Shown: one piece after another, positions 1 to 43,393 of the stretch
Position numbering within the stretch: the stretch's first letter is position 1
Layout: each line of letters starts with the position of its first letter
DNA from: a virus
IMG/VR virus record: IMGVR_UViG_3300009194_000020
Span: 1 to 43,393 of that record
Reading direction: 5' to 3' (one strand)
Length of the DNA stretch: 43,393 bases
The notes under the pieces: generated by a model
The model's input: the letters and a program-made list of their open reading frames with translations, nothing else
What the model was told of the DNA's origin: nothing
The model's database searches: none
Made by a program: the position numbers and the translations under genes

Positions 1-749
1 GACTGCAATATATTGATTACACCAAGTTCTTTAAGCCAGTTGACTATTTCTTGTTCGGGTTGAGATACTCGACCAGGCAGTGCTCGGTCATAAGCATAAT
101 ATGGTTTTGTTATGTCATAAACCGCTAACTGGGCTCGAACAGTGTTGACTGTAATCCCAACAAGCTCTGCAATTTCAGAGATAGTCAAATTCTTAGTGAT
201 GTACTGTTCATACAACCAGTCCTTGTCCCTGACTAGCTTATACATTTCAGGGTCAGCTTGACCATAATGCACATGATCAATCTCCCAGTGGTGAATCATT
301 CTACGCAGATATGTTTCTGACGGTCCATACAGTTTTGATATTGCAACCAGTGACAGCTTCTGCACGATGTGTTTGTCGTACAACCAATCAGGTGATGCTT
401 CGATCTCCTTTTTCAGCTCATCGCTGAATTTGCGAGACGTTCTCGAACACAGTCGTTGACATTCCTTCGAGCAATAGTCTTTGAAGGGAGTCCCGTTACG
501 CCAATCGCCCCTGTAGACACCAACAGGTTCGGAGCACTCTCCATTTGCACATAACGGCAACTGCTTAACACTATTCACAACAGCCCATGCCCGAGCACGA
601 ATCGATGATTTCTCGGGCATGAACGCAGTTTGTTTCATCAGGTAGCTGTACACTTCAGAGCGGTTGCCCTTCTTGCCGCGAACGATCGAATTCGCGGACA
701 GTTGCCCGTCCGCGATTTTCTGGAGTTGGTATCCATCATCACTGTACAT
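1..749 (-). CDS. Partial homing-endonuclease-like protein (C-terminus beyond window)
   Basis: An open minus-strand frame starts with ATG at 749, preceded by a GAGG ribosome site, and runs off the left edge after about 249 codons. The protein has a Cys-rich zinc-finger-like segment (CANGEC, then CSKEC) near residues 67-105. Two related helical repeats follow (DWLYDKHIVQKLSLVAISKL and DWLYEQYITKNLTISEIAEL), each resembling a helix-turn-helix. The frame then enters a segment QPEQEIVNWLKELGV. This plan, zinc finger then HTH repeats then a nuclease start of Vsr/EDxHD type, fits phage free-standing homing endonucleases. The catalytic part lies outside the window, so the nuclease call is inferred. 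It overlaps the upstream gene by 11 nt, which suggests translational coupling. Confidence 0.6.
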   Translation of the reverse strand, partial: MYSDDGYQLQKIADGQLSANSIVRGKKGNRSEVYSYLMKQTAFMPEKSSIRARAWAVVNSVKQLPLCANGECSEPVGVYRGDWRNGTPFKDYCSKECQRLCSRTSRKFSDELKKEIEASPDWLYDKHIVQKLSLVAISKLYGPSETYLRRMIHHWEIDHVHYGQADPEMYKLVRDKDWLYEQYITKNLTISEIAELVGITVNTVRAQLAVYDITKPYYAYDRALPGRVSQPEQEIVNWLKELGVINILQ

Positions 750-990
750 CGTGAGCCTCAGCAATCTTCTTGATGCTAAGGGTTCGAACCCTTAACCATT
801 CTTTCAATCCCTCATGTCGACGCTCATGACGGACTGTGTTAGCTTGAAACTTGTACCGGTAGCGACGACCTTCGTGCGTATACTGAATATGAAGCCATCT
901 ATCGATGTGAGCGTCAGGGAAGCGTGCTTTGATAGTCTGCAGCATCACCTGCCGTACTGGAGTCACAAGGTCCTTCACTCGAGTTGCCAT
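739..990 (-). CDS. Hypothetical basic protein, 83 aa
   Basis: This small basic protein is not recognised. A GTG at 1002 is possible, but a GAGGAG ribosome site abuts that GTG, which places the ATG at 990 (MATRVKDLV) at the right distance. The sequence is rich in Arg and His (RRYRYKFQANTVRHERRHEG), which suggests nucleic-acid binding, but no family is assigned. It sits in the minus-strand chain of small genes behind the promoter at 1606-1634 and overlaps the start of the endonuclease-like gene by 11 nt. Confidence 0.6.
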   Translation of the reverse strand: MATRVKDLVTPVRQVMLQTIKARFPDAHIDRWLHIQYTHEGRRYRYKFQANTVRHERRHEGLKEWLRVRTLSIKKIAEAHDVQ

Positions 991-998
991 ATCGAAGA

Positions 999-1118
999 TC
1001 ACTCCTCAGAGAAAAAGATAACATACACATCATCTACCCTCACGAAGTCCCGCTTAGTGGACAACTCAAGGACTTCGTGCTGATCAAAGAGGTCCTCACC
1101 GAGGAAAGCATTCAGCAT
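999..1118 (-). CDS. Hypothetical micro-protein, 39 aa
   Basis: A 39-codon frame begins MLNAFLGEDLFDQHEVLELS and ends FFSEE. It has no clear ribosome site of its own. Its ATG overlaps the stop of the upstream 25-codon frame in a TGATG junction, and its last codons contain the GAGGAG ribosome site of the next gene. That tight packing, rather than homology, is the reason to call it. Acidic; function unknown. Confidence 0.4.
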   Translation of the reverse strand: MLNAFLGEDLFDQHEVLELSTKRDFVRVDDVYVIFFSEE

Positions 1119-1195
1119 CACGGTTGTGTGTGTTCTGCGTCACTCACAAGAGTATGAGTTTCACAACCGAGAACATTGATTTGTACCTTCAACAT
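1118..1195 (-). CDS. Putative micro-ORF, 25 aa
   Basis: The frame MLKVQINVLGCETHTLVSDA is preceded by an AGAGGT ribosome site 8 nt before its ATG and ends in TGATG, overlapping the next start by one base. Its length makes chance possible. The ribosome site and stop/start overlap support a translated leader or coupling peptide. Function unknown. Confidence 0.35.
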   Translation of the reverse strand: MLKVQINVLGCETHTLVSDAEHTQP

Positions 1196-1230
1196 AACAA
1201 AGACCTCTTTGCGTGTGTATGTGGTCCATC

Positions 1231-1554
1231 TTACAGGCTATCGCGACCAAGGCCCACCAGCGATTTGCGATACATCGCTTTAGCCTCAGCAATCGGCACG
1301 ATAGTGATCATTCGATCAGGGTCGTTGAAATCAACCTTAACGTTCGGACCCACAGATTCGATCTGTGTGAACTTGCGCCCTTTCTTTAGGATGATGCCGC
1401 GAGCTGAACCGTTCTTATGGATCATGGGATCGCCTCCACACATCACGACCACTTCTTGACCGACCTCGAAATCATTGGAGCTGAAGCGGTTTACTTCAGC
1501 AAGACGTGCTTCGGATTCGGCGATTGCTTTGTTGAGTTCGGCTTCGGTCATCAT
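1231..1554 (-). CDS. Hypothetical protein, 107 aa (KOW/SH3-like segment)
   Basis: The first gene downstream of the minus-strand promoter at 1606-1634, preceded by a GAGAGACC ribosome site; tandem ATGs at 1554 and 1551 are both possible starts. The N-terminus is a predicted helix (MTEAELNKAIAESEARLAEV). The middle has a beta-rich segment, VGQEVVVMCGGDP then ARGIILKKGRKFTQIESVG, reminiscent of small KOW/SH3-like barrels. No confident family match; likely an early accessory gene. Confidence 0.7.
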   Translation of the reverse strand: MMTEAELNKAIAESEARLAEVNRFSSNDFEVGQEVVVMCGGDPMIHKNGSARGIILKKGRKFTQIESVGPNVKVDFNDPDRMITIVPIAEAKAMYRKSLVGLGRDSL

Positions 1555-1605
1555 GGTATAGGTCTCTCTTCGCTTGTGGATGATGTTTCCTCAACTGCTG
1601 GCCTT

Positions 1606-1634
1606 ATTATCAGCCAACCCTCCGTTGGAGTCAA
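1606..1634 (-). promoter_or_regulatory. Sigma70-type early promoter (minus strand)
   Basis: On the minus strand, TTGACT (1634-1629) and GATAAT (1611-1606) are separated by exactly 17 bp, upstream of the 1554-1 gene chain. The -35 box lies in a perfect 10-bp inverted repeat, CCCTCCGTTG/CAACGGAGGG, which could be an operator or the terminator of the gene ending at 1654. Confidence 0.7.
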
Positions 1635-1653
1635 CGGAGGGGATTATTAGACG

Positions 1654-2001
1654 TCATGTCCCAAGCTCTGTTAGCTTGGCTTTTAATTCGCGATTCTGAC
1701 GCTCGATTACACTAATGTATTCTAGTAGCGGTTCATTGATTCGATACACGAACTCATTAAGCGTCTCTTGTTGTTGTGATTGTGCTGCTACCTCAACTAC
1801 ATGCTGAGGATGGTCTCGATCGGGTCGCATCCAAAGGTATGGGCGTCTAACAAGTTGCACTTTGCGTAGCTGAAATGTGCCGAATTCTTGCATCTCAGAA
1901 TCATATACAGGGGTACCAAGATCGTTAACCTGCATCTCAATCACCGGTCGTTGGTCTGGCACCTCGACGAGCTTTACATCCGTGAATGTGAACACTTGCA
2001 T
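1654..2001 (-). CDS. Hypothetical protein, 115 aa
   Basis: An open frame extends to 2043, but a GAGGTGG ribosome site points to ATG at 2001 (MQVFTFTDVKLVEV). The N-terminal two thirds are beta-rich. The C-terminus (EPLLEYISVIERQNRELKAK) is a probable coiled coil. It follows the gene ending at 2004 without a gap and precedes the hairpin/promoter at 1606-1640. Not recognised. Confidence 0.65.
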   Translation of the reverse strand: MQVFTFTDVKLVEVPDQRPVIEMQVNDLGTPVYDSEMQEFGTFQLRKVQLVRRPYLWMRPDRDHPQHVVEVAAQSQQQETLNEFVYRINEPLLEYISVIERQNRELKAKLTELGT

Positions 2002-2003
2002 GC

Positions 2004-2291
2004 TTACCACCTCTTTGTTTTGATCTGATGCCACGTATCCCAATCCAACTCAGGGTACCGAGCAATGAAGTAGTTGACTGAATTGGTATTCTTGGTGGGG
2101 TACAGCTCCATCACGTTCTCAGCAGGGTAGAAGAGAGCCATGAACTTATCATCACGCCACACCAACAACGTTTGACCTTTGTCGGTCTCTTGTAGTGGAG
2201 TGCAACGCGGCTCTCCAGGGATTCTCATGTTGCGGATAACGAAGTGACATGCATCTACGTCGTGGATCTGCTTGTAGTTGAAGACTATCAC
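2004..2291 (-). CDS. Hypothetical protein, 95 aa
   Basis: Starts at GTG 2291 with AGGAG about 10 nt upstream. It lies between uvsY and the 115-aa gene in the same minus-strand run. Predicted mixed alpha/beta with several aromatic residues; it contains GQTLLVWRDDKFMALFYPAE. T4 also has small uvsY-linked genes, but no sequence equivalence can be claimed. Function unknown. Confidence 0.7.
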   Translation of the reverse strand: MIVFNYKQIHDVDACHFVIRNMRIPGEPRCTPLQETDKGQTLLVWRDDKFMALFYPAENVMELYPTKNTNSVNYFIARYPELDWDTWHQIKTKRW

Positions 2292-2297
2292 GGGTTG

Positions 2298-2789
2298 TTA
2301 TGCTCCTGATGTAAACTTGCGCCAATCGATGGCTGCTTTGATGTGGAAATTCCTGGTGCCAATCTCTTTCAGCACTTTCTCGAGGTGCTCAACGATTGTC
2401 TTCTGGATTGTGATGATGTCGTTGACGAGAGTCATCTTCTCATCTGCATTCAGGTACTTCTCGATGTCTGTCTTGAGAATCTTCTCGTGTTGGATTCCAT
2501 TGCGAGCGTAGTACTCATCAGTCTGCTTGCCATTCCAATACTTCCATCGCTCCAGCTTAACCTTCGCAGAAAATGAGTACAGGTCTTTCAGACGAATCAC
2601 TTCCTCTGAGTACATATTGAGATACTTCGAGTGCAGCTTCGGCGTCTTCAAAACCTCAGTATCGAGATCAACCTCGTCAATCTCTAAGTCTGTTGACGAT
2701 TCGCTTTTGAGCGTCTTGAACTTATCGAGAACATCATCCTTCATCTCGGTAAGGGATTGCTTGACCTTTGGATCAAGAGTATTGCTCAT
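2298..2789 (-). CDS. uvsY: UvsY-like recombination mediator
   Basis: UvsY loads the UvsX recombinase onto single-stranded DNA covered by gp32 during phage recombination. The 163-aa product has the helical UvsY body (SKYLNMYSEEVIRLKDLY, RWKYWNGKQTDEYYARNG) and a C-terminus RNFHIKAAIDWRKFTSGA that aligns with the end of T4 UvsY (RGFAIKHIQDMRAFEAGK). It has an N-terminal extension relative to T4 UvsY (137 aa). The ATG at 2789 is chosen because it follows an AGAGG ribosome site; an earlier in-frame start at 2819 would lie deeper in the upstream gene. It overlaps that gene by 17 nt. As in T4, uvsY lies beside structural genes and near uvsW. Confidence 0.85.
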   Translation of the reverse strand: MSNTLDPKVKQSLTEMKDDVLDKFKTLKSESSTDLEIDEVDLDTEVLKTPKLHSKYLNMYSEEVIRLKDLYSFSAKVKLERWKYWNGKQTDEYYARNGIQHEKILKTDIEKYLNADEKMTLVNDIITIQKTIVEHLEKVLKEIGTRNFHIKAAIDWRKFTSGA

Positions 2790-3261
2790 CGATAACCTCT
2801 CCGTTGGGAGCGAGAACATTCAGACCGCTATGTTTGATGGTAGCAGTGGCAACCAAAATAGATGAATCTTCCACTACAGTGTACTGCATCCCATCGAGGG
2901 CAGTGATCCATGTGTTGAAGTACCTGAATCGAGCGCTTGGCTTGTTTTGACTATCAAGAGCTGTCAATTCCGATGTCTTAAACAACAGGGGGCTGTACTG
3001 CGCATTCTTGAGCTGCATCATCCAGCGATACATACTGATCCACTCACGGAAGTCCTCACTGATAATGAACTGAATGATCAGATCACTGTTGGTGACCGTG
3101 TTGCTCGGGATCGCATACTCTTTGCGGCCATTCGGAAGGGGCGTTTCCCCGAGAGTGGCATCAACTACATTGGACGTCTGAACTGCCATGTTAAAGTCTC
3201 GGTCGTAATCGAGCGCAAACAAGAAATTGCCAGAGCGGGCTTCATTCACTTGGGATGTCAT
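2773..3261 (-). CDS. Putative tail tube/baseplate-type structural protein
   Basis: The 162-aa protein looks like a compact beta-rich virion protein with one central helix: the segment LIIQFIISEDFREWISMYRW followed by FRYFNTWITALDGMQYTVVE. This strand-helix-strand plan resembles phage tail-tube-fold proteins (gp19 and baseplate relatives), and the uvsY-adjacent position matches the T4 baseplate-gene neighbourhood. The exact T4 counterpart is not recognised. Its ATG (3261) overlaps the divergent frame on the plus strand, and the late-promoter-like TAAATA at 3265-3270 points away from it. Confidence 0.5.
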   Translation of the reverse strand: MTSQVNEARSGNFLFALDYDRDFNMAVQTSNVVDATLGETPLPNGRKEYAIPSNTVTNSDLIIQFIISEDFREWISMYRWMMQLKNAQYSPLLFKTSELTALDSQNKPSARFRYFNTWITALDGMQYTVVEDSSILVATATIKHSGLNVLAPNGEVIDEQYS

Positions 3262-3264
3262 TGT

Positions 3265-3270
3265 TAAATA
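3265..3270 (+). promoter_or_regulatory. Late-promoter-like TAAATA box
   Basis: GTTAAATA matches the 3' part of the T4 late consensus TATAAATA and recurs upstream of other genes here (15566, 29851, 38630, 42968). Initiation a few bases downstream would favour the ATG at 3300 for the ParB-like gene. Confidence 0.45.
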
Positions 3271-3299
3271 CCTCTAATGTGTACACAACGGGTTATGAT

Positions 3300-3689
3300 A
3301 TGAATCAACTTCGCAGAGCTCTTCGAGAAGATCAATTCTCCTTCAGCGGGTTTTTAATTGCAAGAGCCAATATGCCTCAAATTGAAGATGTGTCGAAATT
3401 TACTCGACATCTAAGCAAAGCGGGTATTAGCTGGGTTCGCATGAAGGCTGATCCTGCACACATGAAACCTATTCAGACTGATTACGACCAGAATAAAGTT
3501 GATGCCATCATCAAGTCCATCAACACAAATGACACAAAACCGGTCATTATCAGCTCCGACATGTTTGTCATCGATGGACACCACCGATACATGGCCCATA
3601 AACAAACAAGCACGATGTTACCTTCTGTTCAAGTGTCTATACCCGTTAACCAACTTTTGAGGGTAATCGCTGACTACTTAGAGGACTGA
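3300..3689 (+). CDS. ParB/sulfiredoxin-fold domain protein
   Basis: The 129-aa product has a ParB-like nuclease-domain signature near its C-terminus: KPVIISSDMFVIDGHHRYMA. In this fold, DGHHR-type motifs bind nucleotide, and members include plasmid partition proteins, small nucleases and phage proteins. The frame is open from 3255, but the late box at 3265-3270 favours the ATG at 3300 (MNQLRRALREDQFSF). That N-terminus ends in a basic LRRALRE segment, which could be a head-protein targeting or cleavage site (weak inference). The gene is 8 nt upstream of uvsW. Its substrate cannot be inferred. Confidence 0.7.
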   Translation: MNQLRRALREDQFSFSGFLIARANMPQIEDVSKFTRHLSKAGISWVRMKADPAHMKPIQTDYDQNKVDAIIKSINTNDTKPVIISSDMFVIDGHHRYMAHKQTSTMLPSVQVSIPVNQLLRVIADYLED

Positions 3690-3697
3690 TCAACTCC

Positions 3698-5233
3698 ATG
3701 GCCGATGTCACCATCACAAAAATCAACGACACGTTTATGAAAGTGTCGTGTCGCGAGATTGCTACCGAGCTCGATATCCAAGACAAATTTTCCTTCAAGG
3801 TGCCGAAAGCGAAGTTTGATCCTCGTGTGCGTGCAGGGAAATGGGATGGTATCAAGAGGCTGTACAATCGTCGCACTAAAAGGATGTACACTGGCCTACT
3901 CATCCCTCTGCTATCGTTCTTCGATAAGCAGGGCGTGTCTGTAGACATCGATCCTGCCCTGTATCCCAACGAAGATGAGTTCACCGAGGAAGACCTTTCC
4001 GATATCGTTGAGAACTTGATCCAGCCAAAAGATGATGCAGGCAATCCAATTGAGCTGTATGATTATCAAGCTGAATCAATTCTCCACATGATCAATATGA
4101 ATCGATCAACTTGTCTCGCGGCAACGTCTGCCGGCAAGAGTCTGATTCTGTATATCGCTGCACGCCTGTACCAGTTGATGGATGAACTCGAGGATCGAAA
4201 AATCTTCATCGCTGTACCGTCTATCAACCTCGTTGAGCAGCTATACACGAACTTTAAAGAGTTTGCTACAGGAACTAACTGGAACGTTGATAAGCATTGT
4301 CAGCGAGTTACCAGCAAGCACCCCAAGAACATCGATAAGCAGATTGTGATCTCGACATGGCAGTCGATGCAAAAGATGCCGCTGTGGATGTTTGAAGACT
4401 GTGGTGCGATCTTTGTCGATGAGTGTCATACTGCTTCGGCTGATGTTTTGACGCGACTGATTGAATCTGCTACCGCTTGTCCATTCCGTCATGGCCTGAC
4501 AGGTACTCTTGATGGTACTGAGTGTAACGAAATGGTCATTCAAGGTCTGCTGGGCCCTAAGCGTAGGTTTGTTACTGCCAAAGAGATCATTGATCAAGGT
4601 CGAGCCTCTGATATTGCCGTCAATGTAATTACTCTGAAGTATCCAGCCCAGGATGCTCATGATTTGGCTTACCTGAAGCAGACTGCTACCTCCCCAACCC
4701 AGAGCTACCAAACAGAGCTTGATTTTCTGTACAGCCACGAGCGGAGAAACAATCTTCTGCTTGATGTTATCCATGCCACCCCTGGAAACACTCTGGTCTT
4801 GTTTGACCGAGTTGAGAACTATGGCAAGAAATTGTACGAGGAGTATTGTAAACGCTTTGATAATCCAGCCTTCCTGATTACGGGTGATACTGACAGTAGT
4901 GAGCGAGAACATATTCGAGTAGGAATTGAAAACCATGATAACGCCATTATATTCGCTACGTACTCGATAATGCAACAGGGAGTATCGATTAAAAAGTTGC
5001 ACAATATGTTTGCAGTGTCGTCGAGCCGATCTCAGATTCGAGTTCTTCAATCAATTGGTCGTCTGATGAGATTGCATACTACTAAGAAAGTAGGTCAAAT
5101 ATATGATGTGGTTGATAGCCTACCGTATGATGGCAAGGCCAATCATGTCCTGGACCATATCGAAGATAGACTCCAATTTTATATCAAGGAGCAATTCAAG
5201 GTCAATTTCATCGACCTAAAAATTCCAGAGTAA
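3698..5233 (+). CDS. uvsW: UvsW-like DNA/RNA helicase
   Basis: UvsW is an SF2 ATP-dependent helicase that unwinds R-loops and branched DNA, helping the switch from origin- to recombination-dependent replication. The 511-aa protein has the small N-terminal DNA-binding domain (KFDPRVRAGKWDGIKRLYNR). It then has Walker A ATSAGKS (Lys147), DECH (241-244), motif III LTGT, and C-terminal helicase motifs including FATYSIMQQGVSIKKLHN and QSIGRLMR. The length is close to T4 UvsW (about 500 aa). It is convergent in function and close in position to uvsY, as in T4. Confidence 0.92.
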   Translation: MADVTITKINDTFMKVSCREIATELDIQDKFSFKVPKAKFDPRVRAGKWDGIKRLYNRRTKRMYTGLLIPLLSFFDKQGVSVDIDPALYPNEDEFTEEDLSDIVENLIQPKDDAGNPIELYDYQAESILHMINMNRSTCLAATSAGKSLILYIAARLYQLMDELEDRKIFIAVPSINLVEQLYTNFKEFATGTNWNVDKHCQRVTSKHPKNIDKQIVISTWQSMQKMPLWMFEDCGAIFVDECHTASADVLTRLIESATACPFRHGLTGTLDGTECNEMVIQGLLGPKRRFVTAKEIIDQGRASDIAVNVITLKYPAQDAHDLAYLKQTATSPTQSYQTELDFLYSHERRNNLLLDVIHATPGNTLVLFDRVENYGKKLYEEYCKRFDNPAFLITGDTDSSEREHIRVGIENHDNAIIFATYSIMQQGVSIKKLHNMFAVSSSRSQIRVLQSIGRLMRLHTTKKVGQIYDVVDSLPYDGKANHVLDHIEDRLQFYIKEQFKVNFIDLKIPE

Positions 5234-5326
5234 AAAGTTGCTTCTGGTTGTTGTCATGGTCTCATATGTTCCCATATAGTGTTTTGTATAATGGGTTTCA
5301 AACAAAAGAGAGCGAGAGATAATATA

Positions 5327-6007
5327 ATGACATCAACTAAACAGCAGATTGACCATCAAGATATCGATAGTATCGAATTTGAACTGATCAAGCAGGATAA
5401 GCTCAAGCCAGGGAAGGACAATAACTATATCAACAACCGAGAGCTGTATGAAGAATTTGTTCGGTACAATGAGACGAAGAAGAAAGCTCTTGCTGAAGGG
5501 AAGCCAGTTCCTCCGCTAACGAATAAGATTGGTGAAGCAATCATTCAGATTGCCACTCGTCGATGCAATTCCAGAATGTATGTTGGATACACCAACAACT
5601 GGAAGGAGGAGATGATCGGCAATGCTATCCTCACTGCAACCTGCAACGGGCACAATTTCGATCCAGACAAGTATAACAACCCGTTTGCGTATCTAACGCA
5701 AATCTGCGACAACGCTATCCGCGAACAACTTAACTTTGAGAAGCGCGAAGTATATGTCCGCAATAAGAGCTTTGTCGACTCTCACGGGTTCGTGGCTGAT
5801 TTAACAGACGCTAATGTTGAAGAAAGCGATTTCGAGCAAGTCAATGAAACGAATGACATCTTTGCAGAACGCGTCGAGCAGGTTCACCAATACGAACAGC
5901 GCATGCAAGAGCGTCGTGAGAAGCATGCCGAACGTCGCCGAAAGCAGATCCAGAACGTCACGCTTGAATTTGATGATGATGAGAACGACAATAGCGAATC
6001 CGAATAA
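5327..6007 (+). CDS. 55: gp55-like late transcription sigma factor
   Basis: gp55 directs host RNA polymerase to TATAAATA late promoters and couples late transcription to the gp45 clamp. The 226-aa product carries the family core: NNRELYEEFVRYNE, NWKEEMIGNAILTA and FDPDKYNNPFAYLTQICDNA closely follow T4 gp55 ([33 protein letters not shown]). The frame is open from a GTG at 5279, but no ribosome site precedes it. The ATG at 5327 follows a GAGAG-rich stretch and is preferred. It has an N-terminal extension and an acidic C-terminal tail (EFDDDENDNSESE) compared with T4 (185 aa). Confidence 0.92.
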   Translation: MTSTKQQIDHQDIDSIEFELIKQDKLKPGKDNNYINNRELYEEFVRYNETKKKALAEGKPVPPLTNKIGEAIIQIATRRCNSRMYVGYTNNWKEEMIGNAILTATCNGHNFDPDKYNNPFAYLTQICDNAIREQLNFEKREVYVRNKSFVDSHGFVADLTDANVEESDFEQVNETNDIFAERVEQVHQYEQRMQERREKHAERRRKQIQNVTLEFDDDENDNSESE

Positions 6008-6027
6008 CTCGCTGTCGGAGTGACGCA

Positions 6028-7116
6028 ATGACATCAGATAAGTTAGCCATTATCACAGATACACATCTCGAGGCACGAAACGGATCAGCAACATTCAGGC
6101 AGTTATTTCGTGAGTACTATCGAGATGTGTTCTTCCCGTACATCAAACAGAACAATATCAAGACCATCCTACATGGCGGTGACTTCTTCGATAACCGTAA
6201 CCATGTGACGATCGCAGGGATCAACTACATCATCCATGAGTTCCTTCCGCTGCTGGAAGATTCTGGTGCAACGATGTACGTGATCGCAGGCAACCACGAT
6301 ACGATGTATCGGAACACCAATGACCTTAACTCCCTTGCTATCCTGAGCACTTCACCGAACGTTAATGTGGTATATGACAAACTCGAAATCATTGAGACAG
6401 GCGGGAGCAAGAAGATCGTATTGTGTCCGTGGCTTAATGCAAGCACTGAGGATCTTCTACCTGAGCTTCAGGGCCTTGCCACGGATGATTACATCTTACT
6501 CGGGCACTTTGAGATTGAGGGTGCCAAGATGTACAAGAACTCGAAGGTGTGTGAGCATGGTACCGATGCTGCCACCTTCAAAGGATTCAATCAGGTTTGG
6601 TCAGGTCACTTCCATCACAAATCACGTTACGGGTCAAACATTCAGTATCTGGGTGCGTTGTTTCATTACACATGGCAGGATTATGATGATTGGAGAGGGT
6701 TCCATCTATACGATCCCCACACCAATGAACTTGAGCCGATCGAAAACGAATACTGCTTGTTCTCGGCAGTGGATTATGAAACTGCCCTTGAGCTTGATGA
6801 TAGCGACCTCAAAGACGTGGTCGAAGGTCAGTTTGTTCGCGTGTATATCGAAGACGAGCACGACAAGGTCGAACGCAAAGAGTTGATCTCTCGGATTGAA
6901 AAGCACAAGCCTGTCTCTGTCGATGTGATCGACAACACCATCCTCGACCAAGTTTCAACAGATGATGAAAACGCCAAACAGAGCAATCCCGAGAACCGTA
7001 CAATTGACGAGTACGCTGATACGTATATCAAAGGCAGTCGTCATCCCGAGCGAGCTCAAGTAGTATTCAATCAAATCCTTGAAGCAGCTCGCAGTCGTCG
7101 AGTGGAGGTCGAATGA
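6028..7116 (+). CDS. 47: gp47 Mre11/SbcD-like nuclease subunit
   Basis: Metallophosphoesterase-fold nuclease that, with gp46, processes DNA ends to start recombination and degrades host DNA. Metal-binding motifs are visible: TDTHLE (10-15), HGGDFFDNR (49-57), GNHD (88-91), GHFEIEG and SGHFHHKS. The length, 362 aa, is close to T4 gp47 (339 aa). The stop overlaps the gene 46 start by 4 nt (ATGA), the usual coupled 47-46 arrangement. Confidence 0.95.
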   Translation: MTSDKLAIITDTHLEARNGSATFRQLFREYYRDVFFPYIKQNNIKTILHGGDFFDNRNHVTIAGINYIIHEFLPLLEDSGATMYVIAGNHDTMYRNTNDLNSLAILSTSPNVNVVYDKLEIIETGGSKKIVLCPWLNASTEDLLPELQGLATDDYILLGHFEIEGAKMYKNSKVCEHGTDAATFKGFNQVWSGHFHHKSRYGSNIQYLGALFHYTWQDYDDWRGFHLYDPHTNELEPIENEYCLFSAVDYETALELDDSDLKDVVEGQFVRVYIEDEHDKVERKELISRIEKHKPVSVDVIDNTILDQVSTDDENAKQSNPENRTIDEYADTYIKGSRHPERAQVVFNQILEAARSRRVEVE

Positions 7117-8813
7117 TCCAGTTGCACGAGATTGCCTACAAGAACTTCCAGTCTGTAGGCAACCACCCAATGAAGATTCAGCTTGATCGATCATTGTCCA
7201 CCGTCATTGGTGGACAGAATGGGTCTGGCAAAACAACACTCAACTACGCTCTCACATACAACCTGTTCGGGAAGATGCTAAGCGGGCTCAAGATTAGTGG
7301 TGCTATCAACACCACCAACAAGAAGGGGATGTATACCCATACTCGCTTTACCAAACATGGGAACACGTACGAAGTGATCCGTGGCGAGAAGCCCAAAAAG
7401 TTTGAGGTGTACAAAAACGGCGAGATGCTTGACCAGCGAGCGAATGCTCGGGACATGCAAAAGATGCTCGAGTTGATCATTGGGATGGACTTCAAGCTGT
7501 GGTGCCAGATTGTTGTCCTGAACAAAGAGCGGTTTGTTCCGTTCATGGATATGGGGGCCGCTGATCGTCGGAAGGTTGTAGAGGACATACTTGATATTTC
7601 GATCTTCAGTGACATGAACGATGAGCTCAAATCGCAGCTCAAAGAAGCCAAGGATACCGAAAGTGATCTGGATCACGAAGTTCAGTTACTCCGACGAGAC
7701 GTAGAGGGCAAGAAAGCACTCGTAACCCAAATCAAACAACAGCTCGAAGAAGCACAGGACGAAACGGCTGAAGAGATCAAATCCCACACCGACGAGATCG
7801 AACTGCTGGAGCAACAGATCGACTCCCTTCTCAGCGAAATCGAGGACCTTGATGAGCAGCGGATGAACAAGCTGCGAAAGGATCTAAAGGAATATGATTC
7901 GATCGCTGTCGATTTCAGTGCCCAACGGAAGCGAATCAAACAAGACCTTGAATTCTTCAAGGATAACGACTCGTGTCCCACTTGCGAACAGCTAATCGAT
8001 GAGTCGTTACGGGAGCAGAAATCAGAGGCAACCAAATATCGACTGAAGGAGATTGATGACGCCGTTGAAGAGATGATGCAATACGTGGCAGCAGCCAGCG
8101 AGGAGTTTGAAAAGCTCGACAAGGTTGCCACTCGGCGCGAATACATTAAACATCAAGTCGAACAGCTTCGATACAAGATTCAAACCCACACCCAGGAAAT
8201 CAAACGGATCGAGACACGCTCAAAAACACGTTCTGAGAAGAGTTCGCTCGAGAAAGCTATCAGTGATCAGCACGATGTAGAAAACGCGTTAGAAACGAAA
8301 ATAGAGCGTCTACGAGAGGTGATGATAGATCGTGAAGTGCTTGAAGATATGAAGCATATTCTCGGTGACCAAGGGATCAAAGCTCAAATTGTTAGTGAGT
8401 ACATCTCACTGATCAACAAGAAAATCAACGAATACCTGATCAGCATGGAGTTCTACATCGGGATGACTCTCGACGAAAACTTCAACGAGTCATTCTCAGC
8501 AATGCACAAAGAGTCGTTCGTTCTCGACAACCTGTCGACAGGGCAGCGAGCTCGTGTCAATCTAGCAATCTGGCTCGCATTGTTGGAAGTTGCAGCCATC
8601 AAAAACAGCGTTGTAACCAACGTTCTGTTCCTCGATGAAGTATTAGAGAATCTTGACGCGGAGGGGGTTCAAGCATTCATGCGACTTGCAAACGACAAGC
8701 TGAAAGACAAGAACCTGTTTGTGGTAACACAGCGGTTTGACGAGTTCCAGGATTATTTCCAGTCTGCGATCCGCTTCAAACTCAATAGCGGGTTCACAGA
8801 AATCGTTAACTAA
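7113..8813 (+). CDS. 46: gp46 Rad50/SbcC-like ATPase subunit
   Basis: SMC-type ATPase partner of gp47. It has Walker A GQNGSGKTT (34-42) and a long coiled coil with a zinc-hook CPTC (288-291). The ABC signature LSTGQRARVN starts at residue 474, and the Walker B region NVLFLDEVLENLD holds LDE at 507-509. Length 566 aa against about 560 aa in T4. ATG overlaps the gene 47 stop. Confidence 0.95.
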   Translation: MIQLHEIAYKNFQSVGNHPMKIQLDRSLSTVIGGQNGSGKTTLNYALTYNLFGKMLSGLKISGAINTTNKKGMYTHTRFTKHGNTYEVIRGEKPKKFEVYKNGEMLDQRANARDMQKMLELIIGMDFKLWCQIVVLNKERFVPFMDMGAADRRKVVEDILDISIFSDMNDELKSQLKEAKDTESDLDHEVQLLRRDVEGKKALVTQIKQQLEEAQDETAEEIKSHTDEIELLEQQIDSLLSEIEDLDEQRMNKLRKDLKEYDSIAVDFSAQRKRIKQDLEFFKDNDSCPTCEQLIDESLREQKSEATKYRLKEIDDAVEEMMQYVAAASEEFEKLDKVATRREYIKHQVEQLRYKIQTHTQEIKRIETRSKTRSEKSSLEKAISDQHDVENALETKIERLREVMIDREVLEDMKHILGDQGIKAQIVSEYISLINKKINEYLISMEFYIGMTLDENFNESFSAMHKESFVLDNLSTGQRARVNLAIWLALLEVAAIKNSVVTNVLFLDEVLENLDAEGVQAFMRLANDKLKDKNLFVVTQRFDEFQDYFQSAIRFKLNSGFTEIVN

Positions 8814-8832
8814 TAGAGGGAGCAATAGCGCA

Positions 8833-9102
8833 ATGATGGCCGTTATCGTTGGAGTTGCTACAATCATAGGGTATCTGATCATAGGTCGCATCATTGCGAC
8901 CGTTGTGGTGGACTACCTAGAAATTAGATCAGCAACCAAAGAGGATGTAACCATCGGATGGGGATTCTATGCGATGCTAGGAATCACAACCGCATTCTCA
9001 TTGACGGTGTTGAAAGGTATCGATTGGATCACGCACGCTGTCTGCAACAAGCTGATTCATCTTCGTCCGTCCAAAAAGCATAGTGACAACAAAGAGGGGT
9101 AA
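8833..9102 (+). CDS. Small membrane protein, 89 aa
   Basis: GAGGGAG precedes tandem ATGs at 8833 and 8836. Residues 1-27 (VIVGVATIIGYLIIGRIIAT) and about 43-62 (WGFYAMLGITTAFSLTVLKG) are hydrophobic and probably span the membrane; the tail is basic and polar. First of three consecutive tiny membrane proteins downstream of gene 46. No family recognised. Confidence 0.7.
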   Translation: MMAVIVGVATIIGYLIIGRIIATVVVDYLEIRSATKEDVTIGWGFYAMLGITTAFSLTVLKGIDWITHAVCNKLIHLRPSKKHSDNKEG

Positions 9103-9107
9103 TTGAT

Positions 9108-9326
9108 ATGTGGGTTCTGTATATGTTGGTGTATATCGTAGTTGGTATGGTTCTGGGGTACTACGCCAGCAAATCATACACGGGTGATGTAACGTTATGG
9201 GAGCGAACCTGTTACGCCGTTCTGTGGTTGCCTATCATCAGTATGGCTCTGATCAAAGCCATCGTTGATGAAGTATGTGATCGAGTCGATCGTCGTATGC
9301 GGAACAGTGAAAAGAGGAAGAAATAA
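9108..9326 (+). CDS. Small membrane protein, 72 aa
   Basis: Two predicted membrane segments (VLYMLVYIVVGMVLGYY and TCYAVLWLPIISMALIKAIV) are followed by a basic cytoplasmic tail RVDRRMRNSEKRKK. It starts 6 nt after the previous gene and ends with an ATG overlap into the next, so the three genes are probably co-translated. Resembles its neighbour in layout, perhaps an old duplication. Function unknown. Confidence 0.7.
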   Translation: MWVLYMLVYIVVGMVLGYYASKSYTGDVTLWERTCYAVLWLPIISMALIKAIVDEVCDRVDRRMRNSEKRKK

Positions 9327-9562
9327 TGTGGACGGTTGTTGGATGGATCATCGGCTGGTTAGTAGTCGGTAGTGTCACAACACAGTTGGCCACGCAACTT
9401 GATCCCCGTATGCGTCAATTCACCACGTTGGTGATTCTTGCATGGCCACTTGCTTGGTTATGTGGAGTGTGTCGGCTGGCTATGATTATGACAGCACTAA
9501 TCAGCAGGGCTGTCGTGTACGTGTTCCGTTCTCTACTGGGAGCTATCAATTCTCATGATTGA
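9326..9562 (+). CDS. Small membrane protein, 78 aa
   Basis: The ATG overlaps the previous stop (TAATG). Two hydrophobic segments (VVGWIIGWLVVGSVTTQLAT and LVILAWPLAWLCGVCRLAMI) and a third weaker one suggest an inner-membrane protein. Its last 8 nt overlap the zinc-ribbon gene. Not recognised. Confidence 0.7.
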   Translation: MWTVVGWIIGWLVVGSVTTQLATQLDPRMRQFTTLVILAWPLAWLCGVCRLAMIMTALISRAVVYVFRSLLGAINSHD

Positions 9563-9740
9563 CAACAGTAATGGTTACGTGCCTCCTGGATTGATTCAGG
9601 TCGGTGTATGTTCGAAGTGTGGTGGTAAGGTGTGCGTGTACTCTATCTGGTGCTCGGTAGTATCAGATGTACCCAAATGCATCAATTGCGGCGCAACAAA
9701 ACGGCAAGACGTCCAATTCCCTGTAATCGATATGGATTAA
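9555..9740 (+). CDS. Zinc-ribbon protein, 61 aa
   Basis: Two Cys pairs (CSKCGG near residue 19 and CINCGA near 46) form a probable zinc ribbon that fills most of the protein. It overlaps the upstream membrane-protein gene by 8 nt. Such small ribbons in phages often bind nucleic acid or RNA polymerase; nothing here shows which. Confidence 0.7.
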   Translation: MIDNSNGYVPPGLIQVGVCSKCGGKVCVYSIWCSVVSDVPKCINCGATKRQDVQFPVIDMD

Positions 9741-9763
9741 AGGATGATGAGAGGTGATGCGTG

Positions 9764-10327
9764 ATGGCTAGATTATCTGATGAGCAACAAGCGAACCTAA
9801 AGTATAATGGGATCAAAGACGACTGGTGGATCTGCCACTGGGCTCGAATCAGATTCAACATTCTCAACAACGCAGAACGGAATAAAGAGACCTCGAAGGA
9901 AGTATACGACCTGTTCACCAACAAAAGAGTGATCAGTAAAATTCGGGGTCGCCATCACACGACCATTCAGTTTGCTGATGGGACGTATATGAGGTTCTGG
10001 TCATCTAACCGGTTCTACGCATACGGGGACGAGCTGTTCATTTGGTATCCAGATGGGTCGAAATCCAGCGAAACGGATTTGCTCCCGACTTACCGAGTGC
10101 GATCAATGATGCATCAGGTCGATCGTCGTCCGGACTTCGACTACAGAGCAGATAAGAAGAAGCCTATGCAAATGTGGATCTGCAGTGAGTGCTACAGCCA
10201 GATTGAACGAAGCGAGCATCAGTTCCTGACTTGTTCAGGATGTGGAGCGATGGCACCTTACCCTGTTGTAAGCGGCGTCACAGAGAAATCCCAAATTATC
10301 ATGAGTATGAATAAGGTGGCACGATAA
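9764..10327 (+). CDS. Hypothetical protein with C-terminal zinc ribbon, 187 aa
   Basis: The ATG at 9764 follows GAGAGGTG. The N-terminal two thirds include HHTTIQFADGTYMRFWSSNR, a beta-hairpin-rich segment. The C-terminal part has CSECYSQIE and CSGCGAMAPY, a four-Cys zinc ribbon. It ends one base before the RNA ligase gene and may be co-expressed with it. Not recognised as a known family. Confidence 0.7.
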   Translation: MARLSDEQQANLKYNGIKDDWWICHWARIRFNILNNAERNKETSKEVYDLFTNKRVISKIRGRHHTTIQFADGTYMRFWSSNRFYAYGDELFIWYPDGSKSSETDLLPTYRVRSMMHQVDRRPDFDYRADKKKPMQMWICSECYSQIERSEHQFLTCSGCGAMAPYPVVSGVTEKSQIIMSMNKVAR

Positions 10328-10328
10328 G

Positions 10329-11552
10329 ATGGATAATATGTATAAGCAGGCACTGGAAGAAACTCAAAAGGGTTGGCTCTCTCGCAAAACCGATGCGAAA
10401 GGTCACGAAATCTTCTGCTACACGAAGCCGTGCTTTTTCAACCAGCACTGGAATCACATCACGAAAAGCCATCGCGGAGCTCTATACTACCAAGGCAAGC
10501 CTGTCAACCGCCCGTTCACCAAAATCTTTAACGTGGGTGAAGTTCCCGAGACGTCTCATGAGGCCGTCAGCATGCTACTTGAGACCGAAGAGTATGAAAT
10601 CTTCGATAAGGTCAACGGTCACTTGTTCATTCTCTCTACGTTCGTTGACGATGATGGTGAGCAACACGTGGTGATGTCGACTAAAGGGTCGCTACCTAAT
10701 CCCGACAACGATTTGCTGAACGCTGACATCGAGCTGTTCTATGAGAAGTACGCGGAAGCATTCGATCGAATGCTCGATGCTGAAGTGTTTCGAAACATGA
10801 CTGTGATGTTTGAGGTGCTTGCAGATTACGACCAGCACACACTATACAACAGCCAGATCGAGCGGTATAGTCCCGATGGGTCCAATGTGATGGTGATGCT
10901 CGATGCGTATATGTGGCTCGATGAGCACTTGGAGCGTGGAGTAGAGAAGGGGTGGTATCCAGTCGACTATGGCACGCTGCGGATGATGTCAGAGTTTGCA
11001 TCAGTGCCTCTAGCAAACCGTTACAGCCGTTTCCTGATCGAACAGAACCCTAACTGGCATGAAGAGATGATGAGTGATCAGGGAATCGAGGGATACGTGA
11101 TCCATTTTCCGATGATCGACTTCCGCTGCAAAGTCAAGACCCGTGAGTACTGGGCTCTCCGCTTCAAGAAGGATCTTCAGCCTCAGAACATTATCCACAA
11201 GTATCGCAGTGGAGGTGCTGACCGTATTCGGCTCAAACTGCCTGAGGAGGTATCAGATCAGATTCTGGACGCTATCAAACACCATCTGTTTAAATGGTGG
11301 ACCGATGTTCATGTTGATGTGGGTGCTATTCCCGCAGAAGCATACGGTTGGGACCGGAAGAGCATATACATGAGCGATCGGTTGACTTCCCAGCAACGTC
11401 ACTACCTGTTCTCGGTGATGAACGATAAAGTCCACACGCGCGACAGCTTAGTAGATAAGATCGGTGTTGCGGAGCGTGAGAAATTCAGCGACTATATGCT
11501 AGACAATGATATTCTCGATGCTGAGCTGCAAGGCATTATAGACGCTTTGTAG
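10329..11552 (+). CDS. rnlA: T4 Rnl1-type RNA ligase
   Basis: ATP-dependent RNA ligase that seals 3'-OH/5'-phosphate ends; T4 Rnl1 repairs host tRNA cut by anticodon nucleases. The nucleotidyltransferase motif I is DKVNGHLF, with probable adenylated Lys94. Downstream motifs are MFEVLADYD (IIIa region), GIEGYVIHF (motif IV) and KVKTREYWAL (motif V). The 407 aa length exceeds T4 Rnl1 (374 aa). Followed at once by a kinase and a phosphatase gene, so the three form an end-healing and sealing set. Confidence 0.88.
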   Translation: MDNMYKQALEETQKGWLSRKTDAKGHEIFCYTKPCFFNQHWNHITKSHRGALYYQGKPVNRPFTKIFNVGEVPETSHEAVSMLLETEEYEIFDKVNGHLFILSTFVDDDGEQHVVMSTKGSLPNPDNDLLNADIELFYEKYAEAFDRMLDAEVFRNMTVMFEVLADYDQHTLYNSQIERYSPDGSNVMVMLDAYMWLDEHLERGVEKGWYPVDYGTLRMMSEFASVPLANRYSRFLIEQNPNWHEEMMSDQGIEGYVIHFPMIDFRCKVKTREYWALRFKKDLQPQNIIHKYRSGGADRIRLKLPEEVSDQILDAIKHHLFKWWTDVHVDVGAIPAEAYGWDRKSIYMSDRLTSQQRHYLFSVMNDKVHTRDSLVDKIGVAEREKFSDYMLDNDILDAELQGIIDAL

Positions 11553-11580
11553 CTCAATAACGTACAAGGGGCAACACGAT

Positions 11581-12087
11581 ATGTTGTTTTTCATGCGATC
11601 GCCAAGTTGTGGCGGTAAAGACACTTTCATCCGGAAGCATTTCATGAAAGAGGGAGGTCAGGTGATCTCATCTGATGCCTTTCGTGAACTGCTGACTGGC
11701 GACATCAACAACCAGCAGATGAATGAGCGTGTATTCTCGTTGATGGCAGAGGTGCTCGACTTCCGTCTTGCTAATCGAGTGAGTTGGACAGTGGTCAATG
11801 CCACCAACCTTCGGATGCGGGATTGCTCCCGCTTCGTTGATATTGCCAAGAAGCACCATACTCCGTTCATGTTTATTTGCATTGCTCCCCCTAGTCGTGA
11901 GATCCTCCATGAGAGGGCCATCTCGCGGCAGAAGCAGACCGGTATGATCTATGTGCCAGAAGTGATCGACAAGCACTACGACCGGTATGAGTCTGCAGCT
12001 CGTCCGTTCATTGAAGAGGCTACGTACAATGCGAACTGTAAGCTGATCGAAGTGAATCAAAGTTACGAGGTGATCCGTGAGATTTAA
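11581..12087 (+). CDS. P-loop polynucleotide kinase-like protein
   Basis: A 168-aa single-domain kinase of the AAA_33/polynucleotide-kinase type. It has an N-terminal P-loop SPSCGGKDTF (Lys14), then SSDAFRELLTGD as the acceptor-binding region, NATNLRMRDCSRF, and a lid-like arginine segment HERAISRQKQTG. It has no HAD phosphatase domain, unlike T4 Pnk. The next gene, a calcineurin-type phosphatase overlapping by 11 nt, probably supplies 3'-end healing as in bacterial Pnkp. RNA as substrate is inferred from the ligase next door. Confidence 0.8.
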   Translation: MLFFMRSPSCGGKDTFIRKHFMKEGGQVISSDAFRELLTGDINNQQMNERVFSLMAEVLDFRLANRVSWTVVNATNLRMRDCSRFVDIAKKHHTPFMFICIAPPSREILHERAISRQKQTGMIYVPEVIDKHYDRYESAARPFIEEATYNANCKLIEVNQSYEVIREI

Positions 12088-12805
12088 TCCAATGGCGGCG
12101 GTTGATGACCGCCACTACTTTGAAGTACCGGATCAATCAACAGCATGGGCAATTGGTGATGTGCACGGATGCGCAAGTCAGTTTCGGCAGCTTGTGCAGC
12201 AAATCCGAGACGTGGATCCTACCGCGATGATCTTCCAGCTTGGAGACTTGATTGATCGAGGTCCTGACCTGCTTGATGTGATCGATGTCGTTGAGCAGTA
12301 TGGAGTAATCAACCTGCTTGGCAACCACGAGCTGAACTTTCTGCTTGAGCTTGATGGGTACAAAACGTGCCGATCAAAGGTTCGTCGAGTAACACACGAC
12401 ACCTTTCAGCAACTGTCAGATGATGAGCGAGAACGGGTTGAGTCTACCCTGAGACGATCATTGAATTACGCTCAGGTAGGGACGGCACAACGTTCTGCTA
12501 CACTGTCACACGCACCAATCCGTCGGCAGTTTGATGTCTCTATGGATGGCGGCAACGGGTGGGTGTTCTGCTCCGGCAACAAACCGCACGAGGGATATAA
12601 TAGCGTACTGGGACAACGTGTGATTGATGTTCACGGTCATCAGCATTGGAACTATCGATCAATTGGCGACCAAATTGCTGACGGTAAGAATGCGTTCAAC
12701 ATTGACGGTGGCTGTGTATACGGTCAAGAGTTGATCGGTCTCTGCCTAACTGATCTCAGCTATATCACTATCAAATGCCCTGTTGATTATACCGATAATC
12801 AATGA
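12077..12805 (+). CDS. Calcineurin-like metallophosphatase
   Basis: A 242-aa metallophosphoesterase with all the usual motifs: GDVHG (27-31), GDLIDRG (56-62), GNHE (82-85), a histidine in SHAPI and the C-terminal VHGHQHWN. It resembles lambda phosphatase, diadenosine tetraphosphatase and the phosphatase module of bacterial Pnkp. It overlaps the kinase gene and follows an RNA ligase. A role as 2',3'-cyclic phosphate or 3'-phosphatase in RNA repair is therefore likely, though protein phosphatase activity is possible. Confidence 0.82.
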   Translation: MRFNPMAAVDDRHYFEVPDQSTAWAIGDVHGCASQFRQLVQQIRDVDPTAMIFQLGDLIDRGPDLLDVIDVVEQYGVINLLGNHELNFLLELDGYKTCRSKVRRVTHDTFQQLSDDERERVESTLRRSLNYAQVGTAQRSATLSHAPIRRQFDVSMDGGNGWVFCSGNKPHEGYNSVLGQRVIDVHGHQHWNYRSIGDQIADGKNAFNIDGGCVYGQELIGLCLTDLSYITIKCPVDYTDNQ

Positions 12806-12853
12806 GATGATAACGATCCGTGAGTGATCACTAACCACAACATGAGAGGAACC

Positions 12854-13570
12854 ATGGCGAATACCAATGATGTAGTGCTTTCGAAAGAGACCCTTGAAGC
12901 CATCAAGAAAGTCTTCAATGTCAACCAAGCTCTGCTGATTCAGCCGAACGAAAAAGCACTTCGGTGCCGAGCCGAAAATGCTCGGATGGCGGTCAACGTG
13001 CCGATCGTTGAGGAGTTTCCGTGCCAAGTCGCGCTGTATGATGTGCGGGAGTTCTTCAACGTTGTTAAGATCATCAACGAGCCGATCCTCAATTTCGATG
13101 ATCAGGGTGTGATCAAGATTCGATCTCAGGACGGAACCCAGGTGCTGAAGTACACTACCGGTAAACCGGCTCTGATTCAGTCCTATTTCGAGAACGATCC
13201 GAAGATGGGTGATCCTGACGTGGTGGCAAAGATCACAGCAGATCAGTTTAAATCAGCACAGAGTGCTGCTGGTGTAATGGATCTCAAGTATCTCGGCTTC
13301 GAGTGCGATGGCGACAAACTCTCTCTTGTAGCATTCAACCGCAACAATGGGAGCGATAACACCACCAACCACTACTCGATTGAGATCGGGGAACACGATA
13401 CTGCGTTGCTGATGTACTTCGCGTTGAGTACCGGCGACATCCGAGCTCTCAACGATGAAGGGGACCTGGAGTTCCACATCACATCATCGAAGAAGTGTCG
13501 CGTTGAGTGCCAGTCAGGCAAAACGTTCTGGCTTGCAATGGAGTCGAAATCCACGTACGGTACACGTTAA
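12854..13570 (+). CDS. 45: gp45-like sliding clamp
   Basis: DNA polymerase processivity clamp, also the mobile activator of late transcription with gp55. The 238-aa product starts MANTNDVVLSKETLEAIKKV after a GAGAGGA ribosome site; an upstream in-frame start at 12824 lacks one. It has gp45-type features: EFFNVVKIINEPILNFDDQG, MDLKYLGFECDGDKLSLVAF and a two-fold repeated alpha/beta layout. T4 gp45 is 228 aa. The order 45-(38-aa ORF)-44-62-regA matches T4. Confidence 0.92.
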   Translation: MANTNDVVLSKETLEAIKKVFNVNQALLIQPNEKALRCRAENARMAVNVPIVEEFPCQVALYDVREFFNVVKIINEPILNFDDQGVIKIRSQDGTQVLKYTTGKPALIQSYFENDPKMGDPDVVAKITADQFKSAQSAAGVMDLKYLGFECDGDKLSLVAFNRNNGSDNTTNHYSIEIGEHDTALLMYFALSTGDIRALNDEGDLEFHITSSKKCRVECQSGKTFWLAMESKSTYGTR

Positions 13571-13600
13571 TAGTCATAAGTGCGCAGGAGTCATCAGACA

Positions 13601-13717
13601 ATGAGAAAAATTCGAGCTCTTCTGTATACGGTGTTATTCAAGGTCTTTAATTGGGAAGTGTCTTGGAAAACATCCTATGAATTTGCCAAATGTCGGTATG
13701 GAGTGAAGTCTAAGTGA
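13601..13717 (+). CDS. Small basic protein between 45 and 44, 38 aa
   Basis: The frame starts MRKIRALLYTVLFKVFNWEV and ends YGVKSK, with GGAG 12 nt upstream. Its TGA overlaps the GTG start of gene 44 in GTGA, so translation is likely coupled. It has an amphipathic, basic N-terminus. Not recognised. Confidence 0.5.
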   Translation: MRKIRALLYTVLFKVFNWEVSWKTSYEFAKCRYGVKSK

Positions 13718-14670
13718 GTGATGATATCCATAAGCTGTGGGCGGAGATGTACCGCCCCTCAACTATCGCTGAGTGTATTCTGAAATCATCGATCCGTACC
13801 GATCTGATGCAGTCGGTCAATGACCGGTACATCCAAAACTCCCTATTCTTTGGACCGCCAGGGACTGGCAAGACGACTGCCGCAAAGGCCCTATGCCGTG
13901 AGCTTGGGGTTGAATGGATGGTGATCAATGCATCCGAGGAGCGTGGGATTGACGTACTCCGCGATAAGGTGTACACGTTTGCATCAACAGCAGGGTTGAT
14001 GTCAGATGGGCAGAAATGCGTAATCCTTGATGAAGCAGACTATCTGACTCAGCACACCCAAGCCGCGTTCCGTAACTCTCTCGAGCAGTTCGAAGGTCAT
14101 TGCAGCTTCATCTTCACTGCAAACTTCCCGAACAAGATCATTGAACCTCTCCAGTCTCGTCTTGCATCGCTTGATTTCGGCATTGATCCGAAAGAAGCGG
14201 ACATGATGCAAGCGGGGGTGTTCACACGCGTGTGTGATATCCTTGAGAAGGAAGGGGTTGAGTATGATGAATCTGTTGTGGCAGCAGCCGTACAGATGAC
14301 GTTCCCTGATATCCGTAGCCTGCTCGTACGGATGCAACAAGCAGCTCGATCGAATGGCAACAAGGTTGATGCTGGGCTGCTGATGAGTCTCGAGAACGCT
14401 ACCTTCAAGGGGCTGGCCATTGCGCTTCGCGAGAAGAAGATGAAGAAGGTGCTGCAATGGTGTGCTGATAATTCCCTCAAGGATACGTCTGCGATCTATC
14501 AAGAAATCTACGAGAATATTGTTGATGGGGGATTTGTCGAGAAGACGTCTATTCCTGACGCAATCAGTATCATTGGTGATGCACAACGGTACGATTCGAT
14601 TGTTCCCAGCAAGGAGCTCCACTTAGCACAAATGTGCGTCGAGTTGATGACTACAGTGGAGTTCAACTGA
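13714..14670 (+). CDS. 44: gp44-like clamp loader ATPase subunit
   Basis: AAA+ ATPase that, with gp62, loads the gp45 clamp. It has Walker A GPPGTGKTT (47-55), Walker B DEAD box (106-109), and the sensor/arginine-finger region EPLQSRLASLDF. The length, 318 aa, equals T4 gp44 (319) within one residue. It starts with GTG overlapping the previous stop, and its stop overlaps the gene 62 ATG (TGATG). Confidence 0.95.
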   Translation: MSDDIHKLWAEMYRPSTIAECILKSSIRTDLMQSVNDRYIQNSLFFGPPGTGKTTAAKALCRELGVEWMVINASEERGIDVLRDKVYTFASTAGLMSDGQKCVILDEADYLTQHTQAAFRNSLEQFEGHCSFIFTANFPNKIIEPLQSRLASLDFGIDPKEADMMQAGVFTRVCDILEKEGVEYDESVVAAAVQMTFPDIRSLLVRMQQAARSNGNKVDAGLLMSLENATFKGLAIALREKKMKKVLQWCADNSLKDTSAIYQEIYENIVDGGFVEKTSIPDAISIIGDAQRYDSIVPSKELHLAQMCVELMTTVEFN

Positions 14671-15089
14671 TGGCAAGGTCATCCTCTGGTGAGACCAAGA
14701 AGGTTAAACTTTTTGACTTTCTTGGTGACATAAGCTATGGTAAACAGTACCTACTCAAACCAGATACTGAGAGCGAGTATGTGCCGTTTATGATCAACCG
14801 AGGGCTGGCGCAACACCTCGACACGATTCTACTAGCAGGGGAGATGAACAAGATGCCACATCTCTCAAAACGAATGCATCACGATTTTCTGTTCTACTCA
14901 GTCGATCCACGAAAGCGGTACGGTAAATGGGTGAAGGCTGATACAACGAACGAAGAAGAGATTGCGGCCGTACAAAAGATGTTTGGTTGCAATAGGGAAA
15001 TCGCGCTTCAGTATCTGACCGTGCTCTCGAAAGATGAGGTAGAGCGGATGAAGGAACACTTTAACGATGGCGGGGTTAGCAAACAATGA
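14670..15089 (+). CDS. 62: gp62-like clamp loader small subunit
   Basis: Non-ATPase subunit of the gp44/62 clamp loader. The 139-aa product keeps the most conserved family segment, DPRKRYGKWVKAD (T4: RGKRYGKWAKL), and the position between 44 and regA. It is shorter than T4 gp62 (187 aa). ATG at 14670 overlaps the gene 44 stop, and its own stop overlaps the regA ATG (ATGA). Confidence 0.88.
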   Translation: MARSSSGETKKVKLFDFLGDISYGKQYLLKPDTESEYVPFMINRGLAQHLDTILLAGEMNKMPHLSKRMHHDFLFYSVDPRKRYGKWVKADTTNEEEIAAVQKMFGCNREIALQYLTVLSKDEVERMKEHFNDGGVSKQ

Positions 15090-15508
15090 AGTATGATCCT
15101 TACACCGACCGATTTGCGGTCGTATCTAACATGATCGAGGTGGACCTGGGAGACGACCCCAAGGCTGGGTTCCACAAAGTGAAGGAAACGCTGCAACGGA
15201 TGGGGTTGCCTTCCGAACGCAACAAAGAGTTGTACCAGACGGCTCACATTCTCCATAAGCAGGGACAGTACTATATCTGTCATTTTAAGGAGCTGTTTGC
15301 GCTGGATGGACAGTCCGTTGAACTGTCTGAAGGAGATATTGCTCGCCGGAACCTGATCGTCAAGTATCTGTCGGACTGGGGGCTGCTAACTCCAATCTCG
15401 GCTCATTGGCGAGTCCCGATGGGAAGTCCCAAGACCCTGAAAGTGCTAAAGCATAACGAGCGCGATAAGTGGAATCTGGTCCAGAAGTACACAATCGGCG
15501 CAGTCTAG
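15086..15508 (+). CDS. regA: RegA-like translational repressor
   Basis: RegA binds translation initiation regions of many early phage mRNAs and blocks ribosome loading. The 140-aa product matches T4 RegA along its length: HKVKETLQRMGLP, LYQTAHILHKQGQYYICHFK, LSDWGLLTP and the C-terminus WNLVQKYTIG (T4: WKLVPKYTIG). It has a short N-terminal extension. It is the last gene of the 45-44-62-regA operon and is followed by a strong terminator. Confidence 0.93.
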   Translation: MKYDPYTDRFAVVSNMIEVDLGDDPKAGFHKVKETLQRMGLPSERNKELYQTAHILHKQGQYYICHFKELFALDGQSVELSEGDIARRNLIVKYLSDWGLLTPISAHWRVPMGSPKTLKVLKHNERDKWNLVQKYTIGAV

Positions 15509-15530
15509 CACAATAACATCCATGTACCCA

Positions 15531-15564
15531 AAAGGCGGTCGGGCATTGATCCGACTGCCTTTTT
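15531..15564 (+). terminator. Rho-independent terminator after regA
   Basis: The stem GGCGGTCGG/CCGACTGCC, with one G-U pair, encloses an 8-nt loop and is followed by TTTTT. It closes the replication operon directly before the late promoter at 15566. Confidence 0.88.
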
Positions 15565-15565
15565 G

Positions 15566-15573
15566 TATAAATA
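15566..15573 (+). promoter_or_regulatory. T4-type late promoter TATAAATA
   Basis: An exact TATAAATA, the T4 late consensus recognised by gp55, lies 45 nt upstream of the ADP-ribosyltransferase gene and just after the regA terminator. gp55 and gp45 are encoded in this window. Confidence 0.8.
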
Positions 15574-15618
15574 GAGGCAACTTTCGATGTCACATAGACT
15601 CCTCAAGGACACAACAGA

Positions 15619-18600
15619 ATGATGAAACGATTCAGCGATTACCTTCTCGAGAACTCGCTGTACAGTGACCAGCAAGGATATTCCACTCTAATGAACAACA
15701 AGGGGCAGGTAGCCGAATTGTTCTTCATTAACGTGATGGGGTTCCTATCACTGTACGCCATCGACCGAACTCAGCCGAAACTCGTCTCTTACCTACGAAG
15801 CGAGAAGTCGGTCCGGCCTGATAAGATCGGTGATGCCAATAACGATATGAGCCTGGCCGTTAAGATGGCCGTCGATGCTCAGGTTATCAATCAGGTGGCT
15901 TCAAAAGAGATCACCAAGCTGCTATACCTGATCAAGTCCCGGAAGATTGATACCATCGACGATGATAAGATTCGGGACTTGATGAAGCGAGCGCGTCTTG
16001 GAACTCATATGGATGGACGGATGAAGTCCATCTATCAAGACTACCAGGATGGTAAGACCAGCCTGGCCCAACTCGCTGGTGAAATCTATCCTCGCGCAAA
16101 AGCACGCAAAACGATCAGCTCTGAGTTTCTTGACGTCGCTCAAGCGATGAAGACTGAAATCAAAGCTGCAATGAAAACTGTTGCAACTACGGCAGATGCA
16201 GATAACCCTACCGACGACAATGCGCCAGATCCGGACCTCAAGACGGATGTGCCTAAACCGACATCTGCTGTGATTCCGGACCCTGATCCTGCAATTGCAA
16301 AACGAGCTGCGGCTAAGAAGACGAGTCAACAGGCTGGTGGGACTCCAGCAAAAGACAACCCGTATGATATGTCGCTTCGTGCGAATGTGATCGCAGCGTT
16401 CTTGGATATTGCTCCTCTCGATTCATGGGATGCTGTCAAAGCTGCCCTGAAGGACAAAGGGTTGAGCTCCCATAGGTTCCCCTGGACGATGGTCCTTTCT
16501 GCAGGGGACAAGAAGTTCGATATCACTGCCACTGATGTGCATGCTGCTGTGTTTCGCAATTACAAGCAGCTTCAACAATCAGGAGTATACGATAAGATCC
16601 GTCGAGGGATTAAAGCGTTTGGGTATCAGATCTCCGGCAAGAGCGTGTCCGTTGAAGTCTCGTACCTGCAGGGGTTCTATCAAGCAGTTGAGGCGAACCT
16701 ATTTGATCCAGAACTGCCACCCTACATCAGAGAGATTGCAGACAACGGGATCCCGCGCAATCTGTTTTCGATGAAGTATGTTAGCATGCTGCAGGCAAGT
16801 AGTGCAGGATTCAAAGATAAGGTCAATCTTGTCAACACTCTGCAAGACAACCGCATTCCGGTTCCCACCGTCGCCCTCGATTTCGATTTTGATGCAGTGG
16901 ATCCATCCGAGATCGTTGAGTTTCTGCTGGATGATCAATCAAACATAACAATCGTCGAGAGAATCAGCACACAACTGTATCGTGCAATCATCCAGAAGAA
17001 CCGCACTTCGGTTGCGATCCAGGACATCTACAGCGACATGGATGCTCTGAAGGCTGCTGTTTCGCCGAATCTGTTTGCCATCTATCAAGCGATGGAAGAG
17101 GCTGACGTGTGGGTCAAACTTGGATATCCTGACCGCAGCCTCAAACAAGCTGATGCAATGTCAGACTCCGATCTGGTGGTTGATACTGTACTGTCGCAAG
17201 GACCCGCAAGCAGGGTCAATGATGCCATCCGAACCATGGATAAGGAGCAACGTGCCACCCTCATCAACGCAGTGGCTAAAAGCACCAAAATCAGCAAGTT
17301 TATCGACCTGCTGATTAGTGCCCGCTATCGCGTAAACGCATCCGCTCTACTCGATGTGGTATGCCAAGCTGTAACCATCCAGGGCTTGTCCAACGAAGGG
17401 ATGAAGACGCGTCAAGATTGGACAGATACTGAAATCGCGTTCGTTAAAGCTAACCATATGCCGAACAGCACACAAATAGTTAGTGATTCCGATGCTGTCG
17501 CAGATTACCTCGATAACCTGATGTATACGTCACTGGTTATGCGGATACGGTCCAAAGCGAACGTGTATGCGGATGAGTTCAACAACATTGTGTTTGGTGA
17601 TACTCGCGCGATAATTCCTGACGGTGTACTCAACGATGAAGCATTCAAACCGTTGTCCAAGCCTATCATCGATGCAGCTACCATTCTGACATCTCAGCTT
17701 ATCGCTAGTGGGGCCCTGTTCAACTTCACTCAAACAAAGATGATCATGAGAATCATCTACGAAGCGGATGCGCTACGGGACGTTGAACCGAAAGAGATTG
17801 CTAATCGTGTCGCGATGTCGAACCATCTCGAAATCGGCACGCTGATGAATCTGAAGACGCAACAAGATGAGATGTATGGTGAGCGAGTTGCGCAACTGAT
17901 CGTCGAAAATGCGGATAGCACATTCATCCGTTCGAATGGATTCAAACTTGGCCGTTTCTTTGAACAGCTTATCGATCAACGGGATCCGACCCCAGAGCGG
18001 TTGGAGATGATTCAGAAGTCTGTTGAGAAGCTGCAGCACGCAAGCGGTGATGGAGATAGATTGCTTAACAGTGTTGCTGACTCAGTGGCTCGAATCACTG
18101 CTGTAATGAACAATGACCTTGAGTCTCCGCTGCTTGATACGCCAGCAGCTTGCATAAACACTTACAACACGATCTTGTCGAATGCAGAGGACGGTAGCCC
18201 GATCCGAGATCAAGCGGAACAGCTCCGTCGAATTGCTGCTGAGCAAGCAACGAATACGACCAGCACTGGTGAAAGTCTGGCTCGCACTATTGAGTTCGCT
18301 GCCGCGTACCTGACAGTGGATCAGGTTCAGAATCTTGTTGATCGGATGACAGGTAACGCGAACGTCCTCAAACGAAACTCGTTTGCTATTGGGATGGTGA
18401 AACGTGCCCTTGAAGATTATCCTGAGAAGCTGGCCGTTGTAAGAAAGAATGTTGAAGAAGCAATCCGAACTCTCCCTGGCAGTCTGATCAAAGAAGTATA
18501 CAAGGATGCTCCTGATGCCATCACGGAGACAATCATGATGGCGGATGATCCAGATAGCCTGATGGAGCGGATTAATAGCCCCACGTACCGTCGAGAAATC

Positions 18601-19794
18601 AACCGCGATATCGTTACCACTGCTGTGTTCGATAGTGCGGGCGCTCGGGACATGATCTACGATGGTCCCATTCGGCCGTTGATGGATCTCGACAAGTCTC
18701 GTCTTCTTCAGGTGCTCGAGTACAACGACATCAAAGTCAACATGAAGAAGAACAAGAGGAAGAAGAACGAGTCGTACAAGGAGTATCTCGATCGCGTTGT
18801 TCAGAACACCAACCTCGCTGAGGATATTGGCGAGCTGCTCGTTTCTCGAGTTGACAACACACAGGACCAGCTTGAGCTGAAAACGATCGAGTATGAGAAC
18901 TACAACAGCGGTCGCCACGGCGATACAGCGCTCGAGTTCCTCGAGGAGTTTGATGTGCAGCAATCGCTGACTCAACCTGAGTACTGGGAGTTCCGTGACG
19001 AGCAAACAGACACCGTCATGTACCCGACGTTCCATGGTACTGGATCTGTTGCAGCATCGATGATCCTACGTAAAGGATTTGCGGTGATCAGCGCCAATGA
19101 CGCATCTGCTGTCGGTCGTATGCTTGGTAACGGGATCTATTACAGCAACGTGCTCGACAAGGTTGCTCAGTATATCGGCGATACAGGGTTTGGTCGCAAG
19201 AAAGGGACGGTTGGATACATCTTCGAAATGGAAGCAGTGCCAGGGATCAAAGGAACTCACCACGAATCTGCAGGTCTGGGTGGAGATGGTATTCGCTCAC
19301 CTGAATGGTGTGTGTACAATGCTGGGAAGCAGCTATCGATCCGTAAGGCATACAAGGTTCGGATGGTGTCAACATCTCTGATCCGAAAGCTGCAAGATAA
19401 GCATAGCGATCCAGGAGTCAACGAGGGGAGTTTCAAGCTGAGGGCATTCAGCGATTGGATCCATGCGATTCGCGAGAGTGTTGGAGCCAGCGATGAGACG
19501 GTATCAGGAGCGACTGCAGTACTCGTCTTCCGTGACGGTAAACTGCCCCATCCTACTGATCCGACCCAAGTTATCGATTGGGATGACTTCGATTACGTAT
19601 ACGGCAGCTACACAAACGTCGGTCTTGAATCATCTGCAGCAGGGGTCGCCCTGGTAGTTGACATTCCGGCTGGAATGGATGATGCTGTAGATATTGAAGG
19701 TGTCCATATCGTGACAAACACAAAGGAGTTCAGTGATTCGGAGCTATTCAACAGCATCCGATCCAGCGGACTTCTGACTGGAGGTAACCAATAA
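15619..19794 (+). CDS. Giant PARP-type ADP-ribosyltransferase, probable head-packaged protein
   Basis: The 1391-aa protein has a C-terminal ADP-ribosyltransferase domain of PARP (H-Y-E) type: FHGTG (His1139), GNGIYYSN (Tyr1174/1175) and SPEWCVYN (Glu1229). About 1100 residues of mostly helical sequence precede it. A low-complexity linker with PDPDPAIAKRAAAKK lies near 210-235. The N-terminus MKRFSDYLLENS resembles T4 head-protein targeting peptides (MKTYQEFIAEA), which are cut after the Glu by the prohead protease; ATGs at 15619 and 15622 are both possible. T4 Alt, an injected ADP-ribosyltransferase, is an analogue rather than a clear homologue (682 aa, R-S-E type). The late promoter at 15566 fits a virion protein. 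Target unknown. Confidence 0.8.
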   Translation: MMKRFSDYLLENSLYSDQQGYSTLMNNKGQVAELFFINVMGFLSLYAIDRTQPKLVSYLRSEKSVRPDKIGDANNDMSLAVKMAVDAQVINQVASKEITKLLYLIKSRKIDTIDDDKIRDLMKRARLGTHMDGRMKSIYQDYQDGKTSLAQLAGEIYPRAKARKTISSEFLDVAQAMKTEIKAAMKTVATTADADNPTDDNAPDPDLKTDVPKPTSAVIPDPDPAIAKRAAAKKTSQQAGGTPAKDNPYDMSLRANVIAAFLDIAPLDSWDAVKAALKDKGLSSHRFPWTMVLSAGDKKFDITATDVHAAVFRNYKQLQQSGVYDKIRRGIKAFGYQISGKSVSVEVSYLQGFYQAVEANLFDPELPPYIREIADNGIPRNLFSMKYVSMLQASSAGFKDKVNLVNTLQDNRIPVPTVALDFDFDAVDPSEIVEFLLDDQSNITIVERISTQLYRAIIQKNRTSVAIQDIYSDMDALKAAVSPNLFAIYQAMEEADVWVKLGYPDRSLKQADAMSDSDLVVDTVLSQGPASRVNDAIRTMDKEQRATLINAVAKSTKISKFIDLLISARYRVNASALLDVVCQAVTIQGLSNEGMKTRQDWTDTEIAFVKANHMPNSTQIVSDSDAVADYLDNLMYTSLVMRIRSKANVYADEFNNIVFGDTRAIIPDGVLNDEAFKPLSKPIIDAATILTSQLIASGALFNFTQTKMIMRIIYEADALRDVEPKEIANRVAMSNHLEIGTLMNLKTQQDEMYGERVAQLIVENADSTFIRSNGFKLGRFFEQLIDQRDPTPERLEMIQKSVEKLQHASGDGDRLLNSVADSVARITAVMNNDLESPLLDTPAACINTYNTILSNAEDGSPIRDQAEQLRRIAAEQATNTTSTGESLARTIEFAAAYLTVDQVQNLVDRMTGNANVLKRNSFAIGMVKRALEDYPEKLAVVRKNVEEAIRTLPGSLIKEVYKDAPDAITETIMMADDPDSLMERINSPTYRREINRDIVTTAVFDSAGARDMIYDGPIRPLMDLDKSRLLQVLEYNDIKVNMKKNKRKKNESYKEYLDRVVQNTNLAEDIGELLVSRVDNTQDQLELKTIEYENYNSGRHGDTALEFLEEFDVQQSLTQPEYWEFRDEQTDTVMYPTFHGTGSVAASMILRKGFAVISANDASAVGRMLGNGIYYSNVLDKVAQYIGDTGFGRKKGTVGYIFEMEAVPGIKGTHHESAGLGGDGIRSPEWCVYNAGKQLSIRKAYKVRMVSTSLIRKLQDKHSDPGVNEGSFKLRAFSDWIHAIRESVGASDETVSGATAVLVFRDGKLPHPTDPTQVIDWDDFDYVYGSYTNVGLESSAAGVALVVDIPAGMDDAVDIEGVHIVTNTKEFSDSELFNSIRSSGLLTGGNQ

Positions 19795-20072
19795 TGAGCT
19801 TCAGAAAATACCTCAAAGAGAGTGGGTATCATCTCTACAAGATCAAGGTGGGCTTTCGGGCCCCCCTCGATAAGGTTGCGATCGGGGAAGCGCTCGATCG
19901 GTGTCCCTCGGTGGTATCGTGGAGGGCTGTTCCAAAAACGAACGATCAGATCGAGATGATGACCAAGGTTGATGTCACCGAGGTCGATAACCTTGTTGAT
20001 TTGGTTGATCAGACTCTCGAACTCCTCCGCGAGGATGATATCGAGTGCCAGGTGCTGAAAGTTTACAAGTAA
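19794..20072 (+). CDS. Small protein with capsid-targeting-like N-terminus, 92 aa
   Basis: The ATG overlaps the stop of the ADP-ribosyltransferase gene (TAATG), so the two are probably co-translated. The N-terminus MSFRKYLKESG fits the pattern shared with four other genes here: hydrophobic/aromatic spacing ending in x-E. The rest has a ferredoxin-like alternation of strands and helices (YKIKVGFRAPLDKVAIGEAL, LREDDIECQVLKVYK). Could be a co-packaged partner of the large protein (inference). Confidence 0.7.
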   Translation: MSFRKYLKESGYHLYKIKVGFRAPLDKVAIGEALDRCPSVVSWRAVPKTNDQIEMMTKVDVTEVDNLVDLVDQTLELLREDDIECQVLKVYK

Positions 20073-20093
20073 CCAACAGGCACACTAGAACCA

Positions 20094-20138
20094 CAAAAAG
20101 CTCAAGCGATTTCTCGTCGCTTGAGCTTTTCTTTTTGT
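20094..20138 (+). terminator. Rho-independent terminator
   Basis: The stem AAGCTCAAGCGA/TCGCTTGAGCTT is extended by A-rich and T-rich arms (CACAAAAAG/CTTTTTGTG), with TTTTCTTTTT downstream. It ends the late ADP-ribosyltransferase unit before the dda gene. Confidence 0.88.
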
Positions 20139-20225
20139 GAGAACGATGAGAGAATGTAGTTGTTGTCGTTCATCAACATCATCATCATCATCATCAATAC
20201 ACCATGATAAGGAAGCAATTGATCT

Positions 20226-22703
20226 ATGAAGCTCAATGAAAAGCAGAGCTTGGCGATGAAGAAAGTGATTGAAGGCCACAACCTGTACATCGGCGGTCCT
20301 GGTGGTGTCGGTAAATCTGTGCTGGTTCGTGAGATTCAAGATAAGTTTGGCGACTCGTGCGTCTTTCTTGCTCCAACAGGCATCGCTGCCCTCAACATTG
20401 GTGGCGCAACGATCCACTCCACGTTCAAGTTTCCGCACTCGTTTCTTACCAAGCGTGACGCGAAGAACGTCCATCAGAAGACAGCGGACCTGTTCAGTCC
20501 AACCGGATCCGTCAAGCGAATCGTAATCGACGAGATTTCGATGGTTCGCGGGGATATGATGGCAGCAATCGATCAACAGCTCCGTCTTGCTCGTCGAAAG
20601 AATGTCCCGTTTGGGGGCCTTCAGGTGATCGTTGTTGGTGATTTCTTCCAGCTTCCGCCGGTTCTCACTCAACGCGATAAGTCAATATATTTCCGTGACT
20701 ACTCATCAGTCTACGCGTTCGGGGATGAGACTTGGTCGGCAGCTCAATTCGACTACATTGAGCTGGATCAGATCATGCGTCAGTCTGACACCACGTTCAT
20801 CGAGCATCTGCAGAACATTCGCACCAAGAAGGCGGGGTACCAAGAGTCTGTTCGATTCTTCAACAGGGTTGGAAGCGAGAACAGTGATGATGTCCTCGAT
20901 ATGGATCCGACGTTCATCTGTTCTACCAACCGTGCAACGGATATCGTCAACACCCAAAACTACAGCGAGTTGGACGGCGAAGAACGAACATTCCGTGCAC
21001 GCAAGTGGGGTCAGATTGATTCAGAACCCTCCCCGACTGAGCTGCAACTCAAGTTCGGAACGAAGGTGATTTTCACTGCAAACACCGAAGAAGCCATGAA
21101 TGGTGAGATCGGATACGTCGTTGGGTTTGTAGGCGACAAAGTGAAGGTCCTCATGGAGAAGGATGAGAGCGAGATTCTTGTTGGGAGCTACAAGTGGGAG
21201 CAAGTAGAGTTCATCAACAAAGGCAACGGTCTTGCACGTGAGGTGATCGGGACGTACGAGCAGCTTCCGATTAAGCATGGTTGGGCAGTCACGATCCACA
21301 AATGCATGCCGGGCCATGTACAAGTTATGACACCTACCGGCAAACGACGTTTGGATCAACTGCATGTGGGTGATATGGTCCAGTCTCGGACTGGGTGGAA
21401 CAACGTGCTTAACCATTGGGCTACTGGCAAAAAGAAGCAGTACACTATCACGCTCGAGTCAGGCCGTACAGTAAGCAGTAGTGCTGATCATCAGTTTTAT
21501 GCTGCGCGAAATGGTAAAGCCCCCGAATTTATAGAGCTCAGTTCGTTGCGTGTGGGAGATCATCTGTCGGTCAGCGCTCAGCCTGTTGAGTTTGTCGATA
21601 ATGGGGTCTCCGTTGACCTGAGTTACCTCATGGGGATGCTGATTGGAGATGGTTGCTATAGCGAGAGTTATCGAGCTGACCACCGTATCGATTTCACTAC
21701 AGCGGACGTTGAACTAGAGCGCACGTTCACTGACTTCATGGAGTCTCGTGGGCTGCAAGTTGGTCAGATCTACACCAACAAGAAATCACCACAGTGCGTT
21801 ACTCTGTATACCCACAGCAAGCAGATTAGGAGCAACCTTGAGGAGTTGGGTCTCGATTACGCGACTGCACGTAACAAGTGCATCCCCGAAATCCTGAAAT
21901 CGTCCACCTTGGAATGTAGAGCGGCTCTGATCAGCGGACTATTGGATACTGACGGTCATGTATCCAAACAACATAACAAGTTTGTGTTTGCTACCAGCTC
22001 GAAGACTCTAGCCGAGGATATTCGAGAGGTTCTGGATACGCTTGGAGTGTTCAGCAGTGTACATACACAGAACGACGTATCGTACCAAACGGTAGTTACA
22101 GGCCGCTCATCTGTGGATCTAGCGAATCTGCTTTCGTTGAAGGTTGGGTACAAGGCTGATCGGTGCAAGCAGATTGCAAGGTCGGAAATCAAGCGAGAGA
22201 ACCGCGACTCTGTGCCATTCATGAAAGCAGTAAACAACTACACTAAATCACAACTCGTAGATCGAGGCGAGGCGTTACACACCCAACCGCAATACTTGTG
22301 GCTGGGGGACAGCCCGAAGAACCGTCGGAAGTATATCGATGAGTGCATCAAACACGGCGTCGAGCTACATCCAGACGTTTCGGAAGGGATGCGATTTGAG
22401 AAGATCATCAGCATCGACGAAGGAAGCGAAGAGGAGATGTTCGATATCGAGGTAGCTAACGACCACAATTTCTACGCAGATGGGGTTCTGGTTCACAATT
22501 GCCAGGGGTTGACTCTGCCGAGTGGTGTTATCGATCTCGGTCGAGGAGCGTTCTGTCATGGGCAAACATATGTGGCACTCTCTCGAATCAAGACGTTGGA
22601 TGGGATGGCCCTCATCTCAAACATCCGCAATCAGGATATCATCGTTGATCCTGAAGTGAGAGAGTTTTACGATAACGACTGTCGCGGTGTTGGATTGTTC
22701 TGA
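20226..22703 (+). CDS. dda: Dda-like SF1 DNA helicase with inserted intein
   Basis: 5'-3' helicase of the RecD/Pif1 group that starts replication forks in T4-like phages. The frame is 825 aa, but residues 360-758 are an intein; the exteins total 426 aa, near T4 Dda (439 aa). Visible motifs are Walker A GGPGGVGKS (22-30), motif II IDEISMV, motif III GDFFQLPPV, and motif V split by the intein at TIHK/CQGLTL. Motif VI follows as YVALSRIKTLDGM. The normally Ser/Cys position of the HKxQG motif is Cys, supplying the +1 nucleophile for splicing. Confidence 0.92.
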   Translation: MKLNEKQSLAMKKVIEGHNLYIGGPGGVGKSVLVREIQDKFGDSCVFLAPTGIAALNIGGATIHSTFKFPHSFLTKRDAKNVHQKTADLFSPTGSVKRIVIDEISMVRGDMMAAIDQQLRLARRKNVPFGGLQVIVVGDFFQLPPVLTQRDKSIYFRDYSSVYAFGDETWSAAQFDYIELDQIMRQSDTTFIEHLQNIRTKKAGYQESVRFFNRVGSENSDDVLDMDPTFICSTNRATDIVNTQNYSELDGEERTFRARKWGQIDSEPSPTELQLKFGTKVIFTANTEEAMNGEIGYVVGFVGDKVKVLMEKDESEILVGSYKWEQVEFINKGNGLAREVIGTYEQLPIKHGWAVTIHKCMPGHVQVMTPTGKRRLDQLHVGDMVQSRTGWNNVLNHWATGKKKQYTITLESGRTVSSSADHQFYAARNGKAPEFIELSSLRVGDHLSVSAQPVEFVDNGVSVDLSYLMGMLIGDGCYSESYRADHRIDFTTADVELERTFTDFMESRGLQVGQIYTNKKSPQCVTLYTHSKQIRSNLEELGLDYATARNKCIPEILKSSTLECRAALISGLLDTDGHVSKQHNKFVFATSSKTLAEDIREVLDTLGVFSSVHTQNDVSYQTVVTGRSSVDLANLLSLKVGYKADRCKQIARSEIKRENRDSVPFMKAVNNYTKSQLVDRGEALHTQPQYLWLGDSPKNRRKYIDECIKHGVELHPDVSEGMRFEKIISIDEGSEEEMFDIEVANDHNFYADGVLVHNCQGLTLPSGVIDLGRGAFCHGQTYVALSRIKTLDGMALISNIRNQDIIVDPEVREFYDNDCRGVGLF
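21303..22499 (+). other. Intein with LAGLIDADG homing endonuclease domain
   Basis: 399-residue in-frame protein insertion. Block A begins CMPGHVQVMTPTGKRRLDQL (Cys1). Block B is GRTVSSSADHQFYA. The endonuclease blocks are LSYLMGMLIGDG (helicase-frame residues 465-476) and RAALISGLLDTDG (565-577). Block F is MFDIEVANDHNFYADGV, and block G is LVHN followed by Cys+1. All residues needed for splicing and both endonuclease acidic positions are present, so it looks active. Confidence 0.93.
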
Positions 22704-22716
22704 GGAGGAAGTTGCG

Positions 22717-22896
22717 ATGAAATTCAAGATCCCTTGGTACATCCTGACGATTGCATGTTGGCAGCTAGCGGCCCCAAACGTGCACAACATTGTTGACGCG
22801 TTGCTGCTTGGCATGGCGAATGCGTTTGTATGCTTTGTGTTTGTTGGAATGCTTGTTCAGATCCCAGGCATCCAAAACAACGAAACAGGTAAGTGA
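22717..22896 (+). CDS. Small membrane protein, 59 aa
   Basis: A GAGGAGG ribosome site overlaps the dda stop and lies 9 nt before ATG 22717. The product has two hydrophobic segments (WYILTIACWQLAAP and LLLGMANAFVCFVFVGMLVQ) and a polar tail. Sandwiched between dda and the macro-domain gene. Not recognised. Confidence 0.65.
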   Translation: MKFKIPWYILTIACWQLAAPNVHNIVDALLLGMANAFVCFVFVGMLVQIPGIQNNETGK

Positions 22897-22900
22897 TATA

Positions 22901-23416
22901 ATGATAGCTAATATCAAGAGTGATCTATTCAAGTTTGCGATTGATGCTGAGGTTGATGGGATCGCGCACGGCTGCAACTGCTTCCATACGATGGGGAGTG
23001 GTGTTGCAGTCGGGGTACGTAAATTCACCCATGACCAGTGTCTGGTAGCTGACCGACAAACATCATACGGGGACATCAACAAACTCGGGACCTATTCAAG
23101 CGTTAACACAGAGCATGATATTGACGTGTTCAACTTATACACGAAGGATGGGTATAAAGGCATGATAGCTCCCCGAACACGTTGGCCTGAGCAGTTGGTG
23201 TTCATCTCATGGCAAGCGTTTTCTGATGCTATGATGAAAGTGCTGGTGGATCACCGAAAGAAGGGGTTGCATATTGCGATCCCAGAAATCGGGTGTGGGC
23301 TAGCAGGGGGCAGTGTAGTAGACCTACACCGCACACTACACCAGCTCGAGGGACGTCTGGAAGGCGCTTTTGGGTACAGCGCTGAAGACTATATGATCAC
23401 AATCGTTTCGCAATAA
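22901..23416 (+). CDS. Macro-domain protein
   Basis: Macro domains bind ADP-ribose and its derivatives; many remove ADP-ribose from proteins or nucleic acids or process ADP-ribose 1''-phosphate. The 171-aa single-domain protein has HGCNCFHTMGSGVA (ligand-binding loop 1) near residues 23-36 and IPEIGCGLAGG (loop 2 region) near 127-137. ATG 22901 follows AGGTAAG. The ADP-ribosyltransferase encoded 3 kb upstream makes a role in reversing or reading that mark plausible. Clearing ADP-ribose phosphates from RNA repair is an alternative. Confidence 0.85.
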   Translation: MIANIKSDLFKFAIDAEVDGIAHGCNCFHTMGSGVAVGVRKFTHDQCLVADRQTSYGDINKLGTYSSVNTEHDIDVFNLYTKDGYKGMIAPRTRWPEQLVFISWQAFSDAMMKVLVDHRKKGLHIAIPEIGCGLAGGSVVDLHRTLHQLEGRLEGAFGYSAEDYMITIVSQ

Positions 23417-23452
23417 ACTCTGTTGAAAACAAACTCAAAAGGATAATGAAAT

Positions 23453-23728
23453 ATGGTTCGTGCTCTTATCAATAAAATCATGAGGAATCGCTCCCCGAAG
23501 ACCGCAGATCCTCGGTACAGCGACATCGACGCGGAAGTGTCCGACTTTTCGGAGAAGCGCAAAGCTCTCGTGGATGGCTTCAAGAACCGCCTCCATCAGA
23601 TTCGTGCTTCGCGGGAAGATGATATGACGGAGATCGACACATCGATTACCGAACTCAGCAAACGTCGCCAAGAGAAGCAAGATGATGTAAGCAAAGTCGA
23701 CAACGCTCTGAAGCAAATCGAGAGTTGA
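23453..23728 (+). CDS. Hypothetical coiled-coil protein, 91 aa
   Basis: Almost entirely helical and charged: after a basic N-terminus (MVRALINKIMRNRSPKTADP) come heptad-like repeats such as FSEKRKALVDGFKNRLHQIR and ELSKRRQEKQDDVSKVDNAL. AAAGGATAATG upstream supplies a weak ribosome site. Last gene before the first boxA/tRNA unit. Function unknown. Confidence 0.65.
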   Translation: MVRALINKIMRNRSPKTADPRYSDIDAEVSDFSEKRKALVDGFKNRLHQIRASREDDMTEIDTSITELSKRRQEKQDDVSKVDNALKQIES

Positions 23729-23744
23729 TTTCCGAAAAGATCAG

Positions 23745-23786
23745 CGAGAAGATGATTCTCGATTTCGCAAGACCGCTCTTTAACAA
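23745..23786 (+). promoter_or_regulatory. rrn-like boxB hairpin and boxA antitermination site
   Basis: The hairpin CGAGAA/TTCTCG (23745-23761) precedes GCTCTTTAACAA (23775-23786), which equals the E. coli rRNA boxA core. The order hairpin then boxA is that of bacterial rrn leaders, where NusB-S10 binding prevents Rho termination of untranslated RNA. It sits 18 nt before the tRNA-like RNA at 23805. Confidence 0.6.
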
Positions 23787-23804
23787 CCAGTTTCGATAAA
23801 CAAA

Positions 23805-23890
23805 GCCCCATGTCCCCTCATCGGTCTTCTAAACCGATCCTTTAAGCGAGGGATGGAAGGCACGAGGTTCAATTCCTCCATGGGGCTCCA
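23805..23890 (+). tRNA. tRNA-Arg(TCT)-like RNA with aberrant D arm
   Basis: The acceptor GCCCCAT/ATGGGGC, discriminator T and encoded CCA, T arm CGAGG-TTCAATT-CCTCC, and an anticodon-like arm TCGGT-CTTCTAA-ACCGA (TCT) are all present. Only about 9 nt separate the acceptor from the anticodon stem, so there is no normal D arm, and the variable region is about 25 nt. CCCTC (23815-23819) can pair with GAGGG (23848-23852), or CCTT with AAGG within the variable region. It could be a D-armless tRNA or a tRNA-mimicking RNA such as a Y RNA for the Ro-like protein encoded downstream. Confidence 0.6.
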
Positions 23891-23898
23891 TCCATTGT

Positions 23899-23950
23899 GG
23901 GACGTCTACAGCAATACACGCGCATACATCAAATTAGCCATGCACGTCCC
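23899..23950 (+). ncRNA. CAGCAA hairpin RNA, copy 1
   Basis: Outer stem GGGACGT/ACGTCCC; CAGCAA at exactly position 11 (23909-23914); inner stem GCAT/ATGC stacked on the 3' strand; GT follows the stem. Lies 8 nt after the CCA end of the tRNA-Arg-like RNA. One of five copies sharing this plan. Confidence 0.6.
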
Positions 23951-23985
23951 GTCTTTAATACTGCGGTAGGTTGAGAGAGAAAAGA

Positions 23986-24023
23986 AGAACGATCGCAGCA
24001 AACCGTAACCGATACATCGTTCT
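23986..24023 (+). ncRNA. CAGCAA hairpin RNA, copy 2 (short form)
   Basis: Outer stem AGAACGAT/ATCGTTCT; CAGCAA again at position 11 (23996-24001); GT directly after the stem. It lacks a clear inner hairpin. It lies 20 nt upstream of the DUF2828 gene start, so it may be in that gene's leader. Confidence 0.55.
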
Positions 24024-24043
24024 GTGAATAAGGGAGAATGTGA

Positions 24044-25462
24044 ATGACAACACTATCTGAAGCAATAGCGAAGGTTAGCAACAAAACGACAACCGAAAAC
24101 GGGATGGAGATCAAGCGATCCTCCGAATCGAAGCTGGTTGATCTATTCTTTGCTTTTGGGGCATCACGTGGTCAGGACGAACTGATCGTCGAGAAGTTCG
24201 CACAAGCGTTTAACGAAGATCCCGAAGTTGCTGTCCGCATTCTCCTGCATGGTCGCGATGCGCGAGAGGGTATGGGTGAGCGGCAACTGTTCCGATCTGT
24301 GGTTAAGCATCTTGCTGTGCTCGACTACAAACTAGCGGAACGCGTCCTGCCAAAAATTCCTGAGCTTGGCCGTTGGGACGATGTGCTGTGTTTGATCGAC
24401 ACTCCGGTCGGCAAGGACGCTCTCGAGATGATCGAAAAAGCGTTATACGCTGGGGATGGGTTATGTGCCAAATGGATGCCCCGTAAAGCGACGAAGGCTG
24501 ACAACTCGGCTGCTCGAATCCGAAAGCACATGAACCTGACTCCTCGCGCATATCGTAAGCTGTTGGTGCGTCTGTCTGAGACTGTTGAGCAGCAGATGTC
24601 AGCGAAGCAGTTCGATCAGATTGAGTATTCCCGTGTGCCGTCTGTTGCAGCCGCTCGGTACCAAGCAGCATTCGATCGAAACGATCCTGATCGGTATGCT
24701 GAGTATCGCGACTCGCTTGTGAAGGGCGATTCGGACACCAAGATCAACGCAGGTGCAGTGTTTCCGTACGATGTTGTCCGAGCAGCGTTTACGGGGGATG
24801 AAGCTGTTGCGAACGAGCAGTGGAAATCTCTACCGGATTGGATCCCGAACGACAAATCATTCCTGTCGGTTGTTGATGTATCTGGATCGATGACGGCGCA
24901 TCAAGTGTCAGGTGCAGTTGATGCAAGAGAGGTTGCAATTGGTCTCGGCTTGTACGTTGCCGAGCGATGCAAAGCAGAAGCATTCCGCAACAAATTCATC
25001 ACATTCTCGACCAAGCCTGAATTCGTTGATGTATCAGGGCTCGCTCTGAAACCAGCAATACGGCGAGCAGAACGATCAAACTGGGCAATGACGACAAATT
25101 TGGAGGCAACACTCGATCTGATTGTTGACTCTGCGGTTGAGCATAATGTTGACCCCAAAGATATGCCCGAGTGCTTGATCATCTTCAGTGATATGCAGTT
25201 CAACCAGGGTGTTGATAGCCCGAACAAACCGAACGCGATGATCAAACAGAAGTTCAAGAACAACGGGTACAAAGTACCGCAGATTGTCTACTGGAATCTA
25301 GCTAACACTGAACGCAACACGCCAGTGTCGTTCGATAAGAGTGGTGTCGCTCTTGTGTCAGGATTCAGTCCTTCACTAATGAAGAGCGTGCTATCAGCAG
25401 ATCAACTCAACCCGATGGATATCATGTTGTCAGCAGTGATGGATGATCGGTACAATTTCTGA
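24044..25462 (+). CDS. DUF2828 (TROVE/Ro60-like plus vWA) RNA-binding protein
   Basis: The 472-aa protein has an N-terminal helical-repeat region typical of TROVE-type folds: LVDLFFAFGASRGQDELIVE, RILLHGRDAREGMGERQLFR, LPKIPELGRWDDVLCLID. A C-terminal von Willebrand A domain follows, with MIDAS motif DVSGSMT (Asp278), FSTKPEFVD, TNLEATLDLI and IIFSDMQF. Ro60 proteins bind Y RNAs and misfolded RNAs through this architecture; DUF2828 proteins are found in phages and plants with unknown role. It is set in an array of tRNAs and repeated structured RNAs, so an RNA chaperone or scaffold role is plausible. Start follows AAGGGAG. Confidence 0.82.
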   Translation: MTTLSEAIAKVSNKTTTENGMEIKRSSESKLVDLFFAFGASRGQDELIVEKFAQAFNEDPEVAVRILLHGRDAREGMGERQLFRSVVKHLAVLDYKLAERVLPKIPELGRWDDVLCLIDTPVGKDALEMIEKALYAGDGLCAKWMPRKATKADNSAARIRKHMNLTPRAYRKLLVRLSETVEQQMSAKQFDQIEYSRVPSVAAARYQAAFDRNDPDRYAEYRDSLVKGDSDTKINAGAVFPYDVVRAAFTGDEAVANEQWKSLPDWIPNDKSFLSVVDVSGSMTAHQVSGAVDAREVAIGLGLYVAERCKAEAFRNKFITFSTKPEFVDVSGLALKPAIRRAERSNWAMTTNLEATLDLIVDSAVEHNVDPKDMPECLIIFSDMQFNQGVDSPNKPNAMIKQKFKNNGYKVPQIVYWNLANTERNTPVSFDKSGVALVSGFSPSLMKSVLSADQLNPMDIMLSAVMDDRYNF

Positions 25463-25489
25463 CGTTGTCGAAAGAGGGAGTTCAGTACC

Positions 25490-25855
25490 ATGTTGAACCA
25501 AGAGCTCGATGTGATCTATCAACTGCGAGAGCAGCTACAAGACCAACTCGATACAATCAGACGTCAAGGGTGTAATAATGTCGCTGGAATGGTGTTGATT
25601 CGGAGGGTTAAGGACGTGCTCATTGAGCAGCATGACGTCGACCCATCCAAAGCGGCAGTTATCGCCAGCCGGACTTCCATCGAGGTTCCGCCGCTCGATG
25701 ATGACGGCGAAGCGGTCAGCGAGCTGATCAAGCTGACAGACGATTTCGTCAAACTTCTCGTTGAAATGGCGAAGACGCTGATGGAGAGTCAGGAGAATTT
25801 CGAAGATATTCTGTATGAGTTGGCTCCGGCTCTGACGATCAAATTCAGTTACTAA
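25490..25855 (+). CDS. Hypothetical helical protein, 121 aa
   Basis: Follows the Ro-like gene by 27 nt, with AGAGGGAG upstream. The sequence is helical and acidic: LDVIYQLREQLQDQLDTIRR at the N-terminus and KLTDDFVKLLVEMAKTLMES near the C-terminus. It is probably co-transcribed with the DUF2828 gene and might be a partner. Not recognised. Confidence 0.7.
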   Translation: MLNQELDVIYQLREQLQDQLDTIRRQGCNNVAGMVLIRRVKDVLIEQHDVDPSKAAVIASRTSIEVPPLDDDGEAVSELIKLTDDFVKLLVEMAKTLMESQENFEDILYELAPALTIKFSY

Positions 25856-25876
25856 CACACAAAGAGAGCTATTACG

Positions 25877-26128
25877 ATGTCTAACACCAAAGTTCGCAAC
25901 AACGCTCAGCCCCAGAAAGGTCAGACTGTTCTGGTGCGTCATCGCTCGAAGCAGAATAAGGGCGGTCTCGCTTCGATTGAGTCAGTGACCCGTCGAGATG
26001 CTCACGTTACCACGATCACTGGAGTGTATATGGATGGTCGTGTGCGAGTCTCGAGCGGAGACGTGTGGTCAGTGAAGCCGCACAACGGTAAAGAGGACTG
26101 GGTGACAGACGAAGTCGAAATGGGCTGA
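25877..26128 (+). CDS. Hypothetical basic protein, 83 aa
   Basis: Starts after AGAGAG with MSNTKVRNNAQPQKGQTVLV. It has a small beta-barrel-like middle (GQTVLVRHRSKQNKGGLASI, TTITGVYMDGRVRVSSGDVW) that resembles SH3/KOW-type RNA- or DNA-binding barrels, though no family is assigned. Last protein of the Ro-like unit before the tRNA-Cys region. Confidence 0.7.
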   Translation: MSNTKVRNNAQPQKGQTVLVRHRSKQNKGGLASIESVTRRDAHVTTITGVYMDGRVRVSSGDVWSVKPHNGKEDWVTDEVEMG

Positions 26129-26131
26129 AAT

Positions 26132-26196
26132 CGGTCACATAAACAACAGCACTTGCAAACCTGATATGGATTCTCGAAGGTGACGAATCCAGACCG
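26132..26196 (+). ncRNA. Possible structured RNA before tRNA-Cys
   Basis: CGGTC (26132-26136) can pair with GACCG (26192-26196). Inside, a 7-bp hairpin TGGATTC/GAATCCA stacks on the 3' strand, the same plan as the CAGCAA elements. A CAGCA lies at offset 16 instead of 11, so membership in that family is doubtful. Confidence 0.35.
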
Positions 26197-26229
26197 CAGG
26201 GTACGAGGGATAGAGGTTCACCTCAAACT

Positions 26230-26306
26230 CGCCAGGTGGCTGAAATGGTTATGGCGCTGGACTGCAAATCCAGAGAATACGGGTTCGAGTCCCGTCCTGG
26301 CGTCCA
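26230..26306 (+). tRNA. tRNA-Cys (GCA)
   Basis: Acceptor CGCCAGG/CCTGGCG, anticodon arm CTGGA-CTGCAAA-TCCAG, T arm CGGG-TTCGAGT-CCCG, discriminator T, encoded CCA. Standard cloverleaf of 77 nt. Confidence 0.92.
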
Positions 26307-26328
26307 AAAACTTTGAGGAGATAAAAAG

Positions 26329-26508
26329 ATGTTGAGTCCGATTGCAATGGGGGCGATGTTGTGGATTATCGTATTCGTCTTTCTGTTCCTGTCTATTCGG
26401 TGGACTTCACAGGGTCCTGAAGTCTTGATCAAGATGTTCTGGATTGTGATGACTCTATGGGCGTTCGTCAACGCAGCAGGATACAGCAACCTCCATTTTG
26501 TTAGCTAA
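26329..26508 (+). CDS. Small membrane protein, 59 aa
   Basis: Protein gene squeezed between two tRNAs, with a GAGGAG ribosome site 8 nt before its ATG. Two membrane segments: MLWIIVFVFLFLSIRW and LIKMFWIVMTLWAFVNAAGY. Not recognised; perhaps an accessory gene inserted in the tRNA array. Confidence 0.65.
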   Translation: MLSPIAMGAMLWIIVFVFLFLSIRWTSQGPEVLIKMFWIVMTLWAFVNAAGYSNLHFVS

Positions 26509-26520
26509 GGATCAAGCAAG

Positions 26521-26769
26521 ATGACGATGCTTCAACCACCACATCCAGGGCGAGTCATTCAACGTCGGATTCTGCCAGCATTGAACATTACCGCAGTCGA
26601 GTTGGCAGCAACCATGCATACCGTCAATGAAGCAGACCTCGTGCAGGTGTTGGAAGGGTCAGCTCCGATTACCGAAAGCATTGCTTATAATCTGGAGCAG
26701 ATTGAGATCGGTGACGCAGAGCACTGGCTGCGGATGCAGAAGAACTACGATCAGTCACGCAGTAAATGA
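26521..26769 (+). CDS. HigA-like XRE antitoxin-type protein, 82 aa
   Basis: The sequence follows the HigA/VapI antidote pattern: HPGRVIQRRILPALNITAVE (HPGE-type start), then an HTH-like segment VELAATMHTVNEADLVQVLE. The ending is DAEHWLRMQKNYDQSR, equal to the family's typical xxFWLxLQxxYD end. HigA proteins neutralise HigB RNases and repress their own operon. No HigB-type toxin is encoded next to it, so it may counter a host toxin or act only as a repressor (inference). AAGGA precedes the ATG. Confidence 0.75.
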   Translation: MTMLQPPHPGRVIQRRILPALNITAVELAATMHTVNEADLVQVLEGSAPITESIAYNLEQIEIGDAEHWLRMQKNYDQSRSK

Positions 26770-26777
26770 AGGCGTGT

Positions 26778-26854
26778 GCCCGACTGGCCCAATTGGCAGA
26801 GGCAAAAGGTCTAAGCCCTTAGAGTTCTCGGTTCGAATCCGAGGTCGGGTACCA
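26778..26854 (+). tRNA. tRNA with TAA anticodon (Leu-like), C33
   Basis: Acceptor GCCCGAC/GTCGGGT, T arm CTCGG-TTCGAAT-CCGAG, discriminator A, CCA. The best anticodon arm is AAAGG-TCTAAGC-CCTTA, giving TAA with C instead of U at position 33. The D arm looks Leu-like (AATTGGCAGAGGC), but the variable region is only about 5 nt, whereas bacterial tRNA-Leu normally has a long one. Confidence 0.75.
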
Positions 26855-26864
26855 AAATAAATTT

Positions 26865-26950
26865 CAAATCAGCGGTTGACGGTTCGAAATAAACAAGGGA
26901 AGATGCTTCCCATAGTTATTCAAAAAAGTTTGAAAGATATAGCTGATTTG
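26865..26950 (+). ncRNA. Three-way-junction RNA between Leu-like tRNAs
   Basis: A 9-bp closing stem CAAATCAGC/GCTGATTTG encloses two perfect hairpins, GGGAAG-atg-CTTCCC and TTCAAA-aaag-TTTGAA. It lies 10 nt after the preceding tRNA. It could be a stable small RNA or a processing structure; no known family recognised. Confidence 0.45.
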
Positions 26951-26964
26951 AACAACAAGGGTCG

Positions 26965-26993
26965 TAAATACTTCCCACGCTCTTTAAAATCAA
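26965..26993 (+). promoter_or_regulatory. TAAATA box and boxA-like site before tRNA array
   Basis: CGTAAATA (TAAATA at 26965-26970) matches the late-promoter family of this phage. GCTCTTTAAAATCAA (26979-26993) is boxA-like, 14 nt before the next tRNA, repeating the arrangement at 23775. Confidence 0.45.
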
Positions 26994-27007
26994 CAAGTTT
27001 AATCCCG

Positions 27008-27085
27008 GGGTGACTGAAGGGAATTGGCATACCTTCCTGATTTAGAATCAGGAGCTTCTCGGTTCAAGTCCGAGGTCACCCACCA
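27008..27085 (+). tRNA. tRNA-Leu (TAG), short variable region
   Basis: Acceptor GGGTGAC/GTCACCC, anticodon arm CCTGA-TTTAGAA-TCAGG (TAG, reads CUA), T arm CTCGG-TTCAAGT-CCGAG, discriminator A, CCA. The variable region is only 5 nt (AGCTT), unlike the long arm usual for bacterial tRNA-Leu. Confidence 0.85.
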
Positions 27086-27090
27086 ATTTC

Positions 27091-27175
27091 AGCGGGATAT
27101 ACAAGTGGACAAAGTGAGAGGTCTCATAAGCCTCTGGTCATGCCTTCGTCGGTTCGAATCCGACTCCCGCTACCA
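27091..27175 (+). tRNA. tRNA with CAT anticodon (Met/Ile2), long variable region
   Basis: Acceptor AGCGGGA/TCCCGCT, anticodon arm GAGGT-CTCATAA-GCCTC (CAT), T arm GTCGG-TTCGAAT-CCGAC, discriminator A, CCA. The 13-nt variable region can form GGT/GCC, giving a type II-like 85-nt tRNA, which is unexpected for a CAT anticodon. Confidence 0.8.
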
Positions 27176-27179
27176 AATT

Positions 27180-27230
27180 GGGACGACTACAGCAACCCAA
27201 TCTGACATATATGAAATCAGACGTCGTCCC
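27180..27230 (+). ncRNA. CAGCAA hairpin RNA, copy 3
   Basis: Outer stem GGGACGAC/GTCGTCCC; CAGCAA at position 11 (27190-27195); inner stem TCTGA/TCAGA (27201-27221); GT after the stem. Starts 4 nt after the CCA of the preceding tRNA. Confidence 0.65.
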
Positions 27231-27244
27231 GTCAAAAAAGAGAG

Positions 27245-27320
27245 GCATCCTTAGCTCAGCAGGTAGAGCACTGGATTGAAGATCCAGGTGTCCTAGGTTC
27301 GATTCCTAGAGGGTGCACCA
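27245..27320 (+). tRNA. tRNA-Phe (GAA)
   Basis: Acceptor GCATCCT/AGGGTGC, anticodon arm CTGGA-TTGAAGA-TCCAG, T arm CTAGG-TTCGATT-CCTAG, discriminator A, CCA. Standard 76 nt. Confidence 0.95.
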
Positions 27321-27326
27321 TGTTTT

Positions 27327-27383
27327 AGGACGATTGCAGCAAATCAAAATTCAGACTCCTAATCTGACTTTAATTGTCGTCCT
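27327..27383 (+). ncRNA. CAGCAA hairpin RNA, copy 4
   Basis: Outer stem AGGACGA/TCGTCCT; CAGCAA at position 11 (27337-27342); inner stem TCAGA/TCTGA, the swapped version of copy 3 (a compensatory pattern); GTTTCAA after the stem. Starts 6 nt after tRNA-Phe. Confidence 0.65.
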
Positions 27384-27408
27384 GTTTCAAAGTAAACACA
27401 ATAGCAGT

Positions 27409-27484
27409 GCTGGATTAGCTCAGCAGGTAGAGCAGGTGCCTTGTAAGCACTTGGTCGTGGGTTCGATTCCTACATCCAGCACCA
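27409..27484 (+). tRNA. tRNA-Thr (TGT)
   Basis: Acceptor GCTGGAT/ATCCAGC, anticodon loop CTTGTAA on stem GGTGC/GCACT, T arm GTGGG-TTCGATT-CCTAC, discriminator A, CCA. Standard 76 nt. Confidence 0.95.
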
Positions 27485-27496
27485 CAACAGTTTTCA

Positions 27497-27573
27497 CGGA
27501 GCGTAGCTCAGCTTGATAGAGCGCTCGGTTTGGGACCGAGAGGTCGAAGGTTTGAGTCCTTCCGTTCCGACCA
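27497..27573 (+). tRNA. tRNA-Pro (TGG)
   Basis: Acceptor CGGAGCG/CGTTCCG, anticodon arm CTCGG-TTTGGGA-CCGAG, T loop TTTGAGT, discriminator A, CCA. Standard 77 nt. Confidence 0.95.
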
Positions 27574-27577
27574 ATTT

Positions 27578-27629
27578 AGGACAGTTGCAGCAACCCAACA
27601 TATCCATCGATACGGAAAACCGCTGTCCT
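27578..27629 (+). ncRNA. CAGCAA hairpin RNA, copy 5
   Basis: Outer stem AGGACAG/CTGTCCT; CAGCAA at position 11 (27588-27593); small inner stem CGG-aaaa-CCG abutting the 3' strand; GTTTCAA after the stem, as in copy 4. Starts 4 nt after tRNA-Pro. Confidence 0.65.
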
Positions 27630-27642
27630 GTTTCAAGTTAAA

Positions 27643-27717
27643 TGGCGTGTAGCTCAATGGTAGAGCATCCGGCTGTTAACCGGAAGGTTCTCGGTTCGAG
27701 TCCGAGCGTGCCAGCCA
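27643..27717 (+). tRNA. tRNA-Asn (GTT)
   Basis: Acceptor TGGCGTG/CGTGCCA, anticodon arm TCCGG-CTGTTAA-CCGGA, T arm CTCGG-TTCGAGT-CCGAG, discriminator G, CCA. Standard 75 nt. Confidence 0.95.
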
Positions 27718-27736
27718 ATTCCTCAACAGAGAGAGC

Positions 27737-27859
27737 TTGACTATACATTCTTCAGGTGAATATCGTTGCAAGTTATGTGGCGATACATCCTTCACGTATC
27801 TGGACGACGGTAAAGGTCTCTGTTGTGATAGTCGTGGTACTCGATACCACAAGAAGTAG
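27737..27859 (+). CDS. Tiny zinc-finger-like protein, 40 aa
   Basis: TTG-start frame after GAGAGAG, placed between tRNA-Asn and tRNA-Tyr. It contains CKLCGDTS and LCCDSRGTRYHKK, a CxxC...CC/H arrangement like a minimal zinc finger. The TTG start and length make it tentative; codon choice looks like a real gene. Function unknown. Confidence 0.5.
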   Translation: MTIHSSGEYRCKLCGDTSFTYLDDGKGLCCDSRGTRYHKK

Positions 27860-27865
27860 GTTTAC

Positions 27866-27954
27866 GGGGGCACACATTACGACACGTGGCGAGTCTAGCC
27901 GACTGTAAATCGGTGGCGCAAGCTGTGAAGGTTCGACTCCTTCTGTCCCCACCA
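27866..27954 (+). tRNA. tRNA-Tyr (GTA)
   Basis: Acceptor GGGGGCA/TGTCCCC, anticodon loop CTGTAAA, long variable region as expected for Tyr, T arm GAAGG-TTCGACT-CCTTC, discriminator A, CCA. 89 nt. Confidence 0.93.
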
Positions 27955-27962
27955 ATCGTTCT

Positions 27963-28038
27963 GGGTCTATAGCTCAATGGTTAGAGCGTCCCACTCATAA
28001 TGGGTTGGTTTCTGGTTCAAGTCCAGATGGACCCACCA
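27963..28038 (+). tRNA. tRNA-Met (CAT)
   Basis: Acceptor GGGTCTA/TGGACCC, anticodon arm CCCA-CTCATAA-TGGG, T arm CTGG-TTCAAGT-CCAG, discriminator A, CCA. Position 1-72 is paired, so it is not an initiator; it could be Met or lysidine-type Ile. Confidence 0.9.
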
Positions 28039-28050
28039 CCTCCCTTTTGT

Positions 28051-28178
28051 GCCGAACGAACATGGCCTGTGTCAGTGACCATACCACGTGTGTCTGGTAG
28101 CATAGCTTGCTGAAACAGCAGATATAGACTGGCTGCTGGTGGTAGACATAGCTCGGTTCGATTCCGAGGTTCGGCCCC
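28051..28178 (+). ncRNA. Oversized tRNA-like RNA (about 125 nt)
   Basis: GCCGAAC (28051-28057) pairs with GTTCGGC (28169-28175), next to a perfect T arm CTCGG-TTCGATT-CCGAG. No normal D or anticodon arm is seen. The 90-nt interior instead has TACCA/TGGTA and TGCTG-aaa-CAGCA hairpins. CCA is not encoded (CCCT follows). Possible identities: tRNA with an insertion, Y-RNA-like tRNA mimic, or decayed tRNA. Confidence 0.5.
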
Positions 28179-28183
28179 TTAGA

Positions 28184-28259
28184 TGCGCCTTAACTCAGTT
28201 GGTAGAGTGTCCGACCGATAATCGGATGGTCCTCGGTTCGAGTCCGAGAGGCGCAACCA
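28184..28259 (+). tRNA. tRNA-Ile (GAT), C33
   Basis: Acceptor TGCGCCT/AGGCGCA, anticodon arm TCCGA-CCGATAA-TCGGA, T arm CTCGG-TTCGAGT-CCGAG, discriminator A, CCA. The loop has C instead of the near-universal U at position 33. Confidence 0.9.
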
Positions 28260-28273
28260 ACATCAGAGGGTTC

Positions 28274-28450
28274 ATGCTTATCTGCATCTGCAAAGCAGTC
28301 AACGATCACGCAATCGGCGCTGCAATCCAAGCTGAATCCTCTTCCCTCCAAGATGCGCAGACAGCAACCGGTGCTTGTACGCATCGTCGAAAAATTCAGA
28401 TAGCTGTTGATTCGAAGCGAGAGCAGAGAGATGATATCCTCACTGGTTGA
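28274..28450 (+). CDS. Bfd-like (2Fe-2S)-domain protein, 58 aa
   Basis: The N-terminus MLICICKAVNDHAIGAAIQA, then LQDAQTATGACTHRRK, follows the bacterioferritin-associated ferredoxin pattern (CxC, ten-residue helix, TGAG.CGKC). Bfd proteins bind a 2Fe-2S cluster. Here the second Cys pair is reduced to one Cys (GACTHRRK), so cluster binding is doubtful. The tail is polar. GAGGG precedes ATG 28274. The protein may have kept the fold for another role. Confidence 0.6.
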   Translation: MLICICKAVNDHAIGAAIQAESSSLQDAQTATGACTHRRKIQIAVDSKREQRDDILTG

Positions 28451-28462
28451 GGAGATTACATT

Positions 28463-28789
28463 ATGTTCAAGTCACAGCGCGAAGCAAAAGAGATCATCCA
28501 GAAGTCAATCGACACCAATGATAAGGCTGTCGAGAAGGCGATCAAGATGATCTACTCCCGTCAGACTGCCGATGAACAAACCGGCATGGCCACCGTTGAA
28601 CATAATGCGGTTGGATTCTCGGCATTCGATGCTGAGATCCTGACCAGCTTTGCTCAACAGCTCATTCGCGGTCGTCAACTCTCCCCAAAACAAATGGCCA
28701 TTGGCCGCAACAAGATCCGTCGGTACTGGAAACAGCTTGCGATCATGTCTGGTCAGTTTCCGACCAAATCAGCGAAGAAAGCTGCTTGA
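28463..28789 (+). CDS. Hypothetical protein, 108 aa
   Basis: A helical protein with EGGAG-type upstream region (GAGGAG before the ATG). Its C-terminal half contains EILTSFAQQLIRGRQLSPKQ then RNKIRRYWKQLAIMSGQFPT. This resembles a short segment found in several phage and plasmid proteins, but function is not known. The next transcription unit's -35 box overlaps its last codons. Confidence 0.7.
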   Translation: MFKSQREAKEIIQKSIDTNDKAVEKAIKMIYSRQTADEQTGMATVEHNAVGFSAFDAEILTSFAQQLIRGRQLSPKQMAIGRNKIRRYWKQLAIMSGQFPTKSAKKAA

Positions 28790-28814
28790 CTCTCACGGCG
28801 AATGGTCGGATAAT
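28786..28814 (+). promoter_or_regulatory. Sigma70-type early promoter
   Basis: TTGACT (28786-28791), a 17-bp spacer and GATAAT (28809-28814), 27 nt before the ATG at 28842. Same -10 box and spacing as the other early promoters in this window. Confidence 0.75.
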
Positions 28815-28841
28815 AGATTTATCAACTGGAGGAGAGAAGAC

Positions 28842-29003
28842 ATGAGCAACACTAACCGCATCATCGACATCGCCGAAGCCCGCATCGAAGATTTCAGCCA
28901 CGAAGCTCTTGCCGAAAAGCTGATGGCTGAACACGGATACACCAAAGATCAGATGGAGTATGAACATCCGGGTGCTCAACTCTGCACTCGCGATGACCAG
29001 TGA
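28842..29003 (+). CDS. Hypothetical acidic protein, 53 aa
   Basis: GGAGGAG precedes the ATG, and the gene lies directly behind the early promoter at 28786. The product (MSNTNRIIDIAEARIEDFSH) is acidic and helical. It overlaps the next small frame by 11 nt. Likely an early host-directed or regulatory peptide, but nothing specific is visible. Confidence 0.65.
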   Translation: MSNTNRIIDIAEARIEDFSHEALAEKLMAEHGYTKDQMEYEHPGAQLCTRDDQ

Positions 29004-29112
29004 TGGAATCAGCGACAAGGATCGTGTAACGGTTCAAGCTGCTGTTGACTACATCGAGCAGTACCGGAAAGAAGAAATGGCTCGTCGTCGCAAAGCGGGC
29101 AGCAAGAAATAA
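28993..29112 (+). CDS. Hypothetical small protein, 39 aa
   Basis: The frame MTSDGISDKDRVTVQAAVDY ends in a basic tail (EEMARRRKAGSKK). It overlaps the previous gene by 11 nt and has no strong ribosome site, so coupling would be needed. Helical with a basic end; unknown. Confidence 0.45.
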   Translation: MTSDGISDKDRVTVQAAVDYIEQYRKEEMARRRKAGSKK

Positions 29113-29187
29113 GGTTTCATCATCATCATAGTGGGTCTCGCTTGATCGAGATCTACTAGACATTTGCAATGTTGGAGGCTCTACACG

Positions 29188-29436
29188 ATGGCTAAGCGAG
29201 TAATCAACTTCATCCGTCTTGAGCACGATCAACGTGTTCGTGACTTGCTGCATCACGCCTGTGCCGCTGATTGGGAGTATGATCAGGTCCGAGACCGTTT
29301 AGCTGAGATGGGCGTGTATATGCCCTCAGATCAGTATGATGCGTACAAGACAGTTCTCGAGATTCAGATGAATCTCGGCATCGGATACAGGCAATACGAA
29401 TGGAAGGATGATATTGTTGCCCCCTCTGAGAATTAG
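29188..29436 (+). CDS. Hypothetical protein, 82 aa
   Basis: ATG 29188 follows GGAGG. The product starts MAKRVINFIRLEHDQRVRDL and is mainly helical in the first half, with aromatic-rich C-terminus (IGYRQYEWKDD). Not recognised. A weak promoter (TTGATC, 17 bp, TGCAAT) may lie at 29142-29170. Confidence 0.65.
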   Translation: MAKRVINFIRLEHDQRVRDLLHHACAADWEYDQVRDRLAEMGVYMPSDQYDAYKTVLEIQMNLGIGYRQYEWKDDIVAPSEN

Positions 29437-29482
29437 TGGGATGATGGCCTTGCCATTCAACAAGTGAGAGGGCATTTTCGTA

Positions 29483-29821
29483 ATGAGCTTTGAACGTTTC
29501 TTTCCGGATCAACACGAACGCGAGAACATCGATCGTGAGACTATTGAAGGGCTTGCCTCTCTAATGGGTGTTTCGATCTCAGCTATCGAGCAGAAGATTG
29601 CTGAGCGGGAAGAACTTAGCCGGAAGGCTTGGAAAAAGAAACGTCGTAGCAGCAAGATCCATCAAGCATCGGAAGTTGCATCCTTCACGTTCTTGATGGA
29701 GTTCGAGACCAAACGGTTGTTTTATAGTTTCGATCACGATCTGTGGGTGATTGGTGTGGAAGGCAAGACGTGCGGTACATCGAGTATGAAAGAAGCACTT
29801 CATATACTTGCTGTGTACTGA
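29483..29821 (+). CDS. Hypothetical protein, 112 aa
   Basis: Starts MSFERFFPDQHERENIDRET, with GAGAGG upstream. A helical, charged N-terminal half with an HTH-like stretch (IEGLASLMGVSISAIEQKIA) precedes a beta-rich C-terminal half (FEFETKRLFYSFDHDLWVIG-like). It ends just before the palindromic terminator at 29828. Function unknown; DNA binding is possible. Confidence 0.68.
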   Translation: MSFERFFPDQHERENIDRETIEGLASLMGVSISAIEQKIAEREELSRKAWKKKRRSSKIHQASEVASFTFLMEFETKRLFYSFDHDLWVIGVEGKTCGTSSMKEALHILAVY

Positions 29822-29827
29822 AGAATA

Positions 29828-29853
29828 AGAGGGGAGGCTGCAGCCTCCCCTCT
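29828..29853. terminator. Long palindrome, probable terminator
   Basis: A 13-bp perfect palindrome AGAGGGGAGGCTG/CAGCCTCCCCTCT with no spacer. There is no long T run; CTAAATAG follows and doubles as a late-promoter box. Confidence 0.6.
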
Positions 29854-29858
29854 AAATA
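29851..29858 (+). promoter_or_regulatory. Late-promoter-like TCTAAATA
   Basis: Shares TAAATA with the exact late promoter at 15566 and lies 39 nt before a gene with a capsid-targeting-like N-terminus (29898). Confidence 0.5.
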
Positions 29859-29897
29859 GCAACTGCATAACCACCACCCTCAAAAAGGATCAGAATC

Positions 29898-30137
29898 ATG
29901 AAGAGTTTTCGAGAGTTTATTGGCGAGGCTATGTCCCCCGACCGTATGCTCAAAATCGCGATGGCTAACGTGATGAAGTATAGCGACCTGAACATGGCTA
30001 AGAAATCATCCATGGAACAGGGTAAGTATCGAACCAAAGTTCTAATGGGTGACGACGGTCGGTACTGGGTTCCTGCAACACCTCGTGAGGAGCGGGTGCT
30101 CGTCAAAGCAGGATATGAGCGGGTCGAGTCCGAGTAA
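29898..30137 (+). CDS. Small protein with capsid-targeting-like N-terminus, 79 aa
   Basis: The N-terminus MKSFREFIGEAMS is very close to the T4 internal-protein leader MKTYQEFIAEA, which targets proteins to the prohead and is cut after Glu by gp21. The remaining 69 residues are basic (MAKKSSMEQGKYRTKVLMGD) and probably enter the head with the DNA. A late-type promoter box lies upstream and a bidirectional terminator downstream. Function after injection unknown. Confidence 0.72.
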   Translation: MKSFREFIGEAMSPDRMLKIAMANVMKYSDLNMAKKSSMEQGKYRTKVLMGDDGRYWVPATPREERVLVKAGYERVESE

Positions 30138-30149
30138 GAGTGATAAAAC

Positions 30150-30182
30150 AAACCCCAGGGGAGTTGATCCCCTGGGGTTTTT
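30150..30182. terminator. Bidirectional terminator
   Basis: AAACCCCAGGGG/CCCCTGGGGTTT with T run on the plus side and A run on the other. It lies between the plus-strand 29898 gene and the convergent minus-strand tail gene ending at 30196. Confidence 0.88.
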
Positions 30183-30195
30183 CTTTGCGTGAAAG

Positions 30196-31575
30196 TTACG
30201 CCGCTGTTGGGACTCGGATCACATAGTTGCCGTGATCAACATACTCATCACGAGTAGCTGCCCACGTACTATTACTTCCCCCGAAGAAGATTGTTGACAT
30301 GATCCCATTAATCATCACTGCAGTTGAATCGCGATAGATGATTCCATCGAGCTCAAACACAGGAACGTCATCGATCCATACCCGAGCGACCCCATTATCG
30401 TATCCGACGTCGTTGAGAATCACCTCCTGAGTGACTTTTGTCCAACGTCCTGACACGAAGTAGAATGCCCCTCGACCGATGCTGTCCCCGTACTGATTCG
30501 ACTTGTTCATCGCATACAAGTACAGCTCGCCCTGACCATCCTTACGCCACATCATACGAGTCGAAAATCCATTGGCAGTGGATGCACCACCAGACGGGGA
30601 GTCACCACCATACAGACCTGGCAGCTTGCCACCTTTGACCCATTCATATCCAGGCTTGAACCGAACGTAGTAGGTCAACGTCGCACGATTCTCGGAGATT
30701 ACAATATTCTCCCAGCCTGTACCACGAATCATGCTCGTCGTGCTGGTATATGAGTCCTTCTCCATATGAGTTCGGAAGAACCGTTGAAGAAAAGGAGCTT
30801 CTGTTTGGGGGCGGATTTCTGTCGCGTCGAGATCCCACACCCCATCGGCTGTCAGATCGACCCCAAAGTCGCGCTCAAGGACGGTTGGAACATCTGTTCC
30901 TGCAGGCTGACCTTCCCAGCCGATCGCAAACGATCGGTTCTTTGGTGGTGGCAGATAGAAGTACGTCGCGGGCGGAAGAGTGTGAGTTGAGATGTCAGCG
31001 CTCGCGACAGCGACACCAGCCCCAGCTCCCTCTGCAGTGTATGTCAAATCAAGATCAGTGGCAACAATTTCACCGATGATGATTGATTCGCCCTGAGCTC
31101 CATTGCCCCACCCAAGAATACGAATGCTCGGAGTTCCGGAGTAAGCAGGAGCAGTGAATGCGACTTCCAATGTCTGCCAACCCGCTCCAACTGTCACAGG
31201 AACATCTGATCCTGCAATCTGACCCGTATCATCATAATACGCGATCTGGAAGGCATCTGAATACCCTTCAGTGGTATCCGGGTTGACTTCAACCGTGATT
31301 TTATGAGAGTGCCCTTCGATGAGAGGTTCAGGCAGATCAATCCACTGATGGTGATTGTCTACCCCATCAAGAGTAATCTTCGTGGCTTGTGGACGGCCAA
31401 GCCTATCCGCTACACCATACGTTTTGGTTACATTGCTAGAAGACTCCTGCCACTCAGAGTCTGCAGTGATGTGCGGATAGACTAGGACGTTTGGAGCAGC
31501 GTACACGGCAGCAGGAGGGACACGAGGTCCCAGCTTGATCTGACCGGCACGAGATGAGTGTCCAAGGCCTAGCAT
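30196..31575 (-). CDS. Tail protein with polysaccharide-lyase-like (PL14-type) domain
   Basis: The 459-aa protein has an N-terminal part with GLGHSSRAGQIKLGPRVPPA. A jelly-roll, carbohydrate-binding-like module follows (about 50-190: NHHQWIDLPEPLIEGHSHKI ... GWGNGAQGESIIIGEI). The C-terminal domain resembles PL14-type lyases: LTYYVRFKPGYEWVKGGKLP, then GLYGG, FSTRMMWRKDGQGELYLY, and GVARVWIDDVPVFELDG. Such proteins cleave uronate polysaccharides such as alginate. ATG 31575 is chosen because the upstream gene ends at 31577. A depolymerase tail spike is likely; catalytic residues cannot be confirmed. Confidence 0.65.
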   Translation of the reverse strand: MLGLGHSSRAGQIKLGPRVPPAAVYAAPNVLVYPHITADSEWQESSSNVTKTYGVADRLGRPQATKITLDGVDNHHQWIDLPEPLIEGHSHKITVEVNPDTTEGYSDAFQIAYYDDTGQIAGSDVPVTVGAGWQTLEVAFTAPAYSGTPSIRILGWGNGAQGESIIIGEIVATDLDLTYTAEGAGAGVAVASADISTHTLPPATYFYLPPPKNRSFAIGWEGQPAGTDVPTVLERDFGVDLTADGVWDLDATEIRPQTEAPFLQRFFRTHMEKDSYTSTTSMIRGTGWENIVISENRATLTYYVRFKPGYEWVKGGKLPGLYGGDSPSGGASTANGFSTRMMWRKDGQGELYLYAMNKSNQYGDSIGRGAFYFVSGRWTKVTQEVILNDVGYDNGVARVWIDDVPVFELDGIIYRDSTAVMINGIMSTIFFGGSNSTWAATRDEYVDHGNYVIRVPTAA

Positions 31576-31576
31576 A

Positions 31577-31852
31577 TTACCACACCCCGATGAAATCAGT
31601 GGCAGTCGTGTTAGTGGCAAGAACTTGACGGACACGAACCGGTAGAACGGAACCGGATGGAACGTTCTTGAACGTGAGAGGATCGTTTGTTACAGCATCG
31701 ACTGGAATGACAACAACGTCACCACCGGTACCGACATACAGAGCGACTCCGGCCGTCAGAGGGGTGCTGTCGCTCGGCGTAACAGCAGATGCATTGCCTG
31801 GATATTGAGTGATCGTGCTCCCGAATTCGGAGCGAGTTGAACTATACGGCAT
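31577..31852 (-). CDS. Small virion structural protein, 91 aa
   Basis: The protein is beta-rich with small residues, and its second half is GVALYVGTGGDVVVIPVDAV ... GSVLPVRVRQVLATNTTATD. This closely resembles a short family common beside tail-fibre or neck genes in phages (spike-like trimers with LPVRVxxVxATxTTATxI endings). It overlaps nothing and is translated just before the lyase-like tail protein. A minus-strand TAAATA late box lies upstream. Confidence 0.7.
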   Translation of the reverse strand: MPYSSTRSEFGSTITQYPGNASAVTPSDSTPLTAGVALYVGTGGDVVVIPVDAVTNDPLTFKNVPSGSVLPVRVRQVLATNTTATDFIGVW

Positions 31853-31890
31853 GATTATGGTCTCTCTTGACCTTAGTGTATGTCAACCGG

Positions 31891-31898
31891 TATTTACG
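31891..31898 (-). promoter_or_regulatory. Late-promoter-like box (minus strand)
   Basis: Read on the minus strand, CGTAAATA lies 39 nt upstream of the 31852 start of the structural gene pair, consistent with late expression of virion genes. Confidence 0.5.
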
Positions 31899-31931
31899 CT
31901 AAAACCGCGTGCCGGTTCTCTTCAAAAGTGG

Positions 31932-31960
31932 TTGCCTTTGAACGAAGAAGCCCTGATAAT
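31932..31960 (+). promoter_or_regulatory. Early promoter, TTGCCT-N17-GATAAT
   Basis: TTGCCT (31932-31937) and GATAAT (31955-31960) with 17-bp spacing, followed by GGGG. The upstream CTCTTCAAAAGTGG is shared with the promoter at 32980. Confidence 0.75.
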
Positions 31961-32004
31961 GGGGACATCAGTTAGGGAAACACACGCGAAGAGGTCACTA
32001 CACG

Positions 32005-32736
32005 ATGAACATTGCAGACAAAATCGACACAGCGATGAACCAAATCAAGCCGGACCTGACTCAGCGTTACATGGATATGGCTGAGCGGATGTTCAATGCT
32101 CAAATCGAGCAGTATGGTCCGAAGCTGGCAGGAATGAAGAATCTGGCTGACTTCTACAATGTTGTGCAGAGCGCTTGTAAGACGGATCAGAACCGTGAGC
32201 ACTACCTCGATAAGGATGAGCTGCTGAAGATCGCTGATCGCAACTCTGACGCAATCATCAAGAAGTGGTCAGCCAAGATCATCGCTAAGGTCGAGGATCT
32301 CGATGATGTGACGGTGACACGGATGGGTGGTGCAGAGTTCAGCATCACAGGCACTCGGATGGGCTACGATGTGGTGATCTCCCAGCAGATGATCATCAAG
32401 TGCAGCAGCAACGGCAAAGTGTTCAACCAGTTTCCTTCTCGGATCTACGTTGACGGCAAGTTCAAGTCCGAAGCCGATTACAAGAAAATGTTCAGCCTGA
32501 TCACCACACCGAAGCCGGCAAAAGCCAAGAAGGAGAAGAAAGTGGACGACAACACCTCAACTGAACAAAAGTCAACAGCTACCAAGCCGGAACCGACCAA
32601 GTCCAAAATGGACGTTGCGAAGGAAGTGATGGCTGAGATGAAAGGTCAACAGCGGAAGGACATCATCGCTGAAATGATCAAGCGGGCTGGTCTGACCAAA
32701 GCTGGTGCTTCCACTTACTACCAGAAGCTGAAGTGA
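32005..32736 (+). CDS. Hypothetical phage protein with conserved C-terminal helix domain, 243 aa
   Basis: The N-terminal two thirds (MNIADKIDTAMNQIKPDLTQ ... TGTRMGYDVVISQQMIIKCS) form a mixed alpha/beta domain. A Lys/Thr/Pro-rich linker covers about residues 168-205. The C-terminal helices (RKDIIAEMIKRAGLTKAGAS then TYYQKLK) match a short module seen in several T4-like phage proteins and resemble a winged-helix DNA-binding segment. Expressed from the strong early promoter at 31932. Function not established. Confidence 0.7.
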   Translation: MNIADKIDTAMNQIKPDLTQRYMDMAERMFNAQIEQYGPKLAGMKNLADFYNVVQSACKTDQNREHYLDKDELLKIADRNSDAIIKKWSAKIIAKVEDLDDVTVTRMGGAEFSITGTRMGYDVVISQQMIIKCSSNGKVFNQFPSRIYVDGKFKSEADYKKMFSLITTPKPAKAKKEKKVDDNTSTEQKSTATKPEPTKSKMDVAKEVMAEMKGQQRKDIIAEMIKRAGLTKAGASTYYQKLK

Positions 32737-32739
32737 TCA

Positions 32740-32774
32740 AAAGAGGGGGCTGCTAATTGGCAGCCCCCTCTTTG
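32740..32774 (+). terminator. Rho-independent terminator
   Basis: AAAGAGGGGGCTGC/GCAGCCCCCTCTTT with a 6-nt loop, directly after the 243-aa gene. Followed by GTTT. Confidence 0.85.
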
Positions 32775-33042
32775 TTTCCGTCTCGGTCGCCAAAATAGCG
32801 GATCGGTTTATTCCTTTCTATTCTTCGTTCTAAGAGCTGATCGATTCAACCCGCGCGATGATACTATTGCGATACGAAAATCGATTCTACGGCGGTAATT
32901 AACGTGAGAATCGACGGATGCGATAAGCTATCTGCGATCGTATATCGAACCAATTAGGATACGCTCTCTTCAAATCTGGTTGCCCTTGCTTCGAACTGCA
33001 TGGATAATAGGGGCACAGTCAAACGACACAGAGGTTTTTGCG
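32775..33042. other. Non-coding stretch with inverted repeats
   Basis: No supportable gene. It holds a perfect 8-bp inverted repeat TCGATTCT/AGAATCGA (32881-32888 and 32907-32914) around GGTAATTAACG, several ATCGAT/GCGAT-type repeats from 32835 to 32955, and the early promoter at 32980. Could be a regulatory or replication site; nothing decisive. Confidence 0.45.
32980..33008 (+). promoter_or_regulatory. Early promoter, TTGCCC-N17-GATAAT
   Basis: TTGCCC (32980-32985) and GATAAT (33003-33008) with 17-bp spacing and AGGGGCAC downstream. The CTCTTCAAATCTGG upstream matches the 31932 promoter. Confidence 0.75.
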
Positions 33043-33546
33043 ATGAATACCAACATCATGTGGTTTGTAGCTTCAGGTCCGACATCGAGCCATCTGCACG
33101 ACGTCAAGTACTTCAGCACACTGAAGGAAGCACGACAGCATGCTGCATCCCTTCCTCCTGCTCCGAACGGTGGACCGAGACCGTTTCAGATCACTCGACG
33201 TGACCTCGACACAATGCACGTTGAACCTGATCAGATCATCATGACCTCCGACCAGCTCGCAGAAGCGGCTTCACGGCTGATCGAATCTGCTGGTTTGTCA
33301 ACAGGCACAGAAGTGTACACGTTCGAAGACCTCGGCAGTCCATACAATCAGATCGGTATTGCTATTCAGTCGATCGAAGACGAGTTCATTATCGAAATCT
33401 GCTTGGTTGATGAATGCGAGTGGATTGTAGACCGAGAGTGTGGAGTATTCGATCCTGATGATGAAGCTGAAGTGAATGCAGTAACGTACACTGATCCAAA
33501 TGTCGCTCTAGCACAAGCTATCAAAATCCTGACAGATCCAGAGTAA
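33043..33546 (+). CDS. Hypothetical acidic protein, 167 aa
   Basis: ATG 33043 follows AGAGG and the early promoter at 32980. The N-terminus is MNTNIMWFVASGPTSSHLHD. The C-terminal half is strongly acidic (YNQIGIAIQSIEDEFIIEIC, DRECGVFDPDDEAEVNAV), as in DNA-mimic or inhibitor proteins, though this is only suggestive. No family recognised. Confidence 0.7.
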   Translation: MNTNIMWFVASGPTSSHLHDVKYFSTLKEARQHAASLPPAPNGGPRPFQITRRDLDTMHVEPDQIIMTSDQLAEAASRLIESAGLSTGTEVYTFEDLGSPYNQIGIAIQSIEDEFIIEICLVDECEWIVDRECGVFDPDDEAEVNAVTYTDPNVALAQAIKILTDPE

Positions 33547-33645
33547 CCAATATAATCGAGAGTTGACTGCCCATAATCGATCTTAGATAATGGGTGTATC
33601 GAGCGAAGCGAGCTTGATATAACAATCGATATAAGGGGTCATTAT

Positions 33646-33729
33646 ATGATTAAACGCGATGCTGTACTGATATTCATCGGAATGGTATTGGGCAATCTTA
33701 TCGCAATCGCTGTATTTCACGGGTTTTGA
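33646..33729 (+). CDS. Putative single-span membrane peptide, 27 aa
   Basis: MIKRDAVLIFIGMVLGNLIA is followed by a short hydrophobic end. AAGGGG precedes the ATG. A basic start plus one transmembrane helix suggests an inner-membrane micro-protein; length makes it tentative. Confidence 0.45.
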   Translation: MIKRDAVLIFIGMVLGNLIAIAVFHGF

Positions 33730-33732
33730 TGG

Positions 33733-33761
33733 TTGCCTGAACAAGATCAGTATAGGATGAT
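33733..33761 (+). promoter_or_regulatory. Early promoter, TTGCCT-N17-GATGAT
   Basis: GGTTGCCT and GATGAT with 17-bp spacing and AGGGGTGCC downstream, 53 nt before the DUF2786-like gene. Same family as 31932 and 32980. Confidence 0.7.
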
Positions 33762-33813
33762 AGGGGTGCCCTGAACGACAGAGGGCACCAATCCTGACAG
33801 AAGGAGTTATATT

Positions 33814-34518
33814 ATGAGCAATGCAGACGATCGGATCATCCGCAAGATTCAACGCTGCCTCGACCTGTCCAAGTCCTCGAACGAGAATGAGGCAGCAACA
33901 GCTCTGCGGCATGCAATGGCTCTGATGGAGAAGCACAATATCTCTGAGGAGCATCTGGTCAATGCACGAGTGGCTAGTCATGCTGTCAATACAGTATACA
34001 GCGGTCGTGTATGTCCTCGGTACGTTCGCAACCTGGCTGGAATCGTAGCTCAAGCGTTTCAGGTTCGGGGGTACATCAGCCGTCGAAATGTCACGAAGTG
34101 GACAGAGCAGTTCACGGTGATCTTCTACGGTGTCGATCTGGATGCTCAGATTGCAGCATACGCGTTCGACGCACTAGCCTCTCAGATTGCTCATGCTCGC
34201 AAAGGGTTCATGTCTGAAACCAAAGCTGATCCTGCAGCCAAACAAAAGCTAGCCACACGGTTCTGTGAAGGTTGGGTGTCCCGCGTTGGTCGCACTGTGC
34301 AGGAGTTTGCTTCTCCAATATCCGACGAGCATAACAAGATGCTAGATGCCTGGATCAGGAACAACAACGTAGAGCTGCGCAACCCGAAGAAAGTTCGGTC
34401 TCGGATGTTGACTGGTGAAGAGGCATCTTCGTTCCACAAAGGTGCGGAAGAGGGAGCCAAAGCTCAAATCCATTCAGCTACCACACACAGTCCCACACAT
34501 CAAGCTCGTCTGAAGTGA
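33814..34518 (+). CDS. DUF2786/DUF7168-like protein, 234 aa
   Basis: The N-terminal 45 residues are a typical DUF2786 segment: IIRKIQRCLDLSKSSNENEA followed by ALRHAMALMEKHNIS. The remaining domain (about 60-200) resembles the partner domain often found with DUF2786 (YVRNLAGIVAQAFQVRGYIS, FCEGWVSRVGRTVQEFASPI). The molecular role of this family is not known; it is common in phages and mobile elements. Preceded by AGAAGGAG and the 33733 promoter; followed by a 12-bp hairpin. Confidence 0.8.
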   Translation: MSNADDRIIRKIQRCLDLSKSSNENEAATALRHAMALMEKHNISEEHLVNARVASHAVNTVYSGRVCPRYVRNLAGIVAQAFQVRGYISRRNVTKWTEQFTVIFYGVDLDAQIAAYAFDALASQIAHARKGFMSETKADPAAKQKLATRFCEGWVSRVGRTVQEFASPISDEHNKMLDAWIRNNNVELRNPKKVRSRMLTGEEASSFHKGAEEGAKAQIHSATTHSPTHQARLK

Positions 34519-34525
34519 TATCCCA

Positions 34526-34568
34526 GGGAGCTCGATTTCGCATTTCTGACCGATGGAATCGAGCTCCC
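34526..34568 (+). terminator. 12-bp hairpin, possible terminator
   Basis: GGGAGCTCGATT/AATCGAGCTCCC, perfect, with a 19-nt loop, 8 nt after the DUF2786-like gene. No T run follows, so it may instead protect mRNA ends. Confidence 0.5.
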
Positions 34569-34590
34569 CTATCCATGTATTGTGTCGAAA

Positions 34591-34631
34591 CCGGCTTCCG
34601 CGTGAATACCATATGCTCACGCGGAAGCCGG
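34591..34631 (+). terminator. 15-bp hairpin
   Basis: CCGGCTTCCGCGTGA/TCACGCGGAAGCCGG, perfect 15 bp with an 11-nt loop, followed by CGTCTTGTTATG. It is the strongest stem in the window and the second of a tandem pair. Weak T tract. Confidence 0.5.
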
Positions 34632-34663
34632 CGTCTTGTTATGTTATATTTCAGGAGCAGTAC

Positions 34664-34912
34664 ATGGAACCGCTTGTGCAAGATGTCGATGCTGTATCGA
34701 TGTGGGACACTGTTCACGATACAGACAAGCACCTATCTGTGGACGAGTTTGTAGACAAAGCTCGAAGGGGCATCCTAACAGATGCTGGAGGATTCGCTAA
34801 TCTAGCGACATCCACACACTCAACATTCATTGATGTGTCCCCATCGGAGGTAACAGATGGATCGTTCCCGTGGCCGTCATGGGCTACCCATGTGGTATGG
34901 TACAGCAAATGA
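34664..34912 (+). CDS. Hypothetical protein, 82 aa
   Basis: Starts MEPLVQDVDAVSMWDTVHDT after CAGGAG, 33 nt downstream of the 15-bp hairpin. The product is acidic in the first half and ends with an aromatic segment WPSWATHVVWYSK. It is not recognised. A -10-like TTATAT precedes it. Confidence 0.65.
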   Translation: MEPLVQDVDAVSMWDTVHDTDKHLSVDEFVDKARRGILTDAGGFANLATSTHSTFIDVSPSEVTDGSFPWPSWATHVVWYSK

Positions 34913-35049
34913 TGACGATGGCAGTAAACCGATGTCTATCAATTTCCTGGATGTCTGTGAGGATTATGTTGTTTCGGTCGCAGAGAACCCGTTAAACTAG
35001 ATTAACACTACAGTTTTGCTAGTGCACGGATTGATCCCGACCTCAACTA

Positions 35050-35268
35050 ATGGACTACTTCGACATGGCCACTTTGCTACTACATGACACGGACCTGAAG
35101 ACGACCAAAATAACGTTCTTGGATGTCCCCCGACAAGCTGTAGACGATCTTGTTCGGTTGGTACGTGATGACAAGGAAGGGCACTTCGGCGTGTACATGA
35201 TCAGCCCGCACAAAGTGGTTTTTAAGATCAGAGCCCAGCACAGCAAACAGCTCGAGATTTGCTACTAA
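35050..35268 (+). CDS. Hypothetical protein, 72 aa
   Basis: The frame starts MDYFDMATLLLHDTDLKTTK; there is no good ribosome site for either the first or the sixth-codon Met. A compact alpha/beta composition (FLDVPRQAVDDLVRLVRDDK, GVYMISPHKVVFKIRAQHS) supports it being real. Function unknown. Confidence 0.55.
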   Translation: MDYFDMATLLLHDTDLKTTKITFLDVPRQAVDDLVRLVRDDKEGHFGVYMISPHKVVFKIRAQHSKQLEICY

Positions 35269-35324
35269 CCAGTCGATCGTTTGGTGTCGTACTGTATTTC
35301 GGCCTTGTTACTCCTTCCTTGGTC

Positions 35325-35346
35325 GGGTGCATACGGCACCCTTTTT
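35325..35346 (+). terminator. Rho-independent terminator
   Basis: GGGTGC-ATACG-GCACCC followed by TTTTT, downstream of the 72-aa gene. Confidence 0.85.
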
Positions 35347-35437
35347 ATTCAACAAAAAAAGAATTTCGATCGTTGTGGAGCTTTTGATACTGATCGAGAA
35401 TGATTTTCGTCAATTGAAAGAGGAGCGCCGTATCATC

Positions 35438-35617
35438 ATGAGTGAAGAGATTACAGGATATCGTGGCATGGTGTCGATTCCTGACACTCGATACCAACAG
35501 CTTCTTGAAGCGGAGGCAATGCTGCAGGCACTAGAAGCGGCCGGCGTTGATAACTGGCCTGGATACTCCGATGCCCAAGAGATGATGGAAGAAAACGACG
35601 TCGTCGACGAAGGTTGA
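35438..35617 (+). CDS. Hypothetical acidic protein, 59 aa
   Basis: ATG 35438 follows AAAGAGGAG. The product MSEEITGYRGMVSIPDTRYQ continues with a helix QLLEAEAMLQALEAAGVDNW and an acidic end. It is a pattern often seen in small early phage proteins; no family assigned. Confidence 0.65.
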   Translation: MSEEITGYRGMVSIPDTRYQQLLEAEAMLQALEAAGVDNWPGYSDAQEMMEENDVVDEG

Positions 35618-35655
35618 TCACACAACCCCCAACGAAGAGAAGGAAACTGCACAAC

Positions 35656-35739
35656 ATGAATCAGAAACTGGTAACCCGTATTGGTCTGGGTGTGGTATTC
35701 TTGCTGGTCCTTGCGATCGGTAGCTGCTCCAGCAAGTAA
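35656..35739 (+). CDS. Minimal lipoprotein, 27 aa
   Basis: MNQKLVTRIGLGVVFLLVLA is followed by IGSCSSK. The basic start, hydrophobic core and lipobox IGSC would leave a four-residue mature lipopeptide CSSK. GAAGGAAA precedes the ATG and a terminator follows. Resembles colicin-lysis or entericidin-type small lipoproteins in form; a role in envelope stress, lysis or superinfection exclusion is inference only. Confidence 0.6.
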   Translation: MNQKLVTRIGLGVVFLLVLAIGSCSSK

Positions 35740-35754
35740 GAGATCATGTGAGTC

Positions 35755-35785
35755 GAGAGGGGTCTCAATAGCCCCTCTCTCTTTA
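35755..35785 (+). terminator. Rho-independent terminator
   Basis: GAGAGGGG/CCCCTCTC with a 9-nt loop, followed by TCTTT, after the lipoprotein gene. Confidence 0.82.
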
Positions 35786-35802
35786 ATCGAGGAAGAGAAC
35801 TC

Positions 35803-36921
35803 ATGAGAAAGCTAGTTACAGTACGGCAGGTGTCAGACATTCAACCGATCGAAGGCGCTGACTTCATCGTGCTAGCGAAGGTTGACGGATGGCAGTGCAT
35901 TGCAAAGAAAGGTGAGTTCGAGGTTGGCGATTTTGCACTGTACTACGAACTCGATTCAGCGCTACCGGTCGATGATGATCGATACGAGTTCCTGCACAAG
36001 TCATGCAAGAAAAAGTTTGCTGGCGGTGAAGTGCTTCGAATCAAAACGATGAAGATGAAGGGGGAGCTGTCACAGGGTCTACTTCTGCCGATCACGTCGT
36101 TTCCTGAGGTTCAGGAGGTCATCGATGAATATTATGCGAATGATAAAGCGTCTGAGATCATGGATCACGACTTCTCTGAATTGTTACGAGTCGTCAAATA
36201 TGAGAAGGAGGTCAGTGCCCCTAACGCTGCCGGAGACTTCCCTTGGTTCATACGAAAAACTGATCAAGAACGCATCCAGAACCAATTCAAACGTCTGGAG
36301 CGGGATCTGCGTGATGAACAACCCATCTTCGTTCCCACCCTCAAGCTGGACGGGTCTTCCTGCACTCTGGCATATGTCACCGATCCGACATACAAGGTTG
36401 AGAAACTGCAAGAGTTTGAGGATGAAGATGGAGGGCAATTCATAGTCTGCAGCAGGAACGTCCTCCTCAAGCCAGACACCGAAAACAAGTGGTATCTAGG
36501 TGCAGATGACATTGGTGCGCGTGAAGCTCTCAAGCAGTTCCATGAGAATATTGGCCGCAATATCGCATTGCAGGGAGAGCTTGTCGGTCCTGGCATTCAA
36601 GGCGAGCATGAGAAGCACCACTACTACACGATCTACGCATTTGCTATCTTCGATATCGATAATCAGGAGTATCTATCGTACAGCGAGTTCGCTCACATCT
36701 GCGATTTTCATCTCCGAGTAAAGCGTGCCCCGCAGTTGATGGAAGAGATTAACATACTCGAATCATTTTCGAACGTTGAGGACTATCTTTCATTCGCTGA
36801 GAATATCCCAAGTGAAATCGCTTTTGCTGATATTCCAGAAGGGGTGGTATTCCACAAGAAGTATGGAAAGCCTTACTCGTTTAAGGCCATATCAAATCAA
36901 TACCTCATGCATACAGACTAG
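35803..36921 (+). CDS. Rnl5/DRB0094-type RNA ligase
   Basis: The 372-aa protein has the N-terminal OB-fold module of the DRB0094 (Deinococcus Rnl) family: LVTVRQVSDIQPIEGADFIV, then DGWQCIAKKGEFEVGDFALY and IKTMKMKGELSQGLLLP. A ligase domain follows, with motif I TLKLDGSS (probable Lys181), motif III region YAFAIFDIDN and motif IV PEGVVFHKK, and ends at motif V YSFKAISNQYL. This family seals breaks whose 3'-OH end is RNA. It is the second RNA ligase in the window. It starts 18 nt after a terminator and overlaps the convergent endonuclease remnant by 3-4 nt. Confidence 0.87.
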   Translation: MRKLVTVRQVSDIQPIEGADFIVLAKVDGWQCIAKKGEFEVGDFALYYELDSALPVDDDRYEFLHKSCKKKFAGGEVLRIKTMKMKGELSQGLLLPITSFPEVQEVIDEYYANDKASEIMDHDFSELLRVVKYEKEVSAPNAAGDFPWFIRKTDQERIQNQFKRLERDLRDEQPIFVPTLKLDGSSCTLAYVTDPTYKVEKLQEFEDEDGGQFIVCSRNVLLKPDTENKWYLGADDIGAREALKQFHENIGRNIALQGELVGPGIQGEHEKHHYYTIYAFAIFDIDNQEYLSYSEFAHICDFHLRVKRAPQLMEEINILESFSNVEDYLSFAENIPSEIAFADIPEGVVFHKKYGKPYSFKAISNQYLMHTD

Positions 36922-37127
36922 TTAAACTTATTCTTCTTTAGCCAGCGCGTAAAGTGGTTCACTGCCATTTCCTTACGATCACATATGCGAGTGACTCTAG
37001 GTTTAGGTTTTCGAAGCTTTTGTTTATGATCTTCTGATTTAGGCTTACCTTTAATCGCGTTGGCTATTTTCTCTTTGTGTTCGTCAGATTTAGGAACTCC
37101 TCGAGACGGTTTACCTCGATGGAAAAC
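36918..37127 (-). pseudogene. Homing endonuclease remnant with NUMOD3 motifs
   Basis: A minus-strand open frame of 69 codons encodes the C-terminal part of a GIY-YIG or HNH homing endonuclease: two NUMOD3-like repeats (GVPKSDEHKEKIANAIKG, GKPKSEDHKQKLR) and a basic tail (RWLKKNKFN). Upstream in this frame there is a TGA (37128-37130) and no start codon or ribosome site, so the N-terminal nuclease part is lost. The sequence up to 37264 shows no other supportable gene. Confidence 0.65.
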
Positions 37128-37264
37128 TCACGCAAGTGCAAAGCATCGAACAAATCCGTCAACGGAGCGACTGGTGAGGGTTGTTGGAGCAAAGAAGTTA
37201 AGATACGGTGGGGATCTGAGGTTCCCCGCTTTTTCACTAACGTTAATGAAGTGAGGGGTTGCTG

Positions 37265-37456
37265 ATGCCTTTCAGAGAGTGTAAATGTGAAGCGTGTGGG
37301 GAGCTGGCAGATCGTCTTATGAAAACTGATCAAACAGAAATTCGATGCCGTAAGTGCAGCGGGATGATGAAGGTGTATCGCATCTCGGCACCATCCCGTC
37401 CTCAGTTCAAGGGATCCGGCTTCTACGAAACTGACTACAAAGGTAAGCAGAAATGA
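37265..37456 (+). CDS. FmdB-type zinc-ribbon protein, 63 aa
   Basis: MPFRECKCEACGE and IRCRKCSG form the zinc ribbon, and the C-terminal FKGSGFYETDYKGK is the characteristic FmdB-family ending. FmdB proteins are small putative transcriptional regulators; in phages they are common and of unknown target. GAGGGG precedes ATG 37265. The stop overlaps the next ATG. Confidence 0.82.
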   Translation: MPFRECKCEACGELADRLMKTDQTEIRCRKCSGMMKVYRISAPSRPQFKGSGFYETDYKGKQK

Positions 37457-37707
37457 AGGCAGTATACATCAAGCTCAAGTTGGAAGATATCGACCACATC
37501 ATCGACACTGCTGACTACCCGATTGCGCACATTGAGCTAACACCAGACGAAGGTCGCGACCTAGATCGGCTAATAGCTTACGATGCTGTTGCTGGTAATG
37601 CAGTAACTGCTGGTCCATCCAGGGATTCGTGGGAATACAGAGGGGTGCGCTTGATGGTAGTCTACCCGACCAGCCCTGCTTTCATGAACCCACCAGGCAC
37701 ACGCTAA
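37453..37707 (+). CDS. Hypothetical protein, 84 aa
   Basis: Overlaps the FmdB-type gene by 4 nt (ATGA), so co-translated. MKAVYIKLKLEDIDHIIDTA starts an alpha/beta protein with C-terminal strand VRLMVVYPTSPAFMNP. No family recognised. Confidence 0.65.
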   Translation: MKAVYIKLKLEDIDHIIDTADYPIAHIELTPDEGRDLDRLIAYDAVAGNAVTAGPSRDSWEYRGVRLMVVYPTSPAFMNPPGTR

Positions 37708-37718
37708 GGAGCTATACT

Positions 37719-38630
37719 ATGGCAGGCATGCAAGACCGGACAATTAAGAAGCGACTAGCAAAGAAGCTGTCTGATTGGACTGATACAATCAACGATCGAG
37801 ACCTCCAGAAAGCGATCCATAGAGATGTGATCGTGACGGGTGGTTCGATTGCTTCTATGGCAATGGGTGATCCGATCAACGACTTCGATGTGTACTTCCG
37901 GACACGCGAAACAGCGAAGAAGGTCGCTGAGTACTACGTCGATGAGTTCATCAGAACCAACGGGCACGATGCTGGGATGTTCTGTGTACGTGACGAAGAA
38001 ATGGAGAACATCAAGGGCGAGACCGAGAATCGAGTCGTTATCTTCATTCAATCATCGGGCACTGCTGCATCTGAGGAGGCTGAGCTCGAAGAAGATGGTG
38101 AAGAATACAGCGGTGATCCAACGACTGAATTCGAGACCGATGAAGCGGACACGAGACCGAAGTATCGACCGATCTTCCTTTCCGAGAACGCTATTACGTT
38201 GTCCCACAGCATGCAGCTTGTGATTCGGTTTTGGGGCGAGCCTGACCAGATCCACCGCAACTATGACTTTGTGCACGCTAAGTGCTACTACGACTGGTAC
38301 AACGGGGTTCTCAGCATGCCAGTCGAGGCAATTCGATCGATGCAGTCGAAGACGCTTCGATATGAAGGTAGCCTCTACCCGATCTGTTCTCTTTTCCGGC
38401 TGCGGAAATTCATCAAGCGGGGATGGACGATCAGTGCGGGGGATATTCTCAAAATCGCATGGCAGGTGAGTGAGATCAACCTGAAGGATGCGCGAGTGCT
38501 GCGAGAACAGTTGACAGGGGTCGATGCTTTGTACTTCAGGCATTTGATTGAGGCTCTGGAGTCTGATCAGGCCGTTCTTGACTCGACGTACGTAGCGACA
38601 ATCATTGACCGCATCTTCCACGGCGATTGA
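37719..38630 (+). CDS. Nucleotidyltransferase-fold protein, 303 aa
   Basis: Residues about 38-64 (VIVTGGSIASMAMGDPINDF then DVYFR) hold the pol-beta nucleotidyltransferase signature: GGS, then two acidic residues DFD. An acidic insertion (about 120-150) and a mainly helical C-terminal half (ICSLFRLRKFIKRGWTISAG) resemble the CCA-adding or poly(A)-polymerase layout in outline. The window encodes many tRNAs and two RNA ligases, so tRNA 3'-end addition is attractive. The substrate is unproven, and a third acidic residue could not be assigned. ATG 37719 follows AAGGAG. Confidence 0.65.
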   Translation: MAGMQDRTIKKRLAKKLSDWTDTINDRDLQKAIHRDVIVTGGSIASMAMGDPINDFDVYFRTRETAKKVAEYYVDEFIRTNGHDAGMFCVRDEEMENIKGETENRVVIFIQSSGTAASEEAELEEDGEEYSGDPTTEFETDEADTRPKYRPIFLSENAITLSHSMQLVIRFWGEPDQIHRNYDFVHAKCYYDWYNGVLSMPVEAIRSMQSKTLRYEGSLYPICSLFRLRKFIKRGWTISAGDILKIAWQVSEINLKDARVLREQLTGVDALYFRHLIEALESDQAVLDSTYVATIIDRIFHGD

Positions 38631-38637
38631 GTAAATA
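38630..38637 (+). promoter_or_regulatory. Late-promoter-like AGTAAATA
   Basis: AGTAAATAGG overlaps the stop of the nucleotidyltransferase gene and precedes the 38674 gene by 36 nt. Same TAAATA core as 15566, 29851 and 42968. Confidence 0.5.
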
Positions 38638-38673
38638 GGATACCCAATGCACCGAAACATCAAGGATCTTTTC

Positions 38674-38970
38674 ATGCTATCAATCAAAGAAATGCAGCAA
38701 GTCAACGAAGCTGTCGACCAATTCCACGAAACGTTCTCACCTGAGGACCTCGATAAGGCTGAGTATTATGACATCGATGAGGACCCAGCAACATTAATGA
38801 CCACCATCACGCTGTATGACGGTGACGCTAACGTGATTGCAACATTCAGTGCTGAAGACTGGGATGTTGCTGTGGCCCTCGTGTCCGACGAATTCGATCT
38901 TGAAGATATCGATGATTATGAAGGGGATCCGAGTGATGCTGCGTCAAATTCTCGTTATGGACACGCGTAA
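38674..38970 (+). CDS. Hypothetical acidic protein, 98 aa
   Basis: The ORF is open from 38647, but the late box at 38630 leaves no room for a leader. AAGGA before ATG 38674 (MLSIKEMQQVNEAV) is the better start. Strongly acidic (FSPEDLDKAEYYDIDEDPAT, DEFDLEDIDDYEGDPSD). The first residues weakly resemble the head-targeting pattern (MLSIKEMQQVNEA). Function unknown. Confidence 0.65.
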   Translation: MLSIKEMQQVNEAVDQFHETFSPEDLDKAEYYDIDEDPATLMTTITLYDGDANVIATFSAEDWDVAVALVSDEFDLEDIDDYEGDPSDAASNSRYGHA

Positions 38971-39033
38971 TACGCGTTGATTGATCGAGATTGATCAGAG
39001 AAGCTGTAGCTACACCAATTGAGAGACTATATC

Positions 39034-39294
39034 ATGCTTGTTACCCTTCGGTTGTTTACAATCCCTCGTCCCATATTCAGCAAACGGCAGCGTGGTGTTT
39101 ACGGCACCCCTGCCGTTTTTGTTGATGAAGCAGTTTGTGCTGAAGATCAGTACATCAACAACGCACGCGCAATGATTGAGAATAGTGATTATAACGTTGA
39201 TGATGTTGAAGTTCGTGTGTATTCAGCGGATGCTACCAATACACTGAAGACTGTCTTGACTCACTCACGCATTATCCAACAACAGGTGGCCTAA
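39034..39294 (+). CDS. Hypothetical protein, 86 aa
   Basis: ATG 39034 follows GAGAGA; a TTG at 39019 is less likely. The product begins MLVTLRLFTIPRPIFSKRQR and later has a helix ENSDYNVDDVEVRVYSADAT. Ends 3 nt before the next gene. Not recognised. Confidence 0.62.
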   Translation: MLVTLRLFTIPRPIFSKRQRGVYGTPAVFVDEAVCAEDQYINNARAMIENSDYNVDDVEVRVYSADATNTLKTVLTHSRIIQQQVA

Positions 39295-39297
39295 ACC

Positions 39298-39701
39298 ATG
39301 ACTAGCTTTGCTCATACCCCGAATCTGTTTGATCGCCGTCAGCATGTAGCCGTTTCCGACGAGGCTGCAAAGATGCTTCAATTGTACGACGGCATCGGGT
39401 TCGCCACGTATCGTGGCGGCAGCACATCCAAGTATTGGGGGACGGCTGCAATGGTTTCTGGAATTGGATACCGTGTATCTGTCAACCACAAAGGTCGCTG
39501 TTTCACTCTTGTAGGTGGGGACGGACCGCTGACTGAGAAGCAAGCAGCGACCGTTGCGACATACTTCTACATGATGCGTGATCAAGATGCAGTAAAACTT
39601 ACTTCTCTATCAGCAACCGCCTGTTTGTGGATCTGTATGGTGGGAAGATCTATACCCAGTATCCGACCAGTCTCGTCCATGAAGGATTTGTTGCGGTATA
39701 G
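39298..39701 (+). CDS. Hypothetical protein needing a -1 frameshift
   Basis: The start frame is MTSFAHTPNLFDRRQHVAVS through MMRDQDAVK, a beta-rich phage-like protein. In frame 0 it runs on to 39822, but that tail (SATACLWICMVGRSIPSIRP) looks non-coding and crosses a terminator at 39718. The -1 frame after GTA-AAA (39592-39597) reads TYFSISNRLFVDLYGGKIYT and ends TAG at 39701, just before the terminator. Lys-tRNA can slip on AAAA at 39594-39597. So either a programmed -1 frameshift or a frameshift mutation. Function unknown. Confidence 0.6.
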
Positions 39702-39717
39702 CAGTTCTCATGGTCTT

Positions 39718-39750
39718 AAACGAGAGGGTATAATACTGCTCTCTCGTTTT
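39718..39750 (+). terminator. Rho-independent terminator
   Basis: ACGAGAG/CTCTCGT stem with TTTT following. It lies 16 nt after the -1 frame stop at 39701 but within the frame-0 tail. Confidence 0.72.
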
Positions 39751-39863
39751 CATTTAATAGATACAGGCTCAGTAACCCAAGAGAACTACACGATACATCA
39801 AGAGAGGCAAAACGCCTCGTGAGTGCGGATTCTACAAATCCATGACCCCAATTGAGGAAGAAT

Positions 39864-40769
39864 ATGAAGGATAGTATAAAGTATAGTGAAGTCTTTTTCT
39901 CTATCCAGGGAGAGGGGTTTTATTGTGGTGCACCGACAGCATGGTTGCGATTGTTTGCTTGCAACCTCCAATGCGATGGATTCGGACAAGACGATCCCAC
40001 TGATGCATCAACGTATGAGTTGCCATACCAAGAAGTAGACGTTGACTCTATTAACCACATCACAGAGCTACCGGTATTCGCTAAAGGATGTGATACAGGG
40101 TACTCGTGGTCAAAGCGCTACAAGCACCTTATCAATACCGACACTGCGTCTGCTGTCGTCGATAAGATTGAAGCTCTGATGACCAACGATCACAACCCTG
40201 AAGGGCAGTTCGGTCATCGACATATGTGTTTTACTGGCGGTGAACCATTACTCAAGCCTAACCAGAAGGGTGTGGTTAGCATCATTCGAGAGTTTATCGA
40301 CCGCGACAACGTTCCAGCTAGCATCACGTTCGAGACAAACGGCACGCAGACCATTACAGACGATTTAGCTGACGCGTTCGATGCTATCCGCAAGCATGGC
40401 ACTGAAATCTTCATGTCGATGTCGCCTAAGTTGTTTCGTGTTTCTGGTGAACCGGAAACCAAGGCAATCAAGCCTTCATCGATCAATAACATCATCCGAC
40501 ACGCAGACAACTATCAAATCAAATTTGTTGTTAACCGCGATCCAGCAACGTGGGAAGACCTGGAGCGAATCATTTCGATGCTGGAGTCGGATGTCAATAT
40601 CAGCGCGACAGGCTTCGACCGTTCGAAGGTTTGGTTGATGCCGATTTCGGCGACTGTGGAAGGTCAAGAGGAGGTCCAAAAACAAGTAGCCGACATGGCA
40701 TGCGAGAGGGGGTACAATCTAGCTGCACGTGTCCACTGCTGGATCTACGGGAACACAATAGGAACCTAA
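39864..40769 (+). CDS. queE: QueE-like 7-carboxy-7-deazaguanine synthase
   Basis: Radical SAM enzyme converting carboxytetrahydropterin to 7-carboxy-7-deazaguanine, the precursor of queuosine and of deazaguanine DNA bases in some phages. The 301-aa protein has SEVFFSIQGEG, then FACNLQCDGFG and CDTGYSW, MCFTGGEPLLKP (SAM-binding GGEP) and FETNGTQTI. Clusters of three Cys in CxxxCxxC form occur in the family; here the visible Cys are in CNLQC and the later CDTG, with an insertion between, as in other phage-type QueE. GAGGAAG precedes ATG 39864. QueD follows, separated by an HNH remnant. Confidence 0.87.
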   Translation: MKDSIKYSEVFFSIQGEGFYCGAPTAWLRLFACNLQCDGFGQDDPTDASTYELPYQEVDVDSINHITELPVFAKGCDTGYSWSKRYKHLINTDTASAVVDKIEALMTNDHNPEGQFGHRHMCFTGGEPLLKPNQKGVVSIIREFIDRDNVPASITFETNGTQTITDDLADAFDAIRKHGTEIFMSMSPKLFRVSGEPETKAIKPSSINNIIRHADNYQIKFVVNRDPATWEDLERIISMLESDVNISATGFDRSKVWLMPISATVEGQEEVQKQVADMACERGYNLAARVHCWIYGNTIGT

Positions 40770-40931
40770 GAATTCTTCTTGCATTTTAGGTGAGGCATAC
40801 CGCAAAATCTCATCTCGATCAAGCGCTGCCATCTTATTGGATTCTAGTATGGATTTGATGCGATGGCAGTTAGCACAGACAAGTTGACATTTTGCAATCT
40901 CATCCAAGACAGATTGCCAAGCATAACCCAT
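40719..40931 (-). pseudogene. HNH homing endonuclease remnant
   Basis: A minus-strand frame of 70 codons, MGYAWQSVLDEIAKCQLVCA then NCHRIKS, matches the second half of phage HNH domains (EIxKCxLxCANCHR). The first half, with the zinc CxxC and first catalytic His, is missing at 40931. Its 3' end runs into queE antisense. It therefore looks like a decayed mobile endonuclease between queE and queD. Confidence 0.6.
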
Positions 40932-40954
40932 ATTTAAGCAAAAGGATGTTTAAA

Positions 40955-41536
40955 ATGACACTTGAAGTCCACAGCACCAAAGCATGGCACAACCTTCCTT
41001 GCGGCCATGCACAGTACTTCGACAAGAATGAAGATGGTTCACCTGGCCATTGTGCATCCATTCACGGATACGATCGAACTGTCCGTATGACGTTCAGTGG
41101 TCATGTGGATGAGAACGGCTGGATCGTTCCGTTCGGTGGCTTGAAGCCGGTCAAGGAGTTCCTCGAGTACTATTTCGATCACGTTACTGTTCTCCCTGCG
41201 GATGATCCTCGTCTGGAGGACATTCCGAAGGGGATGTGGCGTGATCCGGCAGGTCTTCTTGCAACCCTTCGAGTGCTCCCCTACGGCGTCTCGATGGAGA
41301 TGAGCTCTCTTTTCGTATGGGAGCAAGTCAATCCATTCATCTATAACCTGACAGACGGTCGTTGCTACGTATCGAAGGTCGAATGCGTCGAACATGATCG
41401 CAACAGCGCGTTCGTTACCGTCGATCGAGAGACTGCAACGAACCAGGCACGCAAAGCTCCGTTTTGGTTAGCACAGATTCGAGACTGGAGCTATGTCGAA
41501 CCCGAGACTGCGATCAACGAAATCAACAAAGGGTAA
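40955..41536 (+). CDS. queD: QueD-like 6-carboxytetrahydropterin synthase
   Basis: QueD makes 6-carboxy-tetrahydropterin, the substrate of QueE. The 193-aa protein shows the zinc and active-site pattern of the 6-pyruvoyl-tetrahydropterin synthase fold: LPCGHAQYF, CASIHGYDRTVRMTFSGHVD, GGLKPVKEFLEYYFDHVTVL. It is longer than usual QueD (about 120 aa) at the C-terminus. ATG 40955 follows AAAAGG. With queE it supplies two steps of the deazaguanine pathway; queC and folE are not in the window. Confidence 0.82.
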   Translation: MTLEVHSTKAWHNLPCGHAQYFDKNEDGSPGHCASIHGYDRTVRMTFSGHVDENGWIVPFGGLKPVKEFLEYYFDHVTVLPADDPRLEDIPKGMWRDPAGLLATLRVLPYGVSMEMSSLFVWEQVNPFIYNLTDGRCYVSKVECVEHDRNSAFVTVDRETATNQARKAPFWLAQIRDWSYVEPETAINEINKG

Positions 41537-41539
41537 CAC

Positions 41540-42202
41540 ATGAGCACGCCGCATATCCCGAAGGCTACCACCATCACCAGCAACGCTGCTATGATGTGGA
41601 CAAAGGATGTCGTCAAATGGAATACAGTTGGGCACCACGGATCAATCTTATCAATGGCAGACATGGTTGCCAATCAGATCAAATACAGCCGATCCGAGAT
41701 CATTGAGACGATCAACGCTGTTGAGGATGTTGATCGGATCGAAATCATCGACGGGGCGTGTGACATTTTCGTGACGGTATCGTATCTGATCCATCTCAAG
41801 AGCAAAGCTCAAACGGGTTCGTCGGTGTTGAGTGACCCTGTCCTGTATCAATCAGAGCAGGAAGACTATGAACGCGGCGGTGATATGAGGGCCCTGGCAG
41901 AGCTGCTGGAACGAGTGTGCGATGCGAACTCGCATTCACATGAGCTCGCTGCTCGCTTGATTGATACCATCACGCACCTATTCATCCGCCACAACCTTCC
42001 GTGCTCCTTCACCGAGGCGATGAAGATTGTATCAGCATCGAACTGGTCGAAGTATCCGTCGGCCTCTCAGATGACCGCAGAGGAGGCCTACGAAGAGTGC
42101 AACTGGATCATGAACAACAGAAAGGGTGCACGCGACGTGAAGGCTATGGAGTTATGGGGTTCTGGGTGTTCCGAGCTGATGGAGGCCACGGAAAGATCAT
42201 GA
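41540..42202 (+). CDS. MazG-like NTP pyrophosphohydrolase, 220 aa
   Basis: An all-helical protein with an NTP-pyrophosphatase-like metal-binding pattern: SRSEIIETINAVEDVDRIEI followed by IDGACDIFVTVSYLIHLKSK, i.e. ExxE-type and ExxD-type acidic clusters. Members cleave dNTPs or NTPs to monophosphates. Phage versions alter nucleotide or alarmone pools. It starts 3 nt after queD, suggesting co-expression with nucleotide metabolism. The C-terminal 90 residues are less conserved. Assignment rests on motif spacing only. Confidence 0.55.
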   Translation: MSTPHIPKATTITSNAAMMWTKDVVKWNTVGHHGSILSMADMVANQIKYSRSEIIETINAVEDVDRIEIIDGACDIFVTVSYLIHLKSKAQTGSSVLSDPVLYQSEQEDYERGGDMRALAELLERVCDANSHSHELAARLIDTITHLFIRHNLPCSFTEAMKIVSASNWSKYPSASQMTAEEAYEECNWIMNNRKGARDVKAMELWGSGCSELMEATERS

Positions 42203-42263
42203 AGCCGAGTTCTTTCAAGGAGCCTGTGTTCCAGTAAGCATTCAGCTCTTGCAGTGATCTGCA

Positions 42264-42327
42264 CCGCTCCTCAACAACGATTTTGAAGAAAATCTCGTTG
42301 ACGGGGGAGCGGTATTGTGTGATACTG
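42264..42327 (+). promoter_or_regulatory. Hairpin and sigma70-type promoter
   Basis: The stem CCGCTCC/GGAGCGG (42265-42271, 42307-42313), with inner GTTGA/TCAAC and AAAATC/GATTTT pairing, may end the queD-mazG unit. TTGACG (42299-42304), 17 bp, GATACT (42322-42327) lies in its 3' arm and would drive the 42438 gene. Confidence 0.55.
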
Positions 42328-42437
42328 ACTGTGCGGTTGAGGTAAAGCGTGCAAACACATCCAAACGGACTTTGGACTCCTCGAGACCGCAAATGTGAAG
42401 GTCTACCTTAGTGGTTTATATTGTGAGGAAGTGAAAA

Positions 42438-42887
42438 ATGGCTACCATCATCGCACAGCAGACAAAACTGAACATTGCAGCCGAATTCATCCGTGATCCG
42501 AGTGCTCGGGTTCAGGACATCGCTCGCAAGTATAAAGTATCAGCTCGCTCAGTGACTCGGTTCCGTGATACTCTGGAAGCACAGGCTAAGCGCCTGGTTG
42601 CGAAGGAACGTGCACATGTCGAAGCGAAGCGGTATGAACGGGCAGGGTCCTTTCGGGGGATTGATATCACAATCCACGAACACGGGTTTCAGGGGCGTAA
42701 CGGTCGCGTAGAGCTCCACAACATGGTGTTTGATGAAGTCGGTATCGATGCTCCAGCGTCTGAGCTGTGGGAGCGGTGCAATGAAGCGGCGGTCGAAAAC
42801 GGACTCCGGCCGATCGCAAAAGGGACCTTCTACGCAATGCTGTCTACAGAGCGGTCACGTCGCGGAAAGAAGGGTCACGCCGCTTAA
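42438..42887 (+). CDS. HTH DNA-binding protein, 149 aa
   Basis: The N-terminus has a clear helix-turn-helix: IAAEFIRDPSARVQDIARKY then KVSARSVTRFRDTLE, of the transposase/resolvase-like class. The middle (about 80-120) is beta-rich (ITIHEHGFQGRNGRVELHNM), and the C-terminal segment NGLRPIAKGTFYAMLSTERS is basic. GAGGAAG precedes the ATG and the promoter at 42299 lies upstream. A phage transcription regulator is the likely role; the operator is not identified. Confidence 0.72.
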   Translation: MATIIAQQTKLNIAAEFIRDPSARVQDIARKYKVSARSVTRFRDTLEAQAKRLVAKERAHVEAKRYERAGSFRGIDITIHEHGFQGRNGRVELHNMVFDEVGIDAPASELWERCNEAAVENGLRPIAKGTFYAMLSTERSRRGKKGHAA

Positions 42888-42921
42888 CACCGGCGGAAAG
42901 TGACACTAAATCGAAGGTGTA

Positions 42922-42944
42922 GAGAGGGCCCCTGTGGCCCTCTC
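42922..42944 (+). terminator. Hairpin terminator
   Basis: GAGAGGGCC-cctgt-GGCCCTCTC followed by GATTCGG, 34 nt after the HTH gene. T tract weak. Confidence 0.65.
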
Positions 42945-42967
42945 GATTCGGTTCATGTACAGTAACC

Positions 42968-42975
42968 AGTAAATA
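42968..42975 (+). promoter_or_regulatory. Late-promoter-like AGTAAATA
   Basis: AGTAAATACAG lies 38 nt before the 43014 gene with a capsid-targeting-like N-terminus; same core and distance as 29851. Confidence 0.5.
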
Positions 42976-43013
42976 CAGCCAACACCCAACAGTTCTCATA
43001 GGAGAGACTCACG

Positions 43014-43232
43014 ATGAAATCATTCCGCGAATACCTGAACGAAAGCAGCGGTCTGTCCGACAAGGATATGAAAGAGATCGCTAAAGCAGTTGCTGAAGAC
43101 CTGGAAGATGGTGCCGATGAAGATGTCAACGAGCTGATCGGTATGTATCTCGAAAACTACTCCGGCGGCGAGATGGCAGGCCCTAAGGAAATCAAGAAAA
43201 TCGCCAAAATGGTGAAAGACGCTCAGAAGTAA
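43014..43232 (+). CDS. Small protein with capsid-targeting-like N-terminus, 72 aa
   Basis: The N-terminus MKSFREYLNESSG is nearly identical to that of the 29898 product (MKSFREFIGEAMS) and like T4 internal-protein leaders. The body is acidic and helical (DLEDGADEDVNELIGMYLEN, EIKKIAKMVKDAQK). GAGAGA precedes the ATG and a late box lies upstream. Probably an internal head protein; function after ejection unknown. Confidence 0.72.
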   Translation: MKSFREYLNESSGLSDKDMKEIAKAVAEDLEDGADEDVNELIGMYLENYSGGEMAGPKEIKKIAKMVKDAQK

Positions 43233-43241
43233 GGATCAGCC

Positions 43242-43393
43242 ATGAAAACATTTGGTCAATTCATGGCAGAGCTAAAGGAAGGTGCCCAAAAGGGCACCTC
43301 CGCTGCCACTAACGAAAGCCAAGAGACAACTCGGTCACTAAAGATCGACATGTATACAGCAATGGGATCTGATCTGAAGCTGGTCAAGAAGAA
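43242..43393 (+). CDS. Partial gene with capsid-targeting-like N-terminus
   Basis: Begins MKTFGQFMAELKEGAQKG, 9 nt after the previous stop with AAGGA upstream, and runs off the right edge after 50 codons. MKTFGQFMAE matches T4 MKTYQEFIAE in spacing and cleavage Glu. It is the second of a tandem pair of such genes. Confidence 0.68.
   Translation, partial: MKTFGQFMAELKEGAQKGTSAATNESQETTRSLKIDMYTAMGSDLKLVKK

Follow-up and report, generated by a model that had tools for sequence, protein, structure and literature searches.

A PARP-class ADP-ribosyltransferase of a T4-like phage as a probable head-packaged counterpart of T4 Alt

Among enzymes injected by phages for host takeover, T4 Alt is the standard example, and a large gene in virus record IMGVR_UViG_3300009194_000020 raises the question of whether an ADP-ribosyltransferase (ART) of a different class is delivered in the same manner. 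Within the window (the whole 43,393-nucleotide [nt] stretch that was analyzed; all features below lie on its plus strand), positions 15619 to 19794 hold an intact reading frame of 1,391 amino acids (aa) and 154 kDa, as originally predicted, which starts with ATG and has a second possible ATG at 15622. The original prediction left some 1,100 residues without a recognized domain, and this holds for the middle region (residues 191 to 1017; 16189 to 18669), which is variable, mainly helical, and modeled with low confidence, but not for residues 12 to 190 (15652 to 16188), which form a confidently modeled, conserved helical domain (pLDDT mostly >90; 36% mean column identity in the A6 alignment). 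A fold search with the low-confidence model of residues 1 to 1041 returned only helical-repeat background and the protein's own family, whose members range from 933 to 1,502 aa.

The reading frame encodes the fold and triad of a PARP-class (H-Y-E) ART at residues 1018 to 1253 (18670 to 19377). Its profile matches are Pfam PARP (PF00644; 28 to 30 bits against a cutoff of 26.7), also found in 42 of 44 relatives, and PHROG 18612; it matches neither of the R-S-E profiles PF03496 and PHROG 802, and hhalign of the query family against T4 Alt gave no signal. The best fold matches of the AlphaFold model of this domain (pLDDT 82.9) are all PARP or tankyrase ART domains, with PARP1/2 and the tankyrases closest, and in a structural comparison of the kind proposed with the original prediction the model superposes on the PARP1 ART domain (VIA Z 16.0, rmsd 3.5, 176 residues). 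Profile, model, and 44-member alignment concur in the assignment to the H-Y-E rather than the R-S-E class.

The conserved motifs are HGTG (residues 1139 to 1142), NGIYYSN (1171 to 1177), and SPEWCVY (1227 to 1233). His1139 (19033 to 19035), at the position of PARP1 His862, is kept in 42 of 44 relatives; Tyr1174 (19138 to 19140; PARP1 Tyr896) and Lys1181 (19159 to 19161; PARP1 Lys903) are kept in all 44; and Glu1229 (19303 to 19305; PARP1 Glu988), the predicted catalytic glutamate, is kept in 43. The triad tyrosine had been placed at either 1174 or 1175, and residue 1175 varies across the alignment, leaving Tyr1174 alongside the histidine and glutamate as first proposed. The ART fold, the triad, and the Lys903 equivalent are shared with the catalytic domains of PARP1 and the tankyrases, from which the query differs in its low identity (approximately 19%) and in having no recognized eukaryotic regulatory domains.

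The gene has its own T4-type late promoter, TATAAATAG (15566 to 15574), 53 nt upstream of the start codon. The window has a single TATAAATA (at 15566; approximately 0.2 expected per strand), bearing out the late promoter of the original prediction. Just ahead lies an RNA hairpin followed by TTTTTG (15530 to 15563; 14 bp, minimum free energy of -24.7 kcal/mol, z of -5.2), which probably terminates the clamp-loader/regA unit and shields the PARP gene from upstream transcription; consensus scans of 15400 to 15700 found no sigma-70 promoter and listed no terminator, though the hairpin folds strongly. Among relatives, TAAATA lies close to the gene start in 31 of 40 (2.1 expected), the homologue in Ochrobactrum phage OC having none upstream, and in phage YB07 the structural genes are marked by TAAATA.

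The N terminus, MMKRFSDYLLE (15619 to 15651), resembles a prohead targeting peptide, as had been suggested, with cleavage by the prohead protease predicted after Glu11. Numbering the cut as Glu10 or Glu11 designates a single residue and depends on which ATG starts the protein. MKRFSDYLLE/N aligns with MKTYQEFIAE/A, the capsid-targeting sequence of T4 IPII/IPIII (the slash marks the cut), and both follow the same ten-residue plan ending in Glu; IPII and IPIII differ from the query in being small proteins with unrelated mature parts. The [LI]-x-Glu11 site is invariant in 28 of 28 relatives (type A members), and residues 1 to 10 are disordered in the predicted model. After the LxE site, YB07 reads Asn-Ser-Leu-Tyr; an LxENSLY start is missing from type B members (pf16).

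This type of N terminus is common to the query and four other small genes of the window. The strict pattern M-K-x-[FY]-x-[DEQ]-[FY]-[LIM]-x-E, applied to 1,502 possible starts in the window, picks out only the query gene and three others: a 79-aa gene (29898 to 30137; MKSFREFIGE/A), a 72-aa gene with a relative in Aeromonas phage Ahp1 (43014 to 43232; MKSFREYLNE/S), and a gene cut by the window end (43242 to 43393; MKTFGQFMAE). A looser pattern adds a 92-aa gene that overlaps the query stop codon (19794 to 20072; MSFRKYLKE/S); this gene was considered as a small antitoxin-like partner, but it has no phage relatives and bears a targeting-like peptide instead. TAAATA late promoters, each with a hairpin ahead, lie at 29853 to 29858 (hairpin at 29830 to 29851), 45 nt upstream of the 79-aa gene, and at 42970 to 42975 (hairpin at 42922 to 42944). 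In total, TAAATA lies 44 to 51 nt upstream of 3 of the 5 targeting-peptide genes versus 1 of 40 other window genes (P = 0.003, Fisher exact test), and the two without their own TAAATA adjoin, directly downstream, genes that have one.

Past the ART domain, 32 of 42 relatives have a second motif, F-x-x-[FY]-[LI]-x-E, as opposed to 0.3 in shuffled sequences. The query counterpart, FSDWIHAIRE (residues 1277 to 1286; 19447 to 19476), is off register, with Ala at the family's Glu position and IRE-1286 three residues further. T4 Alt is cleaved at ITE-6 and LTE-619 and loses propeptides from both ends (PMC5694885); by analogy with the cut at LTE-619, the 105-aa C-terminal tail of the query (19477 to 19791) may be a removable propeptide. 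The PARP linker of Aeh1, FGEMLTE/AK, resembles LTE/AKKK at the C terminus of the Alt encoded by the same phage.

A scan of viral contigs with the single query sequence yielded no matches, and one with the family alignment yielded 55 loci. Carriers include 16 Stenotrophomonas phages, 14 Aeromonas phages, a few other phage records, and approximately 50 viral contigs, with laboratory isolates such as Stenotrophomonas phages YB07 and Moby and Pseudomonas putida phage pf16 among them; since these sequences are related and not independent, the family counts overstate significance. Phage G001 encodes a PARP-type and an R-S-E (Alt-type) enzyme in tandem, with N-terminal domains that are 66% identical.

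Head packaging is argued for by five sequence lines, namely the N-terminal peptide, the invariant [LI]-x-E11, the late promoter, the second motif, and the G001 tandem, and we infer from them that the enzyme is probably carried inside the head of a T4-like phage and injected, as a functional counterpart of T4 Alt. A dedicated TATAAATA promoter, downstream of the terminator hairpin, would drive late transcription of the gene; the MKRFSDYLLE peptide would dock the enzyme to the prohead core; and the prohead protease would cleave after Glu11, with a probable further cut just past the ART domain in most relatives, releasing the C-terminal tail. The trimmed enzyme of approximately 140 kDa would be packed together with DNA, enter the next host, and move ADP-ribose from host NAD+ onto host macromolecules ahead of phage gene expression. 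The predicted features shared with T4 Alt are a cleavable N-terminal propeptide, an ART domain late in the protein, and NAD+ chemistry, along with a candidate C-terminal [LI]-x-E site that is off register in the query; both genes also lie outside the head cluster, that of the PARP in the replication region. Unlike the query (H-Y-E; PF00644), Alt is an R-S-E enzyme (PF03496) of half the size, with no detectable sequence relation. Weighing against the packaging reading are the off-register C-terminal site of the query, the position of the gene in the replication region, the OC homologue with no TAAATA upstream, the differing start of type B members, the two loci without the histidine, and the lack of a profile link between the N-terminal domains and that of T4 Alt.

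The packaged enzyme could instead consume NAD+, or modify nucleic acid or small molecules, blunting NAD+-based host defenses at entry. NAD salvage genes lie nearby, an ADP-ribosylglycohydrolase gene is immediately upstream in Aeh1-like phages, and phage NAD+/ADP-ribose genes have been placed in host conflict by Iyer et al. 2022 (PMC9503650). This alternative is nevertheless unlikely: characterized H-Y-E PARPs are generally known as macromolecule ARTs (PMC9503650), the closest folds of the model are of this kind (PARP1/2 and tankyrases), and the query window, a genome fragment, yielded no ADP-ribosylglycohydrolase, nadV, or macrodomain genes.

A late PARP-type enzyme might also stay in the producing cell unpackaged, with, for example, host or phage proteins as its targets in assembly or lysis, its N-terminal peptide merely tethering it to the prohead core. 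The late promoter by itself is compatible with this, and the searchable literature yielded no virion proteomics for any family member. All nine PARP-bearing phages examined as complete genomes carry nadV, an NAD salvage gene that T4 lacks, suggesting that NAD+ supply in late infection may matter; this count covers those nine phages and T4. Retention in the cell leaves unexplained an invariant protease-type site right behind a shared targeting-like peptide, and we regard it as distinctly improbable. That the protein is a catalytically dead, head-internal structural or DNA-binding protein is very improbable, for although the histidine is lost at two of 44 loci (one a split gene), the ART domain is the best-conserved part of the protein (39 to 47% identity, versus 13 to 21% in the part preceding it) and its Tyr, Lys, and Glu are almost invariant.

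The direct homologues of the query are p141 of Aeromonas phage Aeh1 and the Menderavirus "ADP-ribosyltransferase" (PHROG 18612), which share 31 to 37% identity over the C-terminal 400 residues, the H-Y-E triad, the late promoter, and an LxEN[ST]LY start and differ in that the middle region of the query is longer. The Aeh1 PARP assignment is already in print, and the available part of that source describes no packaging signals (PMC4245714). PART family members occur in phages (PMC9503650), and the polyvalent and MuF-fused injected ARTs of Iyer, Aravind, and co-workers likewise involve ART delivery with phage DNA, but through MuF or portal fusion, where the query would use a targeting peptide and protease site of T4 type. 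Earlier work had described PARP-like genes in phages (Aeh1) and ARTs packaged in heads, each separately; within the searchable literature, the predicted link of a PARP-class enzyme to Alt's two-propeptide delivery plan appears to be new.

If head delivery is correct, phages would deliver a second class of protein-modifying enzyme in the T4 Alt manner, the purpose of Alt's two propeptides could be compared across two unrelated enzymes, and phage-made poly(ADP-ribose) in bacteria would be worth seeking here. Should the PARP class take this route in many large T4-like phages, injected ADP-ribosylation would extend beyond R-S-E enzymes. A further reading, which we consider doubtful, is that the Alt delivery plan evolved twice or had enzymes swapped on it, such that heads are loaded, via propeptides removable at both ends, with a true PARP that may make poly(ADP-ribose) and that is injected at the onset of infection to modify the bacterial host, alongside or replacing an R-S-E Alt.

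Several possible relations to Alt were discarded. Homology between the N-terminal domains and that of T4 Alt was given hhalign probabilities of <1%, despite similar-looking starts, LLTELFN in pf16 and LITELFD in T4. The two enzymes are not mutually exclusive, as Aeh1-like phages have both; YB07, pf16, X1, and OC show no Alt. One scan for the query-type N-terminal domain on other enzymes gave only family loci or contig ends, and only the second N-terminal type showed a swap of N-terminal domains between enzyme classes.

The 1391-codon frame at 15619-19794 (plus strand) runs without interruption within the 43-kb viral fragment and lies immediately 3' of regA, in a window whose T4-type replication genes encode UvsW, gp47/gp46, clamp loader subunits, RegA, and a Dda-like helicase. 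Its product matches the Pfam PARP profile above the curated cut-off, at 28 bits, or 30 when the C-terminal part is taken by itself, and a profile of 44 relatives retrieves PARP1 (E = 5e-7). AlphaFold was run on residues 985-1391 with 40 input sequences, and the resulting model (mean pLDDT, 82.9) is closest to the catalytic domains of PARP1, PARP2, and tankyrase (Z 16.0; top match, rmsd 3.5 across 176 residues, model 34-268 being protein 1018-1252), the structural comparison that the original prediction had suggested. Among 44 members, His1139 is kept in 42, Tyr1174 in 44, and Glu1229 in 43. Lys1181, also kept in 44 of 44, occupies what we take to be the position of PARP1 Lys903, judging from the profile alignment with PARP1 and the end points of the structural match. 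Of the two tyrosines originally proposed, Tyr1174 stands, whereas Tyr1175 varies. Profile comparison detected no similarity between the family and T4 Alt, which matches PF03496. Because of the PARP profile, the fold of the model, and the conserved triad, the enzyme was rightly placed in the H-Y-E class and not in the R-S-E class of T4 Alt. H-Y-E by itself does not separate mono- from poly-ADP-ribosylation.

Searches with tblastn matched 37 phage records (Stenotrophomonas Menderavirus, Aeromonas Aeh1-like, Xanthomonas X1, Pseudomonas pf16, Ochrobactrum OC, and weak matches), their genes annotated as hypothetical protein or ADP-ribosyltransferase, and a family profile search added 55 IMG/VR loci. 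Relatives are 39 to 47% identical to the query in the catalytic part and 13 to 21% in the preceding 984 residues. The original statement that about 1100 residues lack a recognised domain holds for residues 191-1017, which are mainly helical, poorly predicted, and without a meaningful match in a fold search of the model, but not for residues 12-190, a well-conserved helical domain predicted with high confidence. At L028 and L031/L094 (viral loci), a family member is split into N- and C-terminal frames with the catalytic His replaced by Tyr, likely a decaying copy. The Aeh1 PARP gene was reported by Perina et al. 2014, who list four viral PARPs, three of them with the complete triad (PMC4245714), and was cited anew in 2023 (PMC10789625). 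Iyer et al. proposed head packaging for many phage ARTs and include the PARP family in their list of viral ARTs (PMC9503650; PMC7824862); in the open-licence literature searched, no paper found shows or argues packaging of this family.

The case for packaging comprises five lines, every one from sequence. The N-terminus, MKRFSDYLLE/N (slash, predicted prohead-protease cut), follows the pattern of T4 IPII and IPIII, both of which begin MKTYQEFIAE/A in the T4 genome and bear a capsid-targeting sequence (PMC9026906). Among 1502 possible starts in the window, the strict pattern selects the query and genes at 29898, 43014, and 43242. A looser pattern matches 7 starts against 1.1 expected, adding the gene at 19794, which begins with an ATG overlapping the stop codon of the PARP gene, together with an unlikely GTG start that lacks a ribosome site. 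In 28 of 28 relatives residue 11 is Glu and residue 9 is Leu or Ile, while the length of peptide ahead of them differs; the T4 Alt sites, ITE-6 and LTE-619, obey the same rule (PMC5694885). The resemblance to a prohead targeting peptide thus bears out what had been predicted.

So does the late promoter. Between regA and the query lie a 14-bp hairpin (15530-15563; -24.7 kcal/mol, z -5.2) and then a run of T, with TATAAATAG at 15566, 53 nt upstream of the start codon; TATAAATA occurs once in the window, 5' of this gene. TAAATA precedes 3 of 5 targeting-peptide genes in the window versus 1 of 40 others (P = 0.003), each of the three also preceded by a hairpin. The plus strand of YB07 holds 32 copies against about 6 expected, often 30 to 45 nt 5' of structural genes and once 5' of the PARP gene. 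Across the family, TAAATA lies near the start of 31 of 40 genes versus 2.1 expected at the same loci, although members are kin, and such counts, like those for conservation and motifs, are not independent tests.

Beyond the ART domain the linker varies except at F-x-x-[FY]-[LI]-x-E, a candidate second cleavage site that occurs in 32 of 42 relatives against 0.3 when shuffled. In Aeh1 PARP it reads FGEMLTE/AK, and Aeh1 Alt has LTE/AKKK close to its C-terminus; T4 Alt is shortened by 63 residues at its C-terminus through cutting at a site of this kind (PMC5694885). The query's version is FSDWIHAIRE, making cutting there less sure.

In phage G001 (L025, L083), the PARP-type gene comes after one encoding a 1047-aa protein whose ART domain is of the R-S-E class (PF03496, PHROG 802). 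The first 200 residues of these two proteins are 66% identical (E = 4e-81), placing two ART classes on one N-terminal module. The tandem (L025 1-8056, L083 265-3408) is followed by a zeta-toxin-like P-loop protein starting MSFTKFLES. Aeh1, Ah1, PX29, and phiAS5 also encode Alt, and none was seen in YB07, pf16, X1, or OC, so the PARP-type enzyme is not simply an Alt substitute. The same four Aeh1-like phages carry an ADP-ribosylglycohydrolase gene immediately upstream of the PARP gene, possibly a writer-eraser pair. Nicotinamide phosphoribosyltransferase (nadV) is present in 9 of 9 complete PARP-bearing phages examined and absent from the comparison phage T4.

The predicted head packaging is well supported by these sequence features, and the query is most likely a PARP-class enzyme that would be delivered in the manner of Alt, differing from T4 Alt in its H-Y-E rather than R-S-E ART. 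We infer that it would be made late, docked onto the prohead core by its N-terminal peptide, cut after Glu11 and perhaps near 1286, packed along with DNA, and ejected, whereupon it would ADP-ribosylate host macromolecules using host NAD+.

A different PARP-like protein is encoded in Lysinibacillus phage LysYB1 (Herelleviridae; L015 1823-4441), with similar proteins at three viral loci (L071-L073). Its gene directly precedes those for portal, protease, and capsid. Head association of PARP-class enzymes may extend to unrelated phages. Elsewhere in the window are a 479-aa frame at 30196-31635 (minus strand, plus-strand neighbours; no match in a PHROG search), a 472-aa protein with DUF2828 and DUF7788 (vWA-like) domains (24044-25462, plus), a Dda-like/PIF1 helicase split by an intein that carries a homing endonuclease domain of the LAGLIDADG type (20226-22703, plus), and ten clustered tRNA genes (26230-28259, plus).

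Follow-up and report, generated by a model that had tools for sequence, protein, structure and literature searches.

Phage Ro proteins are already known. In the Listeria phage CKA15, the DUF2828 protein CKA15_055 was detected by 20 peptides in purified virions; within 2 kb upstream of its gene lie three noncoding regions with very strong transcription, which were guessed to be Y RNAs (PMC12282133). The source gives one transcribed region by its coordinates, 26,236-26,727, and cites Chen et al. 2014 for putative Y RNAs of mycobacteriophages. The Ro-like protein of CKA15, perhaps together with RNA, may enter the host alongside the phage DNA. As far as bacteria are concerned, the Rsr–Y RNA complex of D. 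radiodurans works with PNPase (PMC7790460).

The locus and its DUF2828 protein

The window analysed here is the whole stretch of 43,393 nucleotides of the viral record IMGVR_UViG_3300009194_000020 (IMG/VR). The features on which the present article focuses are the following, R1 and R2 being the models of the hairpins and of the rewired RNAs, respectively:

22790..23416, plus strand: phosphatase/macro-like protein (phrog_335), two genes upstream of DUF2828
23805..23890, plus strand: putative rewired tRNA-Arg(UCU); R2 97.9 bits, with the window copy within the training set
23899..23950, plus strand: Y-like hairpin 1 (GGGACGU-CUA-CAGCAA ... ACGUCCC-GUC); R1 match 23897-23955, E 0.0036
23986..24023, plus strand: Y-like hairpin 2 (AGAACGA-UCG-CAGCAA ... 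UCGUUCU-GUG); R1 match 23984-24028, E 0.028
24044..25462, plus strand: DUF2828/DUF7788 protein, a phage protein with the predicted Ro60-like ring fold (Pfam, phrog_850, AlphaFold2 and Foldseek)
26230..28259, plus strand: ten canonical tRNA genes with three Y-like hairpins interspersed (ARAGORN, Rfam)
27180..27230, plus strand: Y-like hairpin 3, between tRNA-Met and tRNA-Phe; R1 match 27178-27235, E 9.3e-6
27327..27383, plus strand: Y-like hairpin 4, between tRNA-Phe and tRNA-Thr; R1 match 27325-27388, E 7.5e-6
27578..27629, plus strand: Y-like hairpin 5, between tRNA-Pro and tRNA-Asn; R1 match 27576-27634, E 8.3e-6

The open reading frame at 24044-25462 encodes 472 amino acids matching the Pfam families DUF7788 (E 4e-49) and DUF2828 (E 1e-26) as well as phrog_850, designated 'RNA-binding protein' (E 1.6e-145). 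Its relatives cover 681 phage records, each sharing less than 60% identity, and the mycobacteriophage homologues bear the annotation 'Ro-like RNA binding protein'. The protein consists of an N-terminal helical repeat part and a vWA domain, the MIDAS motif of which (DxSxS...T...D) is intact—D278, S280, S282, T351 and D383—and invariant across the alignments. When the AlphaFold2 model (pLDDT 84, pTM 0.81) was compared with the PDB by Foldseek, the best match was Ro60, and the top eleven matches were, without exception, Ro60/Rsr structures. These include Ro60 (1yvr, E 1.7e-8; 2i91, E 2.4e-8; also 1yvp), the Ro60 of the Thermus phage phiLo (9l5y, E 4.5e-8) and the Rsr from D. radiodurans (2nvo, E 5.4e-7), with TM-scores of 0.53-0.63. 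At the level of sequence, what the PDB search recovered was confined to the beginning of the vWA domain (TROVE protein 9l5y, E 2e-4; Ro60, E 0.2), and vWA_Ro60 was matched weakly by 2 of 65 relatives.

The first-pass annotation had spoken of a TROVE/vWA-type protein and had proposed that its predicted structure be compared with Ro60. That comparison came out in its favour, and the Ro60-like fold and the vWA domain with its MIDAS stand; the TROVE domain (PF05731), however, is absent from the protein, the Pfam search having returned DUF2828 and DUF7788 only. Judged from the model, the DUF2828 protein probably works like Ro60 and is its distant homologue, albeit one lacking the TROVE Pfam domain. 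A search for DUF2828 in cellular genomes yielded one locus and no lead, and the literature search for DUF2828 brought up plant papers and nothing informative.

With regard to the neighbourhood, a conserved operon was considered and rejected, since the 22790 protein had just a single weak relative among the loci. On the same strand as this macro-like protein, a 1391-aa protein (15619-19794) contains a PARP-type ADP-ribosyltransferase domain (residues 1099-1186), and a Dda/PIF1-like helicase gene at 20226-22703 carries an intein with a LAGLIDADG endonuclease.

The 86-nt RNA and its relatives

The 86-nt RNA at 23805-23890, situated 153 nt upstream of the DUF2828 gene on the same strand, was found as the first-pass annotation had described it, i.e. 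with an acceptor, a T arm and CCA, and with no normal D arm. Its acceptor (GCCCCAUG/CAUGGGGC, 8 bp), its anticodon arm with the loop CUUCUAA (UCU), its T arm and the encoded UCCA can all be recognized, but only about ten bases separate the acceptor from the anticodon arm, so that a normal D arm is missing. The anticodon arm is enclosed by a helix, CCCUC/GAGGG, followed by a D-loop-like UGGA and then by the T arm; judged from its position and its sequence, the UGGA could be the equivalent of the D loop. The RNA does not form a cloverleaf with a D arm, as a canonical tRNA would, and the interval is left uncalled by ARAGORN and by the Rfam tRNA model at its gathering threshold, the Rfam tRNA-Sec model giving a sub-threshold 35.3 bits. 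The arginine anticodon UCU and C35 are present, together with what, by position, appears to be the equivalent of A20. The discriminator in the window copy is U73, which is among the listed bacterial arginine discriminators, although A or G is usual. It should be noted that alternative folds of the RNA are nearly isoenergetic and that an exact-pattern search for its close copies found none.

When the fetched loci were searched for tRNAs whose D region is short, the same odd RNA turned up in three others, L080 and the Felix O1-type L086 and L087. A pattern fixing only the anticodon stem-loop (UCU), the long variable region and the T loop then gave 60 further IMG/VR contigs; 41 distinct members were distinguished, and the rewired RNA is present in more than 100 other phage sequences. 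A rewired RNA is also predicted on the minus strand of Felixounavirus momo (MN850580, 32326-32407). The connector of 8-11 nt that follows the acceptor pairs with a strand located 3' of the anticodon arm, forming what is here called the D-V helix—for example CCCGAC/GUUGGG, CCUGAC/GUUAGG, CCAGAC/GUUUGG, CCUCC/GGAGG, CCCAC/GUGGG and CCAGC/GCUGG—and this helix played no part in the selection of members. Among the 26 sequences of type I, 85.9% of the D-V helix cells pair, and the covariation score, counting the D-V helix, the variable stem and the T stem, is 0.40 against 0.14 in shuffled (0/500) and at most 0.16 in slid controls. In the 15 sequences of type II, the helix is paired to 97.8% and the covariation is 0.79 against 0.14 in shuffled controls (0/500), this helix being only about 3 bp long and its exact tested register occurring in 44 of 79 members of the wider set, among the matches listed. 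The stem of the variable arm crosses the D-V helix, resulting in a pseudoknot. On the 3' side of the second D-V strand, type I has GG in 26 of 26 sequences and GGA in 24 of 26. For the extension of type II, the pattern GUAAYUGGA followed by a T loop, with the anticodon left free, gave at least 120 stretches and, among the matches listed, 79 structured members. Because type I sequences were selected for the UCU stem-loop, and those of the type II extension for the UGGA, the conservation of these elements within the respective sets is not independent.

Of the type II members found with the anticodon left free, 78 of 79 among the matches listed carry arginine anticodons—UCU (37), ACG (32), UCG (5) and CCU (4)—the sole exception having GAU. 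The scan of the fetched loci with a free anticodon gave UCU 31, UCG 2, ACG 1 and CCU 1, most of these loci having been fetched with the UCU pattern. The rewired class, with at least 41 bits, is separated by R2 from ordinary tRNAs, with at most 33 bits, except for a pair of candidates in between that score around 40 bits and include the Arg(UCG) member of L126. A held-out member, unannotated in the Acinetobacter phage ME3, scores 74.6 bits. An ordinary tRNA-Arg(UCU) is not called in 58 of 60 loci with the rewired RNA, which suggests that the latter supplies that tRNA; one locus, L117, contains three rewired arginine isoacceptors with no ordinary tRNA-Arg call. A tentative candidate with a Tyr(GUA) anticodon and a weak T stem (L162:1958-2047, 39.6 bits) was also seen; if real, it would show that the topology is not strictly arginine-only.

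How the chain would be arranged may be described as follows. The strand equivalent to positions 10-13 and the D-loop GGA would lie 3' of the anticodon arm, whereas the strand equivalent to positions 22-25 would come directly 3' of the acceptor. The D-stem strands would thus swap places around the anticodon arm, and because of this swap the chain order could differ while the helices stay the same and A20, the nucleotide of arginine identity, is retained. Since A20 is the main determinant for the E. coli ArgRS (PMC9976931), a functional tRNA-Arg would need the GGA to be kept after the rewired stem. It seems reasonably likely that non-cloverleaf arginine tRNAs (UCU, UCG, ACG and CCU) are a natural phage class with the 5' strand of the D stem and the D loop located 3' of the anticodon arm, the L-shaped core and the A20 identity being rebuilt. 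Neither rearranged phage tRNAs nor this tRNA-Arg family were found in the open-access literature searched, and the family is not known from elsewhere. Bacterial tRNAs have been described as invariably standard cloverleaves.

Phages counter tRNA-cutting defences, and the rewired tRNA-Arg might act outside translation, either as a decoy absorbing a host nuclease or toxin directed at tRNA-Arg, or as an uncharged regulator. Both the near-exclusive arginine anticodons and the odd fold would suit such a role. It is nevertheless considered unlikely, since the RNA retains the encoded CCA, the acceptor, the T arm, the GGA and C35, an ordinary tRNA-Arg(UCU) is seldom called beside it, as given above, and a D-armless tRNA-His functions in E. 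coli translation (PMC11551756). The reading as a tRNA that would be charged with arginine and read AGA is preferred.

Some other stretches of the window resemble tRNAs or small RNAs. At 27865-27954 lies an uncalled tRNA-Tyr(GUA)-like gene whose variable arm is long and whose acceptor and D stem are set apart by an extended stretch. The RNA at 28053-28175, tRNA-like and of about 120 nt, has the acceptor GCCGAAC/GUUCGGC, a perfect T arm, an unusual interior of 90 nt and a 3' CCCU in place of CCA. Between the two tRNA-Leu genes (26860-26965), a 9-bp stem CAAATCAGC/GCTGATTTG with no CAGCAA may represent a further small RNA.

The CAGCAA hairpins

The hairpin family was recognized in the sequences flanking DUF2828 at 80 IMG/VR loci. 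These flanks show tandem hairpins composed of a 7-bp stem, a 3-nt linker (often UUA), the CAGCAA motif, a variable interior, the closing strand and G[U/A]U. The fair test of the pairing is a strand-controlled count of non-redundant CAGCAA occurrences within 1 kb of DUF2828, in which a perfect 7-bp partner in the fixed register accompanies 113 of 180 on the coding strand and 5 of 219 on the opposite one (P 1e-44); for other hexamers, the share is near 5-15%, counted before the removal of redundancy. The consensus was drawn from 161 non-redundant hairpins, and hairpin lengths range from 32 to 183 nt. Of the stem pairs, 97.9% are formed against 35-47% in slid controls, although the selection itself required pairing and the covariation is thus partly its product.

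The covariance model R1, built from 41 hairpins with the window sequence excluded, matches the 43-kb window at exactly five places, each of them on the plus strand. The two hairpins indicated upstream of the gene by the first-pass annotation are therefore real, even if their individual scores are modest; the second of them ends 20 nt before the DUF2828 start. Three stronger ones (E ~1e-5), positioned in the tRNA array, had been overlooked, the fourth hairpin containing an inner 5-bp hairpin with the loop CUCCUAA.

Among 26 phage records with DUF2828, 25 have an R1 match, the phage W11 being the only one without it, whereas T4 and SPO1, both lacking DUF2828, give no match (best E 0.9). Of 35 contigs that had been picked on other grounds, 6 of 6 with DUF2828 and 4 of 29 without it have a match (P 1e-4); three of the DUF2828-less contigs give strong matches, but contigs are fragments and the gene may lie off the contig. 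In some other phages the hairpins lie on the downstream side of the gene or at a distance of 10-200 kb from it, and the distant sites are in several cases taken to be their tRNA arrays. In CKA15, the hairpin block at 25,206-25,576 (also delimited as 25,285-25,554) lies inside the 2-kb interval upstream of the gene, separate from the transcribed region given above. The 'species 1/2' RNAs of T4 were also considered as family members and rejected. In two jumbo phages, of Erwinia and Pectobacterium (L097 and L098), an RNA ligase is encoded upstream of DUF2828 at a distance of no more than one or two genes, which suggests a setting of RNA repair.

About 20 long hairpins in the relatives enclose a permuted tRNA consisting, in order, of a T arm, a loop-closed acceptor stem and a D arm. 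The Rfam model of YrlA (RF02553) aligns full-length to the long hairpins at 34-40 bits, the best score of 40.1 being below the gathering threshold of 69. The five hairpins of the window are short and have no tRNA module (the contig may be partial). A second tRNA-mimic form occurs 90-410 nt upstream of DUF2828 in L050, L058, L061, L071 and L074, where the hairpin stem takes the place of the acceptor stem on an unpermuted tRNA body with D, anticodon and T arms, the anticodon loops having GAA, UGU and UUU. As with Y RNAs, a Ro protein is encoded alongside and the end-stem bears a conserved motif, one differing from that of the Rfam YrlA.

The hairpins could alternatively serve the processing or regulation of the tRNA/DUF2828 transcript and not be partners of the Ro-like protein, as many of them lie between tRNA genes, one closely precedes the DUF2828 start and their lengths vary widely. 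Such a role is judged quite improbable, since they track the presence of DUF2828 even from downstream or distant positions, many contain the permuted tRNA modules seen in YrlA, and T4 has tRNA genes without DUF2828 and no hairpin of this family. The CAGCAA hairpins, and not the 86-nt RNA, are thus the likely RNA partners of the DUF2828 protein.

It was the 86-nt RNA that the first-pass annotation had proposed as the tRNA-mimicking Y RNA of the protein, pointing to its position just upstream of the gene and to its missing D arm. DUF2828 is, however, present in only 6 of 38 contigs carrying the rewired RNA, which is clear in just 2 of 20 DUF2828 phage records. In the comparison of DUF2828 loci, it is the other RNA family, the hairpins, that co-occurs with the gene. 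The outcome which the first-pass annotation had named as refuting, namely related phages whose DUF2828 genes have no tRNA-like RNA nearby, was observed for the 86-nt RNA but not for the hairpins, to which it had referred just briefly. The 86-nt RNA moreover has a full acceptor, CCA and a canonical anticodon loop, all absent from YrlA, and no CAGCAA stem. The proposal was rejected for this rare co-occurrence and must be regarded as very unlikely; the two RNAs are separate families, the Ro protein and the 86-nt RNA are mostly not connected, and with so few rewired-RNA contigs holding DUF2828 their neighbourhood here is probably incidental. The possibility of a tRNA pseudogene in decay, as the escape of the 86-nt RNA from the standard tRNA finders might imply, is contradicted by the covariation—dozens of divergent members retain all helices, with compensatory changes, and the encoded CCA—and can practically be dismissed.

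Proposed reading and comparison with known systems

It is quite likely that the window contains two systems side by side, a phage Ro-Y-like ribonucleoprotein locus and a topologically rewired tRNA-Arg(UCU). The fold, the RNA family and its co-occurrence with the gene, the covariation and the restriction to arginine are observed, and it is from these that we infer binding, charging and function. The phage Ro-Y-like particle suggested by the first-pass annotation is hence upheld by the Ro60 fold and by a hairpin family found beside DUF2828 in very different phages, though not with the partner originally named. The DUF2828 protein would form a Ro60-like ring with a vWA domain, and its partners would be the small Y-like RNAs, whose stem and CAGCAA would serve as its docking site. 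The variable interior—a short hairpin, a permuted tRNA or a tRNA body—may act as a gate, or as a tether by which enzymes that handle tRNA or RNA, for example the host PNPase, are brought to the ring. Such a particle would aid the phage in sorting damaged or misfolded RNAs. PNPase also limits a D-armless tRNA in E. coli (PMC11551756), and a common link through this enzyme between the rewired tRNA and the Ro-Y particle is speculative.

If this is true, the view that all bacterial tRNAs are canonical would have a natural exception in the rewired arginine tRNAs of phages. With a widespread family confined to arginine, one can test directly whether translation in bacteria accepts other tRNA topologies, and why arginine. 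As standard finders miss most of the rewired genes, phage tRNA inventories would lack an arginine class. The defined RNA family opens the guessed phage Ro-Y particle to pull-down, the candidates being cultured phages of Listeria, E. coli, Aeromonas and mycobacteria.

In comparison with Ro60/Rsr (1yvr, 2nvo, 9l5y), the DUF2828 protein shares the overall fold, i.e. the helical ring and the vWA domain with MIDAS, but almost no sequence similarity beyond the vWA start, and it belongs to DUF2828/DUF7788 instead of TROVE. The hairpins resemble YrlA/YrlB in the end-stem around a circularly permuted tRNA in many relatives, in the short companion RNAs and in the Ro protein nearby; their protein-side element, stem-NNN-CAGCAA, is missing from the YrlA consensus (AAUGC ... 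CUUGU), and the form with an unpermuted tRNA body differs from the permuted YrlA. The putative Y RNAs of CKA15 and mycobacteriophages accompany the same protein family, and a phage Ro-Y ribonucleoprotein was already proposed there; in the accessible text of that source, the CKA15 RNAs are left unverified, with no defined family or covariation (PMC12282133).

With tRNA-Arg, tRNA-Sec and allo-tRNAs, the rewired RNA has in common the acceptor, anticodon and T arms, the CCA, the UCU loop, the long variable region and a 12-bp acceptor/T branch (8/4 or 7/5). It differs from them in having no D arm in place, in the partner strand and the GGA following the anticodon arm, and in the variable stem that crosses the D-V helix as a pseudoknot. 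The D-armless mitochondrial tRNAs and the engineered mini-HisT (PMC11551756) likewise pass from the acceptor to the anticodon arm with no D arm, but whereas they have lost the arm outright, the rewired RNA appears to rebuild its pairing and its loop from the variable region.

What the first reader, a model, noticed from the sequence alone, without database searches (positions are those of the whole stretch)
23899..27629. Five-copy hairpin RNA family with a fixed CAGCAA core, following tRNAs
Elements at 23899-23950, 23986-24023, 27180-27230, 27327-27383 and 27578-27629 share a 7-8 bp outer stem of differing sequence (GGGACGT, AGAACGAT, GGGACGAC, AGGACGA, AGGACAG; all with exact complements), CAGCAA starting at exactly position 11 of each, usually an inner hairpin against the 3' strand, and GT right after the stem. 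The changing stems keep pairing, and copies 3 and 4 swap TCTGA/TCAGA, so selection is on RNA structure. Four start 4-8 nt after a tRNA CCA end. I do not recognise a known RNA family. They could be tRNA 3'-trailer processing or protection elements, stable small RNAs, or ligands of the Ro-like protein.
Basis: partly seen in the sequence, partly recalled or inferred. Interest (0 to 1): 0.88.

Follow-up and report, generated by a model that had tools for sequence, protein, structure and literature searches.

The report
Phage Y RNAs beside a Ro60-like protein
The five hairpins belong to a widespread family of small phage RNAs that goes with a Ro60-like RNA-binding protein and whose members often carry pieces that imitate transfer RNA, so they are most likely the phage's version of bacterial Y RNAs.

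Summary
A covariance model built only from other phages returns exactly these five elements as its top five matches in the window. The outer stem covaries: in 90 sequences, 135 CAGCAA sites carry their own stem's complement followed by G, against a mean of 2.1 (maximum 6) with stems swapped between sites.

The family goes with a DUF2828 protein (window 24044-25462) whose predicted fold is Ro60. Of 55 records of 40 kb or more picked by RNA alone, 44 encode it. Copies cluster just before its gene.

The insert between handle and 3' strand often imitates tRNA: an anticodon arm in 50 of 126 short elements (shuffle maximum 9); a T arm before a D arm, as in bacterial YrlA, in 31 of 91 long ones. Cellular YrlA has another handle.

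Best reading: Y RNAs of a phage Ro protein, a new variant of a known kind. Transcription, binding and effector are inferred, and decoy activity is speculative.

The parts
23899..23950 (+). Y-RNA-like element, copy 1 (52 nt), upstream of the Ro-like gene
   Evidence: model hit E 0.0091
23986..24023 (+). Y-RNA-like element, copy 2, minimal (38 nt), in the leader of the Ro-like gene; it ends 21 nt before the ATG
   Evidence: model hit E 0.069; same place as minimal copies in L001, L005, L020, L083
24044..25462 (+). Ro60-fold protein (Pfam DUF2828 + DUF7788), presumed binder of the RNAs
27091..27175 (+). tRNA-Met, 4 bases before copy 3
27180..27230 (+). Y-RNA-like element, copy 3 (51 nt), inner hairpin TCTGA/TCAGA
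   Evidence: model hit E 5.7e-5
27245..27320 (+). tRNA-Phe, 6 bases before copy 4
27327..27383 (+). Y-RNA-like element, copy 4 (57 nt), insert shaped like an anticodon arm TCAGA-CTCCTAA-TCTGA (Arg CCU)
   Evidence: model hit E 1.7e-6
27497..27573 (+). tRNA-Pro, 4 bases before copy 5
27578..27629 (+). Y-RNA-like element, copy 5 (52 nt)
   Evidence: model hit E 5.2e-7

Best explanation
The five elements are small noncoding Y RNAs of the phage's own Ro protein (DUF2828/DUF7788, 24044-25462). Each has a constant handle: a 7-8 bp stem of free sequence, three bases, CAGCAA, and G (usually GU) after the 3' strand. The handle is inferred to be what the Ro-like ring binds, which would protect the RNA. 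The variable insert is inferred to be the effector module. In relatives it is an anticodon arm, a permuted tRNA body as in YrlA, or more rarely a linear tRNA body, so it would show a tRNA-like surface to a tRNA-binding partner such as PNPase or tRNA-acting enzymes. Minimal copies sit just before the Ro gene's ribosome site, where bound Ro protein could repress its own synthesis. Shown: covariation, family, linkage, leader position, tRNA mimicry in relatives, predicted Ro60 fold. Inferred: transcription, binding, partner, repression.
For: Own-stem complement plus G at 135 of 1,195 CAGCAA sites (124 distinct elements, 80 stems, all on the gene's strand); swapped mean 2.07, maximum 6. 5'-only DNA pattern: 127 of 132 matches in 120 loci have the partner strand, 126 then G; shuffled 7-mers mean 1.4, maximum 18. 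44 of 55 RNA-picked records of 40 kb or more encode DUF2828 (27/34, 1/2, 16/19), against 681 of 50,697 phage records. 16 of 18 DUF2828 records have a model hit at E 0.01; T4 and T5, which lack DUF2828, have none. 28 of 124 elements end within 100 nt before the gene. Top 12 PDB matches are all Ro60/TROVE/Rsr; Z 14.3 to 19.4, next 10.2. Two permuted elements match Rfam YrlA at E 1.2e-7 and 2.4e-6. Same handle beside DUF2828 in bacterial assemblies: 47 of 744 sites, control cores 0 to 5.
Against: No transcript, binding or structure data. The handle is not that of cellular YrlA, so the link to Y RNAs rests on the Ro fold, linkage and tRNA mimicry. None of the window's five carries a tRNA body; only copy 4 has a clean anticodon arm. 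11 of 55 RNA-picked records show no DUF2828 (fragments possible); TROVE was sought in 7 of the 11 and not found. Two of 18 DUF2828 records had no hit with the short model. Permuted elements of L022 and L079 gave no YrlA match. Folds of two of the four permuted or linear long elements that were folded without constraint were only mildly better than shuffles (L089 z -1.6; the permuted L007 z -1.8).
Confidence: 0.8

Rival explanations
1. Anticodon-nuclease baits: the inserts imitate anticodon arms or tRNA bodies in order to occupy host tRNA-cutting defence enzymes; the Ro-like protein only stabilises them. Not exclusive with the best explanation.
For: 50 of 126 short elements carry a 7-nt loop hairpin with T at loop position 2 and A at position 6 (shuffle maximum 9), reading as Lys UUU 7, Thr UGU 6 and 21 other anticodons. 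The phage has two RNA ligases. PMC7790460 (passages) names competitive inhibition of an anticodon nuclease as a possibility for YrlA.
Against: The other 76 of 126 short elements lack the signature, as do four of the five window copies. Only 24 of 48 arms match an anticodon of a tRNA gene in the same locus. PMC7790460 also says that YrlA is not a substrate of that nuclease. No defence enzyme was tied to any element.
Confidence: 0.2
2. Only cis-acting operators: the handle is an mRNA or operon site to which the Ro-like protein binds to control its own gene and neighbouring transcripts; no free small RNA is made.
For: 28 of 124 elements end within 100 nt before the gene; four of the five shortest lie 14-21 nt before it.
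Against: The other copies lie between tRNAs, after the gene or kilobases away, and carry tRNA-like inserts that a plain operator would not need.
Confidence: 0.1
3. tRNA 3'-trailer processing or protection hairpins.
For: 28 of 124 elements start within 15 nt after a tRNA end, against 9 of 1,892 random positions; in the window four of five follow a tRNA or tRNA-like sequence.
Against: 96 of 124 do not; 9 of 34 tRNA-free loci have elements, for example JoeDirt. T4 and T5, with many tRNAs, have none.
Confidence: 0.05
4. Natural permuted or split tRNA genes: the handle is a splicing element that closes a permuted tRNA into a working tRNA.
For: 31 of 91 long elements have the T arm before the D arm; the phiM19 fold shows permuted tRNA arms with an encoded CCA.
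Against: The same handle holds anticodon arms alone, linear bodies or nothing; some permuted bodies have almost no acceptor stem (L007, L008; read).
Confidence: 0.04

Closest known systems
YrlA bacterial Y RNA with the TROVE protein Rsr (Rfam RF02553)
   Same: Small RNAs coded next to a Ro60-fold protein, ends paired in a basal stem, T arm and D arm in permuted order in the long members, tandem copies.
   Different: Handle is one 7-8 bp stem with NNNCAGCAA and G, not the YrlA CGAAUGC...UUGUCG module. The protein is DUF2828/DUF7788, not called TROVE by Pfam. Many members are 45-75 nt with an anticodon arm or no tRNA part. The five window elements do not match RF02553.
Ro60 / Rsr / TROVE proteins
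   Same: Helical ring plus vWA domain over the full length of the model.
   Different: About 11-18% identity in the fold alignments; sequence profile finds TROVE only at E 0.0067.
T4 stable RNAs C and D
   Same: Small RNAs in a phage tRNA cluster.
   Different: No CAGCAA in the stretch read; no model hit in T4; T4 lacks DUF2828.
Animal Y RNAs bound by Ro60 (recalled)
   Same: A stem formed by both ends is the Ro-binding part.
   Different: No sequence comparison was made; statement from memory.

Membership tests
Bacterial Y RNA (broad sense) | Coded near a Ro60-like protein | tested here: met
   44 of 55 RNA-picked records of 40 kb or more encode DUF2828; clustering at the gene; Ro60 fold
Bacterial Y RNA (broad sense) | 5' and 3' ends pair in a basal stem kept by selection | tested here: met
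Bacterial Y RNA (broad sense) | At least one member with a tRNA-like domain per genome (recalled from Chen et al. 2014) | tested here: inconclusive
   Present in many relatives; none seen in this 43 kb record, which may be a fragment
Bacterial Y RNA (broad sense) | Binds the Ro protein and is stabilised by it | not testable with these tools
   needs protein-RNA experiments
YrlA (Rfam RF02553) | Score at or above the gathering score of 69 bits | tested here: not met
   Window elements: no match. Best phage relatives 39.8 and 43.5 bits
YrlA (Rfam RF02553) | YrlA-type handle (CGAAUGC ... UUGUCG) | tested here: not met
   Handle is stem + NNNCAGCAA + G; YrlA beside TROVE shows the other handle in most printed alignments
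TROVE (Pfam PF05731), for the protein | Pfam TROVE match | tested here: not met
   Only DUF2828 and DUF7788 match
Ro60-fold proteins, for the protein | Ring of helices plus vWA domain as in Ro60 | tested here: met
   Predicted model only:
tRNA (RF00005) | Full tRNA at gathering score | tested here: not met
   Ten tRNA matches in the window, none on the five elements
Intrinsic terminator | G+C-rich hairpin followed by a run of T | tested here: not met
   Read directly: GTCTTTAA, GTGAATAA, GTCAAAAA, GTTTCAAA, GTTTCAAG follow the stems

The most novel reading that the evidence does not exclude
Phages with a DUF2828 Ro protein keep a set of Y RNAs that display interchangeable anticodon arms (Lys UUU, Thr UGU, Ser, Arg, Asn and others) or permuted tRNA bodies on a Ro ring, as tethered baits that occupy or divert host anticodon nucleases and other tRNA-attacking defence enzymes, with the Ro gene's own leader carrying a bait-free copy as feedback sensor.
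Probability: 0.2. Interest if true: 0.88.

Novelty: new variant of a known kind. Interest (0 to 1): 0.66.

Why it matters
What bacterial Y RNAs are for is still largely open. This family puts Y-RNA-like elements, up to eight or nine per phage, beside a Ro60-fold protein in well-known cultured phages (Felix O1, Listeria AG20, Aeromonas LAh_8, Campylobacter CP8, mycobacteriophage JoeDirt), where binding, partners and loss of function can be tested. The swappable inserts suggest what the RNAs show to the cell: tRNA surfaces, including anticodon loops, which known anti-phage nucleases attack. A covariance model for the handle would let annotators find such RNAs in phage genomes where no Rfam family marks them.

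Tried and rejected
Rfam at gathering score on the window found only tRNAs; at E up to 10 over 23880-28300 nothing overlapped the five elements, and weak YrlA matches there (22.6 and 18.7 bits) lie on tRNA genes. Terminator: read directly, no run of T after the stems. Mobile repeat: stems differ between copies while pairing is kept. T4 stable RNAs C and D: no CAGCAA in the stretch read; no model hit in T4 or T5. A sixth window site with its own complement plus G (15660-15756) lies inside the ORF 15619-19794 and is not returned by the model at E up to 10; taken as chance, but it stayed in the sets of 124 and 222. L071 17684, one of 40 rows of the model alignment, also looks like chance and was not removed. 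L080 5886, one of the five shortest, may be chance. A sequence profile of DUF2828 against PDB is weak (best TROVE E 0.0067, Ro60 E 0.78), so the fold comparison carries that claim. A pattern in the window's own record, GGACGN{0,3}CAGCAA, found nothing because the spacing was wrong. A whole-region DNA search of phages gave no record covering 80% of the region; the best rows listed match the Ro-like gene. Paper searches: searches returned nothing, and searches gave listings used only as stated.
Full report
WHAT IS THERE. Each has a 7-8 bp outer stem of its own sequence, CAGCAA from base 11, and GT after the 3' strand. The window is a 43,393-base IMG/VR virus record with T4-like genes: late sigma factor, SbcC-like subunit, sliding clamp, clamp loader, two RNA ligases. 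All five lie on the + strand. Two lie in front of the gene 24044-25462. Three lie inside a tRNA array, 4, 6 and 4 bases after the ends of tRNA-Met, tRNA-Phe and tRNA-Pro.

IS IT MORE THAN CHANCE. I fetched the 80 best IMG/VR loci (of 101) encoding a relative of the 24044-25462 protein and 9 regions of named phages. Among 1,195 CAGCAA sites in these 89 loci plus the window, 144 are followed within about 120 bases by the complement of their own first seven bases, and 135 of those by G; all 135 are on the strand of the protein gene. They are 124 distinct elements with 80 distinct stems, since some loci repeat each other. Swapping stems between sites gave a mean of 10.9 (maximum 20) and, with G, 2.07 (maximum 6) in 200 shuffles. 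The spacing is fixed: with the stem starting 10 bases before the core there were 98 hits followed by G, against 2 to 10 at offsets 8, 9, 11, 12 and 13 (window plus L001-L080). In these 120 loci, 127 of 132 matches have GCATCCT within 140 bases, 126 of them followed by G; shuffled 7-mers were found 1.4 times on average (maximum 18) (the first 80 loci). One of the five misses, L130, reads as a longer permuted tRNA. The same pattern with the core letters reversed gave one stretch.

A covariance model of the handle was built from 40 short elements of other phages, none from the window (one search listed 41, of which L208 was left out). On the window, with filters off, its top five matches are the five elements (E 5.2e-7, 1.7e-6, 5.7e-5, 0.0091, 0.069); the sixth is at E 1.8. 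I also ran it on 31 of the 34 loci for which one search listed no element (partly because identical copies had been dropped). At E up to 0.01 it found 8 matches in 7 loci, and up to E 1 in 13, several just before or after the protein gene.

THE PROTEIN. The gene 24044-25462 matches Pfam DUF2828 and DUF7788 and PHROG 850, 'RNA-binding protein'. Pfam TROVE is not among its matches. An AlphaFold2 model from 30 sequences (pLDDT 83, pTM 0.81) was compared with the PDB. The 12 best Foldseek matches are all Ro60, Rsr or TROVE structures (E 3e-10 to 4e-6, 11-15% identity), including Ro60 of Thermus phage phiLo; the next is an unrelated vWA domain at E 4e-3. VIA-align gives Z 19.4 (9kop), 17.3 (1yvr) and 14.3 (Deinococcus Rsr, 2nvo), then 10.2 for vWA domains. 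A sequence profile alone gives only E 0.0067 for TROVE.

LINKAGE. To avoid picking by protein, I took the records found by the RNA pattern. Of those of 40 kb or more, 27 of 34, 1 of 2 (L105 yes, L124 no) and 16 of 19 encode DUF2828: 44 of 55. Left out of this count: L123/L137 (same record as the protein-picked L033; positive), L129 (same record as L126), and L112, whose match has no partner strand and whose record lacks DUF2828. Shorter records among the last 40 loci gave 12 of 20 (28 of 39 in all); shorter records of the first 80 loci were not searched. TROVE was sought in 7 of the 11 negatives and not found. The base rate is 681 of 50,697 phage records. In the other direction, 16 of 18 DUF2828 records have an element at E up to 0.01 over the whole record. 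The misses are phiM19, whose elements are long or minimal, and the record of L045. T4 and T5, which lack DUF2828, have none. L082, L087, L088 and L089 contributed rows to the model; the other records did not. Elements cluster at the gene: 28 of 124 end within 100 nt before its first aligned residue, and none lies inside it. Four of the five shortest lie 14-21 nt before it, among them window copy 2; L005 has another.

THE INSERTS. Between CAGCAA and the 3' strand the sequence varies but is not random. Redundancy reduction left 222 elements: 126 of 45-75 nt, 91 longer, 5 shorter (a few chance sites remain). In the short ones, 77 of 126 have a hairpin of at least 4 pairs around a 7-nt loop (dinucleotide shuffles: mean 26, maximum 37), and 50 of 126 have T at loop position 2 and A at position 6, the U33 and A37 of an anticodon loop (mean 4.7, maximum 9; mirror-image motif 1). 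The loops read as Lys UUU 7, Thr UGU 6, Ser UGA 4 and 20 other anticodons; in 24 of the 48 cases with tRNA genes in the locus, one of them has that anticodon. Window copy 4 is one of the 50: TCAGA-CTCCTAA-TCTGA, an Arg CCU arm. In the long ones a rough motif search finds a T arm before a D arm in 31 of 91, a T-arm motif alone in 29, the linear order in 1, D alone in 1 and neither in 29; by eye a few of the 'T alone' rows are linear bodies (L072 9674, L128 12125). T before D is the order of a circularly permuted tRNA whose ends meet in the anticodon loop. In phiM19 (L083 5335-5456) the unconstrained fold shows outer stem, anticodon stem, T arm, acceptor hairpin and D arm (z -2.6); by reading, that acceptor strand ends in CCA. 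L022 5147 gives z -3.2 and the linear L048 9598 z -4.1; the permuted L089 and L007 give only -1.6 and -1.8. The layout is that described for YrlA: basal stem to Ro, tRNA-like domain to PNPase (passages of PMC8394870). Rfam YrlA matches the JoeDirt element (39.8 bits, E 1.2e-7, full model) and an L080 element (43.5 bits, E 2.4e-6), both below the gathering score of 69; permuted elements of L022 and L079 were not matched.

COMPARISON WITH CELLULAR Y RNAS. Of 398 genomes drawn from one phylum, 8 have TROVE. In 6 of the 8 loci given, Rfam YrlA matches at E up to 0.01, twice above the gathering score (L295). Most of the eight printed alignments show the YrlA handle (CGAAUGC, a second stem, UUGUCG). 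My CAGCAA scan gave three weak sites in L291-L300, none followed by G except none convincing: two with only 5 pairs and one T-run stem. So the effector side is shared and the handle differs, along with the Ro subfamily. The CAGCAA handle also accompanies DUF2828 in bacterial assemblies, many titled Clostridia or Lachnospiraceae: 47 of 744 sites, 45 on the gene's strand, control cores 0 to 5. Whether these are prophages was not tested.

HOW IT MOST LIKELY WORKS. Shown: an RNA element under selection for a constant handle; co-occurrence with, and clustering at, a gene for a protein of predicted Ro60 fold; tRNA mimicry of the insert in relatives. Inferred: the handle binds the Ro ring; the insert recruits a factor that recognises tRNA; leader copies give feedback. 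PMC7790460 (passages) raises, for YrlA, competitive inhibition of an anticodon nuclease as one possibility, while noting that YrlA is not its substrate. The anticodon arms here make that worth testing in phages but do not show it.

WHAT IS KNOWN. That some phages carry Ro-like proteins and YrlA is in print: PMC7765460 (passages) says so citing a 2018 review; PMC7824862 (passages) notes TROVE proteins in some jumbo phages; PMC12363180 (passages) notes a Ro60-like protein in mycobacteriophages. From memory, not from a call: the abstract of Chen et al. 2014 (RNA 20:1715) reports likely Y RNAs near Ro60 in more than 250 bacterial and phage species. I could not open it, so part of this family may already be listed there. 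The term DUF2828 gave four papers, all on plants by title. Hence 'new variant of a known kind', not a new class.

Noticed in passing
window 23804-23890: tRNA-like sequence before copy 1: acceptor GCCCCAT/ATGGGGC, a TCT anticodon arm, a T-loop motif and CCA, but no clear D arm; ARAGORN does not call it. Possibly a decayed or unusual tRNA.
   Followed up: partly
window 26865-26950: A 9-bp stem CAAATCAGC/GCTGATTTG encloses two further hairpins between tRNA-Leu genes, without CAGCAA; a fold of 26869-26953 gave z -1.75.
   Followed up: partly
L030 1666, L041 9363, L047 454, L075 6830, L093 3015, L111 3563: A subgroup of long elements shares a T-arm-like hairpin around GAGTTTCGA and a later AAAAAGTAG stretch; a distinct Y-RNA-like subtype?
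   Followed up: no
short elements: 44 of the 50 anticodon-like loops have U or A at position 36 before A37, as in tRNAs that (recalled) carry t6A or i6A; the arms might be substrates of those modification enzymes.
   Followed up: no
records of L142 (G020) and L105 (G445): The DUF2828 match is in two pieces about 0.9 kb apart, as if an insertion interrupts the gene.
   Followed up: no
L211-L290, e.g. L249, L273, L288: Bacterial assemblies, many Clostridia, carry DUF2828 with the same RNA elements, some with permuted tRNA-like inserts; prophage or cellular use unknown.
   Followed up: partly
window 26521-26769: A small HTH protein matching a PHROG annotated as plasmid antitoxin lies inside the tRNA array.
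   Followed up: no
window 30196-31635, minus strand: A polysaccharide lyase family 14 domain on the strand opposite to its neighbours.
   Followed up: no
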